From the NCBI RefSeq assembly GCF_001465835.2, contig NZ_CP013661.2, positions 1,232,501-1,296,500 of the forward strand: a DNA stretch of 64,000 nucleotides. Reading direction: 5' to 3'. The DNA is from Planococcus kocurii (GTDB taxonomy: Bacteria; Bacillota; Bacilli; Bacillales_A; Planococcaceae). This document shows, one piece after another, positions 1 to 64,000 of the stretch (its first letter is position 1; each line of letters opens with the position of its first letter). The notes under the pieces were generated by a model. That model did not search any database and was not told where the DNA came from. It saw only the letters and a program-made list of their open reading frames with translations. Made by a program: the position numbers and the translations under genes.

Positions 1-1923
1 ATCTTCCATTTTCAAAATATCATTTTTCAATAAAGGTTGTGGGAATTCATCACGCGGATCACGGAATGGTTTTTTCAACGCATCCACAATATCTTTCAAC
101 GTAATTTCTCCGACACCCCACCCTGCACTTAACTCGCTTAGCTCGAGTGCTTCAAGTTTTTCAGAGAGCCCTGCTTTTCCAACAGATTTTTTGTCTTCGC
201 CTACTAGTTTCAGCAGTTTTTCTGCAATGTCATAACTCTCAGGATGAATCCCTGTTGCGTCTAATAGGTTCTTGCCTTCAGGAATCCGTAAAAATCCGAT
301 TGCCTGCTCATAAGTCTTGGCTCCTAGACGCGGAATTTTTTTCAACTGCGCACGTGTAGTAAATCGGCCATTTTCATCACGCACTTTAATCACATTTTCC
401 GCTACAGTTTTACTTAACCCTGCCACATAATGCAATAACGAAGCAGATGCTGAATTGACATTGACCCCAACTTGGTTAACCGCCGTCTCAACAACAAAAG
501 TTAACTGGTCCGCTAATTTCTTTTGAGAAACATCGTGCTGGTATTGTCCAACCCCCACCGCTTTTGGATCAATCTTTACCAACTCCGAGAGTGGATCTTG
601 TAGACGGCGTGCAATCGAAGCCGCACTCCGCTCTTCCACTTTTAAGTCTGGAAACTCTGCTCGCGCAATGTCAGATGCCGAATAAACACTAGCTCCTGCT
701 TCATTTACAATCACGTAAGAGATATCTGCCGAAGTTTCCGACAAAAAGTCCGCAACAAACTGTTCTGTTTCTCGTGATGCAGTACCATTACCAATTGCCA
801 TAATTTCAATTGGGTATTTAGCTGTTAAGCGTTCCATAATTTTCTTCGAGCCGGCTAGATCTGATTTGGGTGGATGCGGATAAATCACTGCCACTTCTAA
901 CAGCTTGCCTGTTTCATCAATGACTGCAAGCTTGCAGCCTGTCCGGTAAGCTGGGTCCACTCCTAAAACCATTTTGTTTTTCATCGGTGGTTGCAGTAAA
1001 AGATTCCGCAGATTTTCCGAAAAAATATGAATGGCTTGCGTTTCTCCTTTTTCACTTAGTTCAGTTCGAATTTCCCGTTCCACTGATGGTTGGATCAATC
1101 GTTTGTAGCTGTCTTCAATCGCTTCGGCTATCACATCTGTTGTTGAATGCGTTTGCTTTATCCAATTATTTTTCATCAAAGTGACGATGCGATCCACAGG
1201 CGGATTAATGGAAACTTTTAGAACGTCTTCTTTTTCTCCTCGATTAATCGCTAAAATTCGATGCGGAACAATTTTTTGGATAGCTTCTTCGTATTCGTAA
1301 TACATTTGGAAGACTTGTTTTTCGTCTTCGTGATTTTTTTTGGCTACGGTGGCAATGGTTCCATCTTTTCGAGTCATATAACGAATTTTCTCTCGAACAT
1401 CTGGGTCGTCCGCAAATAATTCCGCTAGAATATCCTGTGCTCCTTGAATTGCATCTTCAGTCGAAACGACATCTGCCTGTACACCGACAAATTCCTTAGC
1501 CTTTTCAGTCACTGTTTCATCGCCAGGCTCTAGTAACCAATCCGCTAACGGCTGCAACCCTTTTTCTTTTGCGATAATCGCTTTTGTCCGACGCTTTTGT
1601 TTGTATGGTCGATATAAATCTTCTAGCCGCTGCAACACAGTGGCATTGTGAATCGCTTTTTCCAGTTCTTCTGTTAGTTTTTCCTGTTCTGATATCGAAC
1701 GAATCACTTCTATTTTCCGTTGCTCTAAATTCTGAATGTATGTATAACGGTCATCAATCGCTTTAATTTGGACTTCATCCAAAGATCCGGTTGCTTCTTT
1801 TCGGTAACGTGCGATAAAAGGTACGGTGTTGCCATCTTCGATTAATGCGATAACTTGCGCGACTTGATTGTTTCGCACGCCCGTTTCTTTTGCGATCAAT
1901 GTATGAATTTGTTGCGCTTCCAT
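1..1923 (-). CDS. tex: Tex, S1-domain RNA-binding transcription accessory protein (partial, C-terminus beyond window)
   Basis: The minus-strand frame from the ATG at 1923 runs open to the window edge (641 codons). It begins MEAQQIHTLIAKETGV and matches the Tex family: an N-terminal helical region, a YqgF/RNase-H-like core around residues 315-450 (LGVDPAYRTGCKLAVID), and helix-hairpin-helix segments around 485-545 (VNVNSASASLLHYVAGL, IPRLGAKTYEQAIGFLRI). The S1 RNA-binding domain expected near residue 650 onward lies outside the window. Tex binds nucleic acid and is linked to transcription fidelity and elongation; the exact role varies by species. It follows rsbX on the same strand, as in B. 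subtilis, but a terminator after rsbX separates them. Confidence 0.95.
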   Translation of the reverse strand, partial: MEAQQIHTLIAKETGVRNNQVAQVIALIEDGNTVPFIARYRKEATGSLDEVQIKAIDDRYTYIQNLEQRKIEVIRSISEQEKLTEELEKAIHNATVLQRLEDLYRPYKQKRRTKAIIAKEKGLQPLADWLLEPGDETVTEKAKEFVGVQADVVSTEDAIQGAQDILAELFADDPDVREKIRYMTRKDGTIATVAKKNHEDEKQVFQMYYEYEEAIQKIVPHRILAINRGEKEDVLKVSINPPVDRIVTLMKNNWIKQTHSTTDVIAEAIEDSYKRLIQPSVEREIRTELSEKGETQAIHIFSENLRNLLLQPPMKNKMVLGVDPAYRTGCKLAVIDETGKLLEVAVIYPHPPKSDLAGSKKIMERLTAKYPIEIMAIGNGTASRETEQFVADFLSETSADISYVIVNEAGASVYSASDIARAEFPDLKVEERSAASIARRLQDPLSELVKIDPKAVGVGQYQHDVSQKKLADQLTFVVETAVNQVGVNVNSASASLLHYVAGLSKTVAENVIKVRDENGRFTTRAQLKKIPRLGAKTYEQAIGFLRIPEGKNLLDATGIHPESYDIAEKLLKLVGEDKKSVGKAGLSEKLEALELSELSAGWGVGEITLKDIVDALKKPFRDPRDEFPQPLLKNDILKMED

Positions 1924-2015
1924 CTAGACACTCCCCTTCATTTCTTTCTTATTTTAACACATTCAGAAAAGAGCAGCCCACGACGTCCCTATTCCTTGTT
2001 CAAGATTGTCCATAT

Positions 2016-2047
2016 AAAAAAGAAGCCAACTCATTTGAGTAGGCTTC
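2016..2047 (-). terminator. Terminator after rsbX
   Basis: On the minus strand a GAAGCC/GGCTTC stem with an inner ACTC/GAGT is followed by a T tract. The rsbX stop codon (2031-2033) lies inside the hairpin, so the sigma-B operon ends here, before tex. Confidence 0.8.
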
Positions 2048-2630
2048 CTGTTATGAATGTAGCATCATCACCCGTTTGGATGGATTCTAGAATATCACGA
2101 TACAATTGCTCTGGAACTGAAGCTTTTCGCATCATAGCTTTTGGGTTTCTTAAATCCACCCCATCAGAGTGAATCAAGAACAGATCGTTCTCTACATACG
2201 TATACAGTTGAGTACGTAATTTTTGCGGACGTCCTGACAGATAACCCATCACTGGCAATGGATAGATAATTTCATCTGTTGCTTTGCGGTATACATAAAA
2301 CCGAATATTGCCGACGCAGCTATATTCAAGCGTTTTTTTCTTGAAATCAACTTTAAAAATAGCAACGGCAGCACCACGCTTTTGAAGCATTAATCCATTA
2401 AAACGATACATCAATTGATCGATCGTTTCATGATGAAACTCTCTTAAAATCTGAGGGATGACCTGAGACGACTCCCGCGCAATTGGCCCACTCCCTAATC
2501 CATCAGCTACGGAGCAAATAAAATAATCATCTGTTAAGACCGTATGGTAACTGTCACCAGATTCATAATTCCCTTTTTTTGCTTCGTTGAAAATAAAAGC
2601 ATTCACAAGATTATGCTGAATGCTCTCCAC
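2031..2630 (-). CDS. rsbX: RsbX, PP2C-type serine phosphatase, negative feedback on sigma-B
   Basis: A 199-residue PP2C-like phosphatase with acidic metal sites: VADGLGSG (Asp43), HSDGVD (Asp156) and TGDDAT (Asp188/189). In B. subtilis RsbX dephosphorylates RsbS and RsbR, resetting the stressosome after stress. The GTG start at 2630 overlaps the sigB TAG stop by one base and has GGAG seven bases upstream, so translation is probably coupled. It is the last gene of the operon. Confidence 0.93.
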   Translation of the reverse strand: MESIQHNLVNAFIFNEAKKGNYESGDSYHTVLTDDYFICSVADGLGSGPIARESSQVIPQILREFHHETIDQLMYRFNGLMLQKRGAAVAIFKVDFKKKTLEYSCVGNIRFYVYRKATDEIIYPLPVMGYLSGRPQKLRTQLYTYVENDLFLIHSDGVDLRNPKAMMRKASVPEQLYRDILESIQTGDDATFITGSLLK

Positions 2631-3412
2631 TACAAAACTCCGCCCGCTGCTAAAATAGCTTCTTGGAGTTTTTTAATAGCTTTTCTCTGTAACCGGGAAA
2701 CGTGCATTTGAGAAATACCAAGCTTGTCTCCGGCTTGTTTTTGGCTCAGCTGCTCTATGTAAGTGAATTGGATGATTTGCTTTTCTCGCTCAGAAAGCAC
2801 GTTCATCGCTTCAGCTACAAGCATCCGCTGATCCACTTTCTCGTAACCATCGTCTTCCTGACCTACTACATCAAATAATGTGACGGTACTACCGTCTGAA
2901 TCCGCCTCTAAAGAGTGGTCCATGGAAAGTGCTTGATAGCTTTTACCCATTTCCATTGCTTCTAAAATGTCATCTTCTTCAACATCCAGGTATTCGGCAA
3001 TTTCCCACACTTGTGGCGAACGTTGAAGCTCTCTTGTTAACACTTCAACCGTCGCTTTAATACGGGGCCCTAATTCTTTTATCCGTCGTGGAACATGGAT
3101 TGCCCAAGTCTTATCACGCAAAAATCGTTTAATTTCTCCGATAATTGTAGGCACAGCAAAAGCCTCAAAGCTACGACCAAATGATGGATCGTACCGTCTG
3201 ATAGCCCCTAAAAGTCCAAGCATACCTACTTGCGCAATATCTTCGTGATACGATTTCCCATTTGAGTATTTTCGCGCAATGGATTCAACAAGGCGTTTAT
3301 AATTTAGCACCAAGTTTGTTTGGGCTTCTTCATCTTCTGTCTTTTGGTAAGCTTCAATCCAATCAAGCACCTGCTCTTTAGTAGGTTGATTAGGATGAGA
3401 CTGTTTCGACAT
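2630..3412 (-). CDS. sigB: RNA polymerase sigma factor SigB (general stress)
   Basis: A sigma-70 family group-3 factor of 260 residues from the ATG at 3412. Region 2 (GMLGLLGAIRRYDP, SFEAFAVPTIIGEIKRFLRD) lies near residues 63-100 and the region 4 helix-turn-helix (KQAGDKLGISQMHVSRLQRK) near 218-243; both closely match B. subtilis SigB. I chose the internal ATG (MSKQSHPNQ) because it matches family length and has a GGTGGAG element just upstream; the frame also opens nine codons earlier. It overlaps rsbW by 23 bases. SigB is held by RsbW and released by RsbV. Confidence 0.96.
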   Translation of the reverse strand: MSKQSHPNQPTKEQVLDWIEAYQKTEDEEAQTNLVLNYKRLVESIARKYSNGKSYHEDIAQVGMLGLLGAIRRYDPSFGRSFEAFAVPTIIGEIKRFLRDKTWAIHVPRRIKELGPRIKATVEVLTRELQRSPQVWEIAEYLDVEEDDILEAMEMGKSYQALSMDHSLEADSDGSTVTLFDVVGQEDDGYEKVDQRMLVAEAMNVLSEREKQIIQFTYIEQLSQKQAGDKLGISQMHVSRLQRKAIKKLQEAILAAGGVL

Positions 3413-3860
3413 CCTTCTCCACCTGCTCTCCTTCAACATGCTTTGTCATAAAGATTGTAACTCCTTCTTGATGATGAACTTTAACTTCATCCATTAATGT
3501 TTCGATTAAATACAAGCCGAGGCCTCCTTCACGGAGAAAAGCACCTTCTTCTTGGTCGTGATACGGACCGACTTTTGCTTTTGTTTCTTCAAAATTAAAG
3601 CTTTTGCCGTGATCTGCTACCATAATCTCAATTTTATCTTCATACAGTGCACATCCGATAACTACTTCACCTTGCTCATCTTCTGCATAAGCATGCTGAA
3701 CTGCATTTGTTACGGCTTCACTTGAAGCGATTTTTAAATCTTCAATATCGTCAAAAGAAAAACCAACACGGCTGGCTAAACCTGAAATGGTAAGTCGTGC
3801 AACTCCAACATACTGTGATTTGGCAGGAACGCGCATTTCTACGTAATCAAAAGGACGCAT
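3390..3860 (-). CDS. rsbW: RsbW, anti-sigma-B factor and serine kinase
   Basis: A GHKL-fold kinase of 156 residues when started at MRPFDYVEMRVPAK. The N box (EDLKIASSEAVTNAVQHA) is around residues 40-57, followed by the ADHG and GGLGLYLI glycine motifs of the ATP lid. RsbW binds SigB and phosphorylates RsbV. The frame is open 15 codons further upstream, but that start would overlap rsbV by 44 bases; the start at 3860 lies one base past the rsbV stop and matches family length. Confidence 0.95.
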   Translation of the reverse strand: MRPFDYVEMRVPAKSQYVGVARLTISGLASRVGFSFDDIEDLKIASSEAVTNAVQHAYAEDEQGEVVIGCALYEDKIEIMVADHGKSFNFEETKAKVGPYHDQEEGAFLREGGLGLYLIETLMDEVKVHHQEGVTIFMTKHVEGEQVEKDVETVSS

Positions 3861-3861
3861 G

Positions 3862-4191
3862 CTAGTTCCCACCCTTCTCTGCAGATTCGATATCCATAAT
3901 GTCACCGAGACCTGTAATGTCGAACAGTCGTTTTAGTCGTGCTGAAAGTCCTTTTAACTTTACATGTCCACCATTTGAATTAATTGATTTATAAAAAGCG
4001 ACAAAAACTCCAAGTCCTGTACTGTCCATATAATTAACGTCGGAAAGATCCAACTCTGCTTTTAATCCTTGGTGATTCTGGTAAGTTTCTAATTTTCCAC
4101 GTAAAACTGGTGCAGTGTGCGCATCAATTTCTCCGCCGATAAATCCTTCAAGAACATTATCCGATTCAGTTAAATCTACTTGAATATTCAT
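3862..4191 (-). CDS. rsbV: RsbV, anti-anti-sigma factor (STAS domain)
   Basis: A 109-residue single STAS domain. The phospho-acceptor motif NYMDSTGLGVF places the conserved serine at residue 57 (Ser56 in B. subtilis). Unphosphorylated RsbV captures RsbW and frees SigB. The ATG at 4191 (MNIQVDLTES) has a GGGGTG element upstream and fits family length better than the in-frame ATG 13 codons earlier. It is the first gene behind the internal sigma-B promoter at 4256-4281. Confidence 0.95.
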   Translation of the reverse strand: MNIQVDLTESDNVLEGFIGGEIDAHTAPVLRGKLETYQNHQGLKAELDLSDVNYMDSTGLGVFVAFYKSINSNGGHVKLKGLSARLKRLFDITGLGDIMDIESAEKGGN

Positions 4192-4255
4192 TGTGATTTG
4201 ACACCCCGTTTTTTTAAAATTCAATTTCACTAAAAAAGTCTATTCTAAAGCATTA

Positions 4256-4281
4256 ATACCACAATTAGTTGGCAGTTAAAC
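4256..4281 (-). promoter_or_regulatory. Sigma-B promoter before rsbVW-sigB-rsbX
   Basis: On the minus strand GTTTAA (4276-4281), a 14-base spacer and TGGTAT (4256-4261). The sigma-B consensus is GTTTAA-N12-15-GGGWAT. It sits between rsbU and rsbV, where the autoregulatory promoter lies in B. subtilis. Confidence 0.85.
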
Positions 4282-4287
4282 CTGTTG

Positions 4288-5289
4288 TTAAACTTTTTTA
4301 TAAATTACTAGCGTGAAATCGTCTTGGAATTGCGCATTTTGCATTCGTTCAAGCTCGTCGTAAACATATTGCACAATGGCTTGTGCCGGTTCTGTTTTTT
4401 TATGCTCAATTAACTCATAAATAACTTCGCGTTCGATAAACCCTTCTTCATTTCGGCCTTCAGTTACTCCGTCTGTCATCATGATGACCAAGTCACCATT
4501 TTCTAAATCGACTGTATGTTCTTCATAGACCGCGGCGGGGGATACCCCTAACAGTAGACCTTTTGCATATAACTCCGTAAATTTATTGTCTTTTGCACGA
4601 TATAAAATAGCAGGTTCATGTCCTGCTGAGCCATAAGTTAAACGCGCTCGTTTAGCATCGTAGTTCCCATAAAACATAGAAACGAACATCGAGTCATCAA
4701 TACTTTTTTCAACAATTCGATTAATGACACTTAATACGTCTTTGGGTAGCGCATGTGCACTGTTCAAACTATCCATACCAAATTTAATCATAGACATGCA
4801 AAGAGCAGCCGGAAGGCCTTTGCCGATTACATCCGCAACTGCCACCCCAGCATAGCCTTCTTGGTCACTAACAAAATAAATATAATCCCCATTCATTTTT
4901 CGCGCAGGGATAGAAAGAAGGCCGATATCCAAACCTTCTAATAAAGGTAATTTAGTTTTCAGCAAGGTTTCTTGGACATTTGCTGCCAAATCCATTTCTA
5001 CTTTTAGCTCTTCCTGTTGTTTGATAAGACTTTGTCGTTCTTGAAGTGCCAATCCGTAATTGATCATCATTTCAATCAAAAAATCAAATGAATGCCAGAC
5101 TATATCTGGCAATTCACCATAAAGCTCTTGAATTGCTACTTTATGCATGCTGATCACTTCTTCAGGAGCGATATTCTCCAAGATGAGCTGTCGGCTAAAA
5201 TTTTGGCCGACATACAAATTTTGTTCTGTTTGTTTTTTCATGTATTCATTTAAAATCTCTTTATATTGATTCTCGATTTCCTGAACCAT
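4288..5289 (-). CDS. rsbU: RsbU, PP2C phosphatase activating sigma-B
   Basis: 333 residues. The N-terminal helical RsbT-binding domain (about 1-85) is followed by a helical linker (KQQEELKVEMDLAANVQETLL) and a PP2C domain (about 118-333) with GDYIYFVSD, VADVIGKGLPAAL, MMTDGVTEG and DDFTLVIYK. It dephosphorylates RsbV-P when RsbT binds. ATG at 5289, 12 bases after the rsbT stop. Confidence 0.95.
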   Translation of the reverse strand: MVQEIENQYKEILNEYMKKQTEQNLYVGQNFSRQLILENIAPEEVISMHKVAIQELYGELPDIVWHSFDFLIEMMINYGLALQERQSLIKQQEELKVEMDLAANVQETLLKTKLPLLEGLDIGLLSIPARKMNGDYIYFVSDQEGYAGVAVADVIGKGLPAALCMSMIKFGMDSLNSAHALPKDVLSVINRIVEKSIDDSMFVSMFYGNYDAKRARLTYGSAGHEPAILYRAKDNKFTELYAKGLLLGVSPAAVYEEHTVDLENGDLVIMMTDGVTEGRNEEGFIEREVIYELIEHKKTEPAQAIVQYVYDELERMQNAQFQDDFTLVIYKKV

Positions 5290-5301
5290 TGGGTGTTCCC
5301 C

Positions 5302-5703
5302 CTAACGAAGCCACTTAGTAGCTCGTATATCTGTGCCTTCACCTATACTAGTTTCGATTTTAAAATCATCCATTAACCGCTTAACGCCTGGAAGTCCTGC
5401 TCCCAATCCGCCAGAAGTTGTAAAACCATCTTCCATCACTTGACGGATATCCGGAATCCCTGGACCATTGTCTGCAGCAATAATCAAAATGCCTTTAAGG
5501 CCATTTTGGGTTAACTGTTGAATTTCGATCCTGCCTTTTCCAGCATATAAATAAATATTGCGCGCAAGCTCGCTGATAGCCGTCGTAATACGGGCCTGGT
5601 CAACCGTGCCAAAGCCAAGCTCTTTCGCTACATTGCGTCCGAGTTGTCGTGCAGCAACAATATCCCATTCTGTTAAAATTTCAACTGAGGACTCACCGTT
5701 CAT
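5302..5703 (-). CDS. rsbT: RsbT, serine/threonine kinase of the stressosome
   Basis: A 133-residue GHKL-fold kinase: N box ITTAISELARNIYLYAG, G1 ADNGPGI and G2 GGLGAGLPGVKRLMDDF. It phosphorylates RsbS and RsbR and, once released from the stressosome, activates RsbU. It begins two bases after the rsbS stop. Confidence 0.95.
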   Translation of the reverse strand: MNGESSVEILTEWDIVAARQLGRNVAKELGFGTVDQARITTAISELARNIYLYAGKGRIEIQQLTQNGLKGILIIAADNGPGIPDIRQVMEDGFTTSGGLGAGLPGVKRLMDDFKIETSIGEGTDIRATKWLR

Positions 5704-5705
5704 TG

Positions 5706-6068
5706 TTAAGCCTCCAATTCCAATTGAAGTTTATCCAAACCATTTTCTAAATCTAGCGCTGTCATAACATCTTCAAGTCGAATTCCCAACTCGATTAAAG
5801 TGATAGCAACTGCTGGTTGGATACCGGTAATAACTACTCTGGCCCCCATCAAACTCGACATACTGATGACATCCCCCAGAACTTTCGCAATAAATGAGTC
5901 GATAAAATCAATCGACGTCAAATCGATGACGACACCACGTGCACTTGTTTCATGTAATTTCGCCAATAAGTCTTCTTGAAATTGAAGAGCCGTTTGGTCA
6001 TCAAGTTCCCATTGAATCGAGACAATTAATGTATCTCTTAACTTTAAAATCGGAATTCTAAAATTCAT
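5706..6068 (-). CDS. rsbS: RsbS, stressosome STAS scaffold
   Basis: A 120-residue single STAS domain. The serine phosphorylated by RsbT is in [16 protein letters not shown] (Ser58 here; Ser59 in B. subtilis). With RsbR it forms the stressosome core that sequesters RsbT. Its ATG overlaps the rsbR stop by one base, so the two are probably coupled. Confidence 0.95.
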
Positions 6069-6895
6069 CAGTCTTCAACCTCCACAATTTTTCGATTCGT
6101 CCAAGCTAACGCCTGTTCTACGCCTCGCTGTAAAGTACTCGTTGTCGTAAAGTCGTTCAAATTAATGCCGAGTGTAACAATTGTCTGGGCAATTTCAGGA
6201 CGAATTCCGACGAGCATACATTTCGCGCCTACTAAACGAACAGCATCTGCTGCTTGAATAATATGATGTGCGACCATGGTGTCTACTACTGGAACGCCAG
6301 TAATATCGAGCAATACAACTTCTGCACGATGCTTCACGACACCTTCCAATAAGTTCTCCATAATCAACTTTGCTCGCTCTGTATCTATTGTGCCTACTAG
6401 CGGCATGACTGACACTTTATCGAACACCGGAATTAATGATGCCGACAATTCTTGCAACGCAATTTTTTGCAAGCTTACCGTACGTTCCCATGTTTTAGAG
6501 TAGGCTTGAATAGTACTTTCACGAATTGGTGATATCCACTTAGAGAATTCTTCTATATAAGCAGCCAGATTACCTTCATGGATGATTTGTTCTTTTGTTA
6601 AGTCTTCGTAAACAATTTCAGCAAAATGATTGATTGCCTTCGTAACAAATGTGATAGACCAACCGAGACGCACAACTTTCTCAGCAAAATCGTTTACACG
6701 ACTTTCATAAGCTTGATGGCTTTCCAGTAAATTAGAAATCATTAGTTCTGCGAATTCTTGGCTCGTTTGATTCATTAGTTCTTCAGGCATCAACTGAAAA
6801 GAACGTTCATTTTTTTCATCTTTCATTTTTTCTTGCCATTTTGAAACGATTTCGGTTAAGTTGCCCTGTATATATTGAGCCATTTGTTTATTCAT
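6068..6895 (-). CDS. rsbR: RsbR, stressosome sensor (globin-like N-terminus plus STAS)
   Basis: 275 residues from the ATG at 6895. The N-terminal helical, non-haem globin-like sensor (about 1-150) is followed by a STAS domain containing [20 protein letters not shown] with the threonine phosphorylated by RsbT. The STAS part is nearly identical to B. subtilis RsbRA. I chose this ATG because AGGGAGG lies upstream; a GTG nine codons earlier is in frame but would place that site inside the gene. It is the first gene of the sigma-B module. Confidence 0.94.
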
Positions 6896-7009
6896 ATAGA
6901 TTGAAAACCCTCCCTGTGACACTATGTATCGCTAATTTTATCTGCTACTCTTTATTGTATCGGAAATTCGTTTTTTTCACATCTTTTTTGTCAGTAAGGT
7001 TACTTCTTT

Positions 7010-7043
7010 AAAAAAACACCTCGAGAAAGATTCTCGAGGTGCC
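7010..7043 (-). terminator. Terminator after ndoA
   Basis: An 11-bp perfect stem CACCTCGAGAA/TTCTCGAGGTG followed by a T tract on the minus strand. It separates the toxin-antitoxin/alr transcript from rsbR. Confidence 0.9.
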
Positions 7044-7062
7044 TTTAAAAGAATATGTATGC

Positions 7063-7413
7063 TTAAAATTTAACAAGACCTACGCTGATTTCTAATGCTT
7101 CGTCTACTTTTTCCATCAAAGTGTCGTCAAGCTGCGTAATTTTGTCGGTCAGTCGCGACTTGTCAATGGTTCGCAATTGTTCTAGCAAAATAACGGAATC
7201 GCGCTCAAAGCCGTATTTCTTGGCGTTGATTTCTACATGAGTCGGTAATTTGGCTTTTTGAATTTGCGCCGTGATTGCTGCAATAATAACAGTGGGACTA
7301 AAACGATTCCCTATATCGTTTTGAATCACCAGTACAGGTCGGGTCCCACCCTGCTCAGACCCGACGACTGGCGATAATTCCGCAAAAAAAACATCTCCGC
7401 GTTTTACAATCAA
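7063..7413 (-). CDS. ndoA: EndoA/MazF-type mRNA interferase toxin
   Basis: 116 residues, very close to B. subtilis EndoA ([33 protein letters not shown]). MazF-fold RNases cut mRNA at short motifs (UACAU for B. subtilis EndoA). It follows the antitoxin gene by four bases, and the position between alr and rsbR is the same as in Bacillus. Confidence 0.95.
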
Positions 7414-7417
7414 GTTG

Positions 7418-7711
7418 TCACCCTCCGCTTACGAGTCGGACAGTCATATGCTCCGCTTCATACTCAGCGTGAGAACATTCACAAGCAATCGATAGATTGA
7501 TTTGAGACATCTCCACGTAGCCTTTGATCATCGCTTCTCGAATATGATATGAGTCATACAGATTTTTTGTCACCCGGCTTGTGGAAACATAAATATAATC
7601 TCCACTTTCTTGGACATGCTCATTTGAATGAGTTGTCAACTCTGAAATAAATTGCTTTGGCATTTTCACAACCACTTCTTTTGTCTTTGACTTCTCGTAC
7701 ACAGCCGACAC
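7418..7711 (-). CDS. ndoAI: NdoAI/MazE-type antitoxin
   Basis: 97 residues. The C-terminal half carries the family signature ([16 protein letters not shown], then [16 protein letters not shown]), the toxin-binding tail of B. subtilis NdoAI (YdcD). The N-terminal ribbon-helix-helix region ([18 protein letters not shown]) is more divergent. It neutralises EndoA and probably represses the operon. Confidence 0.9.
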
Positions 7712-7745
7712 CTCCGAAAATCCCGTTCTTCTGTCTTCGTCTGCT

Positions 7746-8903
7746 TCATCTTACCATTTTATCAAGCTTGTGAAAAGACAAATCGGAAACCTCCGCGCTT
7801 TCGGAGTAAACACGCGGTACTCGTTTTGTTAAGATACAAGGAATTTCATATGGAATTGTCTCCAGTCTATCAGCCCACTCATCAATAAAAATTTGCTGCT
7901 CTCCTTGACGTCCAATCAACTGGACTTTTTCACCCACAGGCACCTTTTTAGAAAGTCGAATCATACATTGATCCATACAAATCCGCCCAATAATCGGAGT
8001 ACGTTGTCCGTTTACTAACACATCCTGCCCTTGTAGTCCTCGCAACATGCCATCTGCATAACCAATTGGAATCGTTCCAACCCACTCGTCTCGTGCCGCA
8101 CGGTAAGTCGCTCCGTAACTTAACGCTTCTCCAGCTTTTACTTTTTTCACATGAACAATTTCTGTTTCTAGGCTCAGTGCAGGATACAAATGAAATTCCA
8201 TTTCCTGACCGACGTACGGAGAAGGCGCAATGCCGTACAACGAAATTCCTACGCGCACCGCGTCACTCGTCAACTCTGGATGCATGATGGCGGCTGCACT
8301 ATTGGATACATGGACCATCACAGATGGGTCTTCCAATTGTTTAATGACACTGTTCATGGCGTGAACCTGTTGGTTAAATAGAGAAGAATCCTCTTCGTCT
8401 GCAGTTGCGAAATGCGTAAAGATCCCGTTAAAACTAAAGTCGTGATCCGCAATAATGCCTAGCGCCTGATCTACTTCATCCAGTTGAATACCAATGCGTC
8501 TCATCCCGGTATCGACTTTCAAGTGAATTTTTAGCATCTCTAACTTCTCTTCCAAATGACTCGCAGCCATCGATAACCAATCAAGAGAAATAGCTGTCAC
8601 AATAATATTGCGCTGTTGCGCAACCCGAATAAATTTGGCAGGTGTCGCACCTAGTACCAGTAACTCCGTTTCAATGCCTTGGTCGCGCAGGAAAAGAGCT
8701 TCGTCTGGTGTTGCAACTGCTAGCATATCGACACCCGTTTCGATAACTGCCTTTGCCACCGCTAAAACCCCATGTCCGTAAGCATCTGCTTTTACCACTG
8801 CAATCACTTTCGCATCTCCACTTTTTTCTTGAAACACGGTTAAATTTTTTTTGATTGCTTCTAGACTAATGACCGCTTTTGTCGGTCGATACTGTTCTGT
8901 CAT
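7746..8903 (-). CDS. alr: Alanine racemase
   Basis: 385 residues. A fold-III PLP TIM barrel with the PLP lysine in VVKADAYGHG (Lys38) and the catalytic tyrosine in ALSYGATYRA (about residue 268), followed by the C-terminal beta domain. It interconverts L- and D-alanine for peptidoglycan; ddl and murF, which use the product, lie about 7 kb away. It starts 15 bases after the acpS stop, and no YdcC-type lipoprotein gene lies between them, unlike B. subtilis. Confidence 0.96.
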   Translation of the reverse strand: MTEQYRPTKAVISLEAIKKNLTVFQEKSGDAKVIAVVKADAYGHGVLAVAKAVIETGVDMLAVATPDEALFLRDQGIETELLVLGATPAKFIRVAQQRNIIVTAISLDWLSMAASHLEEKLEMLKIHLKVDTGMRRIGIQLDEVDQALGIIADHDFSFNGIFTHFATADEEDSSLFNQQVHAMNSVIKQLEDPSVMVHVSNSAAAIMHPELTSDAVRVGISLYGIAPSPYVGQEMEFHLYPALSLETEIVHVKKVKAGEALSYGATYRAARDEWVGTIPIGYADGMLRGLQGQDVLVNGQRTPIIGRICMDQCMIRLSKKVPVGEKVQLIGRQGEQQIFIDEWADRLETIPYEIPCILTKRVPRVYSESAEVSDLSFHKLDKMVR

Positions 8904-8918
8904 GTTGACACCACCCAG

Positions 8919-9272
8919 TTAAATTGTTTGTAGAAGAACTTGTGCCGCTGCAAATTCTTTGGAATGAGTAATCGATACTAGACCCGTTTCCATATGCTTG
9001 AAATAAATAGACGGCTTGCCTTTAGCGTCTTTTCTAATTTCAATATCTTGAAAAGAACAGGCACCACCAATTCCAGTGCCTTTAGCTTTAGAAAATGCTT
9101 CTTTAGCCGCAAAGCGCCCTGCTAAAAACTCTGCTTTTCTCGTTTCTGTTAATCGACTGTATTCAGCCTGTTCAAATTCAGTTAATACACGTTCGCGAAA
9201 TTTTGGTGACTTGGCATCTATTCGTCGAATTCGCGACAATTCAACGATATCTATCCCAATTCCTGTAATCAT
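8919..9272 (-). CDS. acpS: Holo-[acyl-carrier-protein] synthase AcpS
   Basis: 117 residues from the ATG at 9272 (MITGIGIDIVELSRI); AGGAG lies eight bases upstream, so the frame's earlier ATG is not used. Metal-binding Asp8 is in GIGIDIVE and the glutamate is in RFAAKEAFSKAKGTGIG. It transfers 4'-phosphopantetheine from CoA to ACP for fatty acid synthesis. It is divergent from the rhomboid gene. Confidence 0.96.
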   Translation of the reverse strand: MITGIGIDIVELSRIRRIDAKSPKFRERVLTEFEQAEYSRLTETRKAEFLAGRFAAKEAFSKAKGTGIGGACSFQDIEIRKDAKGKPSIYFKHMETGLVSITHSKEFAAAQVLLQTI

Positions 9273-9340
9273 AAATGTTTCTCCTTTCAATCACAAACCA
9301 GTAACAGGTATAATTAAATGTATGAAATAGAGGTGACAAA

Positions 9341-9949
9341 ATGTTTATTCGAACAGAAAGCTTTAAGCAATACTTGCGGCTATATCCGGTCGTTTCTACT
9401 TTGATCGCGCTTAATTTATTGGTCTATGTACTGGGTTTATTGCCTTTACTCGGTGATTGGCTTTACTTTTATGGCGTTGGATCCAACTTTTACATTGCTG
9501 AAGGTCAGTGGTGGCGATTCATTACACCCATGTTTTTACATGGAGGATTGATGCATCTCCTGTTTAACATGTTCTCCTTGTTCTTGTTCGGACCTGAATT
9601 AGAACGTTTGACTGGAAAAGTTCGTTTTATTACGATCTACCTGTTGGCAGGATTTTTCGCTTCTTCGGCTACTTACTTTTTACAGCCGCTCGATTACGCA
9701 CATGTCGGAGCGAGTGGTGCGATTTTTGGAGTCTTTGGTGCATTTGGCGCATTGGTGTATTACGGAGGACGTGCTTTACCGCAACTCAAACAAATTATAC
9801 TCCCTATTATCGTCATTAGTATAGTCATGACTTTCCTGACGCCAAACGTTAACGTAACAGCCCACATCGCCGGAATGATTACCGGGTTCCTTATTGGACT
9901 CAGCTACTTCCACCCTAAACGAATTGTTAGCTGGCGAGCTAAAAAATAA
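9341..9949 (+). CDS. Rhomboid family intramembrane serine protease
   Basis: 202 residues, six predicted membrane segments. The catalytic serine is in GASGAIFG (Ser126) and the histidine in VTAHIAGM (His175); His72 and Asn76 (MHLLFNMFS) form the oxyanion region. It corresponds in place to B. subtilis ydcA. Rhomboids cut transmembrane segments; the substrate is unknown. A TATAAT box at 9309-9314 lies upstream of the start. Confidence 0.93.
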   Translation: MFIRTESFKQYLRLYPVVSTLIALNLLVYVLGLLPLLGDWLYFYGVGSNFYIAEGQWWRFITPMFLHGGLMHLLFNMFSLFLFGPELERLTGKVRFITIYLLAGFFASSATYFLQPLDYAHVGASGAIFGVFGAFGALVYYGGRALPQLKQIILPIIVISIVMTFLTPNVNVTAHIAGMITGFLIGLSYFHPKRIVSWRAKK

Positions 9950-9984
9950 AAACAGCCGGAATATTACATTCCGGCTGTTTTTTT
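9947..9984. terminator. Bidirectional terminator, rhomboid / ydbT
   Basis: A stem CAGCCGGAAT/ATTCCGGCTG flanked by A and T tracts between two convergent genes. Confidence 0.9.
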
Positions 9985-9992
9985 GGACTTTT

Positions 9993-11507
9993 TTACTCTT
10001 CAACCTCTTTTGTTCCAGATGGTTCATACCAAGACAAAATCCGACTTGCGTCTTCTTTTTCCATATGGGCAATCGTTGCAGTAGCTCCTGCCATACCCGC
10101 TTTAATCGTTGCATGAATCGATGCAATTCCTTTACGACGCTGGAAATAGCTTTGCGTCACTTGAATAACTTGAATCCTTTTTTTCAAAATATAATAGCGA
10201 TTTTTACTAAGACCTCTAAATTGCATCGTTAGTTGCTTTTCAGCTAACGAATAGCCGACCGTCCTGTGCTGCCAAACTCCAGAGATGACAATAATCGGCA
10301 CAACAAACAACGTTAGCAATCCATATGGATAGAAAAAATAACCTAAAGCGACAATCCCAGGAAACAGCCAAACTAAATTCAGGCGATAGAAAAAGTGAAT
10401 GCTGCGTTTCGGCGCCTTAACCAATTCCGGTGTCCATTGCAGTTCCGGAAACAGCTCTGTTAGTATAGGTCGCATCCGACTCACTTTCACTAACGGAAAC
10501 AGACGAATTTTTTCATCCTTATCGCCAACTGAGCCACCTGCACTTTCAACTACGACCGTCGCATATCCAAAAAGCTCACGCAAAGGATTCTGACTCACTT
10601 TAATTCCTTGAACTCGCTTTAACGGAACTGAAATTTTCTTTTTCTCTAATAATCCTCTAGTAATATAAATATGGTCTTCATCGCGTTGAAGGCTAAATTG
10701 GTAATTTGCTACAATTGTCATAATTACGGAAATAATCCATGCAATCAATAAGATAAAAAAGAGTGTTAACGCAACAATCAATACACCAAAACGCAAAAAT
10801 AGCATGACTTCTTCATAAATGGCATCATACGGTATAAACTCAGAAAATTGGGAAAGAAAAATTGCGACTGCTGAAATGACTACGCCAATTCCGCCGGAAG
10901 TCGTTGCAAGAATCATTAATTCTTTCATAGACATGCGATAAAGTTCTGTAGTCACTTTTTTAGCAGGGACTTCCACATATTCTAGCGGTCCCATTTCTGA
11001 AAAAACTGCTTCTGTAGGGTGTTGCTTAGCTTTTTCTATTTCATTTTCGATACGATCTGCATCTTCTCGCGAAATTGCTGTTAGTTCAGCTTCGGCCTGC
11101 CCCACTTTTCCTGAGCCTGCTGTTTCTACTTTCACTTTTACTAACCCAAATGGCCGATGAAAAATTCCTTCTGTATAATTTAGACTTTGAATCCGTTCGA
11201 ACGGAATATACCTCTTTTTCTTTACAAATAGGCCATACTCAATTCGTAATTCTCCATCCTCGAACCAATACACAAAACGCTTCCACTTAATAATTCCACC
11301 AACTAACAGAAAAATTAGCACAACGCTTCCTATTAATACCGGAATTAACCCCTGCCATCCTTGATTGAACATCGAGCTAATTCCACCGTCTCTGAATAGA
11401 TTGACTCCAAAAATAATAATGAACGGTAGGATTAATTCCTTTAATCCTTTAATGAAATTTAAAAAAGCCGAAATGGGATGCAATTTATAGCGTTCTTTAG
11501 ACATCAT
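9993..11507 (-). CDS. ydbT: YdbT-like membrane protein with bacterial PH (bPH2/DUF304) domains
   Basis: 504 residues with several hydrophobic segment pairs separating three bPH2-type repeats (YIPFERIQSLNY, SVPLKRVQGIKVSQNPLRELFG, YYILKKRIQVIQVTQSYFQRRKG). It overlaps ydbS by 11 bases. B. subtilis YdbS and YdbT have been implicated in tolerance to bacteriocins such as amylocyclicin. The biochemical activity is not known. Confidence 0.88.
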   Translation of the reverse strand: MMSKERYKLHPISAFLNFIKGLKELILPFIIIFGVNLFRDGGISSMFNQGWQGLIPVLIGSVVLIFLLVGGIIKWKRFVYWFEDGELRIEYGLFVKKKRYIPFERIQSLNYTEGIFHRPFGLVKVKVETAGSGKVGQAEAELTAISREDADRIENEIEKAKQHPTEAVFSEMGPLEYVEVPAKKVTTELYRMSMKELMILATTSGGIGVVISAVAIFLSQFSEFIPYDAIYEEVMLFLRFGVLIVALTLFFILLIAWIISVIMTIVANYQFSLQRDEDHIYITRGLLEKKKISVPLKRVQGIKVSQNPLRELFGYATVVVESAGGSVGDKDEKIRLFPLVKVSRMRPILTELFPELQWTPELVKAPKRSIHFFYRLNLVWLFPGIVALGYFFYPYGLLTLFVVPIIVISGVWQHRTVGYSLAEKQLTMQFRGLSKNRYYILKKRIQVIQVTQSYFQRRKGIASIHATIKAGMAGATATIAHMEKEDASRILSWYEPSGTKEVEE

Positions 11508-11976
11508 CTTCCGCCACCCTTGCTAAACCAGAAATTCTAGCTCTTAGTTCATCAGCCTCCGCCGTTATCAATGCCGGAATTGTATGAGTGGTTGCCGCTG
11601 TCGAAATCGAAATTTGTGCCAAATCATATTTTCGTAAAATTGGTCCTTGCTCAGTATCTACGTGCTGGACACGAACCATTGGTACTAATGTACGGGTCAC
11701 AATGAACAAGCCATGCTGTAATTCAATTTCCTGTTCTCGCACTTCATAACGCCAGCGCTGCCAACGAATCTTCGGAAATAAGTAAATGAGCAAAAAGCCA
11801 AACAGCAAAATAACCGCGCCATAAACAGCATATAACCATTGTGGCCAATCAAAGAAATACGTTAACACACCTGCCCCAATAGCAACCAGTGCAATAACCG
11901 TAGTTTCCATACTGCCGTAAACGCGCCAAACCGTTAAGCCTTTTCTTGAAATTTGATTTTTGGGCTGATTTTCCAT
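11497..11976 (-). CDS. ydbS: YdbS-like membrane protein with one bPH2 domain
   Basis: 159 residues: two membrane segments near residues 25-70, then a bPH2 domain (RTLVPMVRVQHVDTEQGPILRKYDLAQISI). It is translated just ahead of ydbT and its stop lies inside ydbT, so the two probably work as a complex. Confidence 0.88.
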   Translation of the reverse strand: MENQPKNQISRKGLTVWRVYGSMETTVIALVAIGAGVLTYFFDWPQWLYAVYGAVILLFGFLLIYLFPKIRWQRWRYEVREQEIELQHGLFIVTRTLVPMVRVQHVDTEQGPILRKYDLAQISISTAATTHTIPALITAEADELRARISGLARVAEDDV

Positions 11977-12060
11977 CTATTTCTCTCCAATCGCTTCTTT
12001 ATCAGTATACGAGTTACTCATTCAGACGTTTCATTCCATTGTACATGATATGTAGACAGC

Positions 12061-12102
12061 AAAAAAGAACGTACGCCAAACAGTTTCCTGTTCGGCATAC
12101 GT
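12061..12102 (-). terminator. Terminator after cshA
   Basis: Long stem ACGTATGCCGAACAG/CTGTTTGGCGTACGT (one G-T pair) with a GAAA loop, followed by T tract on the minus strand. Confidence 0.92.
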
Positions 12103-12120
12103 CCTTTGAATTAATCGGTA

Positions 12121-13920
<1,800 letters not shown>

Positions 13921-13949
13921 AGAATAACATGTATTTTTTTTATTTGCAA
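13921..13949 (-). promoter_or_regulatory. Sigma-A promoter for cshA
   Basis: On the minus strand TTGCAA (13944-13949), 17-base spacer, TATTCT (13921-13926). Confidence 0.65.
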
Positions 13950-13977
13950 TCAATACGCAAAGGTTCCAATAATCAGT

Positions 13978-14676
13978 TTACTCTAGTCCTCTGTTCATAA
14001 ACTCAAAAACGTCCTCGAACCACTCTTCTCGATCTTCGCTATAGCAGATTAAATGTTTGCCAAGCTCCGAACGAATCATCTGTTTTTCAACTGCCCCAAT
14101 ATGGTTATAGATAAAGTCCGCGGCCGAAGCAGGCACGATGCTATCCCTGTTACCTTGGACAATACAAACAGGCACAGTAATCTTAGAATAATAAGGTTCT
14201 ACCATTTTGACTACTCGCAAAAATTCAATAGCCGAGCTGACAGGTGTATTCGTCAGTTTGTATTGGTAAAGATGCAAAGGTGCATTTTCTGCTATTTTTC
14301 CAGATACTATATCTTTTAATGCCTCTTGCACTTCTTTAAGAATCTGTGCTGGGCTAATGTATTTAGCAGCAGCACTTAATAGTACAAGCCGGTCGATCTT
14401 ATAGCGCATGGCCAAATACATAGCGATCAAACCACCCATCGAAAATCCGACAACAATGATGCGATCCGCTGATTTTTTCAGCCTTTTTAAGGCTAATTCA
14501 GCTTCCATCATCCAACTTTCTGCCGACATTCTCTTTAGCGCTAGTTTTTCACCATGCCCTGGCAGTGTCGGTATTTCTACAATCCAGTCGGTTTGTTCGT
14601 TTAAAAAATCAACAAAAGGCTCAACTTCAAACGGTCCTCCTGTAAAGCCGTGTATACAAAGAACACCGGTTTTCAA
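13978..14676 (-). CDS. Alpha/beta-hydrolase, carboxylesterase/monoacylglycerol-lipase type
   Basis: 232 residues, Est30-like. Oxyanion motif HGFTGGPFE is near residue 9, nucleophile Ser79 in GFSMGG, acid in QGNRDSIVP (about Asp178), and histidine in LGKHLICY (about 208). No signal peptide, so it is cytoplasmic. It follows murF by 71 bases on the same strand. Esterases of this family hydrolyse short- to medium-chain esters; the natural substrate is unknown. Confidence 0.88.
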   Translation of the reverse strand: MKTGVLCIHGFTGGPFEVEPFVDFLNEQTDWIVEIPTLPGHGEKLALKRMSAESWMMEAELALKRLKKSADRIIVVGFSMGGLIAMYLAMRYKIDRLVLLSAAAKYISPAQILKEVQEALKDIVSGKIAENAPLHLYQYKLTNTPVSSAIEFLRVVKMVEPYYSKITVPVCIVQGNRDSIVPASAADFIYNHIGAVEKQMIRSELGKHLICYSEDREEWFEDVFEFMNRGLE

Positions 14677-14747
14677 TCCACTCGCCTCTTCTCACCACTT
14701 AACAGCGTGGTATTTCAAACATCACCGTCAATTGCACTTTTCCACAA

Positions 14748-16106
14748 CTACGCTGTGACGAAAGGTTCGATAATGTTTTCTAAAGCCATCCCCCGAGAAC
14801 CTTTTACCAAGATAACGGAGTCTTTATTTGTATAAGTTTGCAACAGCTCGATAATCGGTTCATATTCCGTTTCGCTCCATAATAGCTTGCCTGCATAACT
14901 CGGCTGCAACTTATCGTAAAGCCACTTCATACGAGGACCATATAGACAAACGCCTGCTAAATTATCCGAAATGTACTTACTAAGTGCTTCGTGATAGTTT
15001 TGCTCATTGTCTCCAAGTTCAAGCATATCCCCTAGCACTACCCACTTTTTATCTTTCATTGTCGTTTCACGAATAAAATTTAGCGCTGCAGTCATTGATG
15101 ACGGAGCTGCATTGTAAGCGTCGTTAATAAACATCGCACCGTTATCTGCTTGAATCATCTGCATCCGCATATCGGTCAGTGCTGCATCTTTTAAAGATTT
15201 ACGGATTTGCTCTTCCGATAAGCCTGCTTCGAGCGCTACCAAAATAGCGGCAAGCGTATTTTTCACTTGATGCTCCCCTAAAACTGGAATAGTGAATGCA
15301 GCGTCTATAATCCCGCTAACCATAAAGCTGCTGCCATCTTCAGTAGCTTTAATATCTGTCACCGTCAACTCATTGTTGTCGTCGAACCCAAAAGAAACAC
15401 CTTGTGGAAAAGTTTCCATAAAGGGTTGCAATAGAGGCTCATCGCCATCATAGAAAAGCTTGCCATGCTGTTGTAGACCTGCAGTAATTTCGAATTTCGC
15501 TTCGGCGATAGCTTCACGAGATCCAAGGTCTTGCAAATGTGCTTCGCCTATGTTGGTGATAATGGCATAATCGGGACGCGCTAATTCTGACAAAAACTCA
15601 ATTTGCCCTTTGCCGCTCATGCCCATTTCGAGGACAGCAACTTTCGTGTCTTCTTCTAGAGACAAAATGGTTAGAGGCAAACCTAGCTGATTATTAAAGT
15701 TACCTGGCGTTTTCTGCACTTTAAAATAAGGCTTTAAGACGCTTGCTACCAGATCCTTTGTCGAAGTTTTACCATTTGAACCGGTGATTCCAATCACAAT
15801 CGCTGACAATTCATCGCGGTACGTGCGAGCCATCTCTTGCAAAGCTACTTCGCAATCGTCCACAAATAGCAACGGTAAATCTTCTGGTGCTCCTGGCTCG
15901 TCGCGCTGCCATAAAGAAGCTACCGCACCTAATTCGATAGCCGAACGGACGTACTTATGTCCATTTACTTTTTCTCCACGAAAAGGGATGAACAAATCAC
16001 CCGGCTCGAGCGTTCTCGTGTTAATCGAGACCCCTGTAACGTCGAAGCCCTTTAAATTAGTTTTGATGTCTAGCCATTTGGCTACTTGTTCAATCTTTTT
16101 TTTCAT
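14748..16106 (-). CDS. murF: UDP-N-acetylmuramoyl-tripeptide--D-alanyl-D-alanine ligase MurF
   Basis: 452 residues. Mur ligase with P-loop GSNGKTST at about residues 109-116, a middle ATPase domain and a C-terminal domain (LGDMLELG). It adds the D-Ala-D-Ala made by Ddl to the UDP-MurNAc tripeptide. It starts 13 bases after ddl, as one operon. Confidence 0.97.
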   Translation of the reverse strand: MKKKIEQVAKWLDIKTNLKGFDVTGVSINTRTLEPGDLFIPFRGEKVNGHKYVRSAIELGAVASLWQRDEPGAPEDLPLLFVDDCEVALQEMARTYRDELSAIVIGITGSNGKTSTKDLVASVLKPYFKVQKTPGNFNNQLGLPLTILSLEEDTKVAVLEMGMSGKGQIEFLSELARPDYAIITNIGEAHLQDLGSREAIAEAKFEITAGLQQHGKLFYDGDEPLLQPFMETFPQGVSFGFDDNNELTVTDIKATEDGSSFMVSGIIDAAFTIPVLGEHQVKNTLAAILVALEAGLSEEQIRKSLKDAALTDMRMQMIQADNGAMFINDAYNAAPSSMTAALNFIRETTMKDKKWVVLGDMLELGDNEQNYHEALSKYISDNLAGVCLYGPRMKWLYDKLQPSYAGKLLWSETEYEPIIELLQTYTNKDSVILVKGSRGMALENIIEPFVTA

Positions 16107-16119
16107 TTGGTTTCTCCAC

Positions 16120-17190
16120 TCAGTCTATTTTAACTTGCAGTAATTGTTTTTCTTCGTGCCGTTCGATTGCTAAAACGATAAGGCGTTCAATTAACTCCGG
16201 ATAAGGCAAACCTGTATGTTCCCACAGTAACGGGAACATACTGTAAGGTGTAAAGCCTGGTAATGTATTCACTTCGTTAATCAGAATTTCACTATCCGCT
16301 GTGACAAAAAAATCTGCTCGGACAAGCCCAGAACAGTCCAGTATTTTAAAGGCTTTCTTAGCATCTGTTTCTAGTCTTGCATAAACCGATTCGTCTAATT
16401 CAGCCGGAATAATCATGGCTGTATTGCCGTCTTTGTACTTCGCCTGGTAATCATAAAAAGCTTTTAACGGCTTAATTTCACCTGCTACTGAACAAGCTGG
16501 TTCGTCATTTCCGAGAACGCCAACTTCGATTTCACGAGCGTCCACTCCTTGTTCAATGACGATTTTGCGATCAAATTTCAATGCTTCTTTTACGGCTAAA
16601 ATTAGTTCTTCGCGATTGTCAGCCTTGCTGATTCCTACACTTGATCCTAAATTAGCAGGTTTCACAAAAAGCGGCCATACAAGTTCTGATTCTATTTTAT
16701 CCAACCAAAAACTTTGGTTCTGATCCCAGTCTCTTCTTATAAAATACACATAAGGCGTTTGTTTTAAACCTGCCTGCTCAAATAATTGCTTCATTACGAC
16801 TTTGTCCATACCTGCAGAAGATGCCAGTACACCATTCCCAACATATGGGATATTCATCACTTCAAGAAGACCTTGAACCGTTCCATCTTCGCCATTTGGT
16901 CCATGCAACAAGGGAATAATAACGTCCAGCACGTCACTACTTTGTGATGGAAGAAATCCAGAAATATCATTGGGTTTCGAAGATTCTCCAGGCAATTGAA
17001 GCTGTTCAATTGTTTTTACTGCACCTTCAAGACGATGCCCTTTTCTCCACTCGCCGTCTTGCGTGATATAAATTGGGTAAATTTCATATGCTTCAAAATC
17101 TATTGCATTTGTAACTGCTAAGGCTGTAGACAGAGAAACTTCATGCTCTGCCGATTTGCCTCCATATAATAAACCGACTCGTTTTTTCAT
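16120..17190 (-). CDS. ddl: D-alanine--D-alanine ligase
   Basis: 356 residues. N-terminal signature [18 protein letters not shown]-grasp core ([24 protein letters not shown]) and the C-terminal [17 protein letters not shown]. It joins two D-alanines for the peptidoglycan stem peptide and is first in a ddl-murF-esterase run. Confidence 0.97.
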
Positions 17191-17263
17191 CCAAGAGACC
17201 TCATTTCGTTATCCATATTTCTTAGTTTATCACGAACCTGCAGTGACTAATATTTTTTTCATG

Positions 17264-17584
17264 TCAGCCACCGAAAATTTTCAGGCCAATGACTCCTGCT
17301 AAAATACAGGATAGAAAAAATATTTTTGCCAGTTGCTTGCTTTCTTTGAAAAATATCATACCGACTAGAACGCTTCCTGCAGCACCGATGCCTGTCCATA
17401 CAGCATAGCCTGTTCCAAGCGCAATTGTTGTTAACGCCAGTGACAGCAAATAAAAGCTAAGCGCGCCGGACAAAATCGTTAGCGCTGTGTACCGTTTTAT
17501 TTTAAAGCCATTGGATAGTTTCATAGTAGTGACAAACGCCACTTCAAACAATCCCGCAATTACTAATATCAGCCAATCCATCAT
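17264..17584 (-). CDS. SMR-family small multidrug transporter subunit (second of pair)
   Basis: 106 residues and four membrane segments with the essential glutamate in LFEVAFVTTMKLSNGF (about Glu14) and the GTGYAVWTGIGAAGS signature. Its ATG overlaps the stop of the preceding SMR gene by four bases (ATGA). Paired SMR genes, such as YkkCD and EbrAB, form heterodimers of opposite topology that export guanidinium-type or cationic compounds. The specific substrate cannot be read from sequence. Confidence 0.92.
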   Translation of the reverse strand: MMDWLILVIAGLFEVAFVTTMKLSNGFKIKRYTALTILSGALSFYLLSLALTTIALGTGYAVWTGIGAAGSVLVGMIFFKESKQLAKIFFLSCILAGVIGLKIFGG

Positions 17585-17928
17585 GACTGCACGCCCTTAC
17601 TCGAAGTTTCTTTTCCGTCTAAAACTTTTAACCCAATTATCCCAATTAGCAATAAACTTAAAAAGAACAGTTTTTCTAAACTAGCGTTTTCATTAAATAA
17701 AAAGATACCTAAAATGGCTGTACCTGCAGCACCAATACCAGTAAATACTGCATAAGCCGTACCGATTGGAATTGTTTTCATCGCAATCGCAAACAGCATA
17801 AAGCTGATGACGATAAAAACAAATGTTATAAGTGAAGGAACTAAGTTCGTAAAGCCTTCAGCAAACTTCAAGCCAATTGCCCACACAATTTCTGTAATTC
17901 CCGCAATCATGAGATAAATCCAGGCCAT
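17581..17928 (-). CDS. SMR-family small multidrug transporter subunit (first of pair)
   Basis: 115 residues from ATG 17928 (MAWIYLMIAGITEIVWAIGLKF), with AAGGGA upstream; the frame is open much further back but that part lies in the upstream gene's end and terminator. Conserved glutamate in GITEIVWAIG (about Glu13) and GTAYAVFTGIGAAGT. The two genes overlap by four bases and are surely co-translated. Confidence 0.92.
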   Translation of the reverse strand: MAWIYLMIAGITEIVWAIGLKFAEGFTNLVPSLITFVFIVISFMLFAIAMKTIPIGTAYAVFTGIGAAGTAILGIFLFNENASLEKLFFLSLLLIGIIGLKVLDGKETSSKGVQS

Positions 17929-17981
17929 GTAATTCCCTTCTTTCTTTTCACACTTGCTCTGTTGGAGTAGAGCATCGATCC

Positions 17982-18012
17982 AAAAAAATGATACCTGCTG
18001 CCAGGTATCATT
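17982..18012 (-). terminator. Terminator after the 18008-18778 gene
   Basis: Perfect 10-bp stem ATGATACCTG/CAGGTATCAT with a four-base loop, then a run of T on the minus strand. The TGA stop of the upstream gene is inside the stem. Confidence 0.9.
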
Positions 18013-18778
18013 TCCACGTTTTTTGTTTTCTATCGTAGATAATCTTACGTGAAACCCCTTGTTTTGTATATTCTTCAATGTCGGACCAAAATTCATCCAA
18101 AAATGAAATCTCTTCTACTGGACGAATGTGCAATTCAATCGTGTTTTTCGTTTTTTCGGGGTCTGCCAATGAAATGAGTACGCCTTCACGATAATTCTTT
18201 TTCAAGGATTGAAGAATTTCAGCAGGCAACTCTGGGATTAAGTCTTTTGCTTTACGTCGCCAAAAGTTTTGCCCGTTCTCTTCTCGCCGAATTAAATACG
18301 TAAAGTAATTTCCGACCAGCTCATTCAGGCGCTCTAATTTGCGGAAGTAAATTTTTGTGGTTTCTTCTTCTTCACTCGATAAATAGACAAATTCATTTTG
18401 AAGAGTTGAATAAAACGGTGTCTTGAGCGGCTCTTTTTTGTGGCCAATATACAGCAATTCGGCTTGTTCCTGAGGCGTCAAAGAATTTAATTGCTTTTCA
18501 CTCCTAAAATCAATCCAACAAAATTCACTTTTCTTATTTGCACGCGCTCTTCTCAACTGACCAAACTCTTCTTGTGTAGCAAACTCCATATGGGTATGCA
18601 TATTAAAAGATGCATCTTCATAGGGATGCTTTAACAACAGAAGATTTTTAGGCAATTTCATGGCATCCAAAAAATGGGCAAAAGTCAGTCCGCTGAATAA
18701 GGCAAATTGATCAGATTCGTTCAAGTATATATATAAATGCTGTATGTAGACGTCCGCGTTCAACGGTTTTCTCTCCAT
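18008..18778 (-). CDS. Conserved hypothetical protein
   Basis: 256 residues from the ATG at 18778 (MERKPLNADVYIQHLYIYL), chosen because GGAG lies eight bases upstream. Soluble, charged, no signal peptide or membrane segment; it includes an acidic SSEEEETTKIYF stretch and a basic C-terminus (SRKIIYDRKQKTWK). I do not recognise the family. It has its own terminator and is divergent from rodA. Confidence 0.7.
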   Translation of the reverse strand: MERKPLNADVYIQHLYIYLNESDQFALFSGLTFAHFLDAMKLPKNLLLLKHPYEDASFNMHTHMEFATQEEFGQLRRARANKKSEFCWIDFRSEKQLNSLTPQEQAELLYIGHKKEPLKTPFYSTLQNEFVYLSSEEEETTKIYFRKLERLNELVGNYFTYLIRREENGQNFWRRKAKDLIPELPAEILQSLKKNYREGVLISLADPEKTKNTIELHIRPVEEISFLDEFWSDIEEYTKQGVSRKIIYDRKQKTWK

Positions 18779-18938
18779 TTCCTCCACTCCATTCCGTTTC
18801 TTATTATACGTCCAAAAAGAAGAAATATGAAACATACCTGCTTCGAAAGCGTCATTACTTTTATCATGCGCATATTGCAGTTATATACGTTATAATAGTT
18901 TTCGACTCACAATAATAAAAAGTACAGGTGAAAATACC

Positions 18939-20120
18939 ATGCAAACTAACAAAAGCTTTACCGATCGAATCGACTGGTCGCTAGCTTTCATCTTATTTCT
19001 ATTCTTCATCATCAGTCTAGTGGCCATTTCTTCTGCTCAGACTTCTGGTCAGTATTTAACGAACTTTGTTCCAAGACAAGCTTTATTTTATGTTGTTTCT
19101 GTCGTAATGATTGGGGTTTTGATGTATTTTGATCCTGAACAATACAAAAAGATGGCTTATTACTTATATGGTTTCGGCATTTTCTTGCTGATTCTACTTA
19201 TGATTTCGCCTGACGGTGTTGGTCAGATAGCTGAGCCAGTCAACGGTGCCAAAGCTTGGTTTCACACACCATTTGTCAACATTCAGCCCGCTGAGTTTAT
19301 GAAAACTTTCTATATATTAGCGCTGGCAAAAATGATTTCTACCCACCACGAACAAAATTTGATAAAATCCATCAAATCCGATTTTTTTCTTCTTGGAAAA
19401 ATTGGTCTTTGTCTGGCTATCCCTCTTGGCTTTATCCTGCTTCAACCTGATTTAGGAACTGCTCTTGTTTTTATTGCTATCACTTTAGCCGTTGTGGTTG
19501 TGTCAGGAATTTCTTGGAAGATTATTGCGCCGAGTTTTGGTGGCGTCGCTGTTGTTGGCAGCGTCTTGCTATGGATGACTATTAATGCCCAAGATTTTCT
19601 GTCTAGCGCTTTTGGATTAAAACCATATATGTTCGAGCGTATTTATACGTGGCTTGACCCGTATTCCTACGCAGAATCTGGCGGATATAATTTAATTGCG
19701 GCATTGAATGCTATCGGATCAGGAGAAGTATTCGGCAAAGGTTATCAAGGACGACAGGTTTACGTGCCGGAAAACCATACAGATTTTATCTTTACTGTGA
19801 TCTCAGAAGATTTCGGATTTGTCGGAGCGAGTACTGTTATCATCTTGTTTTTCATGCTTATCTATCATTTGACCAAGATAACACTGCAATTCAAAGATAT
19901 GTTCAGCACTTATGTGTGTGCAGGAATTATTGCGATGATTACATTTCACGTATTCCAGAACATCGGCATGACGATTCAACTTTTGCCAATTACGGGGATT
20001 CCGCTTCCCTTCATTAGTTACGGAGGTAGTTCGTTGATCGGGAATATGCTAGCACTCGGAATTGTCTTTAGTATGAAATTTCATCACAAGAACTATATGT
20101 TCGATAAAAACAAAAAATAA
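18939..20120 (+). CDS. rodA: RodA/FtsW-family SEDS peptidoglycan glycosyltransferase
   Basis: 393 residues, about ten membrane segments. SEDS motifs: NGAKAWFHTPFVNIQPAEFMK, the catalytic aspartate in LLQPDLGTALVF, and SYGGSSLIGNMLALG at the end. SEDS proteins polymerise lipid II with a class B penicillin-binding protein. RodA (elongation) is favoured over FtsW from length and N-terminus, but the assignment is not certain. Confidence 0.85.
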   Translation: MQTNKSFTDRIDWSLAFILFLFFIISLVAISSAQTSGQYLTNFVPRQALFYVVSVVMIGVLMYFDPEQYKKMAYYLYGFGIFLLILLMISPDGVGQIAEPVNGAKAWFHTPFVNIQPAEFMKTFYILALAKMISTHHEQNLIKSIKSDFFLLGKIGLCLAIPLGFILLQPDLGTALVFIAITLAVVVVSGISWKIIAPSFGGVAVVGSVLLWMTINAQDFLSSAFGLKPYMFERIYTWLDPYSYAESGGYNLIAALNAIGSGEVFGKGYQGRQVYVPENHTDFIFTVISEDFGFVGASTVIILFFMLIYHLTKITLQFKDMFSTYVCAGIIAMITFHVFQNIGMTIQLLPITGIPLPFISYGGSSLIGNMLALGIVFSMKFHHKNYMFDKNKK

Positions 20121-20152
20121 AAACTCCGGCGCAGTGCGCCGGAGTTTTTATT
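20118..20152. terminator. Bidirectional terminator after rodA
   Basis: Stem ACTCCGGCGC/GCGCCGGAGT with three-base loop, flanked by A and T tracts. It serves rodA and the convergent small gene. Confidence 0.92.
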
Positions 20153-20288
20153 GTTGAGATTGCGCTTGGATTGGTTGCGGCAAGGCAATTGCTTTTATTA
20201 ACTCGACTCGGGATTTTGTGATTTTTGCTTGGATTCCTAGTTTCGATAAATTTGAAACAATGTTGCGAACGTCTACGTTTTTCGCCAT
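20148..20288 (-). CDS. Small conserved protein, resembles the Lmo0850 family
   Basis: 46 residues from the ATG at 20288 (MAKNVDVRNIVSNLSKLGIQAKITKSR), with AGGTGATC just upstream. The pattern 'nIVsnLskLGi..kiTKSRvELikai' resembles the short Lmo0850-type proteins of Bacillales, function unknown. The terminal PQPIQAQSQQ tail is low complexity. The family name is from memory and should be held lightly. Confidence 0.6.
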   Translation of the reverse strand: MAKNVDVRNIVSNLSKLGIQAKITKSRVELIKAIALPQPIQAQSQQ

Positions 20289-20459
20289 CCAGATCACCTC
20301 TTTGTATTTTTCGTTACCTATAAGGACGTATGTAAACTTGCTACGTTTCATAAGCAAGATGCAAATCGTTGACTTTTCTGTGTCTATGTATATAATACCA
20401 TCATTTCAGAATTTTAAACTTATCATTTTGATGACAATTGCGAAGAAAATGTAAATCCT

Positions 20460-20488
20460 TTGATTTATATACCCCATAGAGGTATAAT
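20460..20488 (+). promoter_or_regulatory. csoR-copZ promoter with CsoR operator
   Basis: TTGATT (20460-20465), 17-base spacer, TATAAT (20483-20488). The spacer holds the pseudo-palindrome TATACCCCATAGAGGTATA, matching the known CsoR box (TACCC-N5-GGGTA type), so apo-CsoR would block RNA polymerase and Cu(I) relieve it. Confidence 0.88.
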
Positions 20489-20519
20489 ATAAGCAGATTT
20501 AGGAGAGGAGAATCTTCAG

Positions 20520-20843
20520 ATGAGCGAATTAATTGAAAAACCCTTTGCACTGGATAACTCTTGTCGAAAAAGCCACCATCCCCTCTCCGTTAAAAGGGAT
20601 TTGACCAACCGTCTGAACCGCGTGGAAGGACAAGTCCGGGGTATAAAAGGTATGGTGGAGAAAGATGTTTATTGCGATGACATCATCACACAACTTGCGG
20701 CTACTCAGTCTGCACTAAACAGCGTTACTAAAGTTTTGTTAGAAGGCCATTTAAAAGGGTGCGTTAAAGATCGTCTCGAAAATGGTGAAGAAGAAGTATT
20801 AGATGAACTACTTATAACCATCCAAAAAATGATGCGGAAATAA
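20520..20843 (+). CDS. csoR: CsoR, copper-sensing repressor
   Basis: 107 residues, all-helical CsoR/RcnR family. Cu(I) ligands are present as Cys52 (VYCDDI), His77 and Cys81 (EGHLKGCVKDRL), the C-H-C set of copper sensors. It represses its own operon and probably copA through the boxes at 20.47 and 21.12 kb. It is followed by copZ after 13 bases. Confidence 0.95.
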   Translation: MSELIEKPFALDNSCRKSHHPLSVKRDLTNRLNRVEGQVRGIKGMVEKDVYCDDIITQLAATQSALNSVTKVLLEGHLKGCVKDRLENGEEEVLDELLITIQKMMRK

Positions 20844-20856
20844 CAAGGAGGAAATT

Positions 20857-21081
20857 ATGATGAAAGAACAAATTAATTTACAAGTAGGCGGCATGTCGTG
20901 CCAACATTGTGTGAAATCTGTAACAGAAAGTGTTATGGCTTTACCAGGAGTCGACAAAGTAGAGGTCTCTTTAGAAAACGCTTCTGTTGATGTAGCTTAT
21001 GACGCCTCAACTATTGATGTGGCTCAAATTGCGGAAGCCATTGAAGATCAAGGATACGATGTTGCAGCTTTAAGTGAGTAA
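20857..21081 (+). CDS. copZ: CopZ copper chaperone
   Basis: 74 residues, one HMA domain with the metal motif GGMSCQHC (Cys15, Cys18). It carries Cu(I) to CopA. AAGGAGG lies upstream. Its stop codon lies in the stem of the terminator that follows. Confidence 0.95.
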   Translation: MMKEQINLQVGGMSCQHCVKSVTESVMALPGVDKVEVSLENASVDVAYDASTIDVAQIAEAIEDQGYDVAALSE

Positions 21082-21106
21082 CTGCGGAAACGCAGTTATT
21101 TTTTTC
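21080..21106 (+). terminator. Terminator between copZ and copA
   Basis: Stem AACTGCG/CGCAGTT with a GAAA tetraloop and a T tract. It separates csoR-copZ from copA, which has its own CsoR-controlled promoter. Confidence 0.85.
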
Positions 21107-21112
21107 AAAACA

Positions 21113-21136
21113 TTATACCCCCAATAGGTATATAAT
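21113..21136 (+). promoter_or_regulatory. copA promoter region with second CsoR operator
   Basis: The sequence TTATACCCCCAATAGGTATA is a second CsoR-type pseudo-palindrome and overlaps a TATAAT box (21131-21136), 22 bases before the copA ATG. No good -35 box is visible. Confidence 0.8.
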
Positions 21137-21157
21137 TTCAGGAAGGGTGGGAGAATT

Positions 21158-23545
21158 ATGAGCACAAAAAAAACTGAAGTGGCGATTACTGGAATGACCT
21201 GTGCAGCGTGTGCGAATCGCGTCGAAAAAGGTCTTCAAAAATTGCCGGGCGTTTCACAAGCTACAGTCAACTTTGCCACCGAAAAAGCTTCGGTCGTCTA
21301 TGACGATGAGCAAGCCTCTGCATCGGCAATGCAACATAAGATAGAACAATTAGGATACGGAGTGCGACAAGAAGAAATCGACTTTTCTATCCAAGGGATG
21401 ACGTGTGCCAATTGTTCGGCGCGTATTGAAAAAGTATTGGGTAAAATGGAAGGTGTTCAATTAGCCAATGTCAATCTAGCCATGGAAACGGGGCACATTT
21501 CGTATAATCCCAACGCTGTCAAGCCTGAGGATTTTATCAAACGGATTCAATCACTCGGTTATGATGCGATTCTTAATCAGGAAAGCGATGAAGCCGCCGA
21601 CTACAAACAACAGGAAATCAAAAAGAAAACTCGTTTGTTCTGGATATCAGCCGCATTTTCCTTCCCTTTACTGTGGACTATGTTTAGCCACTTCTCTTTC
21701 ACTTCCTGGATGTATGTACCTGATATTTTGATGAATCCACTCGTCCAGTGGGGACTCGCAACACCTGTTCAATTTTGGATTGGCGCTTCTTTCTATAAAG
21801 GTGCCTATTTTTCTTTGAAAAACAAATCAGCTAATATGGACGTTTTGGTCGCACTCGGCACATCGGCCGCTTACTTTTACAGCGTCTATTTAGTTCTTGC
21901 CAATTGGAATATGAGCCATAATATGGGGTTATACTTCGAAACGAGTGCGGTCTTAATCACGCTGATTATTTTAGGAAAAGTATTTGAAGCAAGAGCCAAG
22001 GGGCGTTCTTCAGATGCCATAAAAAAACTGATGAAGCTTCAGCCTCAACATGCATTGGTCGAGCGCGGAGACGAATTCGTTAGCTTGCCCATCTCAGAAG
22101 TTAAAACAGGCGATATTCTATTGATTAAACCAGGAGCATCGATTCCTGTTGATGCTGCTGTTCTTTCGGGCAATTCAGCCGTTGATGAATCCATGCTAAC
22201 GGGTGAAAGTTTGCCGGTTGATAAAGAAGCAGGCGACGCTGTGTTTGCAGCGACCGTCAATTCTAACGGCTCACTTCGCGTGCAGGCTGACAAGATTGGT
22301 AAAGATACCGTCTTATCGAATATTATTCGCGTCGTCGAACAAGCACAAGGATCTAAGGCGCCGATTCAGCGGCTCGCTGACCAAATTTCCAGTATTTTTG
22401 TTCCTGTTGTCGTAGGAATCGCAGTCATTACGTTTATCATCTGGTATTTCCTAGTGTCACCAGGAAATTTTCCAGCTGCTCTCGAAAGTACCATTGCAGT
22501 ACTCGTTATTGCCTGCCCTTGTGCACTTGGTCTGGCTACACCGACTTCCATTATGGCAGGGTCTGGACGTGCTGCTGAACAAGGTGTTCTTTTTAAAACA
22601 GCTGAGTCACTAGAAAACACCAAACATATCGATACGATTGTCTTGGATAAAACAGGAACGATCACCAATGGGCATCCTGTTGTAACAGACTTTATTCCAG
22701 TAGCTAATTTTGACTTAACGGATTTGAAAAATTTGGCGGCTAGCGCAGAAAGTCAATCTGAACACCCTGTGGCGCAAGCCATCTCTGATTTTGGTGACGC
22801 TAACCTAAACGTTAGTTCGTTTGAAGCGATACCAGGACACGGCATCCGCGCAACAGTAGCAAATCGCCAAATCGTAATGGGCAATCGACGCTTGATGGAA
22901 GGAATCGCAATTGACGAATCTCAAGCAGAAATCTTTGAACGAGACGGCAAAACCGTTATGTTCATCGCAGTCGATGGCCAGTATGGTGGACTTGTTGCAG
23001 TAGCTGACACGGTTAAAGAAAATGCCAAACAGGCAATTCAGGAAATGCGCGATATGGGTCTACATGTCGTCATGCTAACCGGAGATCAAGAACAAACAGC
23101 AATGGCGATTGCTAAACAAGTCGGCATTGATGAAGTATTTGCAGGCGTTTTACCTGCCGAAAAAGCAGATGTTATTTTAAAACTTCAAGAACAAGGCCGA
23201 CGCGTTGCGATGGCTGGAGATGGATTGAACGATGCACCTGCTTTAGCTACTGCTGATGTTGGTATGGCAATGGGCACTGGAACAGCGATTGCGATGGAAG
23301 CCGCCGACATCACATTAATGCAAGGTGATTTGCTGAGAGTGGTCGACGCGATTCGAATGAGTCGCTTAACTGTCCGCAATATTAAACAGAATCTGTTTTG
23401 GGCACTCGCCTATAACACAATCGGCATTCCAATTGCAGCAGCTGGCTTCTTAGCTCCTTGGCTTGCTGGTGCAGCGATGGCTTTCAGTTCCGTATCAGTT
23501 GTGATGAATGCGTTGCGACTTCAACGTGTAAAACTAAATAAATAA
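21158..23545 (+). CDS. copA: CopA, copper-exporting P1B-type ATPase
   Basis: 795 residues. Two N-terminal HMA domains ([14 protein letters not shown] with Cys15/18; [13 protein letters not shown] with Cys83/86), eight membrane segments with the transport motif CPCALG (about 452-454), phosphorylation site DKTGT (about 497) and hinge [10 protein letters not shown]. The CPC motif and the CsoR boxes identify Cu(I) as substrate. Confidence 0.97.
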
Positions 23546-23557
23546 TTATTCATTTTT

Positions 23558-23587
23558 GAGAGAGCCATTTCTGGCTCTCTTTTTTTC
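23558..23587 (+). terminator. Terminator after copA
   Basis: Stem AGAGAGCCA/TGGCTCTCT followed by a T tract. Confidence 0.9.
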
Positions 23588-23659
23588 GATCATTGTTCTA
23601 TAGAAGAAACAAGGGTAAAATAAGGACACATTCTTTTCAGAAAGCGGGAATTTCTTATT

Positions 23660-24841
23660 ATGAAAAAAACCATCTTACTATTGATGTCCGTTCAGTTTTT
23701 TGTTTACTTAGGTTTCGGCATTATTATCCCAATTTTACCCGAAGTAATCGTTCAACAAGGTTATTCAGAAATCCATGTCGGTGGACTCATCACGATCTAT
23801 GCCCTATCTTCTTTTTTCACTGCACCACTATGGGGAAGACTTTCTGATCGAACCGGGCGCAAGAAACTGATCCTTGTCGGTTTAGCCGGCTTTAGCTTGA
23901 GTTTTTTCTTATTTTCACTATTTCTAGATCATTTAATGTTATTGTACTTTTCACGTATTGTCGGTGGTTTATTCTCTGGTGCACTTTACACGGCTGTCAC
24001 AGGCTATGTAGCAGATATCACCACAAATGAAGATCGCAATAAATATATGGGCTTTCTTGGCATGTCGATCGGTCTTGGGTTTATTTTTGGACCTGCAATC
24101 GGAGGCTTGCTCGGCTCTGTGTCTCTTTCGTTACCGTTCACGGTTTCTGCAGTACTGGTTCTGCTATTGATGGGCTATGCAAGCCTCGTCTTAAAAGAGC
24201 CTGTTCGTAAAGGTGAAGCAACAAAACGTGCGCTTTTGCCAAAAGGCTCTAGCACACTCTGGCAATTCCGTATCCGCTATTTATTTTTAATGTCCTTTAT
24301 GGTTACCATCTTACTAGCGGGGTTAGAATCAACTTTTCAATTGTTTCAAATTGACCAAATTAGCATTACTCCACTTCAGCTTGGTTATTTGTTCATCGCT
24401 AGCGGACTGGTTGATGCCGCGATTCAAGGTGGCGTCGTCCGCCGCATAAAAGATGGTGCTGAAACAAAATGGATCATTGGTGCACAAGTCGTTACAGCTC
24501 TCGGCTTGGTTATTCTCCCCTTTACCAACAGTTTGATTTTCGCAGGTGTTGCACTAAGCATCTTTACTGCTGGGAATGCCCTTTCTCGTACTGCATTGGT
24601 ATCACTGACGTCAAAAGAATCAGGGGGTAAGTACGGTACAGCTGCTGGATTGACTTATTCAATGGACAACCTAGGTCGCATTATTGGTCCTTTGGCATTT
24701 ACGTGGCTGCTCACCATGCAAGCAGGGGGAATTTATTATTTATCTGCAGCGCTGGCACTAGCTAGCATCTTGCTCATCCTACTGTTTAAAGCTTCTACTA
24801 AATCTTTAGCCACAACAAACAAAGCCAATGCTTCTGCGTAA
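23660..24841 (+). CDS. MFS multidrug/antibiotic efflux protein (DHA1, 12 TM)
   Basis: 393 residues, twelve predicted membrane segments. It has the MFS motif A loop (GRLSDRTGRKKLILVG) and motif C-like GPAIGGLLG. It resembles the NorA/Bmr/TetA(L)-like DHA1 drug:H+ antiporters. The substrate is unknown. It stands alone between two terminators. Confidence 0.88.
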   Translation: MKKTILLLMSVQFFVYLGFGIIIPILPEVIVQQGYSEIHVGGLITIYALSSFFTAPLWGRLSDRTGRKKLILVGLAGFSLSFFLFSLFLDHLMLLYFSRIVGGLFSGALYTAVTGYVADITTNEDRNKYMGFLGMSIGLGFIFGPAIGGLLGSVSLSLPFTVSAVLVLLLMGYASLVLKEPVRKGEATKRALLPKGSSTLWQFRIRYLFLMSFMVTILLAGLESTFQLFQIDQISITPLQLGYLFIASGLVDAAIQGGVVRRIKDGAETKWIIGAQVVTALGLVILPFTNSLIFAGVALSIFTAGNALSRTALVSLTSKESGGKYGTAAGLTYSMDNLGRIIGPLAFTWLLTMQAGGIYYLSAALALASILLILLFKASTKSLATTNKANASA

Positions 24842-24860
24842 TTGGCGTTTCTACTTAGCA

Positions 24861-24889
24861 TAAGCATCGCTGCTAGCGGTGCTTTTTTG
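24861..24889 (+). terminator. Terminator after the MFS gene
   Basis: Stem AAGCATCGC/GCGGTGCTT (one T-G pair) and T tract. Confidence 0.85.
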
Positions 24890-24907
24890 TAGCCGAATTT
24901 CTTCTAG

Positions 24908-25228
24908 CTACACAAACAAAATGATTAGCCACATTAGATGAAGTAGGAGAACGCCTGAATAAAGCAAGTTTGCGAAAAAAAGTGTATAACGCCATGTGCG
25001 GGATTGAATCTCGATGAATGGTGTAAAGAGGAAGCTGAAGAGACAACAAGACAATAAGATTTTGATGCCGAGGAGAGCTAAGGGAGATAATGACACTAAC
25101 AATGGATTGGCTTCGTTTATAACACCAAATGAGAGACCTATGTAGGTCAACATCCCATCAAAAAAATTCAAAATGACTAAGCACCAGACATATTTTTTTA
25201 ACGGGTTACTTTGCTGATCAGACCTCAT
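24908..25228 (-). CDS. DUF5658-like small membrane protein
   Basis: 106 residues, three to four membrane segments. NFFDGMLTYIGLSFGVINEANPL is the DUF5658 signature (D..T...L..G..ElNPl). Function unknown. Confidence 0.75.
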   Translation of the reverse strand: MRSDQQSNPLKKYVWCLVILNFFDGMLTYIGLSFGVINEANPLLVSLSPLALLGIKILLSCCLFSFLFTPFIEIQSRTWRYTLFFANLLYSGVLLLHLMWLIILFV

Positions 25229-25431
25229 GCTTTACACCCCATTTACTAGAAATACATGACCTTAGTAATGGGTTACCCTTATTTCTTAATTTTCAGACAA
25301 TAAAAACAGGTATTTGTTCATATATTTTTTATACACCTAGGAATAACCGATCGATTCTATTAAAACCGAGAAAGCTACTATGCATGCCCCATGTCATTGA
25401 TTTACCAAGAACTTGACGACAACAAACTCGC

Positions 25432-25470
25432 AAAAAAGCCCATCACTCTTCATGATAGGCTTTTTCTTTT
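25432..25470 (-). terminator. Terminator after the GNAT-aminotransferase gene
   Basis: Stem GCCTATCA/TGATGGGC (with a T-G pair) followed by a T tract on the minus strand; the gene's stop codon is inside the hairpin. Confidence 0.8.
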
Positions 25471-26999
25471 GTATGATAGCGCTGATAGACGTCGTGAAAC
25501 TCGAGAAAATGCTGCCAATCCTTTTCGAACTCGGGTTGGATGCAAGAAACTTGGAACAACTGACGCACTTTCAAATAACTGCTGGCACAATGTAACTCAA
25601 ATCCTGAAAGATGAGCATCTTCGACTAAAAATCGAGTCTCTTCTATTATTTTAAATGTGCGAGACGTCGGGTAGCCAGTAGCCAAGTTTGGCCAGTCTTT
25701 CGTATCTTCTTTCATTTGTATAAACCGTTGTTTTAATCGTTCATATCGCGCAGGATACGCTTTTAATGCGCGATGCATGCTTTCTAATAAACTTGCAGAA
25801 AACGTAAACGGTACATCTGTTGCATAAAGCCCCAAATCCAAATAACTTGGCAAGTTGTCGTCTGGATCAATTTTATGGCTACTAAAAACGATAGCGACTC
25901 CACTTAATGTTCCAAGTGCTTTGCCACTCGTTGCTGTCGCAAGCCACACATTTTCCAATGACAACGGTACGGCACCAAAACTGCTAATGCAATCTAAACA
26001 CAATTTCACATTTCGCTGTTTACATGTATCAGCTAGTATACGAAAATCATTTAATTGACCAGTAGACGTTTCGCCATGAGCCATCAAAACCCAACTGACA
26101 TTCTCTTGTTCCAGCTGACGCGCTATTTTTTCCATTTGAAAAGCTTGACCCCACGCTTCTTCAACTACCTCAAATTCCATGCTTAATCGCTGTGCTTGTT
26201 GGACTAACCGTTTGCCAAATTCGCCATTTACTAAAATCAGCCCTTTGGAGTTTAGCCGCTTGATTTGCCCAAGCATTGCTTCGTTTGCTAAAGTGCCACT
26301 CCCTGAAAGCAGATGTGGAATCATTTCCGTCATTTCTTCGAGCATGCGGTCTACTTCTTGTCGAACTTCACGAAAAGCCGCGGACCTGTGAGAAATAGGT
26401 GCTTCTTGAAAAGGAGTAGCGAGTTCCGCAGTTAACGCCACAGGACCAGGTAAAAATAAGCGGCGCTTTGCTTGTAACCTCGCTGCGACAGAATCATTGT
26501 ACTGATGACGTGTCGTGACCATTGGAACAAAGACAGCTGCGCCTGTCCCCATTGGTTCCGCAAATGCTCGAAAGCCCAGCTGTCCATACAGTTTCATCTG
26601 ACGGACTGTTCCGGAAATCACTGCCGAGTCAAACCCTTGCTCGAGACAATAATCGGACAGGGCGCGTGCTAAAAGGAAAAAAACACGCCCATTCCGATGT
26701 TCTTTTCGAACGGCCAGCAAACGGATTTCACAAACCTTACCGGCATCTGGTAGGAACTCTTCAATAGATCCAATTTTGAGATCCAACGAAAAAGGACGTT
26801 CAGAACGTAGCGCAATCATTCCAACTACCTCCACTCCTGACAACACAATTAAGTAGGTATTCTGTTTATGAAATAGATCCGTGCGCGTCCCACTGTCATT
26901 TGCTTGGTGTTGAGGAATTTCTTCCACAAAGGTTTCGTAGTTTAAACGCGCAATGTCCTTAAATTCCGCCTCGGTTCGAGCAACTTTGCACCAATACAT
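25443..26999 (-). CDS. Fusion protein: N-acyltransferase (GNAT superfamily) plus class V PLP aminotransferase
   Basis: 518 residues from the ATG at 26999, with GGGAGG nine bases upstream; the frame's earlier ATG lies within the next gene. Residues 1-165 look like a GNAT fold of the acyl-synthase kind (LNYETFVEEIPQHQ; EIRLLAVRKEHRNGRVFFLLA; LYGQLGFRAF). Residues 178-518 are a class V (fold type I) aminotransferase: LFLPGPVALT, HGETSTGQLND (His308-Thr311), CLDCISSFGAVP (Asp336) and the PLP lysine in TSGKALGT (Lys360), so both halves look catalytically intact. It begins 16 bases after an FAD oxidase gene. The reaction is unknown; a PLP product acylated by the fused domain is an inference. Confidence 0.85.
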   Translation of the reverse strand: MYWCKVARTEAEFKDIARLNYETFVEEIPQHQANDSGTRTDLFHKQNTYLIVLSGVEVVGMIALRSERPFSLDLKIGSIEEFLPDAGKVCEIRLLAVRKEHRNGRVFFLLARALSDYCLEQGFDSAVISGTVRQMKLYGQLGFRAFAEPMGTGAAVFVPMVTTRHQYNDSVAARLQAKRRLFLPGPVALTAELATPFQEAPISHRSAAFREVRQEVDRMLEEMTEMIPHLLSGSGTLANEAMLGQIKRLNSKGLILVNGEFGKRLVQQAQRLSMEFEVVEEAWGQAFQMEKIARQLEQENVSWVLMAHGETSTGQLNDFRILADTCKQRNVKLCLDCISSFGAVPLSLENVWLATATSGKALGTLSGVAIVFSSHKIDPDDNLPSYLDLGLYATDVPFTFSASLLESMHRALKAYPARYERLKQRFIQMKEDTKDWPNLATGYPTSRTFKIIEETRFLVEDAHLSGFELHCASSYLKVRQLFQVSCIQPEFEKDWQHFLEFHDVYQRYHTKEKAYHEE

Positions 27000-27015
27000 G
27001 ATCTTCCGCCTCCCT

Positions 27016-28131
27016 TCAGCTTCTAAATGCATCTTCTACTTGATAAAGACTCAAATCGATATCAACAAGTTCCCCAAGTGCGAGTTTTGCTAGTTGCCCT
27101 CCCAAATAAGGACCTGCAGTCAGACCTGAAGCGCCAAGTCCGTTTGCCACATAGAAGTTTTCGTAGCCCGGAACTTGACCAATAAATGGCAATGCACTTG
27201 TGGTAGCTGGACGAAATCCGGTAGCAGCACCCGCCATTTCCGTTTGTCCAAGCCCAGGTGCTGCTTCTAATGTTTTATCTAGAATGTGGTGAATACCGCC
27301 CGCTGTTAATTTGTCATCAAAGCCTACTCCGTTTTCATGGGTAGCTCCAGCAACAATTCTACCGTTCGCAAAAGGCACAATGTATTGACCGTAAGGAACC
27401 ATAGCAACTGGCCAATCACCTGTACTCTGTTCATCTGCTTGCAACTGAAGAATTTGCGCTTTTTGTGGCACAATATCTAAATCTAATTCCAAGGGTTTGA
27501 ACAAATCTGCAGCCCATGCGCCTCCTGTCGAGATGACTCGGTCTGCATAGATTTTTTGTCCTTCTACTAGAACGCCAACCACTTGTGAGTTTTCTACAAA
27601 CAATTCAGCATCGCCGGTTAAACGCTCTGCTCCAAGTTTTACAGCCGAAGAAATCAAAGCGTCTCGAATGGCTTTTCCATCCACTCGAGCCGCTCCGCTG
27701 ACCCAAAGCGCTCCATATTCCTCTGTCGCATACGGAAAAAGGGCTATTGTTTCTTTTGATGACAGTCTCTTGATGTCTCCCATTTCAGGTGCATCCACTC
27801 TTCGTTCATATGCTTTTTGCTCCATCTTATCTAGTTTGCTCTCTTCATGGATGCTAACGATGCCGACTTGTTTGTAACCCGTATCGGTTTCACCTAAAGC
27901 TTCAAGCTCACGAATCAATTCAGGATAATACTTGGCACCGCTTTTCGCTAGTCCGTACCATGCTTTGTTTCTTCGCTGCGAAATCCATGGACAAACGATA
28001 CCCGCTGCCGCTCCCGTTGCTTGTCCTTTATCGCCTCTATCTATTAAAGTAACTGACGCTCCAGCTTTGGCTGCATGGTAGGCAGTAGAGGCTCCTAAAA
28101 TTCCTGAACCAATAATAATTAATGATTTCAT
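27016..28131 (-). CDS. FAD-dependent amino acid/amine oxidoreductase (DAO family)
   Basis: 371 residues from the ATG at 28131 (MKSLIIIGSGILGASTAYHAA), after GGGTG. The Rossmann dinucleotide motif is at residues 6-12, a second FAD loop is DRGDKGQATGAAAGIVCPW, and the C-terminal GFRPATTSALPFIG resembles ThiO-type glycine oxidases and D-amino acid dehydrogenases. The substrate is probably a small amino acid or N-substituted amino acid. It is the first of two genes with the GNAT-aminotransferase fusion. Confidence 0.87.
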   Translation of the reverse strand: MKSLIIIGSGILGASTAYHAAKAGASVTLIDRGDKGQATGAAAGIVCPWISQRRNKAWYGLAKSGAKYYPELIRELEALGETDTGYKQVGIVSIHEESKLDKMEQKAYERRVDAPEMGDIKRLSSKETIALFPYATEEYGALWVSGAARVDGKAIRDALISSAVKLGAERLTGDAELFVENSQVVGVLVEGQKIYADRVISTGGAWAADLFKPLELDLDIVPQKAQILQLQADEQSTGDWPVAMVPYGQYIVPFANGRIVAGATHENGVGFDDKLTAGGIHHILDKTLEAAPGLGQTEMAGAATGFRPATTSALPFIGQVPGYENFYVANGLGASGLTAGPYLGGQLAKLALGELVDIDLSLYQVEDAFRS

Positions 28132-28298
28132 GTAAACACCCAGTTTCCAAAAGTCTTGTGTCTTCATTCTAATCCAGTCAGCCAAGAGACTCAAATCCAT
28201 TTCATAGATTTAGCCTGATACGGATTCAAATTTAGAATTTCGGGTAAAGCTATTAGTAGTAATGTCAGCAGAAGTTTACCAGAGGAGGAACTAATCTT

Positions 28299-29144
28299 AT
28301 GGAAAGAAGTCAATCAACTGAAAACCTATTGCCCATAACTTCTATTCATAGCGGGTCTGGAGTCGAGATAGCTCCCGATGTATACTGCTATACCGTCCAA
28401 GTAGCCAATGTTTTCTTTATCGGCAATCCCGCTACCAGTAACGAGTGGGTATTAATTGATGCAGGCATGCCACATAATGCGAATAAAATCCTCGAGGCCG
28501 CAGAAAAACGCTTTGGACCTGAGCATCAGCTCAAAGCCATCATTCTAACACATGGTCATTTTGATCATGTGGGTAGTCTCATTGATATTTTAGAACAATA
28601 CAAAGTGCCGGTTTATGCGCACCCTCTTGAATTTTCTTACTTAAAAGGCATCACTGATTATCCAAAGCCTGATACGACAGTCGAAGGCGGACTGTTGGCA
28701 AAAATGTCAAGCATTTTCCCAGCCAAAGCAATTGATATTTCTGCGCATCTCCATGAACTACCCTCAGATGGTAGCGTCCCAACAATGCCGGGGTGGCAAT
28801 CGATTCATACACCAGGACATTCAGCGGGTCATGTCTCACTGTTCCGCGAACAAGATCGTCTTCTCATTGCGGGCGATGCTTTTGTTACGGTGAAACAAGA
28901 TTCGTTGTATAAAGTTCTGCGACAGAAAAAAGAAATACACGGTCCACCTGTTTATTTCACAACAGATTGGCGTGCCGCTTGGGAGTCTGTCTGCAAACTG
29001 GCTGACCTTAAGCCTTCAATCGCTGCAACAGGTCACGGCAAACCAATGACTGGTGCAGCTCTCGCTAAAGGATTGGTTGATTTGGCAGAGAATTTTCAAA
29101 AAACCGCGGTGCCTGCTCACGGTAAATACGTCCACACAAAATAA
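28299..29144 (+). CDS. MBL-fold metallo-hydrolase
   Basis: 281 residues. The zinc motif THGHFDH gives His85, His87, Asp89 and His90; further ligands are in HTPGHSAGHVSLF and the C-terminal ATGHGKPMTG. It is soluble with no signal peptide. AGGAGG lies upstream. The substrate is unknown; glyoxalase-II-like or lactonase activity are possibilities. Confidence 0.88.
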   Translation: MERSQSTENLLPITSIHSGSGVEIAPDVYCYTVQVANVFFIGNPATSNEWVLIDAGMPHNANKILEAAEKRFGPEHQLKAIILTHGHFDHVGSLIDILEQYKVPVYAHPLEFSYLKGITDYPKPDTTVEGGLLAKMSSIFPAKAIDISAHLHELPSDGSVPTMPGWQSIHTPGHSAGHVSLFREQDRLLIAGDAFVTVKQDSLYKVLRQKKEIHGPPVYFTTDWRAAWESVCKLADLKPSIAATGHGKPMTGAALAKGLVDLAENFQKTAVPAHGKYVHTK

Positions 29145-29217
29145 CTACCATTTATCAGCAGAAACAGCTTTCTCGTTCCTGATGATTTCCAAAAAGAATG
29201 ACAATTCAAAATACAAT

Positions 29218-29242
29218 GTTTAGAATTTTGTAGTGTGGGTAA
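29218..29242 (+). promoter_or_regulatory. Sigma-B-type promoter upstream of sucrose-phosphate synthase
   Basis: GTTTAG (29218-29223), 13-base spacer, GGGTAA (29237-29242), 60 bases before the ATG at 29302. It differs from consensus GTTTAA/GGGTAT by one base in each box. Confidence 0.7.
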
Positions 29243-29301
29243 ATAACTATGATAACCTATTTTACTAAACGACCAATAACACGAAAAGGAGTTGAGCTTT
29301 T

Positions 29302-30564
29302 ATGAGTAAGAAAGCATTATTTATTTCGGATCATGGCGATCCATTAGCTGAACTCGGTGGCAAACAAGCGGGTGGCCAAAATAATTACGTAAAGCAATTA
29401 GCACTCGCATTAGAAAACAAAGGATGGCAAGTAGACGTCGCAACTCATTGGTGCGATTCTTCAGCACCTCAAATAGAAACGTTCGGGACAGCATGTCGAG
29501 TAATCAGACTGGAATCTGGACATAAAGGATTCGTGTCAAAAGATGAGATGTACACAATGCTTCCTGCCTTTTATGAAGAGCTAAAAAGCACAGTAAATCT
29601 GGAATCCTATGATATTGTCCATACTCATTATTGGTTATCTGGTTTAATCGGTAAAAAATTGAAGAAAGACTTTGGATTGCCTTATGTACACACCGCTCAC
29701 TCACTCGCATGGGCAAAAGAAAAAGCAACAGGAGTTCATGATCAGCGCCGGATAAATGCAGAAGGAGCTATTTTAAAAAATGCAGACTATGTACTTGCTA
29801 CTACTAATAACGAAAAACAATTGATCCAAACTTTTGTCAACTCTCCTTCTCCCATCAAAGTTATCCCCATCGGTGTAGACCGAGCATTTAAAGTACGTGG
29901 AAACCGATCACATTTACGCAAAAAATTCGGTTACCACAACCCTCTCTTTGTTTTTGCCGGAAGACTGGAAGTAACTAAAGGAATTTTTACGCTGCTAAAA
30001 GCTTTTCAATTACTAGTAGAAAAAACGGGTCCTACCGATACACCTTATTTGATTATTGCTGGTGGAGATGCTGAATCTATCGATTTGGAAACAAATTTAC
30101 CTAAAGACAAAAAACTGCGTGAAGCCGTTCGCGGGATTGAACATCGCATCGAGTTCTTAGGTTCGCAGTCTCAAGAAGAGCTGGCATTATTATTTAACTC
30201 AGCTACAGCTACAATTGTACCAAGCTTTTATGAATCATTCGGAATGGTCGCCGCAGAAGCCCAGGCCTGTGGCAGTCCCGTTATTGCTTCAGATATTGGC
30301 GGATTGAAAAACGTTGTTCAAGACGGTATTACCGGTCTGTTAGTCGAAACAAAAAATGAAATTGACTTGGCGATTGCGATGGAGGTCTTGTCAGCAAACG
30401 CATTATTAACTGAACGATTAAGTCGTCAAGCCGTGCAAATTGCGCGCAAAGATTTTGACTGGGACTCTATTTCCAAACGCATAAATACATTGTACGAGGT
30501 GATTATCGATGAACAGAGCAACGCATTTGTTGGCAACAGATTTAGACGGAACGCTCGTCGGTGA
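29302..30564 (+). CDS. Sucrose-phosphate synthase-like GT4 glycosyltransferase
   Basis: 420 residues. A GT-B, family GT4 enzyme. The N-terminus ISDHGDPLAELGGKQAGGQNNYV carries the sugar-phosphate loop typical of sucrose-phosphate synthases, and the nucleotide-sugar motif is PSFYESFGMVAAEAQACG (E-x7-E, about 310-325). SPS joins UDP- or ADP-glucose to fructose-6-phosphate. The next gene, overlapping by 56 bases, is an SPP-type phosphatase, which strongly supports the pair. An alternative product, such as another disaccharide or glucosylglycerol, cannot be excluded. Confidence 0.83.
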   Translation: MSKKALFISDHGDPLAELGGKQAGGQNNYVKQLALALENKGWQVDVATHWCDSSAPQIETFGTACRVIRLESGHKGFVSKDEMYTMLPAFYEELKSTVNLESYDIVHTHYWLSGLIGKKLKKDFGLPYVHTAHSLAWAKEKATGVHDQRRINAEGAILKNADYVLATTNNEKQLIQTFVNSPSPIKVIPIGVDRAFKVRGNRSHLRKKFGYHNPLFVFAGRLEVTKGIFTLLKAFQLLVEKTGPTDTPYLIIAGGDAESIDLETNLPKDKKLREAVRGIEHRIEFLGSQSQEELALLFNSATATIVPSFYESFGMVAAEAQACGSPVIASDIGGLKNVVQDGITGLLVETKNEIDLAIAMEVLSANALLTERLSRQAVQIARKDFDWDSISKRINTLYEVIIDEQSNAFVGNRFRRNARR

Positions 30565-31228
30565 TCGCAATAGTTTAAAAAAATTGTTGGATTTTTATAA
30601 TGCCCAAACTTATACAGTTTCGTTAATCTATATTACCGGGCGTCATTACCAATCTGCCCTATCTCTCATGACAGAACAAAATTTACCGGTTCCCCACGTG
30701 CTTATTACAGACGTGGGAACCGGCATTTACATAGGCGATTCATTAAAGCCAGACCTTGAATGGTCTGCATTCTTGGAAAAGTCTTGGATGCCCCAACAAA
30801 TAGATGCGATTGCAAGAGTGATTCCAGGTTTGGTTTCGCAAAATTTGCCAATTACTACACGCTGTTCTTACTTCGCTTCAGACTTAGCCATTGTAGAAGC
30901 TTTTCGTTCACAACTAAATAAAGCCGGCATTCCTCACAAGCTCATTTACAGTGGCGGTCGTGATGTCGATATCCTGCCATCCGGTAGCGGCAAAGGACAG
31001 GCTCTTCAATACATTTTGGATAAGTACAAGCTAAATACAGCTAAATTGTTAGTGGCCGGTGATTCTGGAAATGACGTAGAAATGTTGACACTGGGTTTTC
31101 CTTCAGTCATCGTTGGCAATGCACAGCCTGAACTACTCAAACAAACTGAGCACCCGTCTATTTACCGGGCCAAACAAGAATTTGCAGGCGGCATTCATGA
31201 AGCTTGGCGCTATTTTTATACAGATTGA
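30509..31228 (+). CDS. Sucrose-phosphate phosphatase-like HAD hydrolase
   Basis: 239 residues, HAD superfamily. The nucleophile motif LLATDLDGTLVGD (Asp11, Asp13) and VAGDSGNDVEML are characteristic of the SPP (S6PP) family; YITGRHYQSALSL is motif II. It overlaps the synthase gene by 56 bases, in another frame, so translation is coupled. It would remove the phosphate from sucrose-6-phosphate. Confidence 0.83.
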   Translation: MNRATHLLATDLDGTLVGDRNSLKKLLDFYNAQTYTVSLIYITGRHYQSALSLMTEQNLPVPHVLITDVGTGIYIGDSLKPDLEWSAFLEKSWMPQQIDAIARVIPGLVSQNLPITTRCSYFASDLAIVEAFRSQLNKAGIPHKLIYSGGRDVDILPSGSGKGQALQYILDKYKLNTAKLLVAGDSGNDVEMLTLGFPSVIVGNAQPELLKQTEHPSIYRAKQEFAGGIHEAWRYFYTD

Positions 31229-31410
31229 CCTTTTCCCTTTGAGCAGAAATTTGTTTGAAGGGGTTTTTTCTTCGAAATTTAAGGTTCTAGGGTAAAGGTT
31301 TGTTTTTTTACCTATATGGTTTATATTTAGTAGGAGATCATTTTGTAATCAGAAGGTTTGCCATATTTAAAGTCTGTGAATGTCAAACCACACAACAGGA
31401 GGAAATTGAG

Positions 31411-32241
31411 ATGAGCAAAGTTTCGAATTTACAAAAAGAGTCCTTGGCTATGCTAAAAGAAACAAGCCGGACCTTTTTCATCCCAATCAGCTTTTTAGAA
31501 CCTACGTTGAAGAAAACTGTTGGCTCAGCCTACCTTTGTATGCGCGCGATTGATGAAATTGAGGATCATCCCGAACTAGAAGATCAGATTAAAATTCAGT
31601 TACTGAGCACCATTCAACAAATGCTGGAAACAGATTTTAATGAGTCCAAATACTTGGAGCTTGTTGCTCCCTATGAAAATTTTCTTCCTCCCGTTACTAT
31701 GCGTTTAGCTGACTGGATTAGTGTTTGTCCTGAGGAGATACGAGGGAAAGTAATGGAATCTACAGCCATTATGGCTGGTGGCATGTCCAAATGGGTAGAA
31801 AAAGATTGGGTCATTAAAACAAAAGAAGATTTAGATGAGTATACGTACTATGTGGCTGGACTCGTTGGCACAATGCTTTCAGACATCTGGTACTGGCATG
31901 ACGGAACAATAACAGACCCAGATCACGCTATCGCTTTTGGCCGAGGATTACAGGCCGTCAACATGTTGCGAAATTACGATGAAGATTTCGAACGAGGTGT
32001 GACGTTTGTGCCGGAAGGTTGGACACGTGAAGACATGTTCAATTACGCCAAAAATAACTTGGCTAAAGCTGACCAGTATGTCAAACCCATAAAAAACAAG
32101 CGAATTCTCATGTTCTGCAAAGTTCCGTTAGCTTTAGCACATAGTACGCTAAAAGCGTTGAAGTCCGGAAAAGAAAAGATGAGCCGGATGGAAGTCGAAG
32201 GCATTGTAGAACAGTTAAAACAAGAAGAACATTTAAGCTAG
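31411..32241 (+). CDS. Squalene/phytoene synthase family protein
   Basis: 276 residues from the ATG at 31411, ten bases after AGGAGG. The head-to-head prenyl synthase fold is indicated by the first aspartate motif DEIED (48-52) and the second region LQAVNMLRNYDEDFERG (about 180-195). The family condenses two FPP or GGPP to squalene, dehydrosqualene or phytoene. No desaturase gene (crtN/crtI) is nearby, so the product is unclear. It follows the SPP gene by about 180 bases. Confidence 0.85.
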   Translation: MSKVSNLQKESLAMLKETSRTFFIPISFLEPTLKKTVGSAYLCMRAIDEIEDHPELEDQIKIQLLSTIQQMLETDFNESKYLELVAPYENFLPPVTMRLADWISVCPEEIRGKVMESTAIMAGGMSKWVEKDWVIKTKEDLDEYTYYVAGLVGTMLSDIWYWHDGTITDPDHAIAFGRGLQAVNMLRNYDEDFERGVTFVPEGWTREDMFNYAKNNLAKADQYVKPIKNKRILMFCKVPLALAHSTLKALKSGKEKMSRMEVEGIVEQLKQEEHLS

Positions 32242-32246
32242 CCTGC

Positions 32247-32281
32247 TCCAGCCTGCTGTTTCTAAAGAGGCTGGATTTTTT
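32247..32281 (+). terminator. Terminator after the phytoene synthase gene
   Basis: Stem TCCAGCCT/AGGCTGGA followed by T tract. Confidence 0.88.
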
Positions 32282-32394
32282 GAATCCGCGGCTATGGAAA
32301 AGCCTGTTTTTCTTTTAATTGCGTATTTTTAGACACAGGGATTAAAAAATTGTTGCATTTACTTGTGCAAGTTTTTAAAGTTAGGAGAATTCCA

Positions 32395-33849
32395 ATGACA
32401 GTAACCATTATTAGTGTTCTCACGGCAGCCATTTTTGTATTAAACATTATGCTTGCAGCAGCGCTCGTATTTCTTGAACGACGAGATGCCTCTTCTACAT
32501 GGGCTTGGCTACTGGTCTTATTTTTTATTCCGATTTTTGGTTTCTTCATTTATTTGTTTTTGGGCAGACGCTTGAGAAAAAAGACACTTTTCAAGTGGGA
32601 AGGCAACAAACGAATCGGTATCGAAAGCCTAATTGCTCATCAAATGAACGAATTGCACGATCACGAGTTTGAATTTAAAGATCCCAACACAAAAAAGTAT
32701 TCCGATTTAATTTACTTACATTTAAGAAATAATGGTGCTTTGCTGACTCAAGACAACAGTGTTCAAATTTTTAATGATGGTCGTGAAAAATTTGATTCAC
32801 TACTCAAGGACATCGCAACTGCCAAAAACCATATTCATATCCAATACTACATTTTCAGATTAGATGAACTAGGCACTCGGATTGTCGATGCTTTAACTGC
32901 TAAAGCAAAAGAAGGCGTGAAAGTGCGTTTACTTTATGACGATATGGGTTCACGTAGTTTAAGAAAACGGCATTTCAAAGAATTATTAGCAGCTGGAGGA
33001 GAAGTCGAAACTTTCTTCCCTTCAATTTTACCTATCATCAATCCGCGGTTAAATTATCGCAATCACCGAAAAATTGTCGTAATCGATGGCCAAGTTGGAT
33101 ATCTCGGTGGCTTTAACGTGGGCGATGAGTACATTGGATTAAGCCGAAAATTTGGGTACTGGCGTGACACTCATTTGCGTATTGAAGGCAGTGCCCTGCA
33201 TCCTTTGCAAACACGCTTTATCCGTGATTGGAATCAGGCATCTGTACATCATGACATTGCATACGATGAATTTTTCTTTCCTGTTAAACCAGCGCAAGGA
33301 AATACGTCTATGCAAATCGTTTCTAGTGGTCCTGACGAAGATTGGGAACAGATAAAAGACGGGTACGTAAAGTTAATCAACTTGGCTAAAGATTATGTTT
33401 ACGTACAAACACCTTATTTTATACCAGATGCTACTTTCTACGATGCGATTCGCATCGCAGCTTTATCAGGTATCGATGTCCGCATTATGATTCCAAATAA
33501 ACCAGATCATCCATTTGTTTACTGGGCAACTTACTCTTATGTTGGACAAATGCTAAGAGCTGGCGCACGTGTTTTCACTTACGACAATGGCTTTTTGCAT
33601 ACAAAAATGATTGTCACAGACAATAAGGCGTCTACTGTTGGCACCGCCAATATTGATGTCCGAAGCTTTAAATTGAATTTTGAAGTGAATGCTTTTATTT
33701 ACGACGAAAAGATATCGACTGACCTTGCGGAACTCTTCCATCGTGATATGAAGCTCTCGACTGAATTGACTTATGAAATGTATTTGGATCGTACACGAAT
33801 GATTAAAACCAAAGAATCGATTGCCCGCCTGTTAGCACCTATTTTATGA
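32395..33849 (+). CDS. cls: Cardiolipin synthase (PLD family)
   Basis: 484 residues from the ATG at 32395 (MTVTIISVLTAAIF) with AGGAG seven bases upstream. Two N-terminal membrane segments (about 1-60) are followed by two HKD phospholipase D motifs (NYRNHRKIVVIDG; FLHTKMIVTDNKASTVGTAN). It joins two phosphatidylglycerols into cardiolipin at the membrane, which fits an osmotic or envelope stress context. Confidence 0.94.
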   Translation: MTVTIISVLTAAIFVLNIMLAAALVFLERRDASSTWAWLLVLFFIPIFGFFIYLFLGRRLRKKTLFKWEGNKRIGIESLIAHQMNELHDHEFEFKDPNTKKYSDLIYLHLRNNGALLTQDNSVQIFNDGREKFDSLLKDIATAKNHIHIQYYIFRLDELGTRIVDALTAKAKEGVKVRLLYDDMGSRSLRKRHFKELLAAGGEVETFFPSILPIINPRLNYRNHRKIVVIDGQVGYLGGFNVGDEYIGLSRKFGYWRDTHLRIEGSALHPLQTRFIRDWNQASVHHDIAYDEFFFPVKPAQGNTSMQIVSSGPDEDWEQIKDGYVKLINLAKDYVYVQTPYFIPDATFYDAIRIAALSGIDVRIMIPNKPDHPFVYWATYSYVGQMLRAGARVFTYDNGFLHTKMIVTDNKASTVGTANIDVRSFKLNFEVNAFIYDEKISTDLAELFHRDMKLSTELTYEMYLDRTRMIKTKESIARLLAPIL

Positions 33850-33895
33850 TAAAAGTGATTCTTTTTATAACTTTTACGAATCTAAATTGGCTCAT

Positions 33896-33929
33896 AAAAA
33901 AACGTCTCCGAAAAAAGGAGACGTTTTTT
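33896..33929. terminator. Bidirectional terminator, cls / carboxypeptidase
   Basis: Stem AACGTCTCC/GGAGACGTT between A and T tracts, between convergent genes. Confidence 0.92.
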
Positions 33930-33935
33930 ACTTTC

Positions 33936-34733
33936 TTAAATCCCTAAATATTCTTCTAATGTAATGTCTTGTTGATAGATTTCAGTCGCAATGTCTTTAC
34001 CCACATATCGGAAATGCCAAGATTCATGCATATAGCCCGTGATGTGTTCGCTGCCTTCTGGATAGCGCAGAATAAATCCATACTGATGTGCGTTACTCGC
34101 TAGCCACTTGCCGCCTTCCGTATCACCAAACGATGCCGAAGCCCAGTGCTGTTCTTTTCCAGCTTCTCCAATATCAAACGTCAGACCTGTTTGATGCTCC
34201 GAATAGCCGGGACGTGCACTGTATCGATCTGCTGCTTGTTGACCATCCTTCGCTACATAGCTATCGTACAATTGCTTTTGTCGCGCAAAATCACGATATG
34301 TACTAAATCCGTGCAGATTGAGACCCGCTTCAGCCGCTGCTGCTTTCATTGTCTCAAAAGCCGATCGTGCTTCTGGTACTTCTCCAGGTGCATAAGTTTC
34401 GGGTAACGGATGCTGCTTGTTTGCCAATAGCACACCGTTAATAATGGTTGGCGCTTTCGGTAATTCAATGTCTTCTGGATAAATCGTAGCATCTGGCGCT
34501 TCTTCAGGTTTTTCAGGTTCAGTTGGTTTTGCAACTTCATCTTTCGGTGTTTCTACAGCAGACTCTTCCGTCGATACAGCGTCTGTCAATGCTTTCATGC
34601 TTTGCTCGACATCTAAGTCGTGCATATATAACCATACTGCCGCTAATGCAGCCATAATTGCTGACACACCAATCACCACCCATTTGATAGAGAACTTTTT
34701 ATTTTTTTGATTTACGCGATTGATAAATTTCAT
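33936..34733 (-). CDS. D-alanyl-D-alanine carboxypeptidase, VanY/LdcB-like (M15B)
   Basis: 265 residues. One N-terminal membrane anchor (WVVIGVSAIMAALAAVWLYM), a Glu/Pro-rich linker (about 60-95), and a zinc peptidase domain with SEHQTGLTFDIGE and WHFRYVG, the M15B metal and catalytic motifs. It trims peptidoglycan stem peptides outside the membrane. Confidence 0.92.
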   Translation of the reverse strand: MKFINRVNQKNKKFSIKWVVIGVSAIMAALAAVWLYMHDLDVEQSMKALTDAVSTEESAVETPKDEVAKPTEPEKPEEAPDATIYPEDIELPKAPTIINGVLLANKQHPLPETYAPGEVPEARSAFETMKAAAAEAGLNLHGFSTYRDFARQKQLYDSYVAKDGQQAADRYSARPGYSEHQTGLTFDIGEAGKEQHWASASFGDTEGGKWLASNAHQYGFILRYPEGSEHITGYMHESWHFRYVGKDIATEIYQQDITLEEYLGI

Positions 34734-35003
34734 ACTAAGCCTTCCTTCTGTCGATTTCTATTTTATTCTATCATTCTTACTGACGAAATTCTTCGTTAAC
34801 AAGTCGCTTTTTCTCTTTGTTTTTTAAAAATAACGATTTACTTCCAGAAGATGTGACAATGTCTTCTGAAAACTTTACTTTACTTGAGTTTTAAATGGAT
34901 TTATTAGACAAAAAAAGACCTCATTAATATCAACAAAAAGACCCCCTTAAGTTTTTACCTCTTTTCGAATAACTATTTATAAACACTTAAGGAGCTGGAA
35001 GCA

Positions 35004-35117
35004 TTGGATCAACTATCAGAACATGATATCCAGGCATTGATGAATCAATTAGATACACTACTTGAAGAACGCATGAAAGAAAAATATGATTATACAAAAA
35101 AAGCACAATCTCGTTAG
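35004..35117 (+). CDS. Small hypothetical protein (37 aa, TTG start)
   Basis: AAGGAG (34989-34994) is nine bases before a TTG at 35004. The frame MDQLSEHDIQALMNQLDTLL... ends at the TAG at 35117, directly in a strong terminator. The peptide is charged, predicted helical, with heptad-like leucines and a basic C-terminus (KKAQSR). I do not recognise it. The ribosome site, the in-frame stop at the terminator and isolation from other genes support a real short gene. Confidence 0.6.
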   Translation: MDQLSEHDIQALMNQLDTLLEERMKEKYDYTKKAQSR

Positions 35118-35136
35118 TGAGATTGTGCTTTTTTTA
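35096..35136. terminator. Bidirectional terminator at 35.1 kb
   Basis: Stem AAGCACAATCTC/GAGATTGTGCTT with T and A tracts on both sides. Confidence 0.92.
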
Positions 35137-35379
35137 TAATAAGATCGTCCCTAGAACGACAAAGAACAATAGGCCGAACACGACGGACATGCCAAGCATC
35201 CATTTAGCTTCCCGGTGCATTCCTTGCGCTTTCATATGACGATAGCGAAAGCTGTTTGTTAGAACGAAGAGCAAAGTCATGAACAGCACAGCTACTTCTA
35301 AATAGCCGAACAGGAGAAAAGTCAATGCCGTGACACTCAAAAGTCCAATTGCTATTCCTTGTACAAGTTTCATATTCAT
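35134..35379 (-). CDS. Small membrane protein of unknown function
   Basis: 81 residues from the ATG at 35379, with GGGAG eight bases upstream. Two membrane segments at about 8-40 and one at 62-80, separated by a basic loop (RYRHMKAQGMHREAK). Unrecognised. Its Shine-Dalgarno lies just past the terminator of yidC. Confidence 0.65.
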   Translation of the reverse strand: MNMKLVQGIAIGLLSVTALTFLLFGYLEVAVLFMTLLFVLTNSFRYRHMKAQGMHREAKWMLGMSVVFGLLFFVVLGTILL

Positions 35380-35392
35380 ATAAGTATCTCCC

Positions 35393-35423
35393 AAAAAAGA
35401 AAGCCGACAATAGTTGCCGGCTC
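35393..35423 (-). terminator. Terminator after yidC
   Basis: Minus-strand stem AGCCGGCAA/TTGTCGGCT (one G-T) with three-base loop and T tract. Confidence 0.85.
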
Positions 35424-35432
35424 TCTTTATTA

Positions 35433-36212
35433 TTATTTTTTCTCTTCTACTGCTTCCAGTGCTTTTTCTGGATGATTCGAGTAGAACTTACGACCAATAA
35501 AGGTTTGGATAATCAGGAGAATCCCGCCGACTGTCCAGTATACCGGTAAAGCTGCCATCGATGTGAATGAAATGAACATGATCATAATTGGAGAAATGTA
35601 GACGAACAATTTCATTTGTTTTTGTTGTTGTTCAGGCATAGTCCATAAAGATACTTTTGCCTGGAAGAAATAGACCGCTCCGGCAATCAAAGTCATAATA
35701 ACGTCCGGCGAACCTAGACTAAACCATAAGAATTCGTGGGCTTGAACATCCGGCGAATGCAGGATAGCAAAGTACAGACCCATGATGATTGGCATTTGGA
35801 TAACGACAGGCAAGCATCCCATGTTTAACGGGTTTACTTCGTGTTTTTTGTAAAGCCCCATCATTTCCTGTTGCAATTTCATCTGTTCTTCCTTGTCTTT
35901 CGTTTCTTTCAAGCGCTTTTGAATGTCTTCCATTTCAGGACGCATAGCATCCATTTTCACTTTCATTCCCTGCTGGCGTTTGTATGTCCGCAGCATAAAC
36001 GGCATTAATACTAAACGAATAATAACCGTAATCACAACAATTGCCAACCCGTAACTTCCACCAAACAAGTCACCCAAATAATTCAACGACACGTCAAACG
36101 GTTTAACAAAAACCGTATAAAACATACCTTCTTTGTTTTCTACCGCCGAACATCCACTCAATAAAACAACAGCGAACGCCATCATCATTAATAATGTAAT
36201 TTTCTTTTTCAA
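35433..36212 (-). CDS. yidC: YidC/OxaA membrane protein insertase (lipoprotein type)
   Basis: About 259 residues if started at the TTG at 36212 (MKKKITLLMMM); a GTG five codons earlier is also in frame, and GAAGGTGA favours the later start. Lipoprotein signal with lipobox LLSGC, then the 60KD_IMP domain with five membrane segments, including the hydrophilic-groove arginine region (VIIRLVLMPFMLRTYKRQQGM) and NMGCLPVVIQMPI. It inserts proteins into the membrane with or without SecYEG. Confidence 0.94.
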   Translation of the reverse strand: MKKKITLLMMMAFAVVLLSGCSAVENKEGMFYTVFVKPFDVSLNYLGDLFGGSYGLAIVVITVIIRLVLMPFMLRTYKRQQGMKVKMDAMRPEMEDIQKRLKETKDKEEQMKLQQEMMGLYKKHEVNPLNMGCLPVVIQMPIIMGLYFAILHSPDVQAHEFLWFSLGSPDVIMTLIAGAVYFFQAKVSLWTMPEQQQKQMKLFVYISPIMIMFISFTSMAALPVYWTVGGILLIIQTFIGRKFYSNHPEKALEAVEEKK

Positions 36213-36381
36213 ATTAGTCACCTTCACCTTTTTTAACTACCTTGAAGTATAACGATAAGCACAACAAAATTCAATCCATGAACAGAACACTCGTGTAATT
36301 TTTAATTTTTGTGACAAAATTACGGCATTCCATTTGCTAAATTCATTTTAATGGCAAGAAAAAAAGGAGAATTTCTTCTCC

Positions 36382-37167
36382 TTACTTGGCATTTGGCAAC
36401 GTATAGCGGAAATATGGAATGTGCTGGCTATCACGAAATTGCTTTGGTGTAACTTCCGTGTACTTCTTAAAAATTCGCGTGAAGTAACTTTGATTGCAAA
36501 AATGAAACTGCTTAGAAATTTCTGAAATGCCTTTATCGGAGTGACGAAGATAGTATTGAGACTCTTCTACACGACGAACGTTCAAATATTCAACTAGTGT
36601 AATACCCGCATGTTCTCTAAATATACGTGACAAATGGCTTGTTGAAATACTAAAGTGTTTGGCAATGTCTTCAACCGATAAATCGCGTTCTACTTCATCA
36701 TTAATGTAAATAACAACTTTGTTGACTGTTTGATGCCCAAAAGAAGGCTGTTTGCGCTCAGAGATAATGGATACAAAAAACTCAATTAACTCATCAGCTA
36801 CGAACATGAACTCTGAATCATTCATATGTTTGTCGACCAATTCCACACAGGCAGAGTTAAATGCAAATGCTTTTTTAGGCGGCACACGCATTTCATACAA
36901 TTTTCGTGCCATAACAGAAGACAGGATGATGTAATAATTACGGATCGATCGGATAATATCTTTTTCGGAACGAAGTGAAAGCATGTCAATTAATTCTCTT
37001 AATGTTTCTTTAGCACGCTCTTTTTCAAGGTGGTGAATTTCATACATTAGCTGTGTTTCAATCTCAAAAAATTTATCCAATCCATCAATTTGGTTTAAAC
37101 TTTCTGTTTCATTCATAAAGATCTTTGAAATAGTTTCTTGAATGGATGGTGCTGTGATAATATTCAT
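36382..37167 (-). CDS. AraC-family transcriptional regulator
   Basis: 261 residues. An N-terminal helical region (1-155) of unknown ligand, and a C-terminal AraC DNA-binding domain (about 158-255) with two helix-turn-helix units: SVEDIAKHFSISTSHLSRIFREH and GISEISKQFHFCNQSYFTRIFKKYTEVTPKQFR. There is no obvious neighbouring target operon. Confidence 0.9.
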   Translation of the reverse strand: MNIITAPSIQETISKIFMNETESLNQIDGLDKFFEIETQLMYEIHHLEKERAKETLRELIDMLSLRSEKDIIRSIRNYYIILSSVMARKLYEMRVPPKKAFAFNSACVELVDKHMNDSEFMFVADELIEFFVSIISERKQPSFGHQTVNKVVIYINDEVERDLSVEDIAKHFSISTSHLSRIFREHAGITLVEYLNVRRVEESQYYLRHSDKGISEISKQFHFCNQSYFTRIFKKYTEVTPKQFRDSQHIPYFRYTLPNAK

Positions 37168-37506
37168 CGTTTCCCCGTCTTTCTTTGTACAAGTTTTTGC
37201 GGCATTATCTCAACTATATACTGAAATAAACTAAAATAATAGAGTGAAGCTGCTATTTTTGTATTTTATTTATGTAATTTGCTCTATATGTGAATTCTTT
37301 CTCTTGTGCCTTCAGTAATGCTTTAATACAATTTTTATACTATATAAGACGATTTTACTCTTAATAAGTTTCATTTTTACTCACAAAACTTAATTTTAAC
37401 AGGAATCCAGAGTAATCTATAGAAATCAGACTTACTGTAAATTCCTGTGTGGTAGTCATATCTGTTGTGCCATTATATTTTAACTAGCAGAATACAAATT
37501 CCGCTG
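37168..37506. other. Gene-free AT-rich stretch upstream of the AraC gene
   Basis: 339 bases without a credible gene. It contains the leader and promoter region of the AraC-type gene and a 50-base imperfect palindrome at 37399-37448. Confidence 0.6.
37399..37448. repeat. Imperfect inverted repeat
   Basis: Outer arms ACAGGAAT (37399-37406) and ATTCCTGT (37441-37448) are perfect; inner arms AGTAA (37411-37415) and TTACT (37432-37436) also pair. There is no T tract, so it is not a classic terminator. It lies between the lipid kinase stop and the AraC gene start. Confidence 0.45.
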
Positions 37507-38403
37507 TTATTCATCCTCGTTTGGTGGAATTAACGCACGGATATGGCGCGGTAATACTTCAATGATAAATGGAGTTGCGCAGCCTTCATCTCCATCAATA
37601 TTACTAGATAACGGTTCATTTGTTTTAATCGATACTTTTGTTGTATGAATGACTTCTACTGCTGGATCTTCTTCTAACTTTCCTCTAAGTACTGAAGTTG
37701 CAATGCGGACAAAAGCTGGCAAAGCAGCATTTTTCACAATATATAGATGCAGTAGACCATCATCTGTTAAGGCGTCAGGCGCTAGTTTTTCAAATCCACC
37801 TACTGAATTCGTTAAAGCGACGAGCACTAATTTCGCTTCTCCAGACCATAGCCCATTATCATGTTCAACTTCGAAATAGGTTTCTGAGTCAGCCGCAATG
37901 GCCTTTACCCCTTCAATAAAATAGGCCAACGCCCCCAATTTGGTTTTTTTTGCTGGATCGATATCATAAGTGGACTCGGCAATGGCACCAATTGCCAGTA
38001 TATTCATAAAGAACTGTTCTCCGACTTTAGCAATATCTACACGCTTTTCGTAACCCGTTTTAAGCGCTTCAATAGCGGACGGTGGGTCCAAGGAAATTCC
38101 CAAAGCTCGCGCAAAATCGTTGACCGTACCAAGTGGAATCAGCGAAAAAAGTGGCTCATGAGACTGTTCAGCTATTCCTGATACCGCCTCGTTAATCGTA
38201 CCATCTCCGCCCATCGCCACGATGAAATCGTATTCTTTCTCACAGGCTTCTGCTGCAAAATGGGTAGCATCTTTTGCTTTTTTAGTTTCTCTTGTATCTA
38301 CTTCGTATCCCATTGAGACGAGTGTCTTTTCAACTTGGTCGCGGTATTCAGAAGCTTGTTCTTTTCCGGAAGATGGATTTAATATAAACATTGCTTTTTT
38401 CAT
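37507..38403 (-). CDS. YegS/DgkB-type lipid (diacylglycerol) kinase
   Basis: 298 residues from the second of two adjacent ATGs (38403), seven bases after GGAGG. NAD-kinase-like catalytic domain with FILNPSSGKE, the GGDGTINEAVSG motif (about residue 60-72) and PLGTVNDFARALGI. It phosphorylates diacylglycerol or a related lipid. It is divergent from the MFS gene. Confidence 0.92.
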   Translation of the reverse strand: MKKAMFILNPSSGKEQASEYRDQVEKTLVSMGYEVDTRETKKAKDATHFAAEACEKEYDFIVAMGGDGTINEAVSGIAEQSHEPLFSLIPLGTVNDFARALGISLDPPSAIEALKTGYEKRVDIAKVGEQFFMNILAIGAIAESTYDIDPAKKTKLGALAYFIEGVKAIAADSETYFEVEHDNGLWSGEAKLVLVALTNSVGGFEKLAPDALTDDGLLHLYIVKNAALPAFVRIATSVLRGKLEEDPAVEVIHTTKVSIKTNEPLSSNIDGDEGCATPFIIEVLPRHIRALIPPNEDE

Positions 38404-38506
38404 CATCAGACCTCCAATGGTATAATACACTTATAGTTGTCATGTGCCTTATGTCTGGGCAGACAAATTCTACAAACTGTAATTGTTAAGGAAAGTAGGA
38501 ACCGTC

Positions 38507-39634
38507 TTGCGTATTTTCATTTATGTGATTATCTTTTTTTCTTTCTTCGACTTGTTCGCCCAGCTACCTATCATGAGTACGTATGCGGTGTCTTTAGGCG
38601 CTAGTCCTTTTATCGCCGGATTAGCAGTTGGTATGTATTCATTATCGAATACGTTCGGAAATATTATTTCGGGCATTTTTTCCGATCGAAAAGGCCCATT
38701 TGCAATTTTAGTCGTTGGACTCTTGTCGACAAGTACCACATTACTCACCTACTCCTTAATTGATGGGCCCTATAGTTTACTCGCAGTGCGATTTCTGCAC
38801 GGCTTAGCAGCTGGACTTGTAGTTCCCGCGGCCTTCACGTACTTAGCCAATCGAACAGAAACAGCTAAGCGTGGAAAAGGAGCAGCCATATCAGGCGCCT
38901 TTATCGGTTTAGCTGCGATTGTCGGGCCAGCTTACGGCGCTGTCTATACAAGTCGAAACAATGTTCCTGAAACGATGCTTCTAACCGGAACGATGATTTT
39001 CCTTGTTGGCGTAGCGGCCTTTTTAGCCTTGCGTCGAACCGCCGTAACAAAACACAAAACTATCAAAAACTCTGCGTCTTTGATAGATATTCTAAAAAAT
39101 ATCGGATTGATTCGTTCTTTTTCAGGTGCCTTTTTCCTGATGTTCTCACAAGGTGTGCTGGCTTATATGTTGCCACTTAAAGTTGATAGCCTTGGATTCG
39201 ATTCTCAACTTAGCGGCTTGTTGTTGAGCACCTTCGGAATTTCTGCAATCTTAGTATTTCTGCTCCCAACCAACCGAATTTTTGACATCGTTAAACCCAT
39301 TTATACTTTAATCGCTGGATTTACCATCATGGGAGTTTCATTATTCTTTGTAAGTTTGGTGTCAACCGAACTGTTGCTTTATGTGGGTATGTGTTTTTAT
39401 GGACTTGGATTTGCTTTGCTGTTTCCGTCCATCAATTCCATTTTAATCGATTCGACCAGCACTTCGTCTCGCGGAAGATCCTATGGTTACTTTTACGCCT
39501 TTTTCTCCGCTGGTGTCGTTGTCGGTTCTGGTATTACAGGGGCTTTAGCCCTCAATCCCAATCAAGGATTTATTGTCAGTGGCTCTTTATTAGTTGCTTC
39601 TGCTTTACTTAATGTGCTGACTTTAAAGAAATAA
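38507..39634 (+). CDS. MFS transporter
   Basis: 375 residues if started at the TTG at 38507 (MRIFIYVIIFFSFFDLF), six bases after AGGA; a TTG eight codons upstream is also in frame. Twelve membrane segments, with motif A GIFSDRKGPFAILVVG. The substrate is unknown; drug or metabolite export is likely. Confidence 0.85.
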   Translation: MRIFIYVIIFFSFFDLFAQLPIMSTYAVSLGASPFIAGLAVGMYSLSNTFGNIISGIFSDRKGPFAILVVGLLSTSTTLLTYSLIDGPYSLLAVRFLHGLAAGLVVPAAFTYLANRTETAKRGKGAAISGAFIGLAAIVGPAYGAVYTSRNNVPETMLLTGTMIFLVGVAAFLALRRTAVTKHKTIKNSASLIDILKNIGLIRSFSGAFFLMFSQGVLAYMLPLKVDSLGFDSQLSGLLLSTFGISAILVFLLPTNRIFDIVKPIYTLIAGFTIMGVSLFFVSLVSTELLLYVGMCFYGLGFALLFPSINSILIDSTSTSSRGRSYGYFYAFFSAGVVVGSGITGALALNPNQGFIVSGSLLVASALLNVLTLKK

Positions 39635-39642
39635 TCGGTAGT

Positions 39643-39696
39643 AAAAGGGGCTGTCCCAAAAAGTCATGAAACATGACTTTTGGCGACAGCCCTTTT
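39643..39696. terminator. Long hairpin terminator (family member 1)
   Basis: Outer arms GGGCTGTC/GACAGCCC and inner arms AAAAGTCATG/CATGACTTTT with an AAA loop; A tract on the left and T tract on the right. It lies between convergent MFS and YtxH-like genes and resembles hairpins at 45578 and 63822. Confidence 0.85.
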
Positions 39697-39786
39697 GTCT
39701 TTTTGTTGCAAGAACAGCTGGAGAAGATTAGGTATGTTTTCTCCACTAATTTTGGTTTCAGAAACGTACGTGAAAGCCTCTTATCT

Positions 39787-40179
39787 TTATAAATTATCTG
39801 TATTAATTTTGGTTTCTGGAGTAGCTGACTTCGTGTTTTCAGCCTTTTCGCTACCAGCGTCGTTTGATGACAACTTCACATCACTAGTTTCGTTGTCTTT
39901 CTTTTTTTGTTGTTGTTCGTTGTAGTACTGGATGCTTGCGGCTGCTCCACCTTCTGCAACCATTTTTTCTTCTCGATCTTCTGTAGTGTGTGAGACATTA
40001 TCATCATTTGCAGTTGAATGATCGTTTTTGTTCAAATTTTGTGATTCCATGTAAGAATTCACCTTCACTTTCGTATCATTAAAAGCCTTAGTGGCTTTTT
40101 CACGATTTTCAGGATTTTTAAAATATGCATATGCTCCAGCAGCTAAACCTGCTAATAAGAGACCTCTTCCTCTTGCCAT
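39787..40179 (-). CDS. YtxH-like general stress protein
   Basis: 130 residues. An N-terminal Gly/Ala-rich hydrophobic stretch (RGRGLLLAGLAAGAYAYFKNPENREKA) typical of YtxH/Gsp proteins, then a hydrophilic, low-complexity Asn/Asp/Glu/Lys-rich tail. No catalytic motif is visible. It sits behind a likely sigma-B promoter (40220-40245), as ytxH does in B. subtilis. Confidence 0.7.
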   Translation of the reverse strand: MARGRGLLLAGLAAGAYAYFKNPENREKATKAFNDTKVKVNSYMESQNLNKNDHSTANDDNVSHTTEDREEKMVAEGGAAASIQYYNEQQQKKKDNETSDVKLSSNDAGSEKAENTKSATPETKINTDNL

Positions 40180-40219
40180 TTACAGCACTCCTTTATCCGT
40201 TTTTTTCATTACTTACTAT

Positions 40220-40245
40220 TTACCCCGCTTTTCACAAAGCTAATC
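40220..40245 (-). promoter_or_regulatory. Probable sigma-B promoter of the YtxH-like gene
   Basis: On the minus strand GATTAG (40240-40245), 14-base spacer, GGGTAA (40220-40225), about 40 bases before the ATG. Confidence 0.55.
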
Positions 40246-40272
40246 CTAAATTAGATGTCAAAAGTATTACAG

Positions 40273-40719
40273 TTAATTACGCGTCCACTTCATGTCAACG
40301 TGCGGAATTCCATCTTCGTCATAGCTTTCTGAAGTAGGCTGGAATCCAAAAGATTGATAGAACTCTTGCAAGTATACTTGTCCTTGCAATTGAATTGCCT
40401 GCGCCTGCCATTGTTCCGAAATATAGTCGATGCTCTTCTCGATCAATTGTTTGGCTAACCCGCGTCCTCTTGCCTCTTTGTGAACGATAACTCGACCAAT
40501 TGACGGAAACTCATACTTGAGACCAGCCGGAACTAATCGCGCATAGGCCAATATCGCGTCATTTTCACTGTAAAGTAAATGAATAGCTTGCTGGTCTAAA
40601 CCATCTATTTCTGGATAAGGACAGTTTTGTTCAACTACAAATACATCAACTCGCAACTTTAGCACATCATATAATGTGCGTGCTGATAAATCATCAAACT
40701 GATAGATTTTAAAATCCAT
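40273..40719 (-). CDS. ElaA-like GNAT N-acetyltransferase
   Basis: 148 residues. ElaA family: LRVDVFVVEQNCPYPEIDGLD near residue 27, acetyl-CoA motif RVIVHKEARGRGLAKQLI, and YQSFGFQPTSESYDEDGIPHVDM. The substrate is unknown. Confidence 0.88.
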   Translation of the reverse strand: MDFKIYQFDDLSARTLYDVLKLRVDVFVVEQNCPYPEIDGLDQQAIHLLYSENDAILAYARLVPAGLKYEFPSIGRVIVHKEARGRGLAKQLIEKSIDYISEQWQAQAIQLQGQVYLQEFYQSFGFQPTSESYDEDGIPHVDMKWTRN

Positions 40720-40816
40720 ATCTTAATAGTCACCCCTTTACTTCTATTATTCCACATTAGTGGCTATTCACCTTTATTTTTGATATGATTGCAGAAAGAA
40801 TTTCAGAGGTGATTAC

Positions 40817-41308
40817 ATGATTCGTACCGGTACATCTGCAGATATCTCATCTGTTCAAGAGATCGCCAAAGTGAGTTGGAATGATACGTATGCAGGAATC
40901 ATTCCCTCTACTGTTCAAGAAAGTTTTCTCGATAAATCCTATTCTACTCCGATGATGGAGATGCGTTTAAAAAGAACCATTTTATTACTGGCAGAACACG
41001 AAGGGCAGCCTGTCGGTTTTGCCAACTTCACGAAAGTCGATGAGGATGGCGATGCTGAGCTAATCGCTATTTACATGAAACCAGAATTTCAACGTTCCGG
41101 TTACGGTAAGCAATTATTTGACAGTGGCTTAAGTCATCTTACCAATGGCCATCAGTTATTTGTCTACGTTGAAAGTGAAAATACAAAGGGTCGCAACTTC
41201 TATGAAACGAACGGCTTTAAGTTTTTGGAGGAATTCGAAGAATTATTCGAAGGACATCCTTTGCAAACTGCCAAATACGTTTACTACTTAAAAACAGCCG
41301 CCTTGTAG
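40817..41308 (+). CDS. GNAT family N-acetyltransferase
   Basis: 163 residues. Motif A IYMKPEFQRSGYGKQLFDSG and motif B NFYETNGFKFLEEFEE. The N-terminus (SWNDTYAGIIP) is typical of GNATs of the YvbK/PaiA kind. PaiA-like polyamine acetylation is possible, but not shown by the sequence. Confidence 0.85.
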   Translation: MIRTGTSADISSVQEIAKVSWNDTYAGIIPSTVQESFLDKSYSTPMMEMRLKRTILLLAEHEGQPVGFANFTKVDEDGDAELIAIYMKPEFQRSGYGKQLFDSGLSHLTNGHQLFVYVESENTKGRNFYETNGFKFLEEFEELFEGHPLQTAKYVYYLKTAAL

Positions 41309-41323
41309 AGGTGGCTGTTTTTA
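41291..41323 (+). terminator. Terminator after the 40817 GNAT gene
   Basis: Stem AAAACAGCC/GGCTGTTTTT overlapping the stop codon. Confidence 0.82.
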
Positions 41324-41334
41324 TAAATTCAATA

Positions 41335-41374
41335 AAAAAGACGTTCAGGCGATTTCAGCCTGAACGTCTTTTTT
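41335..41374. terminator. Bidirectional terminator at 41.35 kb
   Basis: Stem AAGACGTTCAGGC/GCCTGAACGTCTT with A and T tracts; chiefly serves the minus-strand membrane gene. Confidence 0.9.
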
Positions 41375-41389
41375 ATTTGTGGAACACTC

Positions 41390-41947
41390 CTATAGCGGAC
41401 GGTAAGGGGTGTCATCATCATTACGTATTTTTGTATCGTCGTTACGTAATGAATCTTCTTTGCGGTGCAACTGATCTTCTTGGTATTTAAAATCATCACC
41501 ACGTAAATTCTGATTTGACTCTATCCGAGGTTTTCGGACAAAACACATAATGGCAGCGATGTAAAACAGAATAGACGTTAATGACAACAATCCTGCAAAC
41601 AATCCTGCAATAATAAAGAATACGCCAGCAATCGATGCTTTCCCTTTTTTACGAAGATTGATTAGCGCCACAATCGCCAAAATTGTACTTAGCGCCAATA
41701 ATGCAATCGTTACCCATCCCACAACATTAAAACCTGAAGACATCATATCTAGCATTAACTGTACATCCTCTGGATTTGTTATTGTCGGATCTGCTAACAT
41801 TTCCTCCTCCATGAATTGTCGCATCTCTGGCATAGTCGAATAACTGACCATCGCAAAACCGATTAAAGCCATTGCTAAAATGTTAAAAACAATTCCAATA
41901 ATACCTAATACTTTCTCACCCGCTCGATTCACGGTGTTCTGAATCAT
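41390..41947 (-). CDS. DUF4064-like membrane protein
   Basis: 185 residues from the ATG at 41947, with GAGGTG six bases upstream. Four membrane segments: LGIIGIVFNILAMALIGF, VGWVTIALLALSTILAIVALI, IAGVFFIIAGLFAGLL and SILFYIAAIMCFV; the C-terminal tail is hydrophilic with repeated RxDD motifs (LRGDDFK, LRNDDTK, IRNDDDT). Function unknown. Confidence 0.75.
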   Translation of the reverse strand: MIQNTVNRAGEKVLGIIGIVFNILAMALIGFAMVSYSTMPEMRQFMEEEMLADPTITNPEDVQLMLDMMSSGFNVVGWVTIALLALSTILAIVALINLRKKGKASIAGVFFIIAGLFAGLLSLTSILFYIAAIMCFVRKPRIESNQNLRGDDFKYQEDQLHRKEDSLRNDDTKIRNDDDTPYRPL

Positions 41948-42050
41948 GCGATTCACCTCTTTCTTTTGAGTTCTTAAGCTAGTATACGTAATAATTGCAG
42001 AGTTTAGTTGCTTACTTTATGCTTTTCCCTTAATTAAATTAATAAAACCT

Positions 42051-42075
42051 GTTTAAACAGCTCTCTTCTGGGTAT
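42051..42075 (+). promoter_or_regulatory. Consensus sigma-B promoter
   Basis: GTTTAA (42051-42056), 13-base spacer, GGGTAT (42070-42075): an exact match to the sigma-B consensus, 38 bases before a 32-codon gene. Confidence 0.88.
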
Positions 42076-42112
42076 TTTATTAATAACAAAGATTTGAAAG
42101 GAGTTCTAAAAA

Positions 42113-42211
42113 ATGGAAAAAAATCTAATTTTTAGTCAAGCAGATTTCATGTACGGAGTTGGTGGAGCATCAGTCTTGACAGCCATCGTTCTTTTTATAA
42201 CCAGCATTTAA
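42113..42211 (+). CDS. Small single-span membrane protein (32 aa)
   Basis: AAAGGAG is nine bases before the ATG. The peptide MEKNLIFSQADFMYGVGGAS... has a hydrophobic C-terminal segment (VLTAIVLFITSI) likely to span the membrane. The perfect sigma-B promoter upstream and the terminator at 42253 frame a very short stress transcript. I do not recognise the family. Confidence 0.7.
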   Translation: MEKNLIFSQADFMYGVGGASVLTAIVLFITSI

Positions 42212-42220
42212 ATGGAGGTA

Positions 42221-42274
42221 ATGAATGGAAAACTACATAGCAGACTATTAACAAAAAGCAATCCACTCAATTGA
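42221..42274 (+). CDS. Possible 17-codon peptide after the 32-aa gene
   Basis: GGAGG precedes ATG codons at 42221 (17 codons, MNGKLHSRLLTKSNPLN) and 42225 (8 codons, another frame). Spacing favours the second ATG (six bases). Both are on the sigma-B transcript; the longer frame runs into the terminator stem. Translation is not assured. Confidence 0.25.
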   Translation: MNGKLHSRLLTKSNPLN

Positions 42275-42290
42275 AAGAGGATTGCTTTTT
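42253..42290 (+). terminator. Terminator of the 42.1-kb stress transcript
   Basis: Stem AAAAAGCAATCC/GGATTGCTTTTT with a loop of about 13 bases. Confidence 0.85.
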
Positions 42291-42335
42291 GTATGCCTTT
42301 TTGTTGGTATAGCTAATAGAACAGGGTATAAATTT

Positions 42336-42617
42336 CTATATTTTCACATCCTCGTATTCTTTGTAACGATCAAAAGCAGTTACTGCATAAGAACACACGG
42401 GCTCTACTTTAAAATTATTTTTACGAGCAAAGTTCACCGCCTGGTCTAATAATTTTTTAGCCAGACCTTTGTTGCGCATTGATTCATCGACAAAAGTATG
42501 TTCAATCACCATCACGTCAGCTAACTTCGTCCACGCAATCTCTGCTTTCATAATGCCTTCTACTTCCAGACGGTAAGCAAATTCATCACTGCCTAATTCA
42601 ACCAATTTAAAATCCAT
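42336..42617 (-). CDS. YjdJ-type small N-acetyltransferase
   Basis: 93 residues. Members of the YjdJ/Gcn5-like small GNAT family show VIEHTFVDESMRNKGLAKKLLDQAV and the C-terminal CSYAVTAFDRYKEYEDV. Function unknown. Confidence 0.85.
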   Translation of the reverse strand: MDFKLVELGSDEFAYRLEVEGIMKAEIAWTKLADVMVIEHTFVDESMRNKGLAKKLLDQAVNFARKNNFKVEPVCSYAVTAFDRYKEYEDVKI

Positions 42618-42983
42618 TTTTCAGTCTCCTCCTATTCACTAATTCCTCTTCAACAGATAAAAACACGTCAATTTCAATATGTTCTGTTACTAAAATATCG
42701 AAATTTACGAACGTTTGTTTATATGTATTTCGCCAAGCAGACCTTCATCTCCTGTTAAAAACACCTAAATAGCTTGCTCTTCTTTACAGAGTAGCTATTC
42801 TTTGATTTTTTCACTTACGTTAGAAATCCAAATTAACGGCATGTACCCCGATTTATGAAATTGTTCTTATCTCGAATTCAAGATAACAAACTTATCCTAT
42901 CATTCACTTTTATTTCCTGCAAACCATTTGATTCAACAAAAAAAACAGACACATTCTCGAAAGGAGAGTATGTCTGCTTCAAA
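42618..42983. other. Gene-free stretch with an orphan hairpin
   Basis: 366 bases without a credible gene. It holds the promoter side of the YjdJ-like gene, the ypuA terminator (42937-42980) and a hairpin with arms AATAGCT (42768-42774) and AGCTATT (42793-42799) plus inner CTCT/AGAG. I see no gene to explain the hairpin. Confidence 0.5.
42937..42980 (-). terminator. Terminator after the DUF1002 gene
   Basis: Minus-strand stem CAGACATACTCTC/GAGAATGTGTCTG followed by T tract. Confidence 0.85.
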
Positions 42984-43871
42984 TTAGTTTATCCAACCGC
43001 TAACTGTATCGGCTATTTTTTTAAAGAAAGATTTCACACTTTCCCAGAAGCCTTCGTCATTAACGATTGTCGTAAGCTTATCCTCAATCGTCTTACTCAA
43101 GTCTTCCAATTGCGTTGACCACTTTGAAAAGTCAATATCCAATTGACGAATGCGATCCATCAAATCTACTAATAATTGACGGTCTTCCGGACTCAACTCA
43201 ATTTGAAGTTTGCTCAATTGTTCTTCAACAATTTGTTCTACTTCTTCGCGTGATGCAGGATTTTTTTCAGCAATTTGTTTTTTGATTTCAGTTAATAACT
43301 CACTGACTTTAGCATCTTCTATCCCGCCATCTGCAAGTTCAGTTGCCACAGTTAACTCATCATTGGCGACGTCTGTCCGTTCTGGATCCAACTTTTCACC
43401 ATTCACTTCATAGGCTTTGTAGATTCCAACAAGTGCCGAATGGCCAGTTACCGCTTTTGGTGCCGCAACTTCTACTGTAGCGTTTTCGATACCCGCTGTC
43501 AGCATAGCATTTCCATACATTTCAGAAGTCACTTGTGTGATGTTTTCTGGTGTCACGATGTTAATGACTAATCCTGCGCCTTCATCTTTACGAGTAATTT
43601 TAGCAGATGAATACATATTGGCACGGGAATCTCCGTCTTTAATGTACTTGATCAAATCTTCACCGGTCACTTCAATTTCTTCTACGTCTACTTCTTCTGC
43701 GACATCTAGGCTGTCAGCTACAGATGCTTTTTCATCAGCTGATAAATTCCCTCCATAGACGACGATTGGCAGACCAAATTTCTCGTTAATGCCGACATTT
43801 GCCGAACTGTATGACGGCAATACGACAGACAGTGTAAACAGTAATGCTATGACAGTCATTATTTTTTTCAT
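42984..43871 (-). CDS. YpuA-like secreted protein (DUF1002)
   Basis: 295 residues. Signal peptide (MKKIMTVIALLFTLSVVLPSYSSA, cleavage near residue 24), then the DUF1002 domain with GLPIVVYGGNLSADEKASV, VNIVTPENITQVT and NATVEVAAPKAVTGHSALVG. The C-terminal third is helical and charged. Family function unknown; probably exported. Confidence 0.85.
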   Translation of the reverse strand: MKKIMTVIALLFTLSVVLPSYSSANVGINEKFGLPIVVYGGNLSADEKASVADSLDVAEEVDVEEIEVTGEDLIKYIKDGDSRANMYSSAKITRKDEGAGLVINIVTPENITQVTSEMYGNAMLTAGIENATVEVAAPKAVTGHSALVGIYKAYEVNGEKLDPERTDVANDELTVATELADGGIEDAKVSELLTEIKKQIAEKNPASREEVEQIVEEQLSKLQIELSPEDRQLLVDLMDRIRQLDIDFSKWSTQLEDLSKTIEDKLTTIVNDEGFWESVKSFFKKIADTVSGWIN

Positions 43872-43924
43872 GTTAACTTGCCCCTTTCTTCAAATTAATA
43901 CGAAATTAACTTGAAAAGGTTCCT

Positions 43925-44785
43925 TTACTTAGTTGACTTAGTCCATCCTTCTTCTTGGATGATCTGCCGATTTTTATACAATTTACCAATAGCACGCTTA
44001 AAAGCAGCTTTGCTCATGCCGAAAATTTCTTGAATTTCGTCTGGAGAAGACTTGTCGGTAAATGGCATTTGTCCGCCTGACTCTTCTAGATAACGCATAA
44101 TTTGTTCAGAATCGTCCAGTAAGCGTTCTTGTTTGCGCGGCAATAAAGAACCATTCAATGTTCCATCATCTTTTACGCCAATAATACGAACTGTTTTTTC
44201 TTCTCCTAAACGCGGCTCTTCTTGACGTTCAGTTTCATGGATGAAAATTCGGTGCATATCAGGTACAGATAGCATAAACGTACCGACTGGCAATAATCGA
44301 TAAGCACGTGCCTGTAAATTTTGGTTGAAAACTGTTTCCGGAGCTGGTTGCATCAATTCTAGTACTTTTTCTTCGGTTGCTAGACGTCCGTACAAATCAC
44401 CGTGACGATCTGTTCGAAGTGTCATAAAAATATGATCACCTTGTTTTGGCCACAACTCCAAAATTTGTGGAAGGTCCGCAGGCAACAAATACACTTCACG
44501 TGTCGTGCCAATATCCACTACTGCACCTTCACGCTGAGATACTTTTAATACTTTAGCCCAGCCATACTCACTTGGCAGAATATGCGGAATCATCGGAGTT
44601 GCTGAAACGCCACCTTGTCGATTGCGGTAAAGAAAAACTTCAATTTCTTCTCCAATTTCCTGGCCTTCTTCTATTTCTGATTCGTTCATCATTACTTCAT
44701 CGCCTGAGCCATCTGATAAAATCCATTGCGATGTCGAACGATCTTTCACTTGTAGTAATGCTTTTAATCCTGGGTGTAACGCCAT
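43925..44785 (-). CDS. cvfB: CvfB/YitL, S1-domain RNA-binding protein
   Basis: 286 residues. Several S1-like beta-barrel repeats (EYGWAKVLKVSQREGAVVDIGTTREVYLL; PKQGDHIFMTLRTDRHGDLYGRL) and a C-terminal winged helix (SPDEIQEIFGMSKAAFKRAIGKLYKNRQI). S. aureus CvfB binds RNA and affects virulence gene expression. Confidence 0.93.
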   Translation of the reverse strand: MALHPGLKALLQVKDRSTSQWILSDGSGDEVMMNESEIEEGQEIGEEIEVFLYRNRQGGVSATPMIPHILPSEYGWAKVLKVSQREGAVVDIGTTREVYLLPADLPQILELWPKQGDHIFMTLRTDRHGDLYGRLATEEKVLELMQPAPETVFNQNLQARAYRLLPVGTFMLSVPDMHRIFIHETERQEEPRLGEEKTVRIIGVKDDGTLNGSLLPRKQERLLDDSEQIMRYLEESGGQMPFTDKSSPDEIQEIFGMSKAAFKRAIGKLYKNRQIIQEEGWTKSTK

Positions 44786-44797
44786 AATTAGCTCCTC

Positions 44798-45229
44798 CTA
44801 TTTCTGTTCACTATCTTTTCCTTCTTTTTTTAACTGTTCCAGTTTGTCCCTAAAATCCGGGCTTTCTTCAAGTAGTTGGACCAAATCGGTAATCCGATCG
44901 ATTGAATTCCAGCTCAAGTGGTGTTCAATGCCTTCAACATCTTCATAGATTCGTTCTTCATCTACACCGATCAATTGGAGAAATTGCTCGAGCAAGCCAT
45001 GTCGTTCCAATAACCGTTTGCCAAGTTTCTGGCCTCTAGGCGTTAACACAAGGCCTCTATAGCGTTCGTATATCAAGTAGCCATCTTTATCCAGCTTCTG
45101 TACCATCTTAGTTACAGATGAAGGTAACACGGATAAGGCCTCCGCGATATCCGATACACGCGCATAGCCTTTTTGCTCAATTAAAGAATAAATGATTTCA
45201 ATGTGGTCTTCCATACTTGGAGTAGGCAA
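44798..45229 (-). CDS. mntR: MntR, manganese-responsive repressor (DtxR family)
   Basis: 143 residues from a TTG at 45229 ([14 protein letters not shown]), eight bases after GGGAGG. With this start all B. subtilis MntR metal ligands fall at the same numbers: Asp8, Glu11, His77, Glu99, Glu102, His103. It represses manganese uptake genes; none lie in the window. It is followed after 12 bases by cvfB. Confidence 0.95.
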
Positions 45230-45329
45230 AATTCTTTCCTCCCTCACGTAGCTATGTTCAGTTTACTATACCGCCATCATTGAAACAACTGGACTGAGTT
45301 CACCGTAAAACGATTCATTTTTCAGAAAG

Positions 45330-45355
45330 GTTTAAGGCAATTATCTTAGGGGTAA
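45330..45355 (+). promoter_or_regulatory. Sigma-B promoter of the 51-aa membrane protein gene
   Basis: GTTTAA (45330-45335), 14-base spacer, GGGTAA (45350-45355), 47 bases before the ATG. Confidence 0.72.
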
Positions 45356-45401
45356 TTACTTAGTATAATAAATATTAAGTAGAAAGGTTAGGTGAAAAAA
45401 A

Positions 45402-45557
45402 ATGGCACGTATTCTTTGGATTATTCTTGCAGTTATTATTGTAGTATGGCTTATCGGATTCTTAATGCAAGTTGGTGGCGGACTCATACACATTCTTTTA
45501 GTTATTGCTGCAATCATTCTAGTTATCAACTTAATTACCGGACGTAAGGGCTTATAA
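45402..45557 (+). CDS. Lmo0937-family small membrane protein
   Basis: 51 residues, MARILWIILAVIIVVWLIGF with two hydrophobic spans (4-21, 30-46) and an ITGRKGL tail, the lmo0937-type pattern. Proteins of this type occur in several Bacillales stress regulons; function unknown. It is an isolated gene between a sigma-B promoter and a terminator. Confidence 0.8.
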   Translation: MARILWIILAVIIVVWLIGFLMQVGGGLIHILLVIAAIILVINLITGRKGL

Positions 45558-45577
45558 CCGCCTTATTTATCACAAAC

Positions 45578-45631
45578 AAAAGAGTTGTCTCAAAAGTCAT
45601 CTTACCTGACTTTTGGTGGCAACTCTTTTTT
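45578..45631. terminator. Long hairpin terminator (family member 2)
   Basis: Outer arms AAAAGAGTTG/CAACTCTTTT and inner CAAAAGTCA/TGACTTTTG with a TCTTACC-type loop. Convergent genes flank it. Confidence 0.85.
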
Positions 45632-45649
45632 GTTTATTCGTCTAATAGC

Positions 45650-45690
45650 AAAAGCAGGGGGAGAGAACATTCTCCTTACCTGCTTTTTTA
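45650..45690 (-). terminator. Terminator after the tandem GNAT gene
   Basis: Minus-strand stem AGCAGG/CCTGCT with inner GGAGA/TCTCC, then TTTTG. Confidence 0.75.
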
Positions 45691-45694
45691 AAGC

Positions 45695-46813
45695 TTATTG
45701 GCGGATTTTAGCATAAACACACGTATCGCGAAGCTTGTTTCCTACACGGGAAATCGTATCGTTGCGCAAAATGCCTTCTAATTCGAAATTTAACCGGTGT
45801 GCTACTGCACGGCTTCGAACATTGTCAGGATCACAGCGAATTTCGACACGATTAGCGCCCAGTTCCTCAAAAGCAAATCGCGTAATGCGCTCTACTGCCT
45901 CTGTAACAAACCCTTTCCCCTCAAAACGGCTATCGACCCAATAGCCAATTTCAAATTTCCGCACTTCCCAGTCAATCCGGTGAAGTCCCGTAGAACCAAT
46001 AAATTGCCCAGTTTCCTTCAAGAAAAAATGCAATCGCAAATCTTTACGCAATTTAAAATCTGCGGCAGCTTCAATTAACGTTGCTTCGGTTTGTGCCAGG
46101 TCGGGCTTTTGTTGCGCAAATGGCAACCAAGGTCGGAATGCTTCTAGAGAGTGCATAACAGCTTCGTAACTAGCTTGTGCATCTTCTCTTCTAGGTGCCC
46201 GTATTAGCAATCGCTCCGACTCAAACTCGTCAGGAAAATCGAGTAGGACCGGATTGAAAGGTGATTCTTGCGTCTCGATTACGGTATCGTCCCACAAGAC
46301 CGGCGTGGTAATTCCTGCCTGCCAGTCTTCACGGGTCATGCCATAGGTCACTGCATCGTAGTAGCGGTTTTCCCGTGGAGAAAACCACGCTTGCCGCAAA
46401 TGAGCTTCTTTGACAAAGCCTGTTCGTTCAAAAGCTTTACGCATCGCAAAATTATCGTGGCGCGTATTACCTTCTAGACGAATTTTCTTTTCTGATAATG
46501 AAAAAACAAAATCTGCAATCATTTTTAATGCTTTTGGACCATAGCCCTTGTTACGGTAAGGATCCGCAATTCGCAAATCAAAAAGGGGAATGTCGTCTTG
46601 CAAATCAAATATTTTCACTAAGCCGACTTGTTGGTTTTCTTCGTCTTCAATCCAAAACGTCGTTACTTGATCTGACTTATAACCGCCTTCTTCAATTGTT
46701 TTTTCAATCAAAGCCCGGACTGGATGTTCATGACCATGAAAAGGCCACGAATTTGTTGTCATAAAATGAATTAGCTGTTCCTGCTCTTCCATTGTCCACT
46801 CTGTTAACTTCAA
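45695..46813 (-). CDS. Tandem GNAT acetyltransferase (RimJ/RimL type C-terminal domain)
   Basis: 372 residues, TTG start at 46813 seven bases after GGAGG. Residues 1-170 are one GNAT (LRIADPYRNKGYGPKALKMIADFVF; AFERTGFVKEAHLRQAWF). Residues 195-372 are a second, RimL-like GNAT (SERLLIRAPRREDAQASYEAV; GYWVDSRFEGKGFVTEAVERI; HRLNFELEGILRNDTI). Two full domains joined by a linker are unusual. Substrates unknown. Confidence 0.88.
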   Translation of the reverse strand: MKLTEWTMEEQEQLIHFMTTNSWPFHGHEHPVRALIEKTIEEGGYKSDQVTTFWIEDEENQQVGLVKIFDLQDDIPLFDLRIADPYRNKGYGPKALKMIADFVFSLSEKKIRLEGNTRHDNFAMRKAFERTGFVKEAHLRQAWFSPRENRYYDAVTYGMTREDWQAGITTPVLWDDTVIETQESPFNPVLLDFPDEFESERLLIRAPRREDAQASYEAVMHSLEAFRPWLPFAQQKPDLAQTEATLIEAAADFKLRKDLRLHFFLKETGQFIGSTGLHRIDWEVRKFEIGYWVDSRFEGKGFVTEAVERITRFAFEELGANRVEIRCDPDNVRSRAVAHRLNFELEGILRNDTISRVGNKLRDTCVYAKIRQ

Positions 46814-46834
46814 TACAAAACCTCCAAACGTACC

Positions 46835-48904
46835 TCACTTCTGAACTTTCACAAGACGTAACGCATTCAAAATAACCAATAGCGTGGCACCCATGTCTGC
46901 AAAAATAGCAATCCACAAAGTTAACCAGCCTGGAATAATTAACAGCAATGCAATAATCTTGAGTCCTAACGCAAAGACGATGTTTTCTTTTATTATACGC
47001 AATGTCTTTCGGCTGAGTCGAATCGTGTAAGGAAGTTTTTCCAAATCGTCCGCCATCAATGCGATGTCCGCTGTTTCAAGTGCAGCATCTGTTCCTGCTC
47101 CACCCATTGCAATACCAATACTTGAAGCCGCTAAAGCCGGTGCATCGTTAATGCCATCTCCGACCATTGCTACTCGCCCATACTGTTTTTGCAGTTCTTT
47201 AATTGCTGATAATTTGTCTTCTGGCATTAATCCTGCTCGGACATCTGTGACGCCGATTTCTGCTGCAATAGCTGTTGCTGTTGCTGGATGATCTCCAGTC
47301 AGCATGATAATTTGGTTGATGCCCATTCCTTTTAGTTTTTCGATAATCGAAGGGCTTTCTGTACGAATAGCGTCGGCTACCGCGATAATGCCGAGCAATA
47401 CCGTTTCTGAAAATACAGCTGTCACAGATTTTCCACTCTCTTGCAGTTTACGCGCTTTTTCAGGAATACGTAAGCCTTTTTCTTCAGCCCAATTTAAACT
47501 GCCGACGTAAAGAACTGTTTCATTAACAGTGGCATATGCACCTTTACCTGTAACGGAATTGAAGTTTTCAGAAGGATATGTGCTTGCTGCTTGTTTTGTG
47601 ATAGCTCTAGCTAACGGATGCTGCGACATTGCTTCTACGGATGCTGCAAGCTTCAACAACTCTTGTCGTTCAATTGCGTCTTGCACTAAAACATCCGTCA
47701 CTTCAGGATACCCTTTCGTTAACGTTCCCGTTTTGTCAAAAGCAACGGCATTAATCCGTCCGGTTTCCTCTAAATGAATACCGCCTTTAATGAGTACTCC
47801 TTGGCGTGCAGCATTGCCGATAGCTGTCACTATCGCAACGGGCGTAGAGACAACCAATGCGCACGGACATCCTACTACAAGTACGGCTAATCCTTGATAC
47901 ACCCAAATTTCCCAGTTACCCGTTAGAAATCCTGGAACTAATGCGACTAAAAAAGCGATGACAATGACTGCTGGTGTGTAGTACTTTGCAAACTGATCGA
48001 TAAATTTCTGAGTCGGTGCTTTTTCAGCTTGTGCTTCTTCGACAAGATGAATGATTTTGGCGATGGTAGTATCTTCGACACGTTTTGTAACCGTGACTTC
48101 AAGTGCTCCTTCTTCATTCATCGTGCCTGCAAAAACTTCATCTCCGACTGTTTTGACTGCAGGAATTGACTCTCCTGTAATCGCTGCCTGATTAACGGCG
48201 GATTGTCCGCGTAGAACAGTTCCATCCATGGCGATCTTTTGTCCCGGTTTAACAATTAGCACGTCTCCTATGCGAATATCTTCTGTATCCAACTCCATCA
48301 GTTCGCCGCCGCGTTGAATGAATGCACGCGCTGGCGCTAAATCCATTAAACTGCGAATCGACTGACGAGCTTTGTTCATAGAGAACGATTCTAACGCTTC
48401 ACTGACAGCGAACAAAAAGACCACTACAGCACCTTCACGCCATTCACCAATAATGACGGCACCAATGATTGCAATCGTCATTAAGGTTTTCATATCGAAC
48501 TGGAAGCCACTGAGATTTTTCAGCCCAGTCCAAAACATATGATAACCACCTATTGCCATAGAACCCGCAAATAACGCAATCGACCAAGGATGCGTTTCGT
48601 CTAGTTGAAACGATACGATAATTCCAGCGATCAATAGCAGTAGTGATAGAACGGTCTCTATCGTCTGGCGTCGTTGGTAGAAAGGAACATGCTTGATCTT
48701 TTGTTTTTCAGGATAGACACGGATATGATCGAAAGCACCTGCTTTTTCAAGCGCTTCGATCGTTACATTCCCATCAATCGTTAGTTTAGACGCACCAAAA
48801 TTCAAATTAACATTTTTGATTTCAGGCAAATTCAAGACATTTTTTTCAAATTTAGCTGCACAGCTAGTACACGATAAATTTTCCAGACGATAGGTTTTAA
48901 CCAA
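46835..48904 (-). CDS. cadA: CadA-type Zn/Cd/Pb-exporting P1B ATPase
   Basis: 689 residues from a TTG at 48904. One HMA domain (LENLSCTSCAAKFEKNV, Cys12/15), transport motif CPCAL, phosphorylation site DKTGTLTKG and hinge GDGINDAPAL. Short loops and a C-terminal KIIALLLIIPGW pattern mark the Zn/Cd group rather than copper. The gene overlaps cadC by eight bases, which identifies the substrate class. Confidence 0.94.
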   Translation of the reverse strand: MVKTYRLENLSCTSCAAKFEKNVLNLPEIKNVNLNFGASKLTIDGNVTIEALEKAGAFDHIRVYPEKQKIKHVPFYQRRQTIETVLSLLLLIAGIIVSFQLDETHPWSIALFAGSMAIGGYHMFWTGLKNLSGFQFDMKTLMTIAIIGAVIIGEWREGAVVVFLFAVSEALESFSMNKARQSIRSLMDLAPARAFIQRGGELMELDTEDIRIGDVLIVKPGQKIAMDGTVLRGQSAVNQAAITGESIPAVKTVGDEVFAGTMNEEGALEVTVTKRVEDTTIAKIIHLVEEAQAEKAPTQKFIDQFAKYYTPAVIVIAFLVALVPGFLTGNWEIWVYQGLAVLVVGCPCALVVSTPVAIVTAIGNAARQGVLIKGGIHLEETGRINAVAFDKTGTLTKGYPEVTDVLVQDAIERQELLKLAASVEAMSQHPLARAITKQAASTYPSENFNSVTGKGAYATVNETVLYVGSLNWAEEKGLRIPEKARKLQESGKSVTAVFSETVLLGIIAVADAIRTESPSIIEKLKGMGINQIIMLTGDHPATATAIAAEIGVTDVRAGLMPEDKLSAIKELQKQYGRVAMVGDGINDAPALAASSIGIAMGGAGTDAALETADIALMADDLEKLPYTIRLSRKTLRIIKENIVFALGLKIIALLLIIPGWLTLWIAIFADMGATLLVILNALRLVKVQK

Positions 48905-49253
48905 TCTCCACACCTTCTTTCGTGTGTTCGTGAGCAATTGTCACCAATTGACGAACATGATCATCAGACAAGGAATAGTAAATTTGTTTTCCTTTGCGCT
49001 CAGATTTCGCCAATGCTCTTTCTCTTAAGTAACGCAAATGATGAGAAGCTGTTGCTGTAGAGGACCCAATGACCGCTGCAATATCACAGACGCACATTTC
49101 CTCTTCTATTGTTAAGGCGTATGCGATACTCAGTCTTGTTTCATCCGCCAGCGCTTTAAATAAGTTCGCTACATCGCTCAGGTCGGTCATACTTTCTTGT
49201 ACACGATCAACAACTTCTGGATGGACCTTCGTCACTTCACACAATTCTTTCAT
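48897..49253 (-). CDS. cadC: CadC-type ArsR-family metal repressor
   Basis: 118 residues. ArsR winged helix with the alpha-3 metal motif EEMCVCDIA (Cys54, Cys56), an N-terminal cysteine (Cys5), and the alpha-5 zinc site Asp97, His99, His110, Glu113, aligned with D101/H103/H114/E117 of S. aureus CadC. The second N-terminal cysteine of S. aureus CadC (Cys11) is missing here. It represses the cad operon until Cd, Pb or Zn binds. Confidence 0.95.
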   Translation of the reverse strand: MKELCEVTKVHPEVVDRVQESMTDLSDVANLFKALADETRLSIAYALTIEEEMCVCDIAAVIGSSTATASHHLRYLRERALAKSERKGKQIYYSLSDDHVRQLVTIAHEHTKEGVEIG

Positions 49254-49267
49254 ACGGCACCTCTTTC

Positions 49268-49287
49268 ATTCAAATAAATGTTTGATT
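49268..49287. promoter_or_regulatory. CadC operator
   Basis: TCAAATAAATGTTTGA (49270-49285) nearly matches the CadC operator of the S. aureus cad operon (TCAAATAAATATTTGA). It lies between the -10 box and the cadC start, over the transcription start. Confidence 0.85.
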
Positions 49288-49296
49288 GTTTCTTTC

Positions 49297-49325
49297 AGTA
49301 TATTCGCTCTAGCAGCGACAGTCAA
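49297..49325 (-). promoter_or_regulatory. Sigma-A promoter of cadC-cadA
   Basis: On the minus strand TTGACT (49320-49325), 17-base spacer, TATACT (49297-49302). Confidence 0.85.
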
Positions 49326-49328
49326 ACG

Positions 49329-49342
49329 TTCATTTGAATGAA
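49329..49342. promoter_or_regulatory. Possible second CadC-type site
   Basis: Palindrome TTCATTTGAATGAA, upstream of the -35 box and sharing CATTTGAATG with the first operator. Confidence 0.5.
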
Positions 49343-49574
49343 TTGTATTTACATACTAAAAAAAAGGTGATACAGTTTTATAGCCTGTTAGTGAACAAAT
49401 TCACTAACTACTACGTTGCTACCCGTTCTAAAGCTGTTAGATAATGAGTGATTTCTCATTAGTTTTCATAAAAAAGATGAGGTATGGAGTCAACCCACTA
49501 AGACTTTTAATAGAAACAGTTGATTTTCAACAGCCTGGATCAAGGAAAATTATAATAGAAGGAAGTGAACATTT

Positions 49575-51041
49575 TTGAATACACTATCTTATAAAGAACA
49601 ATGGTTCGGCAATATCCGCGGAGACGTTTTGGCCGGAATTGTTGTCGCACTTGCACTTATTCCGGAAGCGATTGCTTTCTCAATCATCGCGGGTGTCGAT
49701 CCGATGGTTGGTTTATACGCTTCGTTTTCAATTTCCGTCATCATCGCTTTTGTCGGTGGACGGCCAGGTATGATTTCGGCAGCAACGGGAGCTATGGCAC
49801 TCGCTATGGTCTTGCTAGTTCGTGATCATGGTCTGGACTATTTACTAGCCGCCACCGTGCTGACGGGTGTGTTGCAGTTAATTTTTGGTCTTTTAAAAGT
49901 TGCCCGTTTTATGAAATTTATCCCACGGGCTGTCATGATTGGTTTTGTCAACTCGTTAGCGATTTTGATTTTCATGGCACAAGTACCGTTTATTTTCGGC
50001 ATTAATGCGTTGACTTACGTTTTTGTTGGCGTTACGTTGGCGATTGTTTATATTTTGCCTCGTTTTTTCACAGCTATTCCAGCACCTTTGATTGCAATTC
50101 TTGTCTTGACAGGTGTTGTTATATACAGTGGAATCGATATGCAAAATGTCGGTAGTCTTGGTACCATTTCACAAACATTGCCAAGCTTCTTTATCCCGAG
50201 CGTACCATTTAATTTCGAAACTTTACAAATTATTTTCCCAACTGCATTGGCACTTTCCGTTATCGGTTTGCTCGAGTCTTTATTAACTGCGTCGATTATT
50301 GATGATGCAACAGAAACTGGATCTGATAAAAACCAAGAAGCACGGGGACAAGGCATTGCAAACATTATTACTGGCTTTTTCGGTGGAATGGCAGGTTGTG
50401 CGATGATCGGACAATCAGGCATTAACGTTCAGTCTGGAGGACGTGGACGATTGTCAAGCTTTGTTGCTGGGGCCTTCCTAATGTTCCTCATTATCGTTTT
50501 GGGCAATTGGGTTGTCCAAATTCCAATGCCTGTTCTAGCTGGCATTATGGTAATGGTTTGCATCGGTACTTTTGACTGGAGTTCGTTCAAGTATTTAGCG
50601 ACAGCTCCAAAAGCGGATGCCATCGTTATGTTGTTAACAGTTGTTGTTGTTGTTTATACACATGATTTATCAAAAGGTGTATTTGCCGGTGTTATTTTAA
50701 GCGCTATGTTGTTTGCCGCTAAAATTTCTAAGGTCGAAGTGCGTAAAGAAGGATTAGAATCCAATGTGTCGAATAGATATACCATACATGGACAATTATT
50801 TTTCGCTTCTTCACAAGATTTTGTTTCTGCATTCGACAAAGTTGAAGCTTCTGAACAAGTTGTATTGGACTTTTCGGATGCAACAGTATGGGACGACTCA
50901 GGCGTTGGAGCAATCGACCGGGTCATGAACAAACTGCAAGCACAAGGACAGTCTGTTGAGATTGTCGGGTTAAATGCTTCAAGTCAAAAGCTTGTAGACA
51001 AACTAGCAACCTTCAGTACTGCAAGTAAAGGCACATCATAA
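49575..51041 (+). CDS. SulP-family anion transporter with STAS domain
   Basis: 488 residues, TTG start at 49575 after AAGGAAGTG. About eleven membrane segments with the SulP signature ([62 protein letters not shown]), then a C-terminal STAS domain (about 395-488, [20 protein letters not shown]). It transports sulfate, bicarbonate or another anion. It is followed by uspA after 12 bases. Confidence 0.92.
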
Positions 51042-51053
51042 GGAGGATGCTTT

Positions 51054-51473
51054 ATGTATGAGAAAATTTTAGTGGCAGCAGATGGCTCGGATCATTCAAA
51101 ACGAGCTGCTCATGAAGCCGTCAGAATGGCCAAAACTAATCCACAGGCTTTTGTCACTTTGCTTTATGTCATCGATTACGAAAAAGCACGGACAGAAATT
51201 CTTCATGGCCAAAGCAGCGACGAAGTTCATTTGGAACGTCGTAAGCATCTAGTACCACTCGAAGAAATCTTCCGGTCTGCTGGTATTAACTTTGAAACGA
51301 AGACGCTTCACGGTGTTCCTGGACCAACCATCGTCAAACATGCTAATGAGACTGGTTACGATGTCGTCTTGATCGGCAGCCGCGGATTAAACACATTGCA
51401 AGAAATGGTACTTGGCAGCGTCAGCCATAAAGTGGCTAAACGCGTTGAGGCACCCGTTATTATCGTCAAATAA
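51054..51473 (+). CDS. Universal stress protein (UspA family)
   Basis: 139 residues, ATP-binding type: KILVAADGSDHSKRAAHEAVR at the N-terminus and the GSRGLNTLQEMVLGSVSHKV loop (G-2x-G-9x-G-S). It shares a transcript with the SulP gene, AGGAGG upstream, so it may modulate that transporter. Confidence 0.92.
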   Translation: MYEKILVAADGSDHSKRAAHEAVRMAKTNPQAFVTLLYVIDYEKARTEILHGQSSDEVHLERRKHLVPLEEIFRSAGINFETKTLHGVPGPTIVKHANETGYDVVLIGSRGLNTLQEMVLGSVSHKVAKRVEAPVIIVK

Positions 51474-51487
51474 ATTTAGCTACTTAA

Positions 51488-51526
51488 TAAAAGATCCCTT
51501 TGCGATTTTCGCAAAGGGATCTTTTA
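51488..51526. terminator. Bidirectional terminator, uspA / crcB
   Basis: Stem AAAAGATCCCTTTGCGA/TCGCAAAGGGATCTTTT with three-base loop. Confidence 0.95.
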
Positions 51527-51856
51527 AAGCATGTAACCATAGCCTAAGCTAAACAGCACAACTCCACTGACTACAGTGAGTAAAACGTAGCCGCCGCCTG
51601 TTAACCATTTGCCGTCCTCTAAATCTTTTACAACATCCAAAGCCATCGTTGAAAACGTTGTAAAAGCTCCAAGAAATCCAGTAATCCAAAAAACCGACAA
51701 ATTGCCGCTGCCTATAAATAGACCAAGTACCAATGAACCAATAGTGTTAACTAGCCAAGTTGCGACTTTTGGCTGCCATAATCGACTTTCAACCAATAAG
51801 TAAAATACGTAACGCGTGATTGCTCCTAAAAATCCACCAATTGCGATACCGATCAT
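51524..51856 (-). CDS. crcB: CrcB/Fluc fluoride channel subunit (second)
   Basis: 110 residues from the ATG at 51856 (MIGIAIGGFLGAITRYVFYLL); the ATG overlaps the other crcB gene's end by four bases. Four membrane segments with GFLGAFTTFSTMALD. Fluc channels let fluoride leave the cytoplasm; paired genes encode subunits of opposite topology that form a heterodimer. Confidence 0.92.
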   Translation of the reverse strand: MIGIAIGGFLGAITRYVFYLLVESRLWQPKVATWLVNTIGSLVLGLFIGSGNLSVFWITGFLGAFTTFSTMALDVVKDLEDGKWLTGGGYVLLTVVSGVVLFSLGYGYML

Positions 51857-52206
51857 GACGGTACTCCTTTTCGACCAGTCCACAGACCTGCTCCTGCTGC
51901 TGCAATGCATGCAACTGTCATCGTCATAGCAAAAACCAAGCCCCACCAGATAGACGACTCTAGCTGGTGGAACCAGTCAGCTGAAAATGCTGAAAACGTC
52001 GTAAACGACCCTAACAACCCGGTTGATATCAATAACCTCAGCTCTGCCGATTTCCGAGTTAATCGAACAGCCGCTAGTCCAATTAAAAAGCTACCCGCTA
52101 TATTGACAAGCCAAAGACCCAATCCTTCTGCGACCGCCATGTATATGCTTGCACGCAAAAGCGATCCGATCATTCCGCCAAGCCCTACCGCCAGTATTCT
52201 TTTCAT
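51853..52206 (-). CDS. crcB: CrcB/Fluc fluoride channel subunit (first)
   Basis: 117 residues, four membrane segments, GGMIGSLLRASIY and GLLGSFTTFSAFSADWF. It pairs with the next gene. I see no fluoride riboswitch: only 36 bases separate it from the acylase gene upstream. Confidence 0.92.
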   Translation of the reverse strand: MKRILAVGLGGMIGSLLRASIYMAVAEGLGLWLVNIAGSFLIGLAAVRLTRKSAELRLLISTGLLGSFTTFSAFSADWFHQLESSIWWGLVFAMTMTVACIAAAGAGLWTGRKGVPS

Positions 52207-52242
52207 TTCAACCGCCTCGCATCTGTTTTCTTCCAGTATAAC

Positions 52243-54609
52243 TTATTCAGCTTTTAATATTAATATCGATCCTTCCACGTCATCGATGATTTCGGTTTCG
52301 TGGAAATCCCCTTCAGCCCAATCGTCCACTTGGTTATGGAAGTAATCCGATTTCAAATGCCCACTCAGTCCAGGACCTACAATATGATAAGCGCTCGATA
52401 AATCCGCAAGATCTGCTACAAAACGCCACGATGCTCCGTGATCAACATTACCTTCTGGCGTAGATGCCGCAGCTTGCACGGTAATATTAGAACCTCCAAT
52501 TGGCACGGGATCTGGATTAAGAAATTCAGCAAAAATTGGAGATGCACTTGCTAGTGGATGTGGGAAAGTTAATTGATGTTGCTCTCCCCAGTTCCAATCA
52601 GCCAAGTCCGTCCCTTGTTCATCTTCAATTTCAGTAACCGCTGTCTCTAATGAATCCACAAGCCATTTTTCCACACCGCCGTATTCCGTTACCCAAACGC
52701 CTTCTTTCCCAGCAAATGCATTGCGCATCATTTCATCCGTGATGTGATTTTTTCCATCCAACATTTTAAAAACGTCTTTCGGAAACTCTTCGGCAAGCAA
52801 AGTCTCCGGTAATTGCTTAATCCATTTATGGAATACTAAAGGCGCAGCCTGTTCTTTACTATCAACTTGGTCCCACTCTTCGAGCATTGTCAATACTTCA
52901 TCGTAGTCATCCGTTTTACTACGTACCGTAGCAATCATATCCGCTAAAAATTCAGCGGCGTATAAATTCTTCTGGTCCATCTGCAAATCCATCATATCCT
53001 GTGCTGTCAATTCATCTGATGCTTCTAGCACCTCCGCAATCCGTTCATAACGATACGGTTGCGCCCAGAAATCAGTAATGTGATAAGGATAAGCATTGTC
53101 AATCACTTCATTATTCGCTGTCGCAATAAACCCTTCTTCTGGATTGACCGATCGTGGCAGCTCATCAAAAGGTATATAGCCTTCCCAGCCGTAGTCAGCT
53201 GAATCTCCCGGAACTGGCAATTGTCCATCTCCTGATTTTCGGATAGGAATCCGACCATTTGCTTTATAGGCGATTGTTCCATCTGTGGAAGCGAAGACAA
53301 AGTTTTGCGCAGGTGCTTGAAAATCTTCTAGCGCCAGTTCGAATTCTTCCCAATTGGATGCTTTATTGAAATTTAGTACTGCTTGTAATTCAAGTGTCGG
53401 CTCAAGAGCTGTCCACTGCATGGAAAAGACCGCTCCTGCCTGTTCTTTATCGTACAGTATATTCGAAACAACAGGACCATGCCTTGTCACCAACACTTCA
53501 AAGTCTTCCGTTTCTCCGTCTTTCACCTTGATGGGCTCTTTCCTTACTTCTGCTTGTTCCCATGCTCCTTCATAACGAAACTGTGTCGGATTTTCAGGAT
53601 TGGGTGTTTCGATATAAAGGTCCTGGACATCCGGTCCAACATTAGTAACACCCCAAGCAATTTCTTCATTGTGACCAAGAATAATTCCCGGAATACCAGC
53701 AAAAATAACTCCACTTACATTTTGTTTAGGTGATTCTAAATGCATCTGGTACCAAATAGACGGAGTACTAAGACCAAGATGCGGATCATCTGCGAGCAAA
53801 GGTTTACCACTCGCTGTTTTGTCACCTGACACCACCCAGTTGTTGCTACCGTTAAATTCAGGTGGAATCACAGAAGTGTCGAATTCACCGGCTACTTTGA
53901 CTGACTGTTGTTTATTTGCCGCCAAAATTGCCGGTGCGTTTTCAGGGTATTGGATAAATAACTCGCGTGCTTTGTCTTCTGGAAATTCGTTCAATGCCCA
54001 GTGGCGAACAGCAAGTGTGTTCCAATGTCCTCCAAGATCATAAGCCATGAATTTGCCGATTGTCAGCGAATCTACTGTTGTCCACTCGGTAGGTTCATAA
54101 CCGAGAAGCGCAAATTCAAAACTCAAATCACCATTTTCTTTTGCCTCTTCCATATAAGCATTGACGCCTTCTGTATACCATTCTAGTACTTGCTTAGCTT
54201 CTGCATCGTAGCCTTCCCAAGATTTTTCAGCAGCATCTCGCAAACTAAAAGTTCGGAAAAACTTATCGGTATCGACTGCATCTGCTCCGATTACTTCTGC
54301 CAATTGCCCACTCGCTTGTCTGCGCGATAAATCCATTTGGAACATCCGGTCCTGCGCCTGCACATACCCTTGCGCCCGGTAAAGATCTGCGTCTGTGTCT
54401 GCCTGTATATGAGGAACTCCAATTTCATCGCGTGTAACTGTTGCATCGGTATCCAATATAGCTACTGCCACTTGTCCTTCAATAACAGGCTTAGACTTGG
54501 TTATGTAAACGTTTACAAATATGAGTGCTGCTACCGCCACTGTGACAAGAACACCCAGAACACCTAAAAGCCATTTAAGCCACGTCTTTCTTTTCACTTT
54601 TTTCTCCAT
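52243..54609 (-). CDS. Penicillin-acylase family N-terminal-nucleophile hydrolase
   Basis: 788 residues. An N-terminal membrane anchor (WLKWLLGVLGVLVTVAVAALIFV), an alpha chain with TVTRDEIGVPHIQADTDADLYRAQGY, a linker, and the beta chain starting at the nucleophile Ser (about residue 254) in NGSNNWVVSGD; DPHLGL follows. Such enzymes self-cleave and act outside the cell on amides, such as N-acyl homoserine lactones or penicillins. The substrate is unknown. Confidence 0.93.
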   Translation of the reverse strand: MEKKVKRKTWLKWLLGVLGVLVTVAVAALIFVNVYITKSKPVIEGQVAVAILDTDATVTRDEIGVPHIQADTDADLYRAQGYVQAQDRMFQMDLSRRQASGQLAEVIGADAVDTDKFFRTFSLRDAAEKSWEGYDAEAKQVLEWYTEGVNAYMEEAKENGDLSFEFALLGYEPTEWTTVDSLTIGKFMAYDLGGHWNTLAVRHWALNEFPEDKARELFIQYPENAPAILAANKQQSVKVAGEFDTSVIPPEFNGSNNWVVSGDKTASGKPLLADDPHLGLSTPSIWYQMHLESPKQNVSGVIFAGIPGIILGHNEEIAWGVTNVGPDVQDLYIETPNPENPTQFRYEGAWEQAEVRKEPIKVKDGETEDFEVLVTRHGPVVSNILYDKEQAGAVFSMQWTALEPTLELQAVLNFNKASNWEEFELALEDFQAPAQNFVFASTDGTIAYKANGRIPIRKSGDGQLPVPGDSADYGWEGYIPFDELPRSVNPEEGFIATANNEVIDNAYPYHITDFWAQPYRYERIAEVLEASDELTAQDMMDLQMDQKNLYAAEFLADMIATVRSKTDDYDEVLTMLEEWDQVDSKEQAAPLVFHKWIKQLPETLLAEEFPKDVFKMLDGKNHITDEMMRNAFAGKEGVWVTEYGGVEKWLVDSLETAVTEIEDEQGTDLADWNWGEQHQLTFPHPLASASPIFAEFLNPDPVPIGGSNITVQAAASTPEGNVDHGASWRFVADLADLSSAYHIVGPGLSGHLKSDYFHNQVDDWAEGDFHETEIIDDVEGSILILKAE

Positions 54610-54736
54610 TAACTTTCCTCCTCTTTCTTATCGTACTTCATTCGACTAGCGAAGGAAAAATACCTTTTTTCTAAAAAATCCTGCGCTCAGTTACCCGCTC
54701 TAAAGAGGCTGCGAAGTCTTTCTTGTATTTTACACC

Positions 54737-54766
54737 TAAAAAAAATGCCCCTTTTAAGGGACATCC
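54737..54766 (-). terminator. Terminator after murB
   Basis: Minus-strand stem ATGTCCCTT/AGGGGCAT with T tract. Confidence 0.85.
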
Positions 54767-54772
54767 GACAAA

Positions 54773-55690
54773 TCAAGTTCGATCTTCTCCTACAATCTTC
54801 ACTTCAAGTTCTAAATCAATACCGAATTTTTCCATAACAGTTGTTTTAACCATCTCAATTGTCTGGATATAATCGTTGGCTGAGGCATTGTCTTTATTAA
54901 CAATAAACCCTGCATGTTTAGTAGAAACTTCCGCACCGCCAAACCCTCGTCCTTGCAAGCCGCTATCTTGAATTAACTTTCCTGCAAAATTACCAGGCGG
55001 TCGTTTAAAGACACTGCCTGCGGAAGGAAATTCCAACGGTTGTTTCGTTTCACGCTGATACGTCAATTCACTCATTTTGGCATCAATAACCGTTTGTTTA
55101 CCCACCTCTAATTCAAATTCAGCAGACAACACGTAAAATCCTTCTTTTGTAATAATGCTCTTTCGATAACCAAGACCTAAATCGTCCTTAGACAACACCC
55201 GTTTTTCTCCTTCTTTCGAAAGAACTGTTGCTTGAACGATAATATCTTTAATTTCTCCGCCATAAGCACCGGCATTCATCGCCATGGCTCCACCGATAGA
55301 ACCTGGGATTCCACAAGCAAATTCAAATCCTGTCAGTTGTTTTGCTGCAGCGGTTTTTGATACCTGTTTAATATTTGCTCCACCTTGAGCATAAACTTTC
55401 GTACCTTCTATATGGATCGTTTGTAAACTCTTTAAAGTTAGAACGATGCCACGAAACCCTCCATCTCGAACGACCATATTTGATCCATTTCCAAGAAGTA
55501 ATAAAGGGATATTATTTGTATATGCGTATTTCACTGTAAATGCAGTTTCATCTTCAGTCGTTGGTGCCACAAAGATATCAGCTGGCCCACCCATTTTAGT
55601 TAATGTATGAAGGTGTAGCGGTTCATCCATTTTAACGTGATCATCTGCTAAAAAAACACGCAAATCTACCAACCATTGTTCTTTCGTCAT
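54773..55690 (-). CDS. murB: UDP-N-acetylenolpyruvoylglucosamine reductase MurB
   Basis: 305 residues, type II MurB (no tyrosine loop). FAD-binding: LLLLGNGSNMVVRDGGFRG and FACGIPGSIGGAMAMNAGAYGG; proton donor Ser in FPSAGSVFKRPPGNFAGKLIQ; C-terminal HAGFIVNKDNAS. It makes UDP-MurNAc. It is a single gene here, apart from other mur genes. Confidence 0.96.
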   Translation of the reverse strand: MTKEQWLVDLRVFLADDHVKMDEPLHLHTLTKMGGPADIFVAPTTEDETAFTVKYAYTNNIPLLLLGNGSNMVVRDGGFRGIVLTLKSLQTIHIEGTKVYAQGGANIKQVSKTAAAKQLTGFEFACGIPGSIGGAMAMNAGAYGGEIKDIIVQATVLSKEGEKRVLSKDDLGLGYRKSIITKEGFYVLSAEFELEVGKQTVIDAKMSELTYQRETKQPLEFPSAGSVFKRPPGNFAGKLIQDSGLQGRGFGGAEVSTKHAGFIVNKDNASANDYIQTIEMVKTTVMEKFGIDLELEVKIVGEDRT

Positions 55691-55891
55691 CTAAAGCAAA
55701 TCCCTTCTAAACTTATAGCTTCTACTAGTATCTAATTTTCAGCCTGATTTGACAAGCAATATAACAAAGTTCAGGTCAAAAGTCCAATTAAACATTCTCT
55801 CGAATCTGAGACTTGTTCATCAAAAACGATTGACTTTGAAATTTGATGAGGCTATATTTAGGGTTGTAAGTCGGACCAGGAGGTAGTTGAT

Positions 55892-56413
55892 TTGAAAAAG
55901 TGGACGATCGACGCAACACATTCAGAAATTAGCTTTTCTGTAAAACACATGATGATCTCGAATATAAAAGGTTCTTTCACTTCTTATGAAGCAAACGTTG
56001 AAGCCAATGAAGAAAATTTGCAGGGTGCATCAATCGACTTTAAAATCGATGTCGCCAGCATCAACACCAATAACTCAGACCGCGACCAACATCTTCTTTC
56101 CGCTGACTTTTTCAACGCTGAGCAATTTCCACACATCACATTTACCGCTAATGACATTGTAAAAAAAGACAACGATTATGAATTAACTGGTGACTTCACC
56201 ATGAAAAACATCACACGACCAACTACTTTCAAAGTAGCGTACGGCGGCAAAGGTACCAACTTATGGGGCAACGAAATAGTAGCATTTACCGTAGCCGGAA
56301 AAATAAATCGCCAAGACTTCGGTCTAACGTGGAACCAGGCGCTTGAAGCAGGTGGCGTGATGGTCGGTGAAGACATCAAAATCACATTGGAATTACAAGG
56401 CACTCCCGCTTAA
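55892..56413 (+). CDS. YceI-like lipid-binding protein
   Basis: 173 residues, TTG start at 55892, eight bases after AGGAGG. The YceI lipocalin-like beta barrel: WTIDATHSEISFSVKHMMIS, GSFTSYEANV, and FGLTWNQALEAGGVMVGEDIKI. No signal peptide, so it is cytoplasmic, unlike E. coli YceI. It may bind isoprenoid lipids. Confidence 0.92.
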   Translation: MKKWTIDATHSEISFSVKHMMISNIKGSFTSYEANVEANEENLQGASIDFKIDVASINTNNSDRDQHLLSADFFNAEQFPHITFTANDIVKKDNDYELTGDFTMKNITRPTTFKVAYGGKGTNLWGNEIVAFTVAGKINRQDFGLTWNQALEAGGVMVGEDIKITLELQGTPA

Positions 56414-56422
56414 AAAGCCCAG

Positions 56423-56462
56423 TAAAAAGCAGTGAGAGGATTTTTCCTCTCACTGCTTTTTA
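56423..56462 (+). terminator. Terminator after the YceI gene
   Basis: Near-perfect stem AAAAAGCAGTGAGAGGA/TCCTCTCACTGCTTTTT. Confidence 0.95.
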
Positions 56463-56468
56463 CGTGTT

Positions 56469-56738
56469 GGTGCTACACGGGCGCTTGTGCTTTTCTTTGT
56501 CCAGGCTCCTGCGCCCAACACCTCGGGTCATAAGTCATCCCGGCTGTGCGGCAAAATGCGCCGCTCTGCCATTCTGTCTTATGCCTGTCGGTGCTACACG
56601 GGCGCTTGTGCTTTTCTTTGTCCAGGCTCCTGCGCCCAACACCTCGGGTCATAAGTCATCCCGGCTGTGCGGCAAAATGCGCCGCTCTGCCAGTCTGTCT
56701 TATGCCTGTCGGTGCTACACGGGCGCTTGTGCTTTTCT
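56469..56738 (-). repeat. Tandem structured repeat, 2.2 copies of 121 bp
   Basis: Copies start at 56469, 56590 and 56711 (partial, 28 bases) and are almost identical. Read on the minus strand each starts CAAAGAAAAGCACAAGCG and folds into one long arm with outer GCGCCC/GGGCGC, then GCACC/GGTGT, CATAAG/CTTATG and an apical GCGGC/GCCGC. The short frames across it are not genes. The partial copy ends at the stop codon of the Rieske-FAD gene. Same family as 60044-60247. Confidence 0.9.
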
Positions 56739-58293
56739 ATACTTCTTCGATCTTTTTCAATGGTTTAACCGCGGGTCCGTTTAGTACGTCTCCGGTATAG
56801 GAGAATCGCGAACCGTGACATGGGCAGTCCCAAGAACGCTCGGCGTCATTCCAAGCAACATCACATCCCATGTGGGTACATGCGGTATCGACGAGATGGA
56901 CTTGACCGAATTCGTCCCGGTAACCGCCTGCTTTTTTCTTGCCGACTTTCACTAATGCCCCTTCGTCTTTGCCTAAGTCTTCAACTTTTCTTGATGGTCT
57001 TTTCAGCTTACCTGTAACCAATGCCTTAGCAACGGATGCGTTATCTTTCGCAAAATTCTTGGCGTCTTCTGTTTTGACTTTTGTGCGGGTTGGACTAAAC
57101 AAAGCAGCATACCGATTTTCGATACCAAGCACTTGATCTGACAGCATCATACCTGCTAATGCGCCGTTCGACATGCCCCACTTATGAAAACCAGTCGCTA
57201 CTAGAATATTGTCATAGCCCGCAGTAATTGTTCCGATGTAAGGGATTTTGTCGAGCGTCGTCATATCTTGAGACGACCAGCGATACGGAATCTCTTGAAT
57301 TCCGAAATGCTCGTCTCCAAACTTCTCAAGGTTATGATAATGCTCCATCGTCTGACTTGAGCTTTTACCTGTCGTATGGCCATCGCCACCAATTAGTAAT
57401 AGTTTTTCGCCATTTTCATCTGTTGCATAACGCAGAGAGCGCGAAGGCAAATCTCCGCTAATGTACATATCATTTGGAACATTGCCGCTTACTTTAGCTG
57501 CAATGGCATACGAACGATTGACGGATAAACGCGAAAAATACAAACCGTCAAAATCATTAAATGGGTAATGGCTAGCAACAATCACTTTATTGCATGATAA
57601 ATGTGAAAGATTTTCAGTTTGAATGACCGGATCGTTTTTGCTCAAAATTTTCATCGCACGTGTCTGTTCGTAAATTTTGCCGCCTAGTCGCTCAATTTCT
57701 TTCACCAGGCCTGCCAAAAATTTTACTGGATGAAACTGTGCTTGATTGCGCATGACTACCGCTTCTGTAATAGGAAACGGCAACTCCGCCTCTTCTTTTG
57801 CCAATTCGCCGTCAATGCCTAGTTGCCGATAGGCTTCCGCTTCTTTTTCAATCAGTTTTGCACCTGCAGCTGTATGCGCATAAACAAACGCATTGTGATG
57901 GGAAAAATCACAATCGATATCAAGTTCATGGGCAGTTCCTTCTATAAATTTCAACCCTTCCATGTTCGCCTGATAATAGAGTTTTGCTTGTTCTTGTCCG
58001 ACTATATTAATCAACGAATCATAATACAGGCCATGCTGCGCTGTTATTTTTGCCGTCGTACGCCCTGTTACGCCATCGACTAATTTCCCAGCTTCAATCA
58101 ATGTCACTTTTCTACCGGCTTTTGCCAGCAAATAAGCACTAATGATCCCCACCATTCCTCCCCCTACAACCGCTATATCTGTAGACTCATTTTCTTGCAA
58201 AGCGGGGTAGTTTGGAATATCTTTGTATTCTCTCCAATAAGACTTTTGCTCTTCCGGAACTCGACTCTCGCCATTACTCTGCACTTGCGCCAT
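56737..58293 (-). CDS. FAD-dependent oxidoreductase with C-terminal Rieske domain (YhfW-like)
   Basis: 518 residues. Residues 1-400 are a DAO-family FAD domain (DIAVVGGGMVGIISAYLLAKAG near residue 38), with a Rieske [2Fe-2S] domain at the end carrying both ligand motifs, CTHMGC and CPCHGS. It resembles B. subtilis YhfW; substrate unknown. The TAG stop lies at the repeat boundary. Confidence 0.92.
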   Translation of the reverse strand: MAQVQSNGESRVPEEQKSYWREYKDIPNYPALQENESTDIAVVGGGMVGIISAYLLAKAGRKVTLIEAGKLVDGVTGRTTAKITAQHGLYYDSLINIVGQEQAKLYYQANMEGLKFIEGTAHELDIDCDFSHHNAFVYAHTAAGAKLIEKEAEAYRQLGIDGELAKEEAELPFPITEAVVMRNQAQFHPVKFLAGLVKEIERLGGKIYEQTRAMKILSKNDPVIQTENLSHLSCNKVIVASHYPFNDFDGLYFSRLSVNRSYAIAAKVSGNVPNDMYISGDLPSRSLRYATDENGEKLLLIGGDGHTTGKSSSQTMEHYHNLEKFGDEHFGIQEIPYRWSSQDMTTLDKIPYIGTITAGYDNILVATGFHKWGMSNGALAGMMLSDQVLGIENRYAALFSPTRTKVKTEDAKNFAKDNASVAKALVTGKLKRPSRKVEDLGKDEGALVKVGKKKAGGYRDEFGQVHLVDTACTHMGCDVAWNDAERSWDCPCHGSRFSYTGDVLNGPAVKPLKKIEEV

Positions 58294-58321
58294 TCCTCCT
58301 TAGAAAGCTTTTTATAGATGT

Positions 58322-58346
58322 CTACCCCTATTATAAATTCTTAATC
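58322..58346 (-). promoter_or_regulatory. Possible sigma-B promoter of the Rieske-FAD gene
   Basis: On the minus strand GATTAA (58341-58346), 13-base spacer, GGGTAG (58322-58327), about 30 bases before the ATG. Each box has one mismatch to consensus. Confidence 0.5.
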
Positions 58347-58389
58347 AGCTTAGCTATTCGAAAAGCATCATTTTCCAATTATTTGGATA

Positions 58390-58479
58390 TACTGTCGGAA
58401 AGAGCTCGAATACTGTCCAGATTTCAGAAATACTGTCCATTTCAGCTCCTTTACTGTCCAATTCGCTGGATTTACTGTC
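58390..58479. repeat. Five TACTGTC boxes at 20-21 bp spacing
   Basis: TACTGTC occurs at 58390, 58411, 58431, 58452 and 58473; boxes 2-4 extend to TACTGTCCA or TACTGTCCAG. Steps are 21, 20, 21 and 21 bases, about two helix turns. The sequences between are not repeated exactly but share TTTCAG or TTCGCT-like parts. It lies between the azoR terminator and the yhfW-like start. Confidence 0.85.
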
Positions 58480-58485
58480 TAAATT

Positions 58486-58515
58486 AAAAAAGACGACCCG
58501 TTAAGGTCGTCTTTA
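58486..58515 (-). terminator. Terminator after azoR
   Basis: Minus-strand stem AAAGACGACC/GGGTCGTCTT with T tract. Confidence 0.9.
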
Positions 58516-58525
58516 TCACTTTATA

Positions 58526-59164
58526 TTATGCATTTACTTTAACTAATGAATTGGCAACTTGTTCTACACGCTGCATTCCCTCAGCTTTGATTTCTTCCGC
58601 GCGATCAGGGTACATATTGTGTCCCTCAATGATCACTTCTTCAATGTCAGTGATTCCGAAGAAGTCCATAATCAACCGAATGTAGTTGACACTCATTTCA
58701 GCTGGGGCCATTTCTGGTGTTGAATAAACTCCTCCACGTGCGTTCAAGATAATGACTTTCTTATCAGGTACAAGACCGACTGGGCCTTCAGCCGTATATT
58801 TGAATGTCACACCTGCACGGTAAACGTAGTCGATGAACGTCTGCAATGGCGCAGGAATTGTTTTATTCCATAATGGGAATGCAAAAACAACCACATCAGC
58901 TTCCATAAATGCATCCATTGCTTTGTTAGCCGCTGTCAAAATGCGCTGTTCTAGCTCAGTCATTTCTTCGGCCTTTGCTGATTTTTGCATTGCATCAAAA
59001 AAGTCCTGGCCGAAATACGGCATGTCTTCTTTGAAAACGTCGAACGTATTGATATCAAGTTCTGTATCTGTGCCGATCGAATCCATAAACACTTCATACA
59101 TTTTGCTCGATACCCCTTCAGATGATGGGCGATTATTTGCTTTTACTACTAAAACGTTTGTCAT
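58526..59164 (-). CDS. azoR: FMN-dependent NADH-azoreductase
   Basis: 212 residues, flavodoxin-like fold. VLVVKANNRPSSEGVSSKMYEVF at the N-terminus binds FMN phosphate, followed by FAFPLWNKTIPAPLQTFIDYVYRAGVTFKYT, and LNARGGVYST. It reduces quinones and azo dyes with NADH, protecting against thiol and quinone stress. Confidence 0.93.
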   Translation of the reverse strand: MTNVLVVKANNRPSSEGVSSKMYEVFMDSIGTDTELDINTFDVFKEDMPYFGQDFFDAMQKSAKAEEMTELEQRILTAANKAMDAFMEADVVVFAFPLWNKTIPAPLQTFIDYVYRAGVTFKYTAEGPVGLVPDKKVIILNARGGVYSTPEMAPAEMSVNYIRLIMDFFGITDIEEVIIEGHNMYPDRAEEIKAEGMQRVEQVANSLVKVNA

Positions 59165-59233
59165 TAGTTTAAAACTCCTCTTGTCATCATATAAAAACTA
59201 GTACTATCGATTTGAAAATCTCATTAATTTTAA

Positions 59234-59267
59234 TAAAAAAACAGAGTAAAAGTCAATTACTCTGCTC
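59234..59267 (-). terminator. Terminator after the FrnE-like gene
   Basis: Minus-strand stem CAGAGTAA/TTACTCTG with T tract. Confidence 0.88.
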
Positions 59268-59274
59268 AGGTATT

Positions 59275-59982
59275 TTATAAGCCATCACACGAATCTCCTG
59301 TGCAATAGCTGGTTTTCTTACCAAGCGGTTTTAATTTAGGACGAATTCCTTCTTCTTCAGCAATTTGCTCTAACGCTTCCACAAAAGCTTCTACTGGCTG
59401 GGCTCCGGAAATGGCATACTTACGATTGACCACAAAAAATGGTACACCTTGCACGCCGATTTGACCAGCTTCTGCAATGTCCAACTGGACCTGTCCCATA
59501 AACTGGTCCGATTCCAGCACTTTTTCTGCTTCTTCACGCGGCAAACCAATCGTTTCTGCGAGTGTCAATAAAACCTCATAATTGCTGACATTTTTTGCTT
59601 CCACAAAATAATGATGCATTAGCTGTTCAGTCAGCTCTGCATCTTTCCCTTGTGTTTCAGCCCATTTCACTAAACGATGAGCAGCTAACGTGTTCGCTTC
59701 TACCATATTATCAAAATTGTATTCCAAACCAACAGAGCGGGCATGCTGCGCCACGCCTTCAGTCATTTCTTTCGCTTGTTCTATAGTCTGTCCATATTTT
59801 TTCGCTAAACTTTCATAAGTTGGAGTAGTGGAATTGATTGGCGCATCTGGATTCAATTGATAAGCCTTAAACGTAACTTCCGCCTGACTTTCAAAACCCG
59901 ATTGAACCAACGCTTTCTCTAAAGTCCTCTTGCCTATATAACAGAATGGGCACACATAATCTGACCAAACTTCAATTTTCAT
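59275..59982 (-). CDS. FrnE-like DsbA-family oxidoreductase
   Basis: 235 residues from the ATG at 59982 (MKIEVWSDYVCPFCYIGKRTLEKAL), after GAGGTGA; the frame opens earlier, inside a repeat. The active CxxC is CPFC (Cys11, Cys14), with a helical insert and QGVPFFVVNRKYAISGAQP (cis-proline). No signal peptide, so it is a cytoplasmic thiol oxidoreductase or isomerase. It ends GDSCDGL with extra cysteines. Confidence 0.92.
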   Translation of the reverse strand: MKIEVWSDYVCPFCYIGKRTLEKALVQSGFESQAEVTFKAYQLNPDAPINSTTPTYESLAKKYGQTIEQAKEMTEGVAQHARSVGLEYNFDNMVEANTLAAHRLVKWAETQGKDAELTEQLMHHYFVEAKNVSNYEVLLTLAETIGLPREEAEKVLESDQFMGQVQLDIAEAGQIGVQGVPFFVVNRKYAISGAQPVEAFVEALEQIAEEEGIRPKLKPLGKKTSYCTGDSCDGL

Positions 59983-60043
59983 ATCGTTCACCTCGACACT
60001 AACTATAGCAACGAAAACAACAGCACTCAATTTTTTTGCCTGT

Positions 60044-60247
60044 GACAAAGAAAAGCGCAAGCGATCGTACTAAACCTGACGGGCATAAGGCGCGGTGGCG
60101 AAGTGGCATCTTTTCAGCCACACAGCCAACGTGACTTATGACCCGAAGGTTTGATCGCTGGAGCTAGACAAAGAAAAGCGCAAGCGATCGTACTAAACCT
60201 GACGGGTATAAGGCGCGGTGGCGAAGTGGCATCTTTTCAGCCACATA
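60044..60247 (+). repeat. Structured repeat, one full copy plus a truncated copy (123 bp unit)
   Basis: Unit 1 is 60044-60166; unit 2 starts at 60167 and diverges at about 60247. On the plus strand each begins CAAAGAAAAGCGCAAGCG. Arms: AGCGATC/GATCGCT, AAACCT/AGGTTT, GGGCATAAG/CTTATGACCC, TGGC/GCCA and apical GTGGC/GCCAC. It is related to the 56.5 kb copies and lies 60 bases upstream of frnE. Confidence 0.9.
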
Positions 60248-60292
60248 GAGAACAAGGTAAGTAGCTGAAGAGATTCTCAATTCTAGCTCAAC

Positions 60293-60322
60293 TAAAAAAC
60301 TGATCCCCATAAGGGAATCAGC
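60293..60322 (-). terminator. Terminator after ppaC
   Basis: Minus-strand stem CTGATTCCC/GGGGATCAG (one T-G pair), then T tract; overlaps the stop codon. Confidence 0.85.
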
Positions 60323-61244
60323 TTAACGCCTCTGTAATTACAGGAACAATTTGCTTTTTGCGTGACACAACGCCCGGTAATAAGACACGGTGATCAATCA
60401 CACTTGACTTAAATGCACTTTCGATGATGTCTGCTCTTTTACCAAGCACGATAGCCACTGAATTATTATTAAGGATATCCGTGACAACAAACATGAATAA
60501 ATTTAATTTTTTTGTTAGAATAGCATTTGTCATTAATACTTCTAGTTCTTTTTGGCGAACCATAACTTCTTCTACATCAATTGCGTTAACTTGAGCAACT
60601 TCAAAACGGTGGTCGCCTGCTTCGAATTCTTTTGAATCCAATGAGATTAAGTCTTCTAACGTTTTATTGCTCAAATCAGCTCCAGCTTTCAATAAATCCA
60701 GACCATAGCTTTGTGCATCGACGCCAGCAATTTCTGCGAGTTCTGCAGCAGCCTTGACATCTTGCTCAGTACAAGTCGGCGATTTAAAAAGAAGCGAGTC
60801 CGAAATAATGGCGGATAGCATCAAACCTGCTATATTAGAAGGGACTTCCACATTATTTTCTTTAAATAGTTTTAAGATGATGGTAGTTGTACAACCAACT
60901 GGCTCTGCACGGAAATAAAGAGGATCCATCGTTTCAAAATTGGCGATGCGGTGATGGTCCACCACTTCTATCACTTGAACATCTCCGATATCATCAGCAC
61001 TTTGCTGACGTTCGTTGTGATCCACTAAAATTACTTGTGTAGCTTCCTTCGCAACTTGTGTCACCAACCTTGGCTCATCAAACTTAAAAGTGTTTAAAGC
61101 AAATAAAGTTTCGTTGTTTACTTCACCTAAACGAACTGGTTCAGCAAGCATGCCCATTTCATTTTTTAAATACGCATATGAAATAGCCGAACAAATTGAA
61201 TCTGTGTCCGGATTTTTATGACCTAATACTAAAACGTTTGACAT
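60318..61244 (-). CDS. ppaC: Manganese-dependent inorganic pyrophosphatase
   Basis: 308 residues, DHH phosphoesterase family II. Metal motifs: [25 protein letters not shown] and the signature VVDHHRI, with C-terminal [10 protein letters not shown]. It hydrolyses pyrophosphate to drive biosynthesis. Confidence 0.96.
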
Positions 61245-61406
61245 GAATAGTAGCCTCCTGAAATACTTAGTTTCTGTTTTTATTCTATCATATTAACAGC
61301 AATTGAAAAAATTAGACTTTATAAATAGTAAATACAACTAACAAACTATTAAGTTTATAGAATTATCAGTATTTTTAAAATTCATTATGTACTTTAGCAT
61401 ATGCCA

Positions 61407-61439
61407 ATGGTATAATATGACTAACTAATCTAAAGTTAG
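61407..61439 (+). promoter_or_regulatory. Extended -10 promoter and palindrome before the DUF7662-GNAT gene
   Basis: TGGTATAAT (TATAAT at 61411-61416) is an extended -10 element; an inverted repeat CTAACT (61421-61426) and AGTTAG (61434-61439) follows at the start of the transcript, a possible operator. No clear -35 box. Confidence 0.55.
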
Positions 61440-61452
61440 GTGGAAGGAAGAG

Positions 61453-62259
61453 ATGCCTGTGACTATTTTACTGGAAAAGAAATACATTCCTCTGGCTAAT
61501 TATTTTTCCGGAGTGACAAATTCTTCAATACGATTAACATTTTCTGAAATCGAGCAAATTATGGGACAGAATTTACCTAATGCCGCCTACTTGAATAAAA
61601 GTTGGTGGAAAAAAGTAAAAGCACCAGCTAAACATTTTCATGCATGGGCAGATGCTGGTTATTTTGTTAGCGACGTCGAGCCAGATCGCTTTGTCGTCTT
61701 TGAAAGAATCGACTCTACAAATGGAACAGGCACAGACGATGATGAAGATCAGGATATTCTATTGATTCGAACAGCAGAGCATGGGGATGCGCGGTCTCTT
61801 GCCGCTCTACAAAAAGTTGTAGAATCTGAATCTGATTTCATGCTCTACGCTAAAGACGAACGTACACAATCCACACAAAAAGTTCGCAAACAAATTATCG
61901 AGTGGAAACAAAGTGGCTATTCGACTATTATCATTGCCATTCTCAATGGACAGCATGTGGGCTATTTGATGATTGTGGGCAATGACGCAAAACGTGCTGC
62001 ACACCGCGCCTTCATCGATCTCGGTCTACAAAAAGATGCACAAGGGAAAGGAATCGCTAAATCCTTGCTTAAAAAAGCTGAAGAATGGTCTAAAGAAAAA
62101 GGCATTAGCCGGCTAGAAGTGACGGTCGTCGAAGAAAATGAATCGGCCCGTAACTTATATGAAAAAGCTGGTTTTAAATCTGAAGGCATTCGACAAAAAT
62201 CCATGATAATAAACAACAAACCCCATAACGAAATTTATTTAGCTAAGTTTTTAGACTAG
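61453..62259 (+). CDS. DUF7662-GNAT fusion acetyltransferase
   Basis: 268 residues. Residues 1-88 resemble DUF7662 (IRLTFSEIEQIMGQNLPNAAYLNKSWWKK, AWADAGYFVSDVEPDRFVVFERI), a small domain of unknown function. Residues 100-268 are a GNAT: LGLQKDAQGKGIAKSLLKKAEEWS and NLYEKAGFKSEGIRQKSMIINNKPHNEI, the latter typical of GNATs. An acidic linker (TGTDDDEDQD) joins them. Confidence 0.82.
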   Translation: MPVTILLEKKYIPLANYFSGVTNSSIRLTFSEIEQIMGQNLPNAAYLNKSWWKKVKAPAKHFHAWADAGYFVSDVEPDRFVVFERIDSTNGTGTDDDEDQDILLIRTAEHGDARSLAALQKVVESESDFMLYAKDERTQSTQKVRKQIIEWKQSGYSTIIIAILNGQHVGYLMIVGNDAKRAAHRAFIDLGLQKDAQGKGIAKSLLKKAEEWSKEKGISRLEVTVVEENESARNLYEKAGFKSEGIRQKSMIINNKPHNEIYLAKFLD

Positions 62260-62296
62260 AAAAAAGGAGCAAGCCATTGGCATGCTCCTTTTTTCT
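62259..62296. terminator. Bidirectional terminator, GNAT / arsB
   Basis: Stem AAAAAAGGAGCA/TGCTCCTTTTTT with a small inner pair GCCA/TGGC. Confidence 0.9.
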
Positions 62297-62302
62297 ATAA
62301 AC

Positions 62303-63604
62303 TTAATTTAAAATCGTCAACCATAAGTACAGGCCAGTCAATGTGATAAACAAAGTCGGAACCGTCAAAATGATGCCGATTTTAAGATAATAACCCCAAC
62401 TAATCTCTACCCCTTTTGTTTTTAATACATGAAGCCATAATAATGTTGCCAGTGAACCAATCGGTGTAATTTTTGGTCCTAAATCTGATCCAATCACATT
62501 CGCATAGATTAAAGCTTCTCTAACAACTCCAGTTGTCTCTGTTTCAGCAATTGCCAATGCATCAATCATAACAGTCGGCATATTATTCATAACCGATGAC
62601 AAAATAGCAGCGATAAAGCCCATGCCAATTGTCGCTGCATACAGACCGTGACTCGCTGTCCACTCGATTGCGGTAGCCAACACCGATGTGAGACCCACAT
62701 TTTTCAAACCGTACACGACGACATACATACCGATTGAGAAAAAGACAACCGCCCAAGGAGCCCCTTTTAAGACTTTCATCGTTTCAACTGATTTACTCTT
62801 CCTCGCAATGGCTAGAAAAATAATAGCAATCGCTCCTGCAATAAAGGATACCGGAATATTTAAAGCCTCGCTACTGAAATAGCCAATTAGTAAAATTGCT
62901 AGCACTACCCAAGATAAACGGAAAATTCTCAAATCTTTTATTGCTGAAGCTGGTGTTTTTAATGCACTGTCATCAAAATGTTTTGGAATATCTTTTCGGA
63001 AATATAAATACAAGACCAACATACTTGCAGCTATGCTGAATAAGTTCGGTACAAGCATCCGGATTGCATATTCGGTAAAGCCAATATTAAAAAAATCAGC
63101 CGATACGATGTTGACTAAGTTGCTGACAACAAATGGCAAAGAGGCAGTATCAGCGATAAAGCCACTCGCCATAATAAATGGCAAGATCATTGCATCTTTG
63201 AATTTCAATGCACGAACCATTGCCAACACGATAGGTGTCAAAATTAGCGCTGCTCCGTCATTCGCAAACAACGCTGCGACAACCGCCCCTAGCATGGTAA
63301 CTAAGAAAAACATCCGCAAGCCACTGCCTTTGGCAAAACGTGCCATATGTAAAGCTGCCCATTCGAAAAAACCAATTTCATCAAGAATCAACGAAATGAT
63401 AATCAATGCAACAAACGTTAAGGTCGCATTCCAAACAATTCCCGTTACGTCCCAGACATCCCCAAAATCAACTACGCCAAACAGCAAGGCAACAATTGCC
63501 CCAGCAATAGCAGACCAGCCGATTGACAAGCCTTTTGGCTGCCAAATCACAAAAATCAATGTAACGATAAATATAAAACTTGCTAACCAAACATCCACTT
63601 TCAC
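62303..63604 (-). CDS. arsB: ArsB arsenite efflux permease
   Basis: 433 residues, GTG start, AAGGAG upstream. Twelve membrane segments; sequence closely follows S. aureus ArsB ([76 protein letters not shown]). It exports arsenite and antimonite using the membrane potential. arsR and arsC are not in the window. Confidence 0.94.
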
Positions 63605-63733
63605 ACAACTCCTTATTCACAATTTGCTGCTCTTTCTTCTACAATCAATAAACCACTGGCGCAAACTCTAACTAATCGAGTCATCATTATATTCACACTG
63701 CACTTGCTCTATTTATCGCTACAGCACTCCCTC

Positions 63734-63762
63734 ATTATATAAGCATTTACTTATGTATTCAA
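63734..63762 (-). promoter_or_regulatory. arsB promoter with inverted repeat
   Basis: On the minus strand TTGAAT (63757-63762), 17-base spacer, TATAAT (63734-63739). The spacer holds ATAAG-N6-CTTAT (63739-63754), a plausible ArsR-family operator. Confidence 0.7.
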
Positions 63763-63821
63763 GAGACAATCTTAAAAGCTAATTTGGTTTATGTAATCTG
63801 TATGTTAGATTTTCCCTACAT

Positions 63822-63877
63822 AAAAAGCGGCTGTCTCACAAGGTCATGAACAATGACTTTGTGAGACAGCCGCTTTT
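63822..63877. terminator. Long hairpin (family member 3)
   Basis: Outer arms AAAAGCGGCTGTCTCACAA/TTGTGAGACAGCCGCTTTT and inner GTCAT/ATGAC. A long near-perfect stem with A and T tracts. Confidence 0.85.
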
Positions 63878-64000
63878 GCCCGCTAAAGAAAAGCCCAAGC
63901 AGTGTTTACAGATGAATCCATAGCGCAAATCTAGGACCGGTACACAATTGACCTAGCAAGTGTCTTCCGTCCTATCAAGAGCAATCGTGCGTTTTAGAGA

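Follow-up and report, generated by a model that had tools for sequence, protein, structure and literature searches.

The window analysed here is a stretch of 64,000 nucleotides from Planococcus kocurii, whose genome size is 3.49 Mb. On its minus strand lies a gene for a DAO-family FAD-dependent oxidase of the ThiO/6pxs-like kind (27016..28131; 371 aa when read from an ATG at 28131, with a longer frame up to 28200), followed after a gap of 16 bases by a gene that runs from an ATG at 26999 to a stop at 25443 and encodes a 518-aa fusion of a GNAT domain and a class V PLP domain. The fusion matches Pfam Acetyltransf_5 (1.5e-8), FeeM (1.6e-7) and Aminotran_5 (2.3e-6). Residues 1-170 (26490..26999, minus strand) are assigned by Pfam and by the structure model to a GNAT-fold N-acyltransferase-like domain resembling FeeM, AHL synthases and OlsB, and about residues 180-518, together with the stop codon (25443..26460, minus strand), to a class V (fold type I) PLP domain. 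In the model of the whole fusion (pLDDT 90.2) both halves fold confidently and core residues are kept. A stem-loop with a U tract on the same strand (25425..25475), which contains the fusion stop codon, is a probable terminator; the hairpin has a folding energy of -19.2 kcal/mol (z = -4.9), no equally good structure arises in 200 shuffles, and a simple terminator scan does not list it. The fusion start 16 bases past a DAO-type oxidase, which was part of the original prediction, is thus borne out, and so is a strong hairpin, probably the predicted terminator, at the fusion end.

Full-length fusions are present in 49 of the 398 genomes sampled from the class (rows counted by hand) and also in six genomes of one family from another class, which indicates that the fusion is real and no artefact. 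Within Planococcus, 37 of 46 genomes have it: 26 carry type A, which is close to the window fusion, 11 carry the more distant type B located elsewhere, and nine have none. By hand count no genome among the 46 bears both types, so that A and B look as if they replace each other. At about 5000-5400 of locus L093 there is also a probable GNAT-domain remnant of the fusion, in a genome of a family that, as far as sampled, has no other copy; it was considered as a standalone GNAT and set aside, as it is a short frame ending in a stop. A description of the fusion or of its operon was not found in the open-access literature searched.

Pfam FeeM (PF21926) and Acetyltransf_5 match all of the 34 fusion homologues scanned, and the FeeM profile scores 31.7 bits against the whole window fusion, above the Pfam cut-off of 27. 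The GNAT-domain model (pLDDT 89.7) aligns with the AHL synthase TofI (Z = 17.9 over 160 residues), FeeM (17.4 over 163) and BjaI (17.2 over 170), and an ordinary GNAT, SACOL1063, ties with these on fold (18.1 over 142). The pyrophosphate loop Q/RxxGxG/A that characterizes ordinary acetyl-CoA GNATs is found in none of the 34 homologues. The likeness of the GNAT half is to FeeM, to AHL synthases and to acyltransferases of the OlsB type, and the earlier view of the N terminus as more acyl-synthase-like than an ordinary acetyltransferase agrees with the FeeM matches and with the missing loop; the structure comparison does not separate the FeeM and AHL-synthase folds from that of SACOL1063. Because FeeM and AHL synthases take acyl-ACP or acyl-CoA, the GNAT half likely transfers long-chain acyl groups by analogy.

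The PLP half has the fold of the AEP transaminases and their relatives (Z about 31-32). PhnW-AepZ is the top NCBIfam match in 31 of 31 fusions, with 7.8e-34 and 117.6 bits in the window fusion, which is below the equivalog cut-off of 360.8. The PLP Lys, the Asp and the phosphate cup expected of a class V, fold type I enzyme are all in place: Lys360, Asp336, His308, the G-x-G-T cup (G233/G235/T236) and Thr399 are invariant in the fusions, and the first three, singled out as key residues in the original prediction, do not vary in 31 homologues. The substrate-binding positions are different. All 33 fusions compared have Gln483 at the position of the substrate Arg in the C-terminal FR(I/V) motif, and S-x-Y where related transaminases have PGK; the Arg is present in the solved AEP transaminases, which the fusion fails to match in this respect, and is retained by 11 of the 13 further class V proteins in the comparison. 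In the class V fold this Arg binds the substrate carboxylate or phosphonate, and its replacement by Gln therefore suggests that the substrate of the PLP half has probably changed relative to the AEP transaminases; the invariant Gln483 also speaks against an amino-acid transaminase of the ordinary kind. The Gln was rejected as a mark of the fusions only, since it also occurs in two nucleotidyltransferase-AEP-transaminase fusions (L074, 5480-7318, and L192), where the motif reads FQIANIGHV, unlike in PntC (6pd1), and suggests another altered substrate. A match of the whole fusion to Mycoplasma penetrans MetRS (9os7) was likewise discarded, as only the PLP half is common to both; the N-terminal domain of 9os7 has a nucleotidyltransferase-like fold, not a GNAT fold (PMC13215547).

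Two explanations turn on these residues. The PLP half might have given up transamination and work as a substrate-binding scaffold presenting an amine to the GNAT half, as a lyase or as a decarboxylase-like enzyme, as the Gln and S-x-Y substitutions in 33 of 33 fusions could indicate; we regard this as fairly unlikely, for all the PLP-site residues checked are invariant, a constraint not expected of a dead scaffold. It is very improbable that an ordinary acetyl-CoA GNAT is combined with an AEP-type transaminase for the detoxification of phosphonates or amines. The consistent PhnW-AepZ match and the fold tie with SACOL1063 are what one would expect from such an enzyme, but the CoA loop is absent, the PhnW score reaches 117.6 of the 360.8 bits required, the substrate Arg is lost and phosphonate genes were not recognised among the neighbours read.

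The oxidase gives a strong DAO match (3e-60), its best PDB match is 6pxs (4.8e-80), which we take to be an iminodiacetate oxidase, and it scores 186.6 bits against the ThiO equivalog, below the cut-off of 250.8. It had been proposed that oxidase and fusion constitute a two-gene small-molecule pathway, in which the oxidase makes or removes the precursor of the acylated amine. The two genes adjoin in 26 Planococcus genomes with gaps of about 13-25 bases, and amines are within reach of both enzymes. However, the oxidase is present in all 46 Planococcus genomes, including nine without any fusion and 11 whose type B fusion lies elsewhere. Five fusion-less sites (L167-L171) show the same locus, with genes for cardiolipin synthase, a squalene/phytoene synthase-like protein, S6PP, a glycosyltransferase, MBL, the oxidase, an XRE-type regulator and MFS, and no fusion gene after the oxidase. 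Moreover, among the loci surveyed no oxidase adjoins the fusion outside Planococcus, and in related genera the type A fusion adjoins regulator and MFS genes without an oxidase (L053-L055). By the refuting condition set in the original prediction, a separation of the two genes in nearly all relatives, the pairing fails beyond this one lineage. The oxidase is core to the genus and no conserved partner of the fusion, probably a neighbour with its own job, and the two-gene pathway is quite improbable. Of the earlier interpretation, the acyl-synthase-like N terminus and the intact PLP site are supported, and the unit with the oxidase is not. The same conserved Planococcus block, which contains the MBL, squalene/phytoene synthase-like and cardiolipin synthase genes, also has a possible sugar-phosphate synthase/phosphatase pair (29302-31228 of the window): the gene of a GT4 glycosyltransferase and that of a sucrose-6-phosphate phosphatase (S6PP) family protein (PF05116, 7.8e-65), which overlap by about 55 bases.

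It is evident that the usual neighbour of the fusion is another gene. Directly upstream and on the same strand, a PF02660 (PlsY-family) gene is present in 32 loci, which represent two classes and seven or more families; in most cases it overlaps the fusion or is no more than about 40 bases away. The families concerned are f1, f11, f16, f41, f44, f57 and f62, to which a Cytobacillus spongiae plasmid is added; several genera of Planococcaceae are included, and f62 (L178 and L179) belongs to the other class. In L179 the PlsY gene comes in two pieces in the open-reading-frame finder. On the plasmid, RefSeq names the genes in order as glycerol-3-phosphate acyltransferase, class V PLP enzyme and LTA synthase family, and the overlap is 4 bases. 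A gene for an LtaS-like, sulfatase-family phosphotransferase follows in seven loci (L061-L063, L065, L080, L085 and L177), and in a scan of two of these copies the LtaS model is covered over almost its whole length at 640-657 bits (cut-off 970). The OlsBA-like arrangement of an N-acyltransferase with an adjoining O-acyltransferase is therefore found in these 32 loci, outside the window locus.

The linked copies score 86-142 bits against PF02660, above the Pfam cut-off of 24.1, and three of them score 90.4, 128.4 and 135.0 bits against the PlsY equivalog TIGR00023, below its cut-off of 137.2. In the window genome the corresponding paralogue is unlinked (L126, G000:C2:2377368) and scores 103.1 bits against this model, compared with 204.2 for the housekeeping PlsY. 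In a tree made by a quick method and containing many long branches, linked and unlinked paralogues are split from housekeeping PlsY by a branch with support of 98. Most paralogues read GARN where housekeeping copies read GATN, which places Arg at the position of Thr41 in Aquifex PlsY. This Thr binds the acyl-phosphate carbonyl, and the alanine mutant is severely impaired (PMC5700162). GARN was rejected as a universal mark of the paralogues, as the copies of L085, L177 and f62 have T at this position. By these sequence comparisons the PF02660 paralogues are distinct from housekeeping PlsY. The window genome also encodes a third PlsY-family protein (L125, 4327-4971; G000:C2:2333389), which has a GASN motif, is divergent from the other two and lies beside genes like those of Met biosynthesis.

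The association extends to genomes in which the genes are apart. A further 20 genomes have the fusion but no PlsY linked to it, and in 19 of these a GARN-type copy lies elsewhere; in G164 the fusion is present and no GARN copy was found. None of 28 fusion-less genomes of other families has a GARN-type best match, and within the family about 15 of 22 fusion-less genomes have kept GARN-type PlsY, which excludes a strict dependence of the paralogue on the fusion. Locus L148, for example, resembles L081 and retains GARN-type PlsY (1483-2061, compared with 6611-7189 in L081), and a YtxJ-like gene follows with no fusion gene in between; only the fusion has apparently been lost. The PlsY paralogue, persisting in this way, thus serves some function also where the fusion is absent. 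It seems that the fusion needs the paralogue and that the reverse does not hold; such a dependence, if real, is one-way, and the counts of co-occurrence are inflated by shared ancestry and confounded by phylogeny.

With moderate confidence, we interpret the fusion as an enzyme with two activities in a pathway, so far undescribed, whose product would be a membrane lipid with an amide linkage. It is probably part of such a route because its usual partner across families is a PlsY variant and not the oxidase. The domain identities, the invariant residues, the conserved PlsY adjacency and the co-occurrence are observed; from these we infer the acyl donor, the acceptor, the order of the steps and the product. 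The PLP half would handle an amine, forming or reshaping it, and the FeeM/OlsB-like half would acylate this amine with a fatty acid residue, for which acyl-ACP is the probable donor. That the PLP half makes an amine that the GNAT half acylates, the chemistry already put forward for this gene, is plausible. The PlsY-family paralogue may add a second acyl group, from acyl-phosphate, to a hydroxyl group, either on the same small molecule or on one linked to it, and in some lineages the LtaS-like enzyme may use or decorate the lipid outside the cell. In the lineage of the window, the PlsY paralogue would be supplied from elsewhere in the genome and the oxidase would stand outside the pathway. The equally good fold match of SACOL1063, an ordinary GNAT, tells against the amide-lipid reading, as do the GARN-type copies kept in fusion-less genomes, the T in the copies of L085, L177 and f62, the case of G164 and the phylogenetic confounding of the co-occurrence. 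An unlikely alternative is that the product of the fusion is soluble, an N-acyl amine or N-acyl amino acid serving as a signal or surfactant, and that the PlsY gene is merely co-regulated: FeeM and AHL synthases are among the top Pfam and fold matches, yet the linkage to the membrane-lipid enzymes PlsY and LtaS persists across families, and the PlsY paralogue is specific and divergent.

A more specific form of the amide-lipid pathway, which we offer as a long shot, would give in three steps (PlsY paralogue, PLP half, GNAT half) an analogue of phosphatidic acid with an amide at position 2. Here dihydroxyacetone phosphate or serinol phosphate would be acylated by the PlsY paralogue, and the PLP half would convert the ketone to an amine, which the GNAT half would N-acylate; the resulting amide phospholipid precursor could serve LTA-type polymers. 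An order in which PlsY acts first would fit a paralogue that outlives the loss of the fusion. If the amide-lipid pathway is true, its product would belong to a lipid class absent from a review of aminolipids (PMC11631085), and the extra PlsY copies labelled glycerol-3-phosphate acyltransferase in databases would gain a use.

The routes in that review, which lead to ornithine, glutamine and glycine lipids, employ OlsB-type (GNAT-type) N-acyltransferases with PlsC-like O-acyltransferases, OlsA, encoded alongside (PMC11631085). The system described here, found in Firmicutes, is similar in having an N-acyltransferase that matches Acetyltransf_5 beside an O-acyltransferase gene, and is different in that the O-acyltransferase is PlsY-like, not PlsC-like, and the N-acyltransferase shares one polypeptide with a PLP enzyme. 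It is not assignable to OlsB/OlsA, because the O-acyltransferase is of another family and the PLP fusion is new to the scheme. The linked PlsY gene itself is a PF02660 member with Ser35 and a GGKG-type loop conserved; however, it stays below the equivalog cut-off, has Arg for Thr41 in most copies and varies at the clamp residues Arg45 and Asn180. The LtaS-like gene, third in seven loci, shares nearly the full length of the LtaS model in the two copies scanned but does not reach its cut-off. With PhnW and PntC-AEPT, the fusion has the PLP-half fold (Z about 31) and the PLP-binding residues in common, whereas the invariant Gln for Arg and S-x-Y for PGK set it apart, as does, from PntC-AEPT, a GNAT domain in place of the nucleotidyltransferase. 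It shares with FeeM and the AHL synthases the FeeM profile match in 34 of 34 homologues, the lack of an acetyl-CoA loop and a fold that SACOL1063 matches equally well, and differs from them in carrying a class V PLP domain and in the linkage of its gene to lipid genes.
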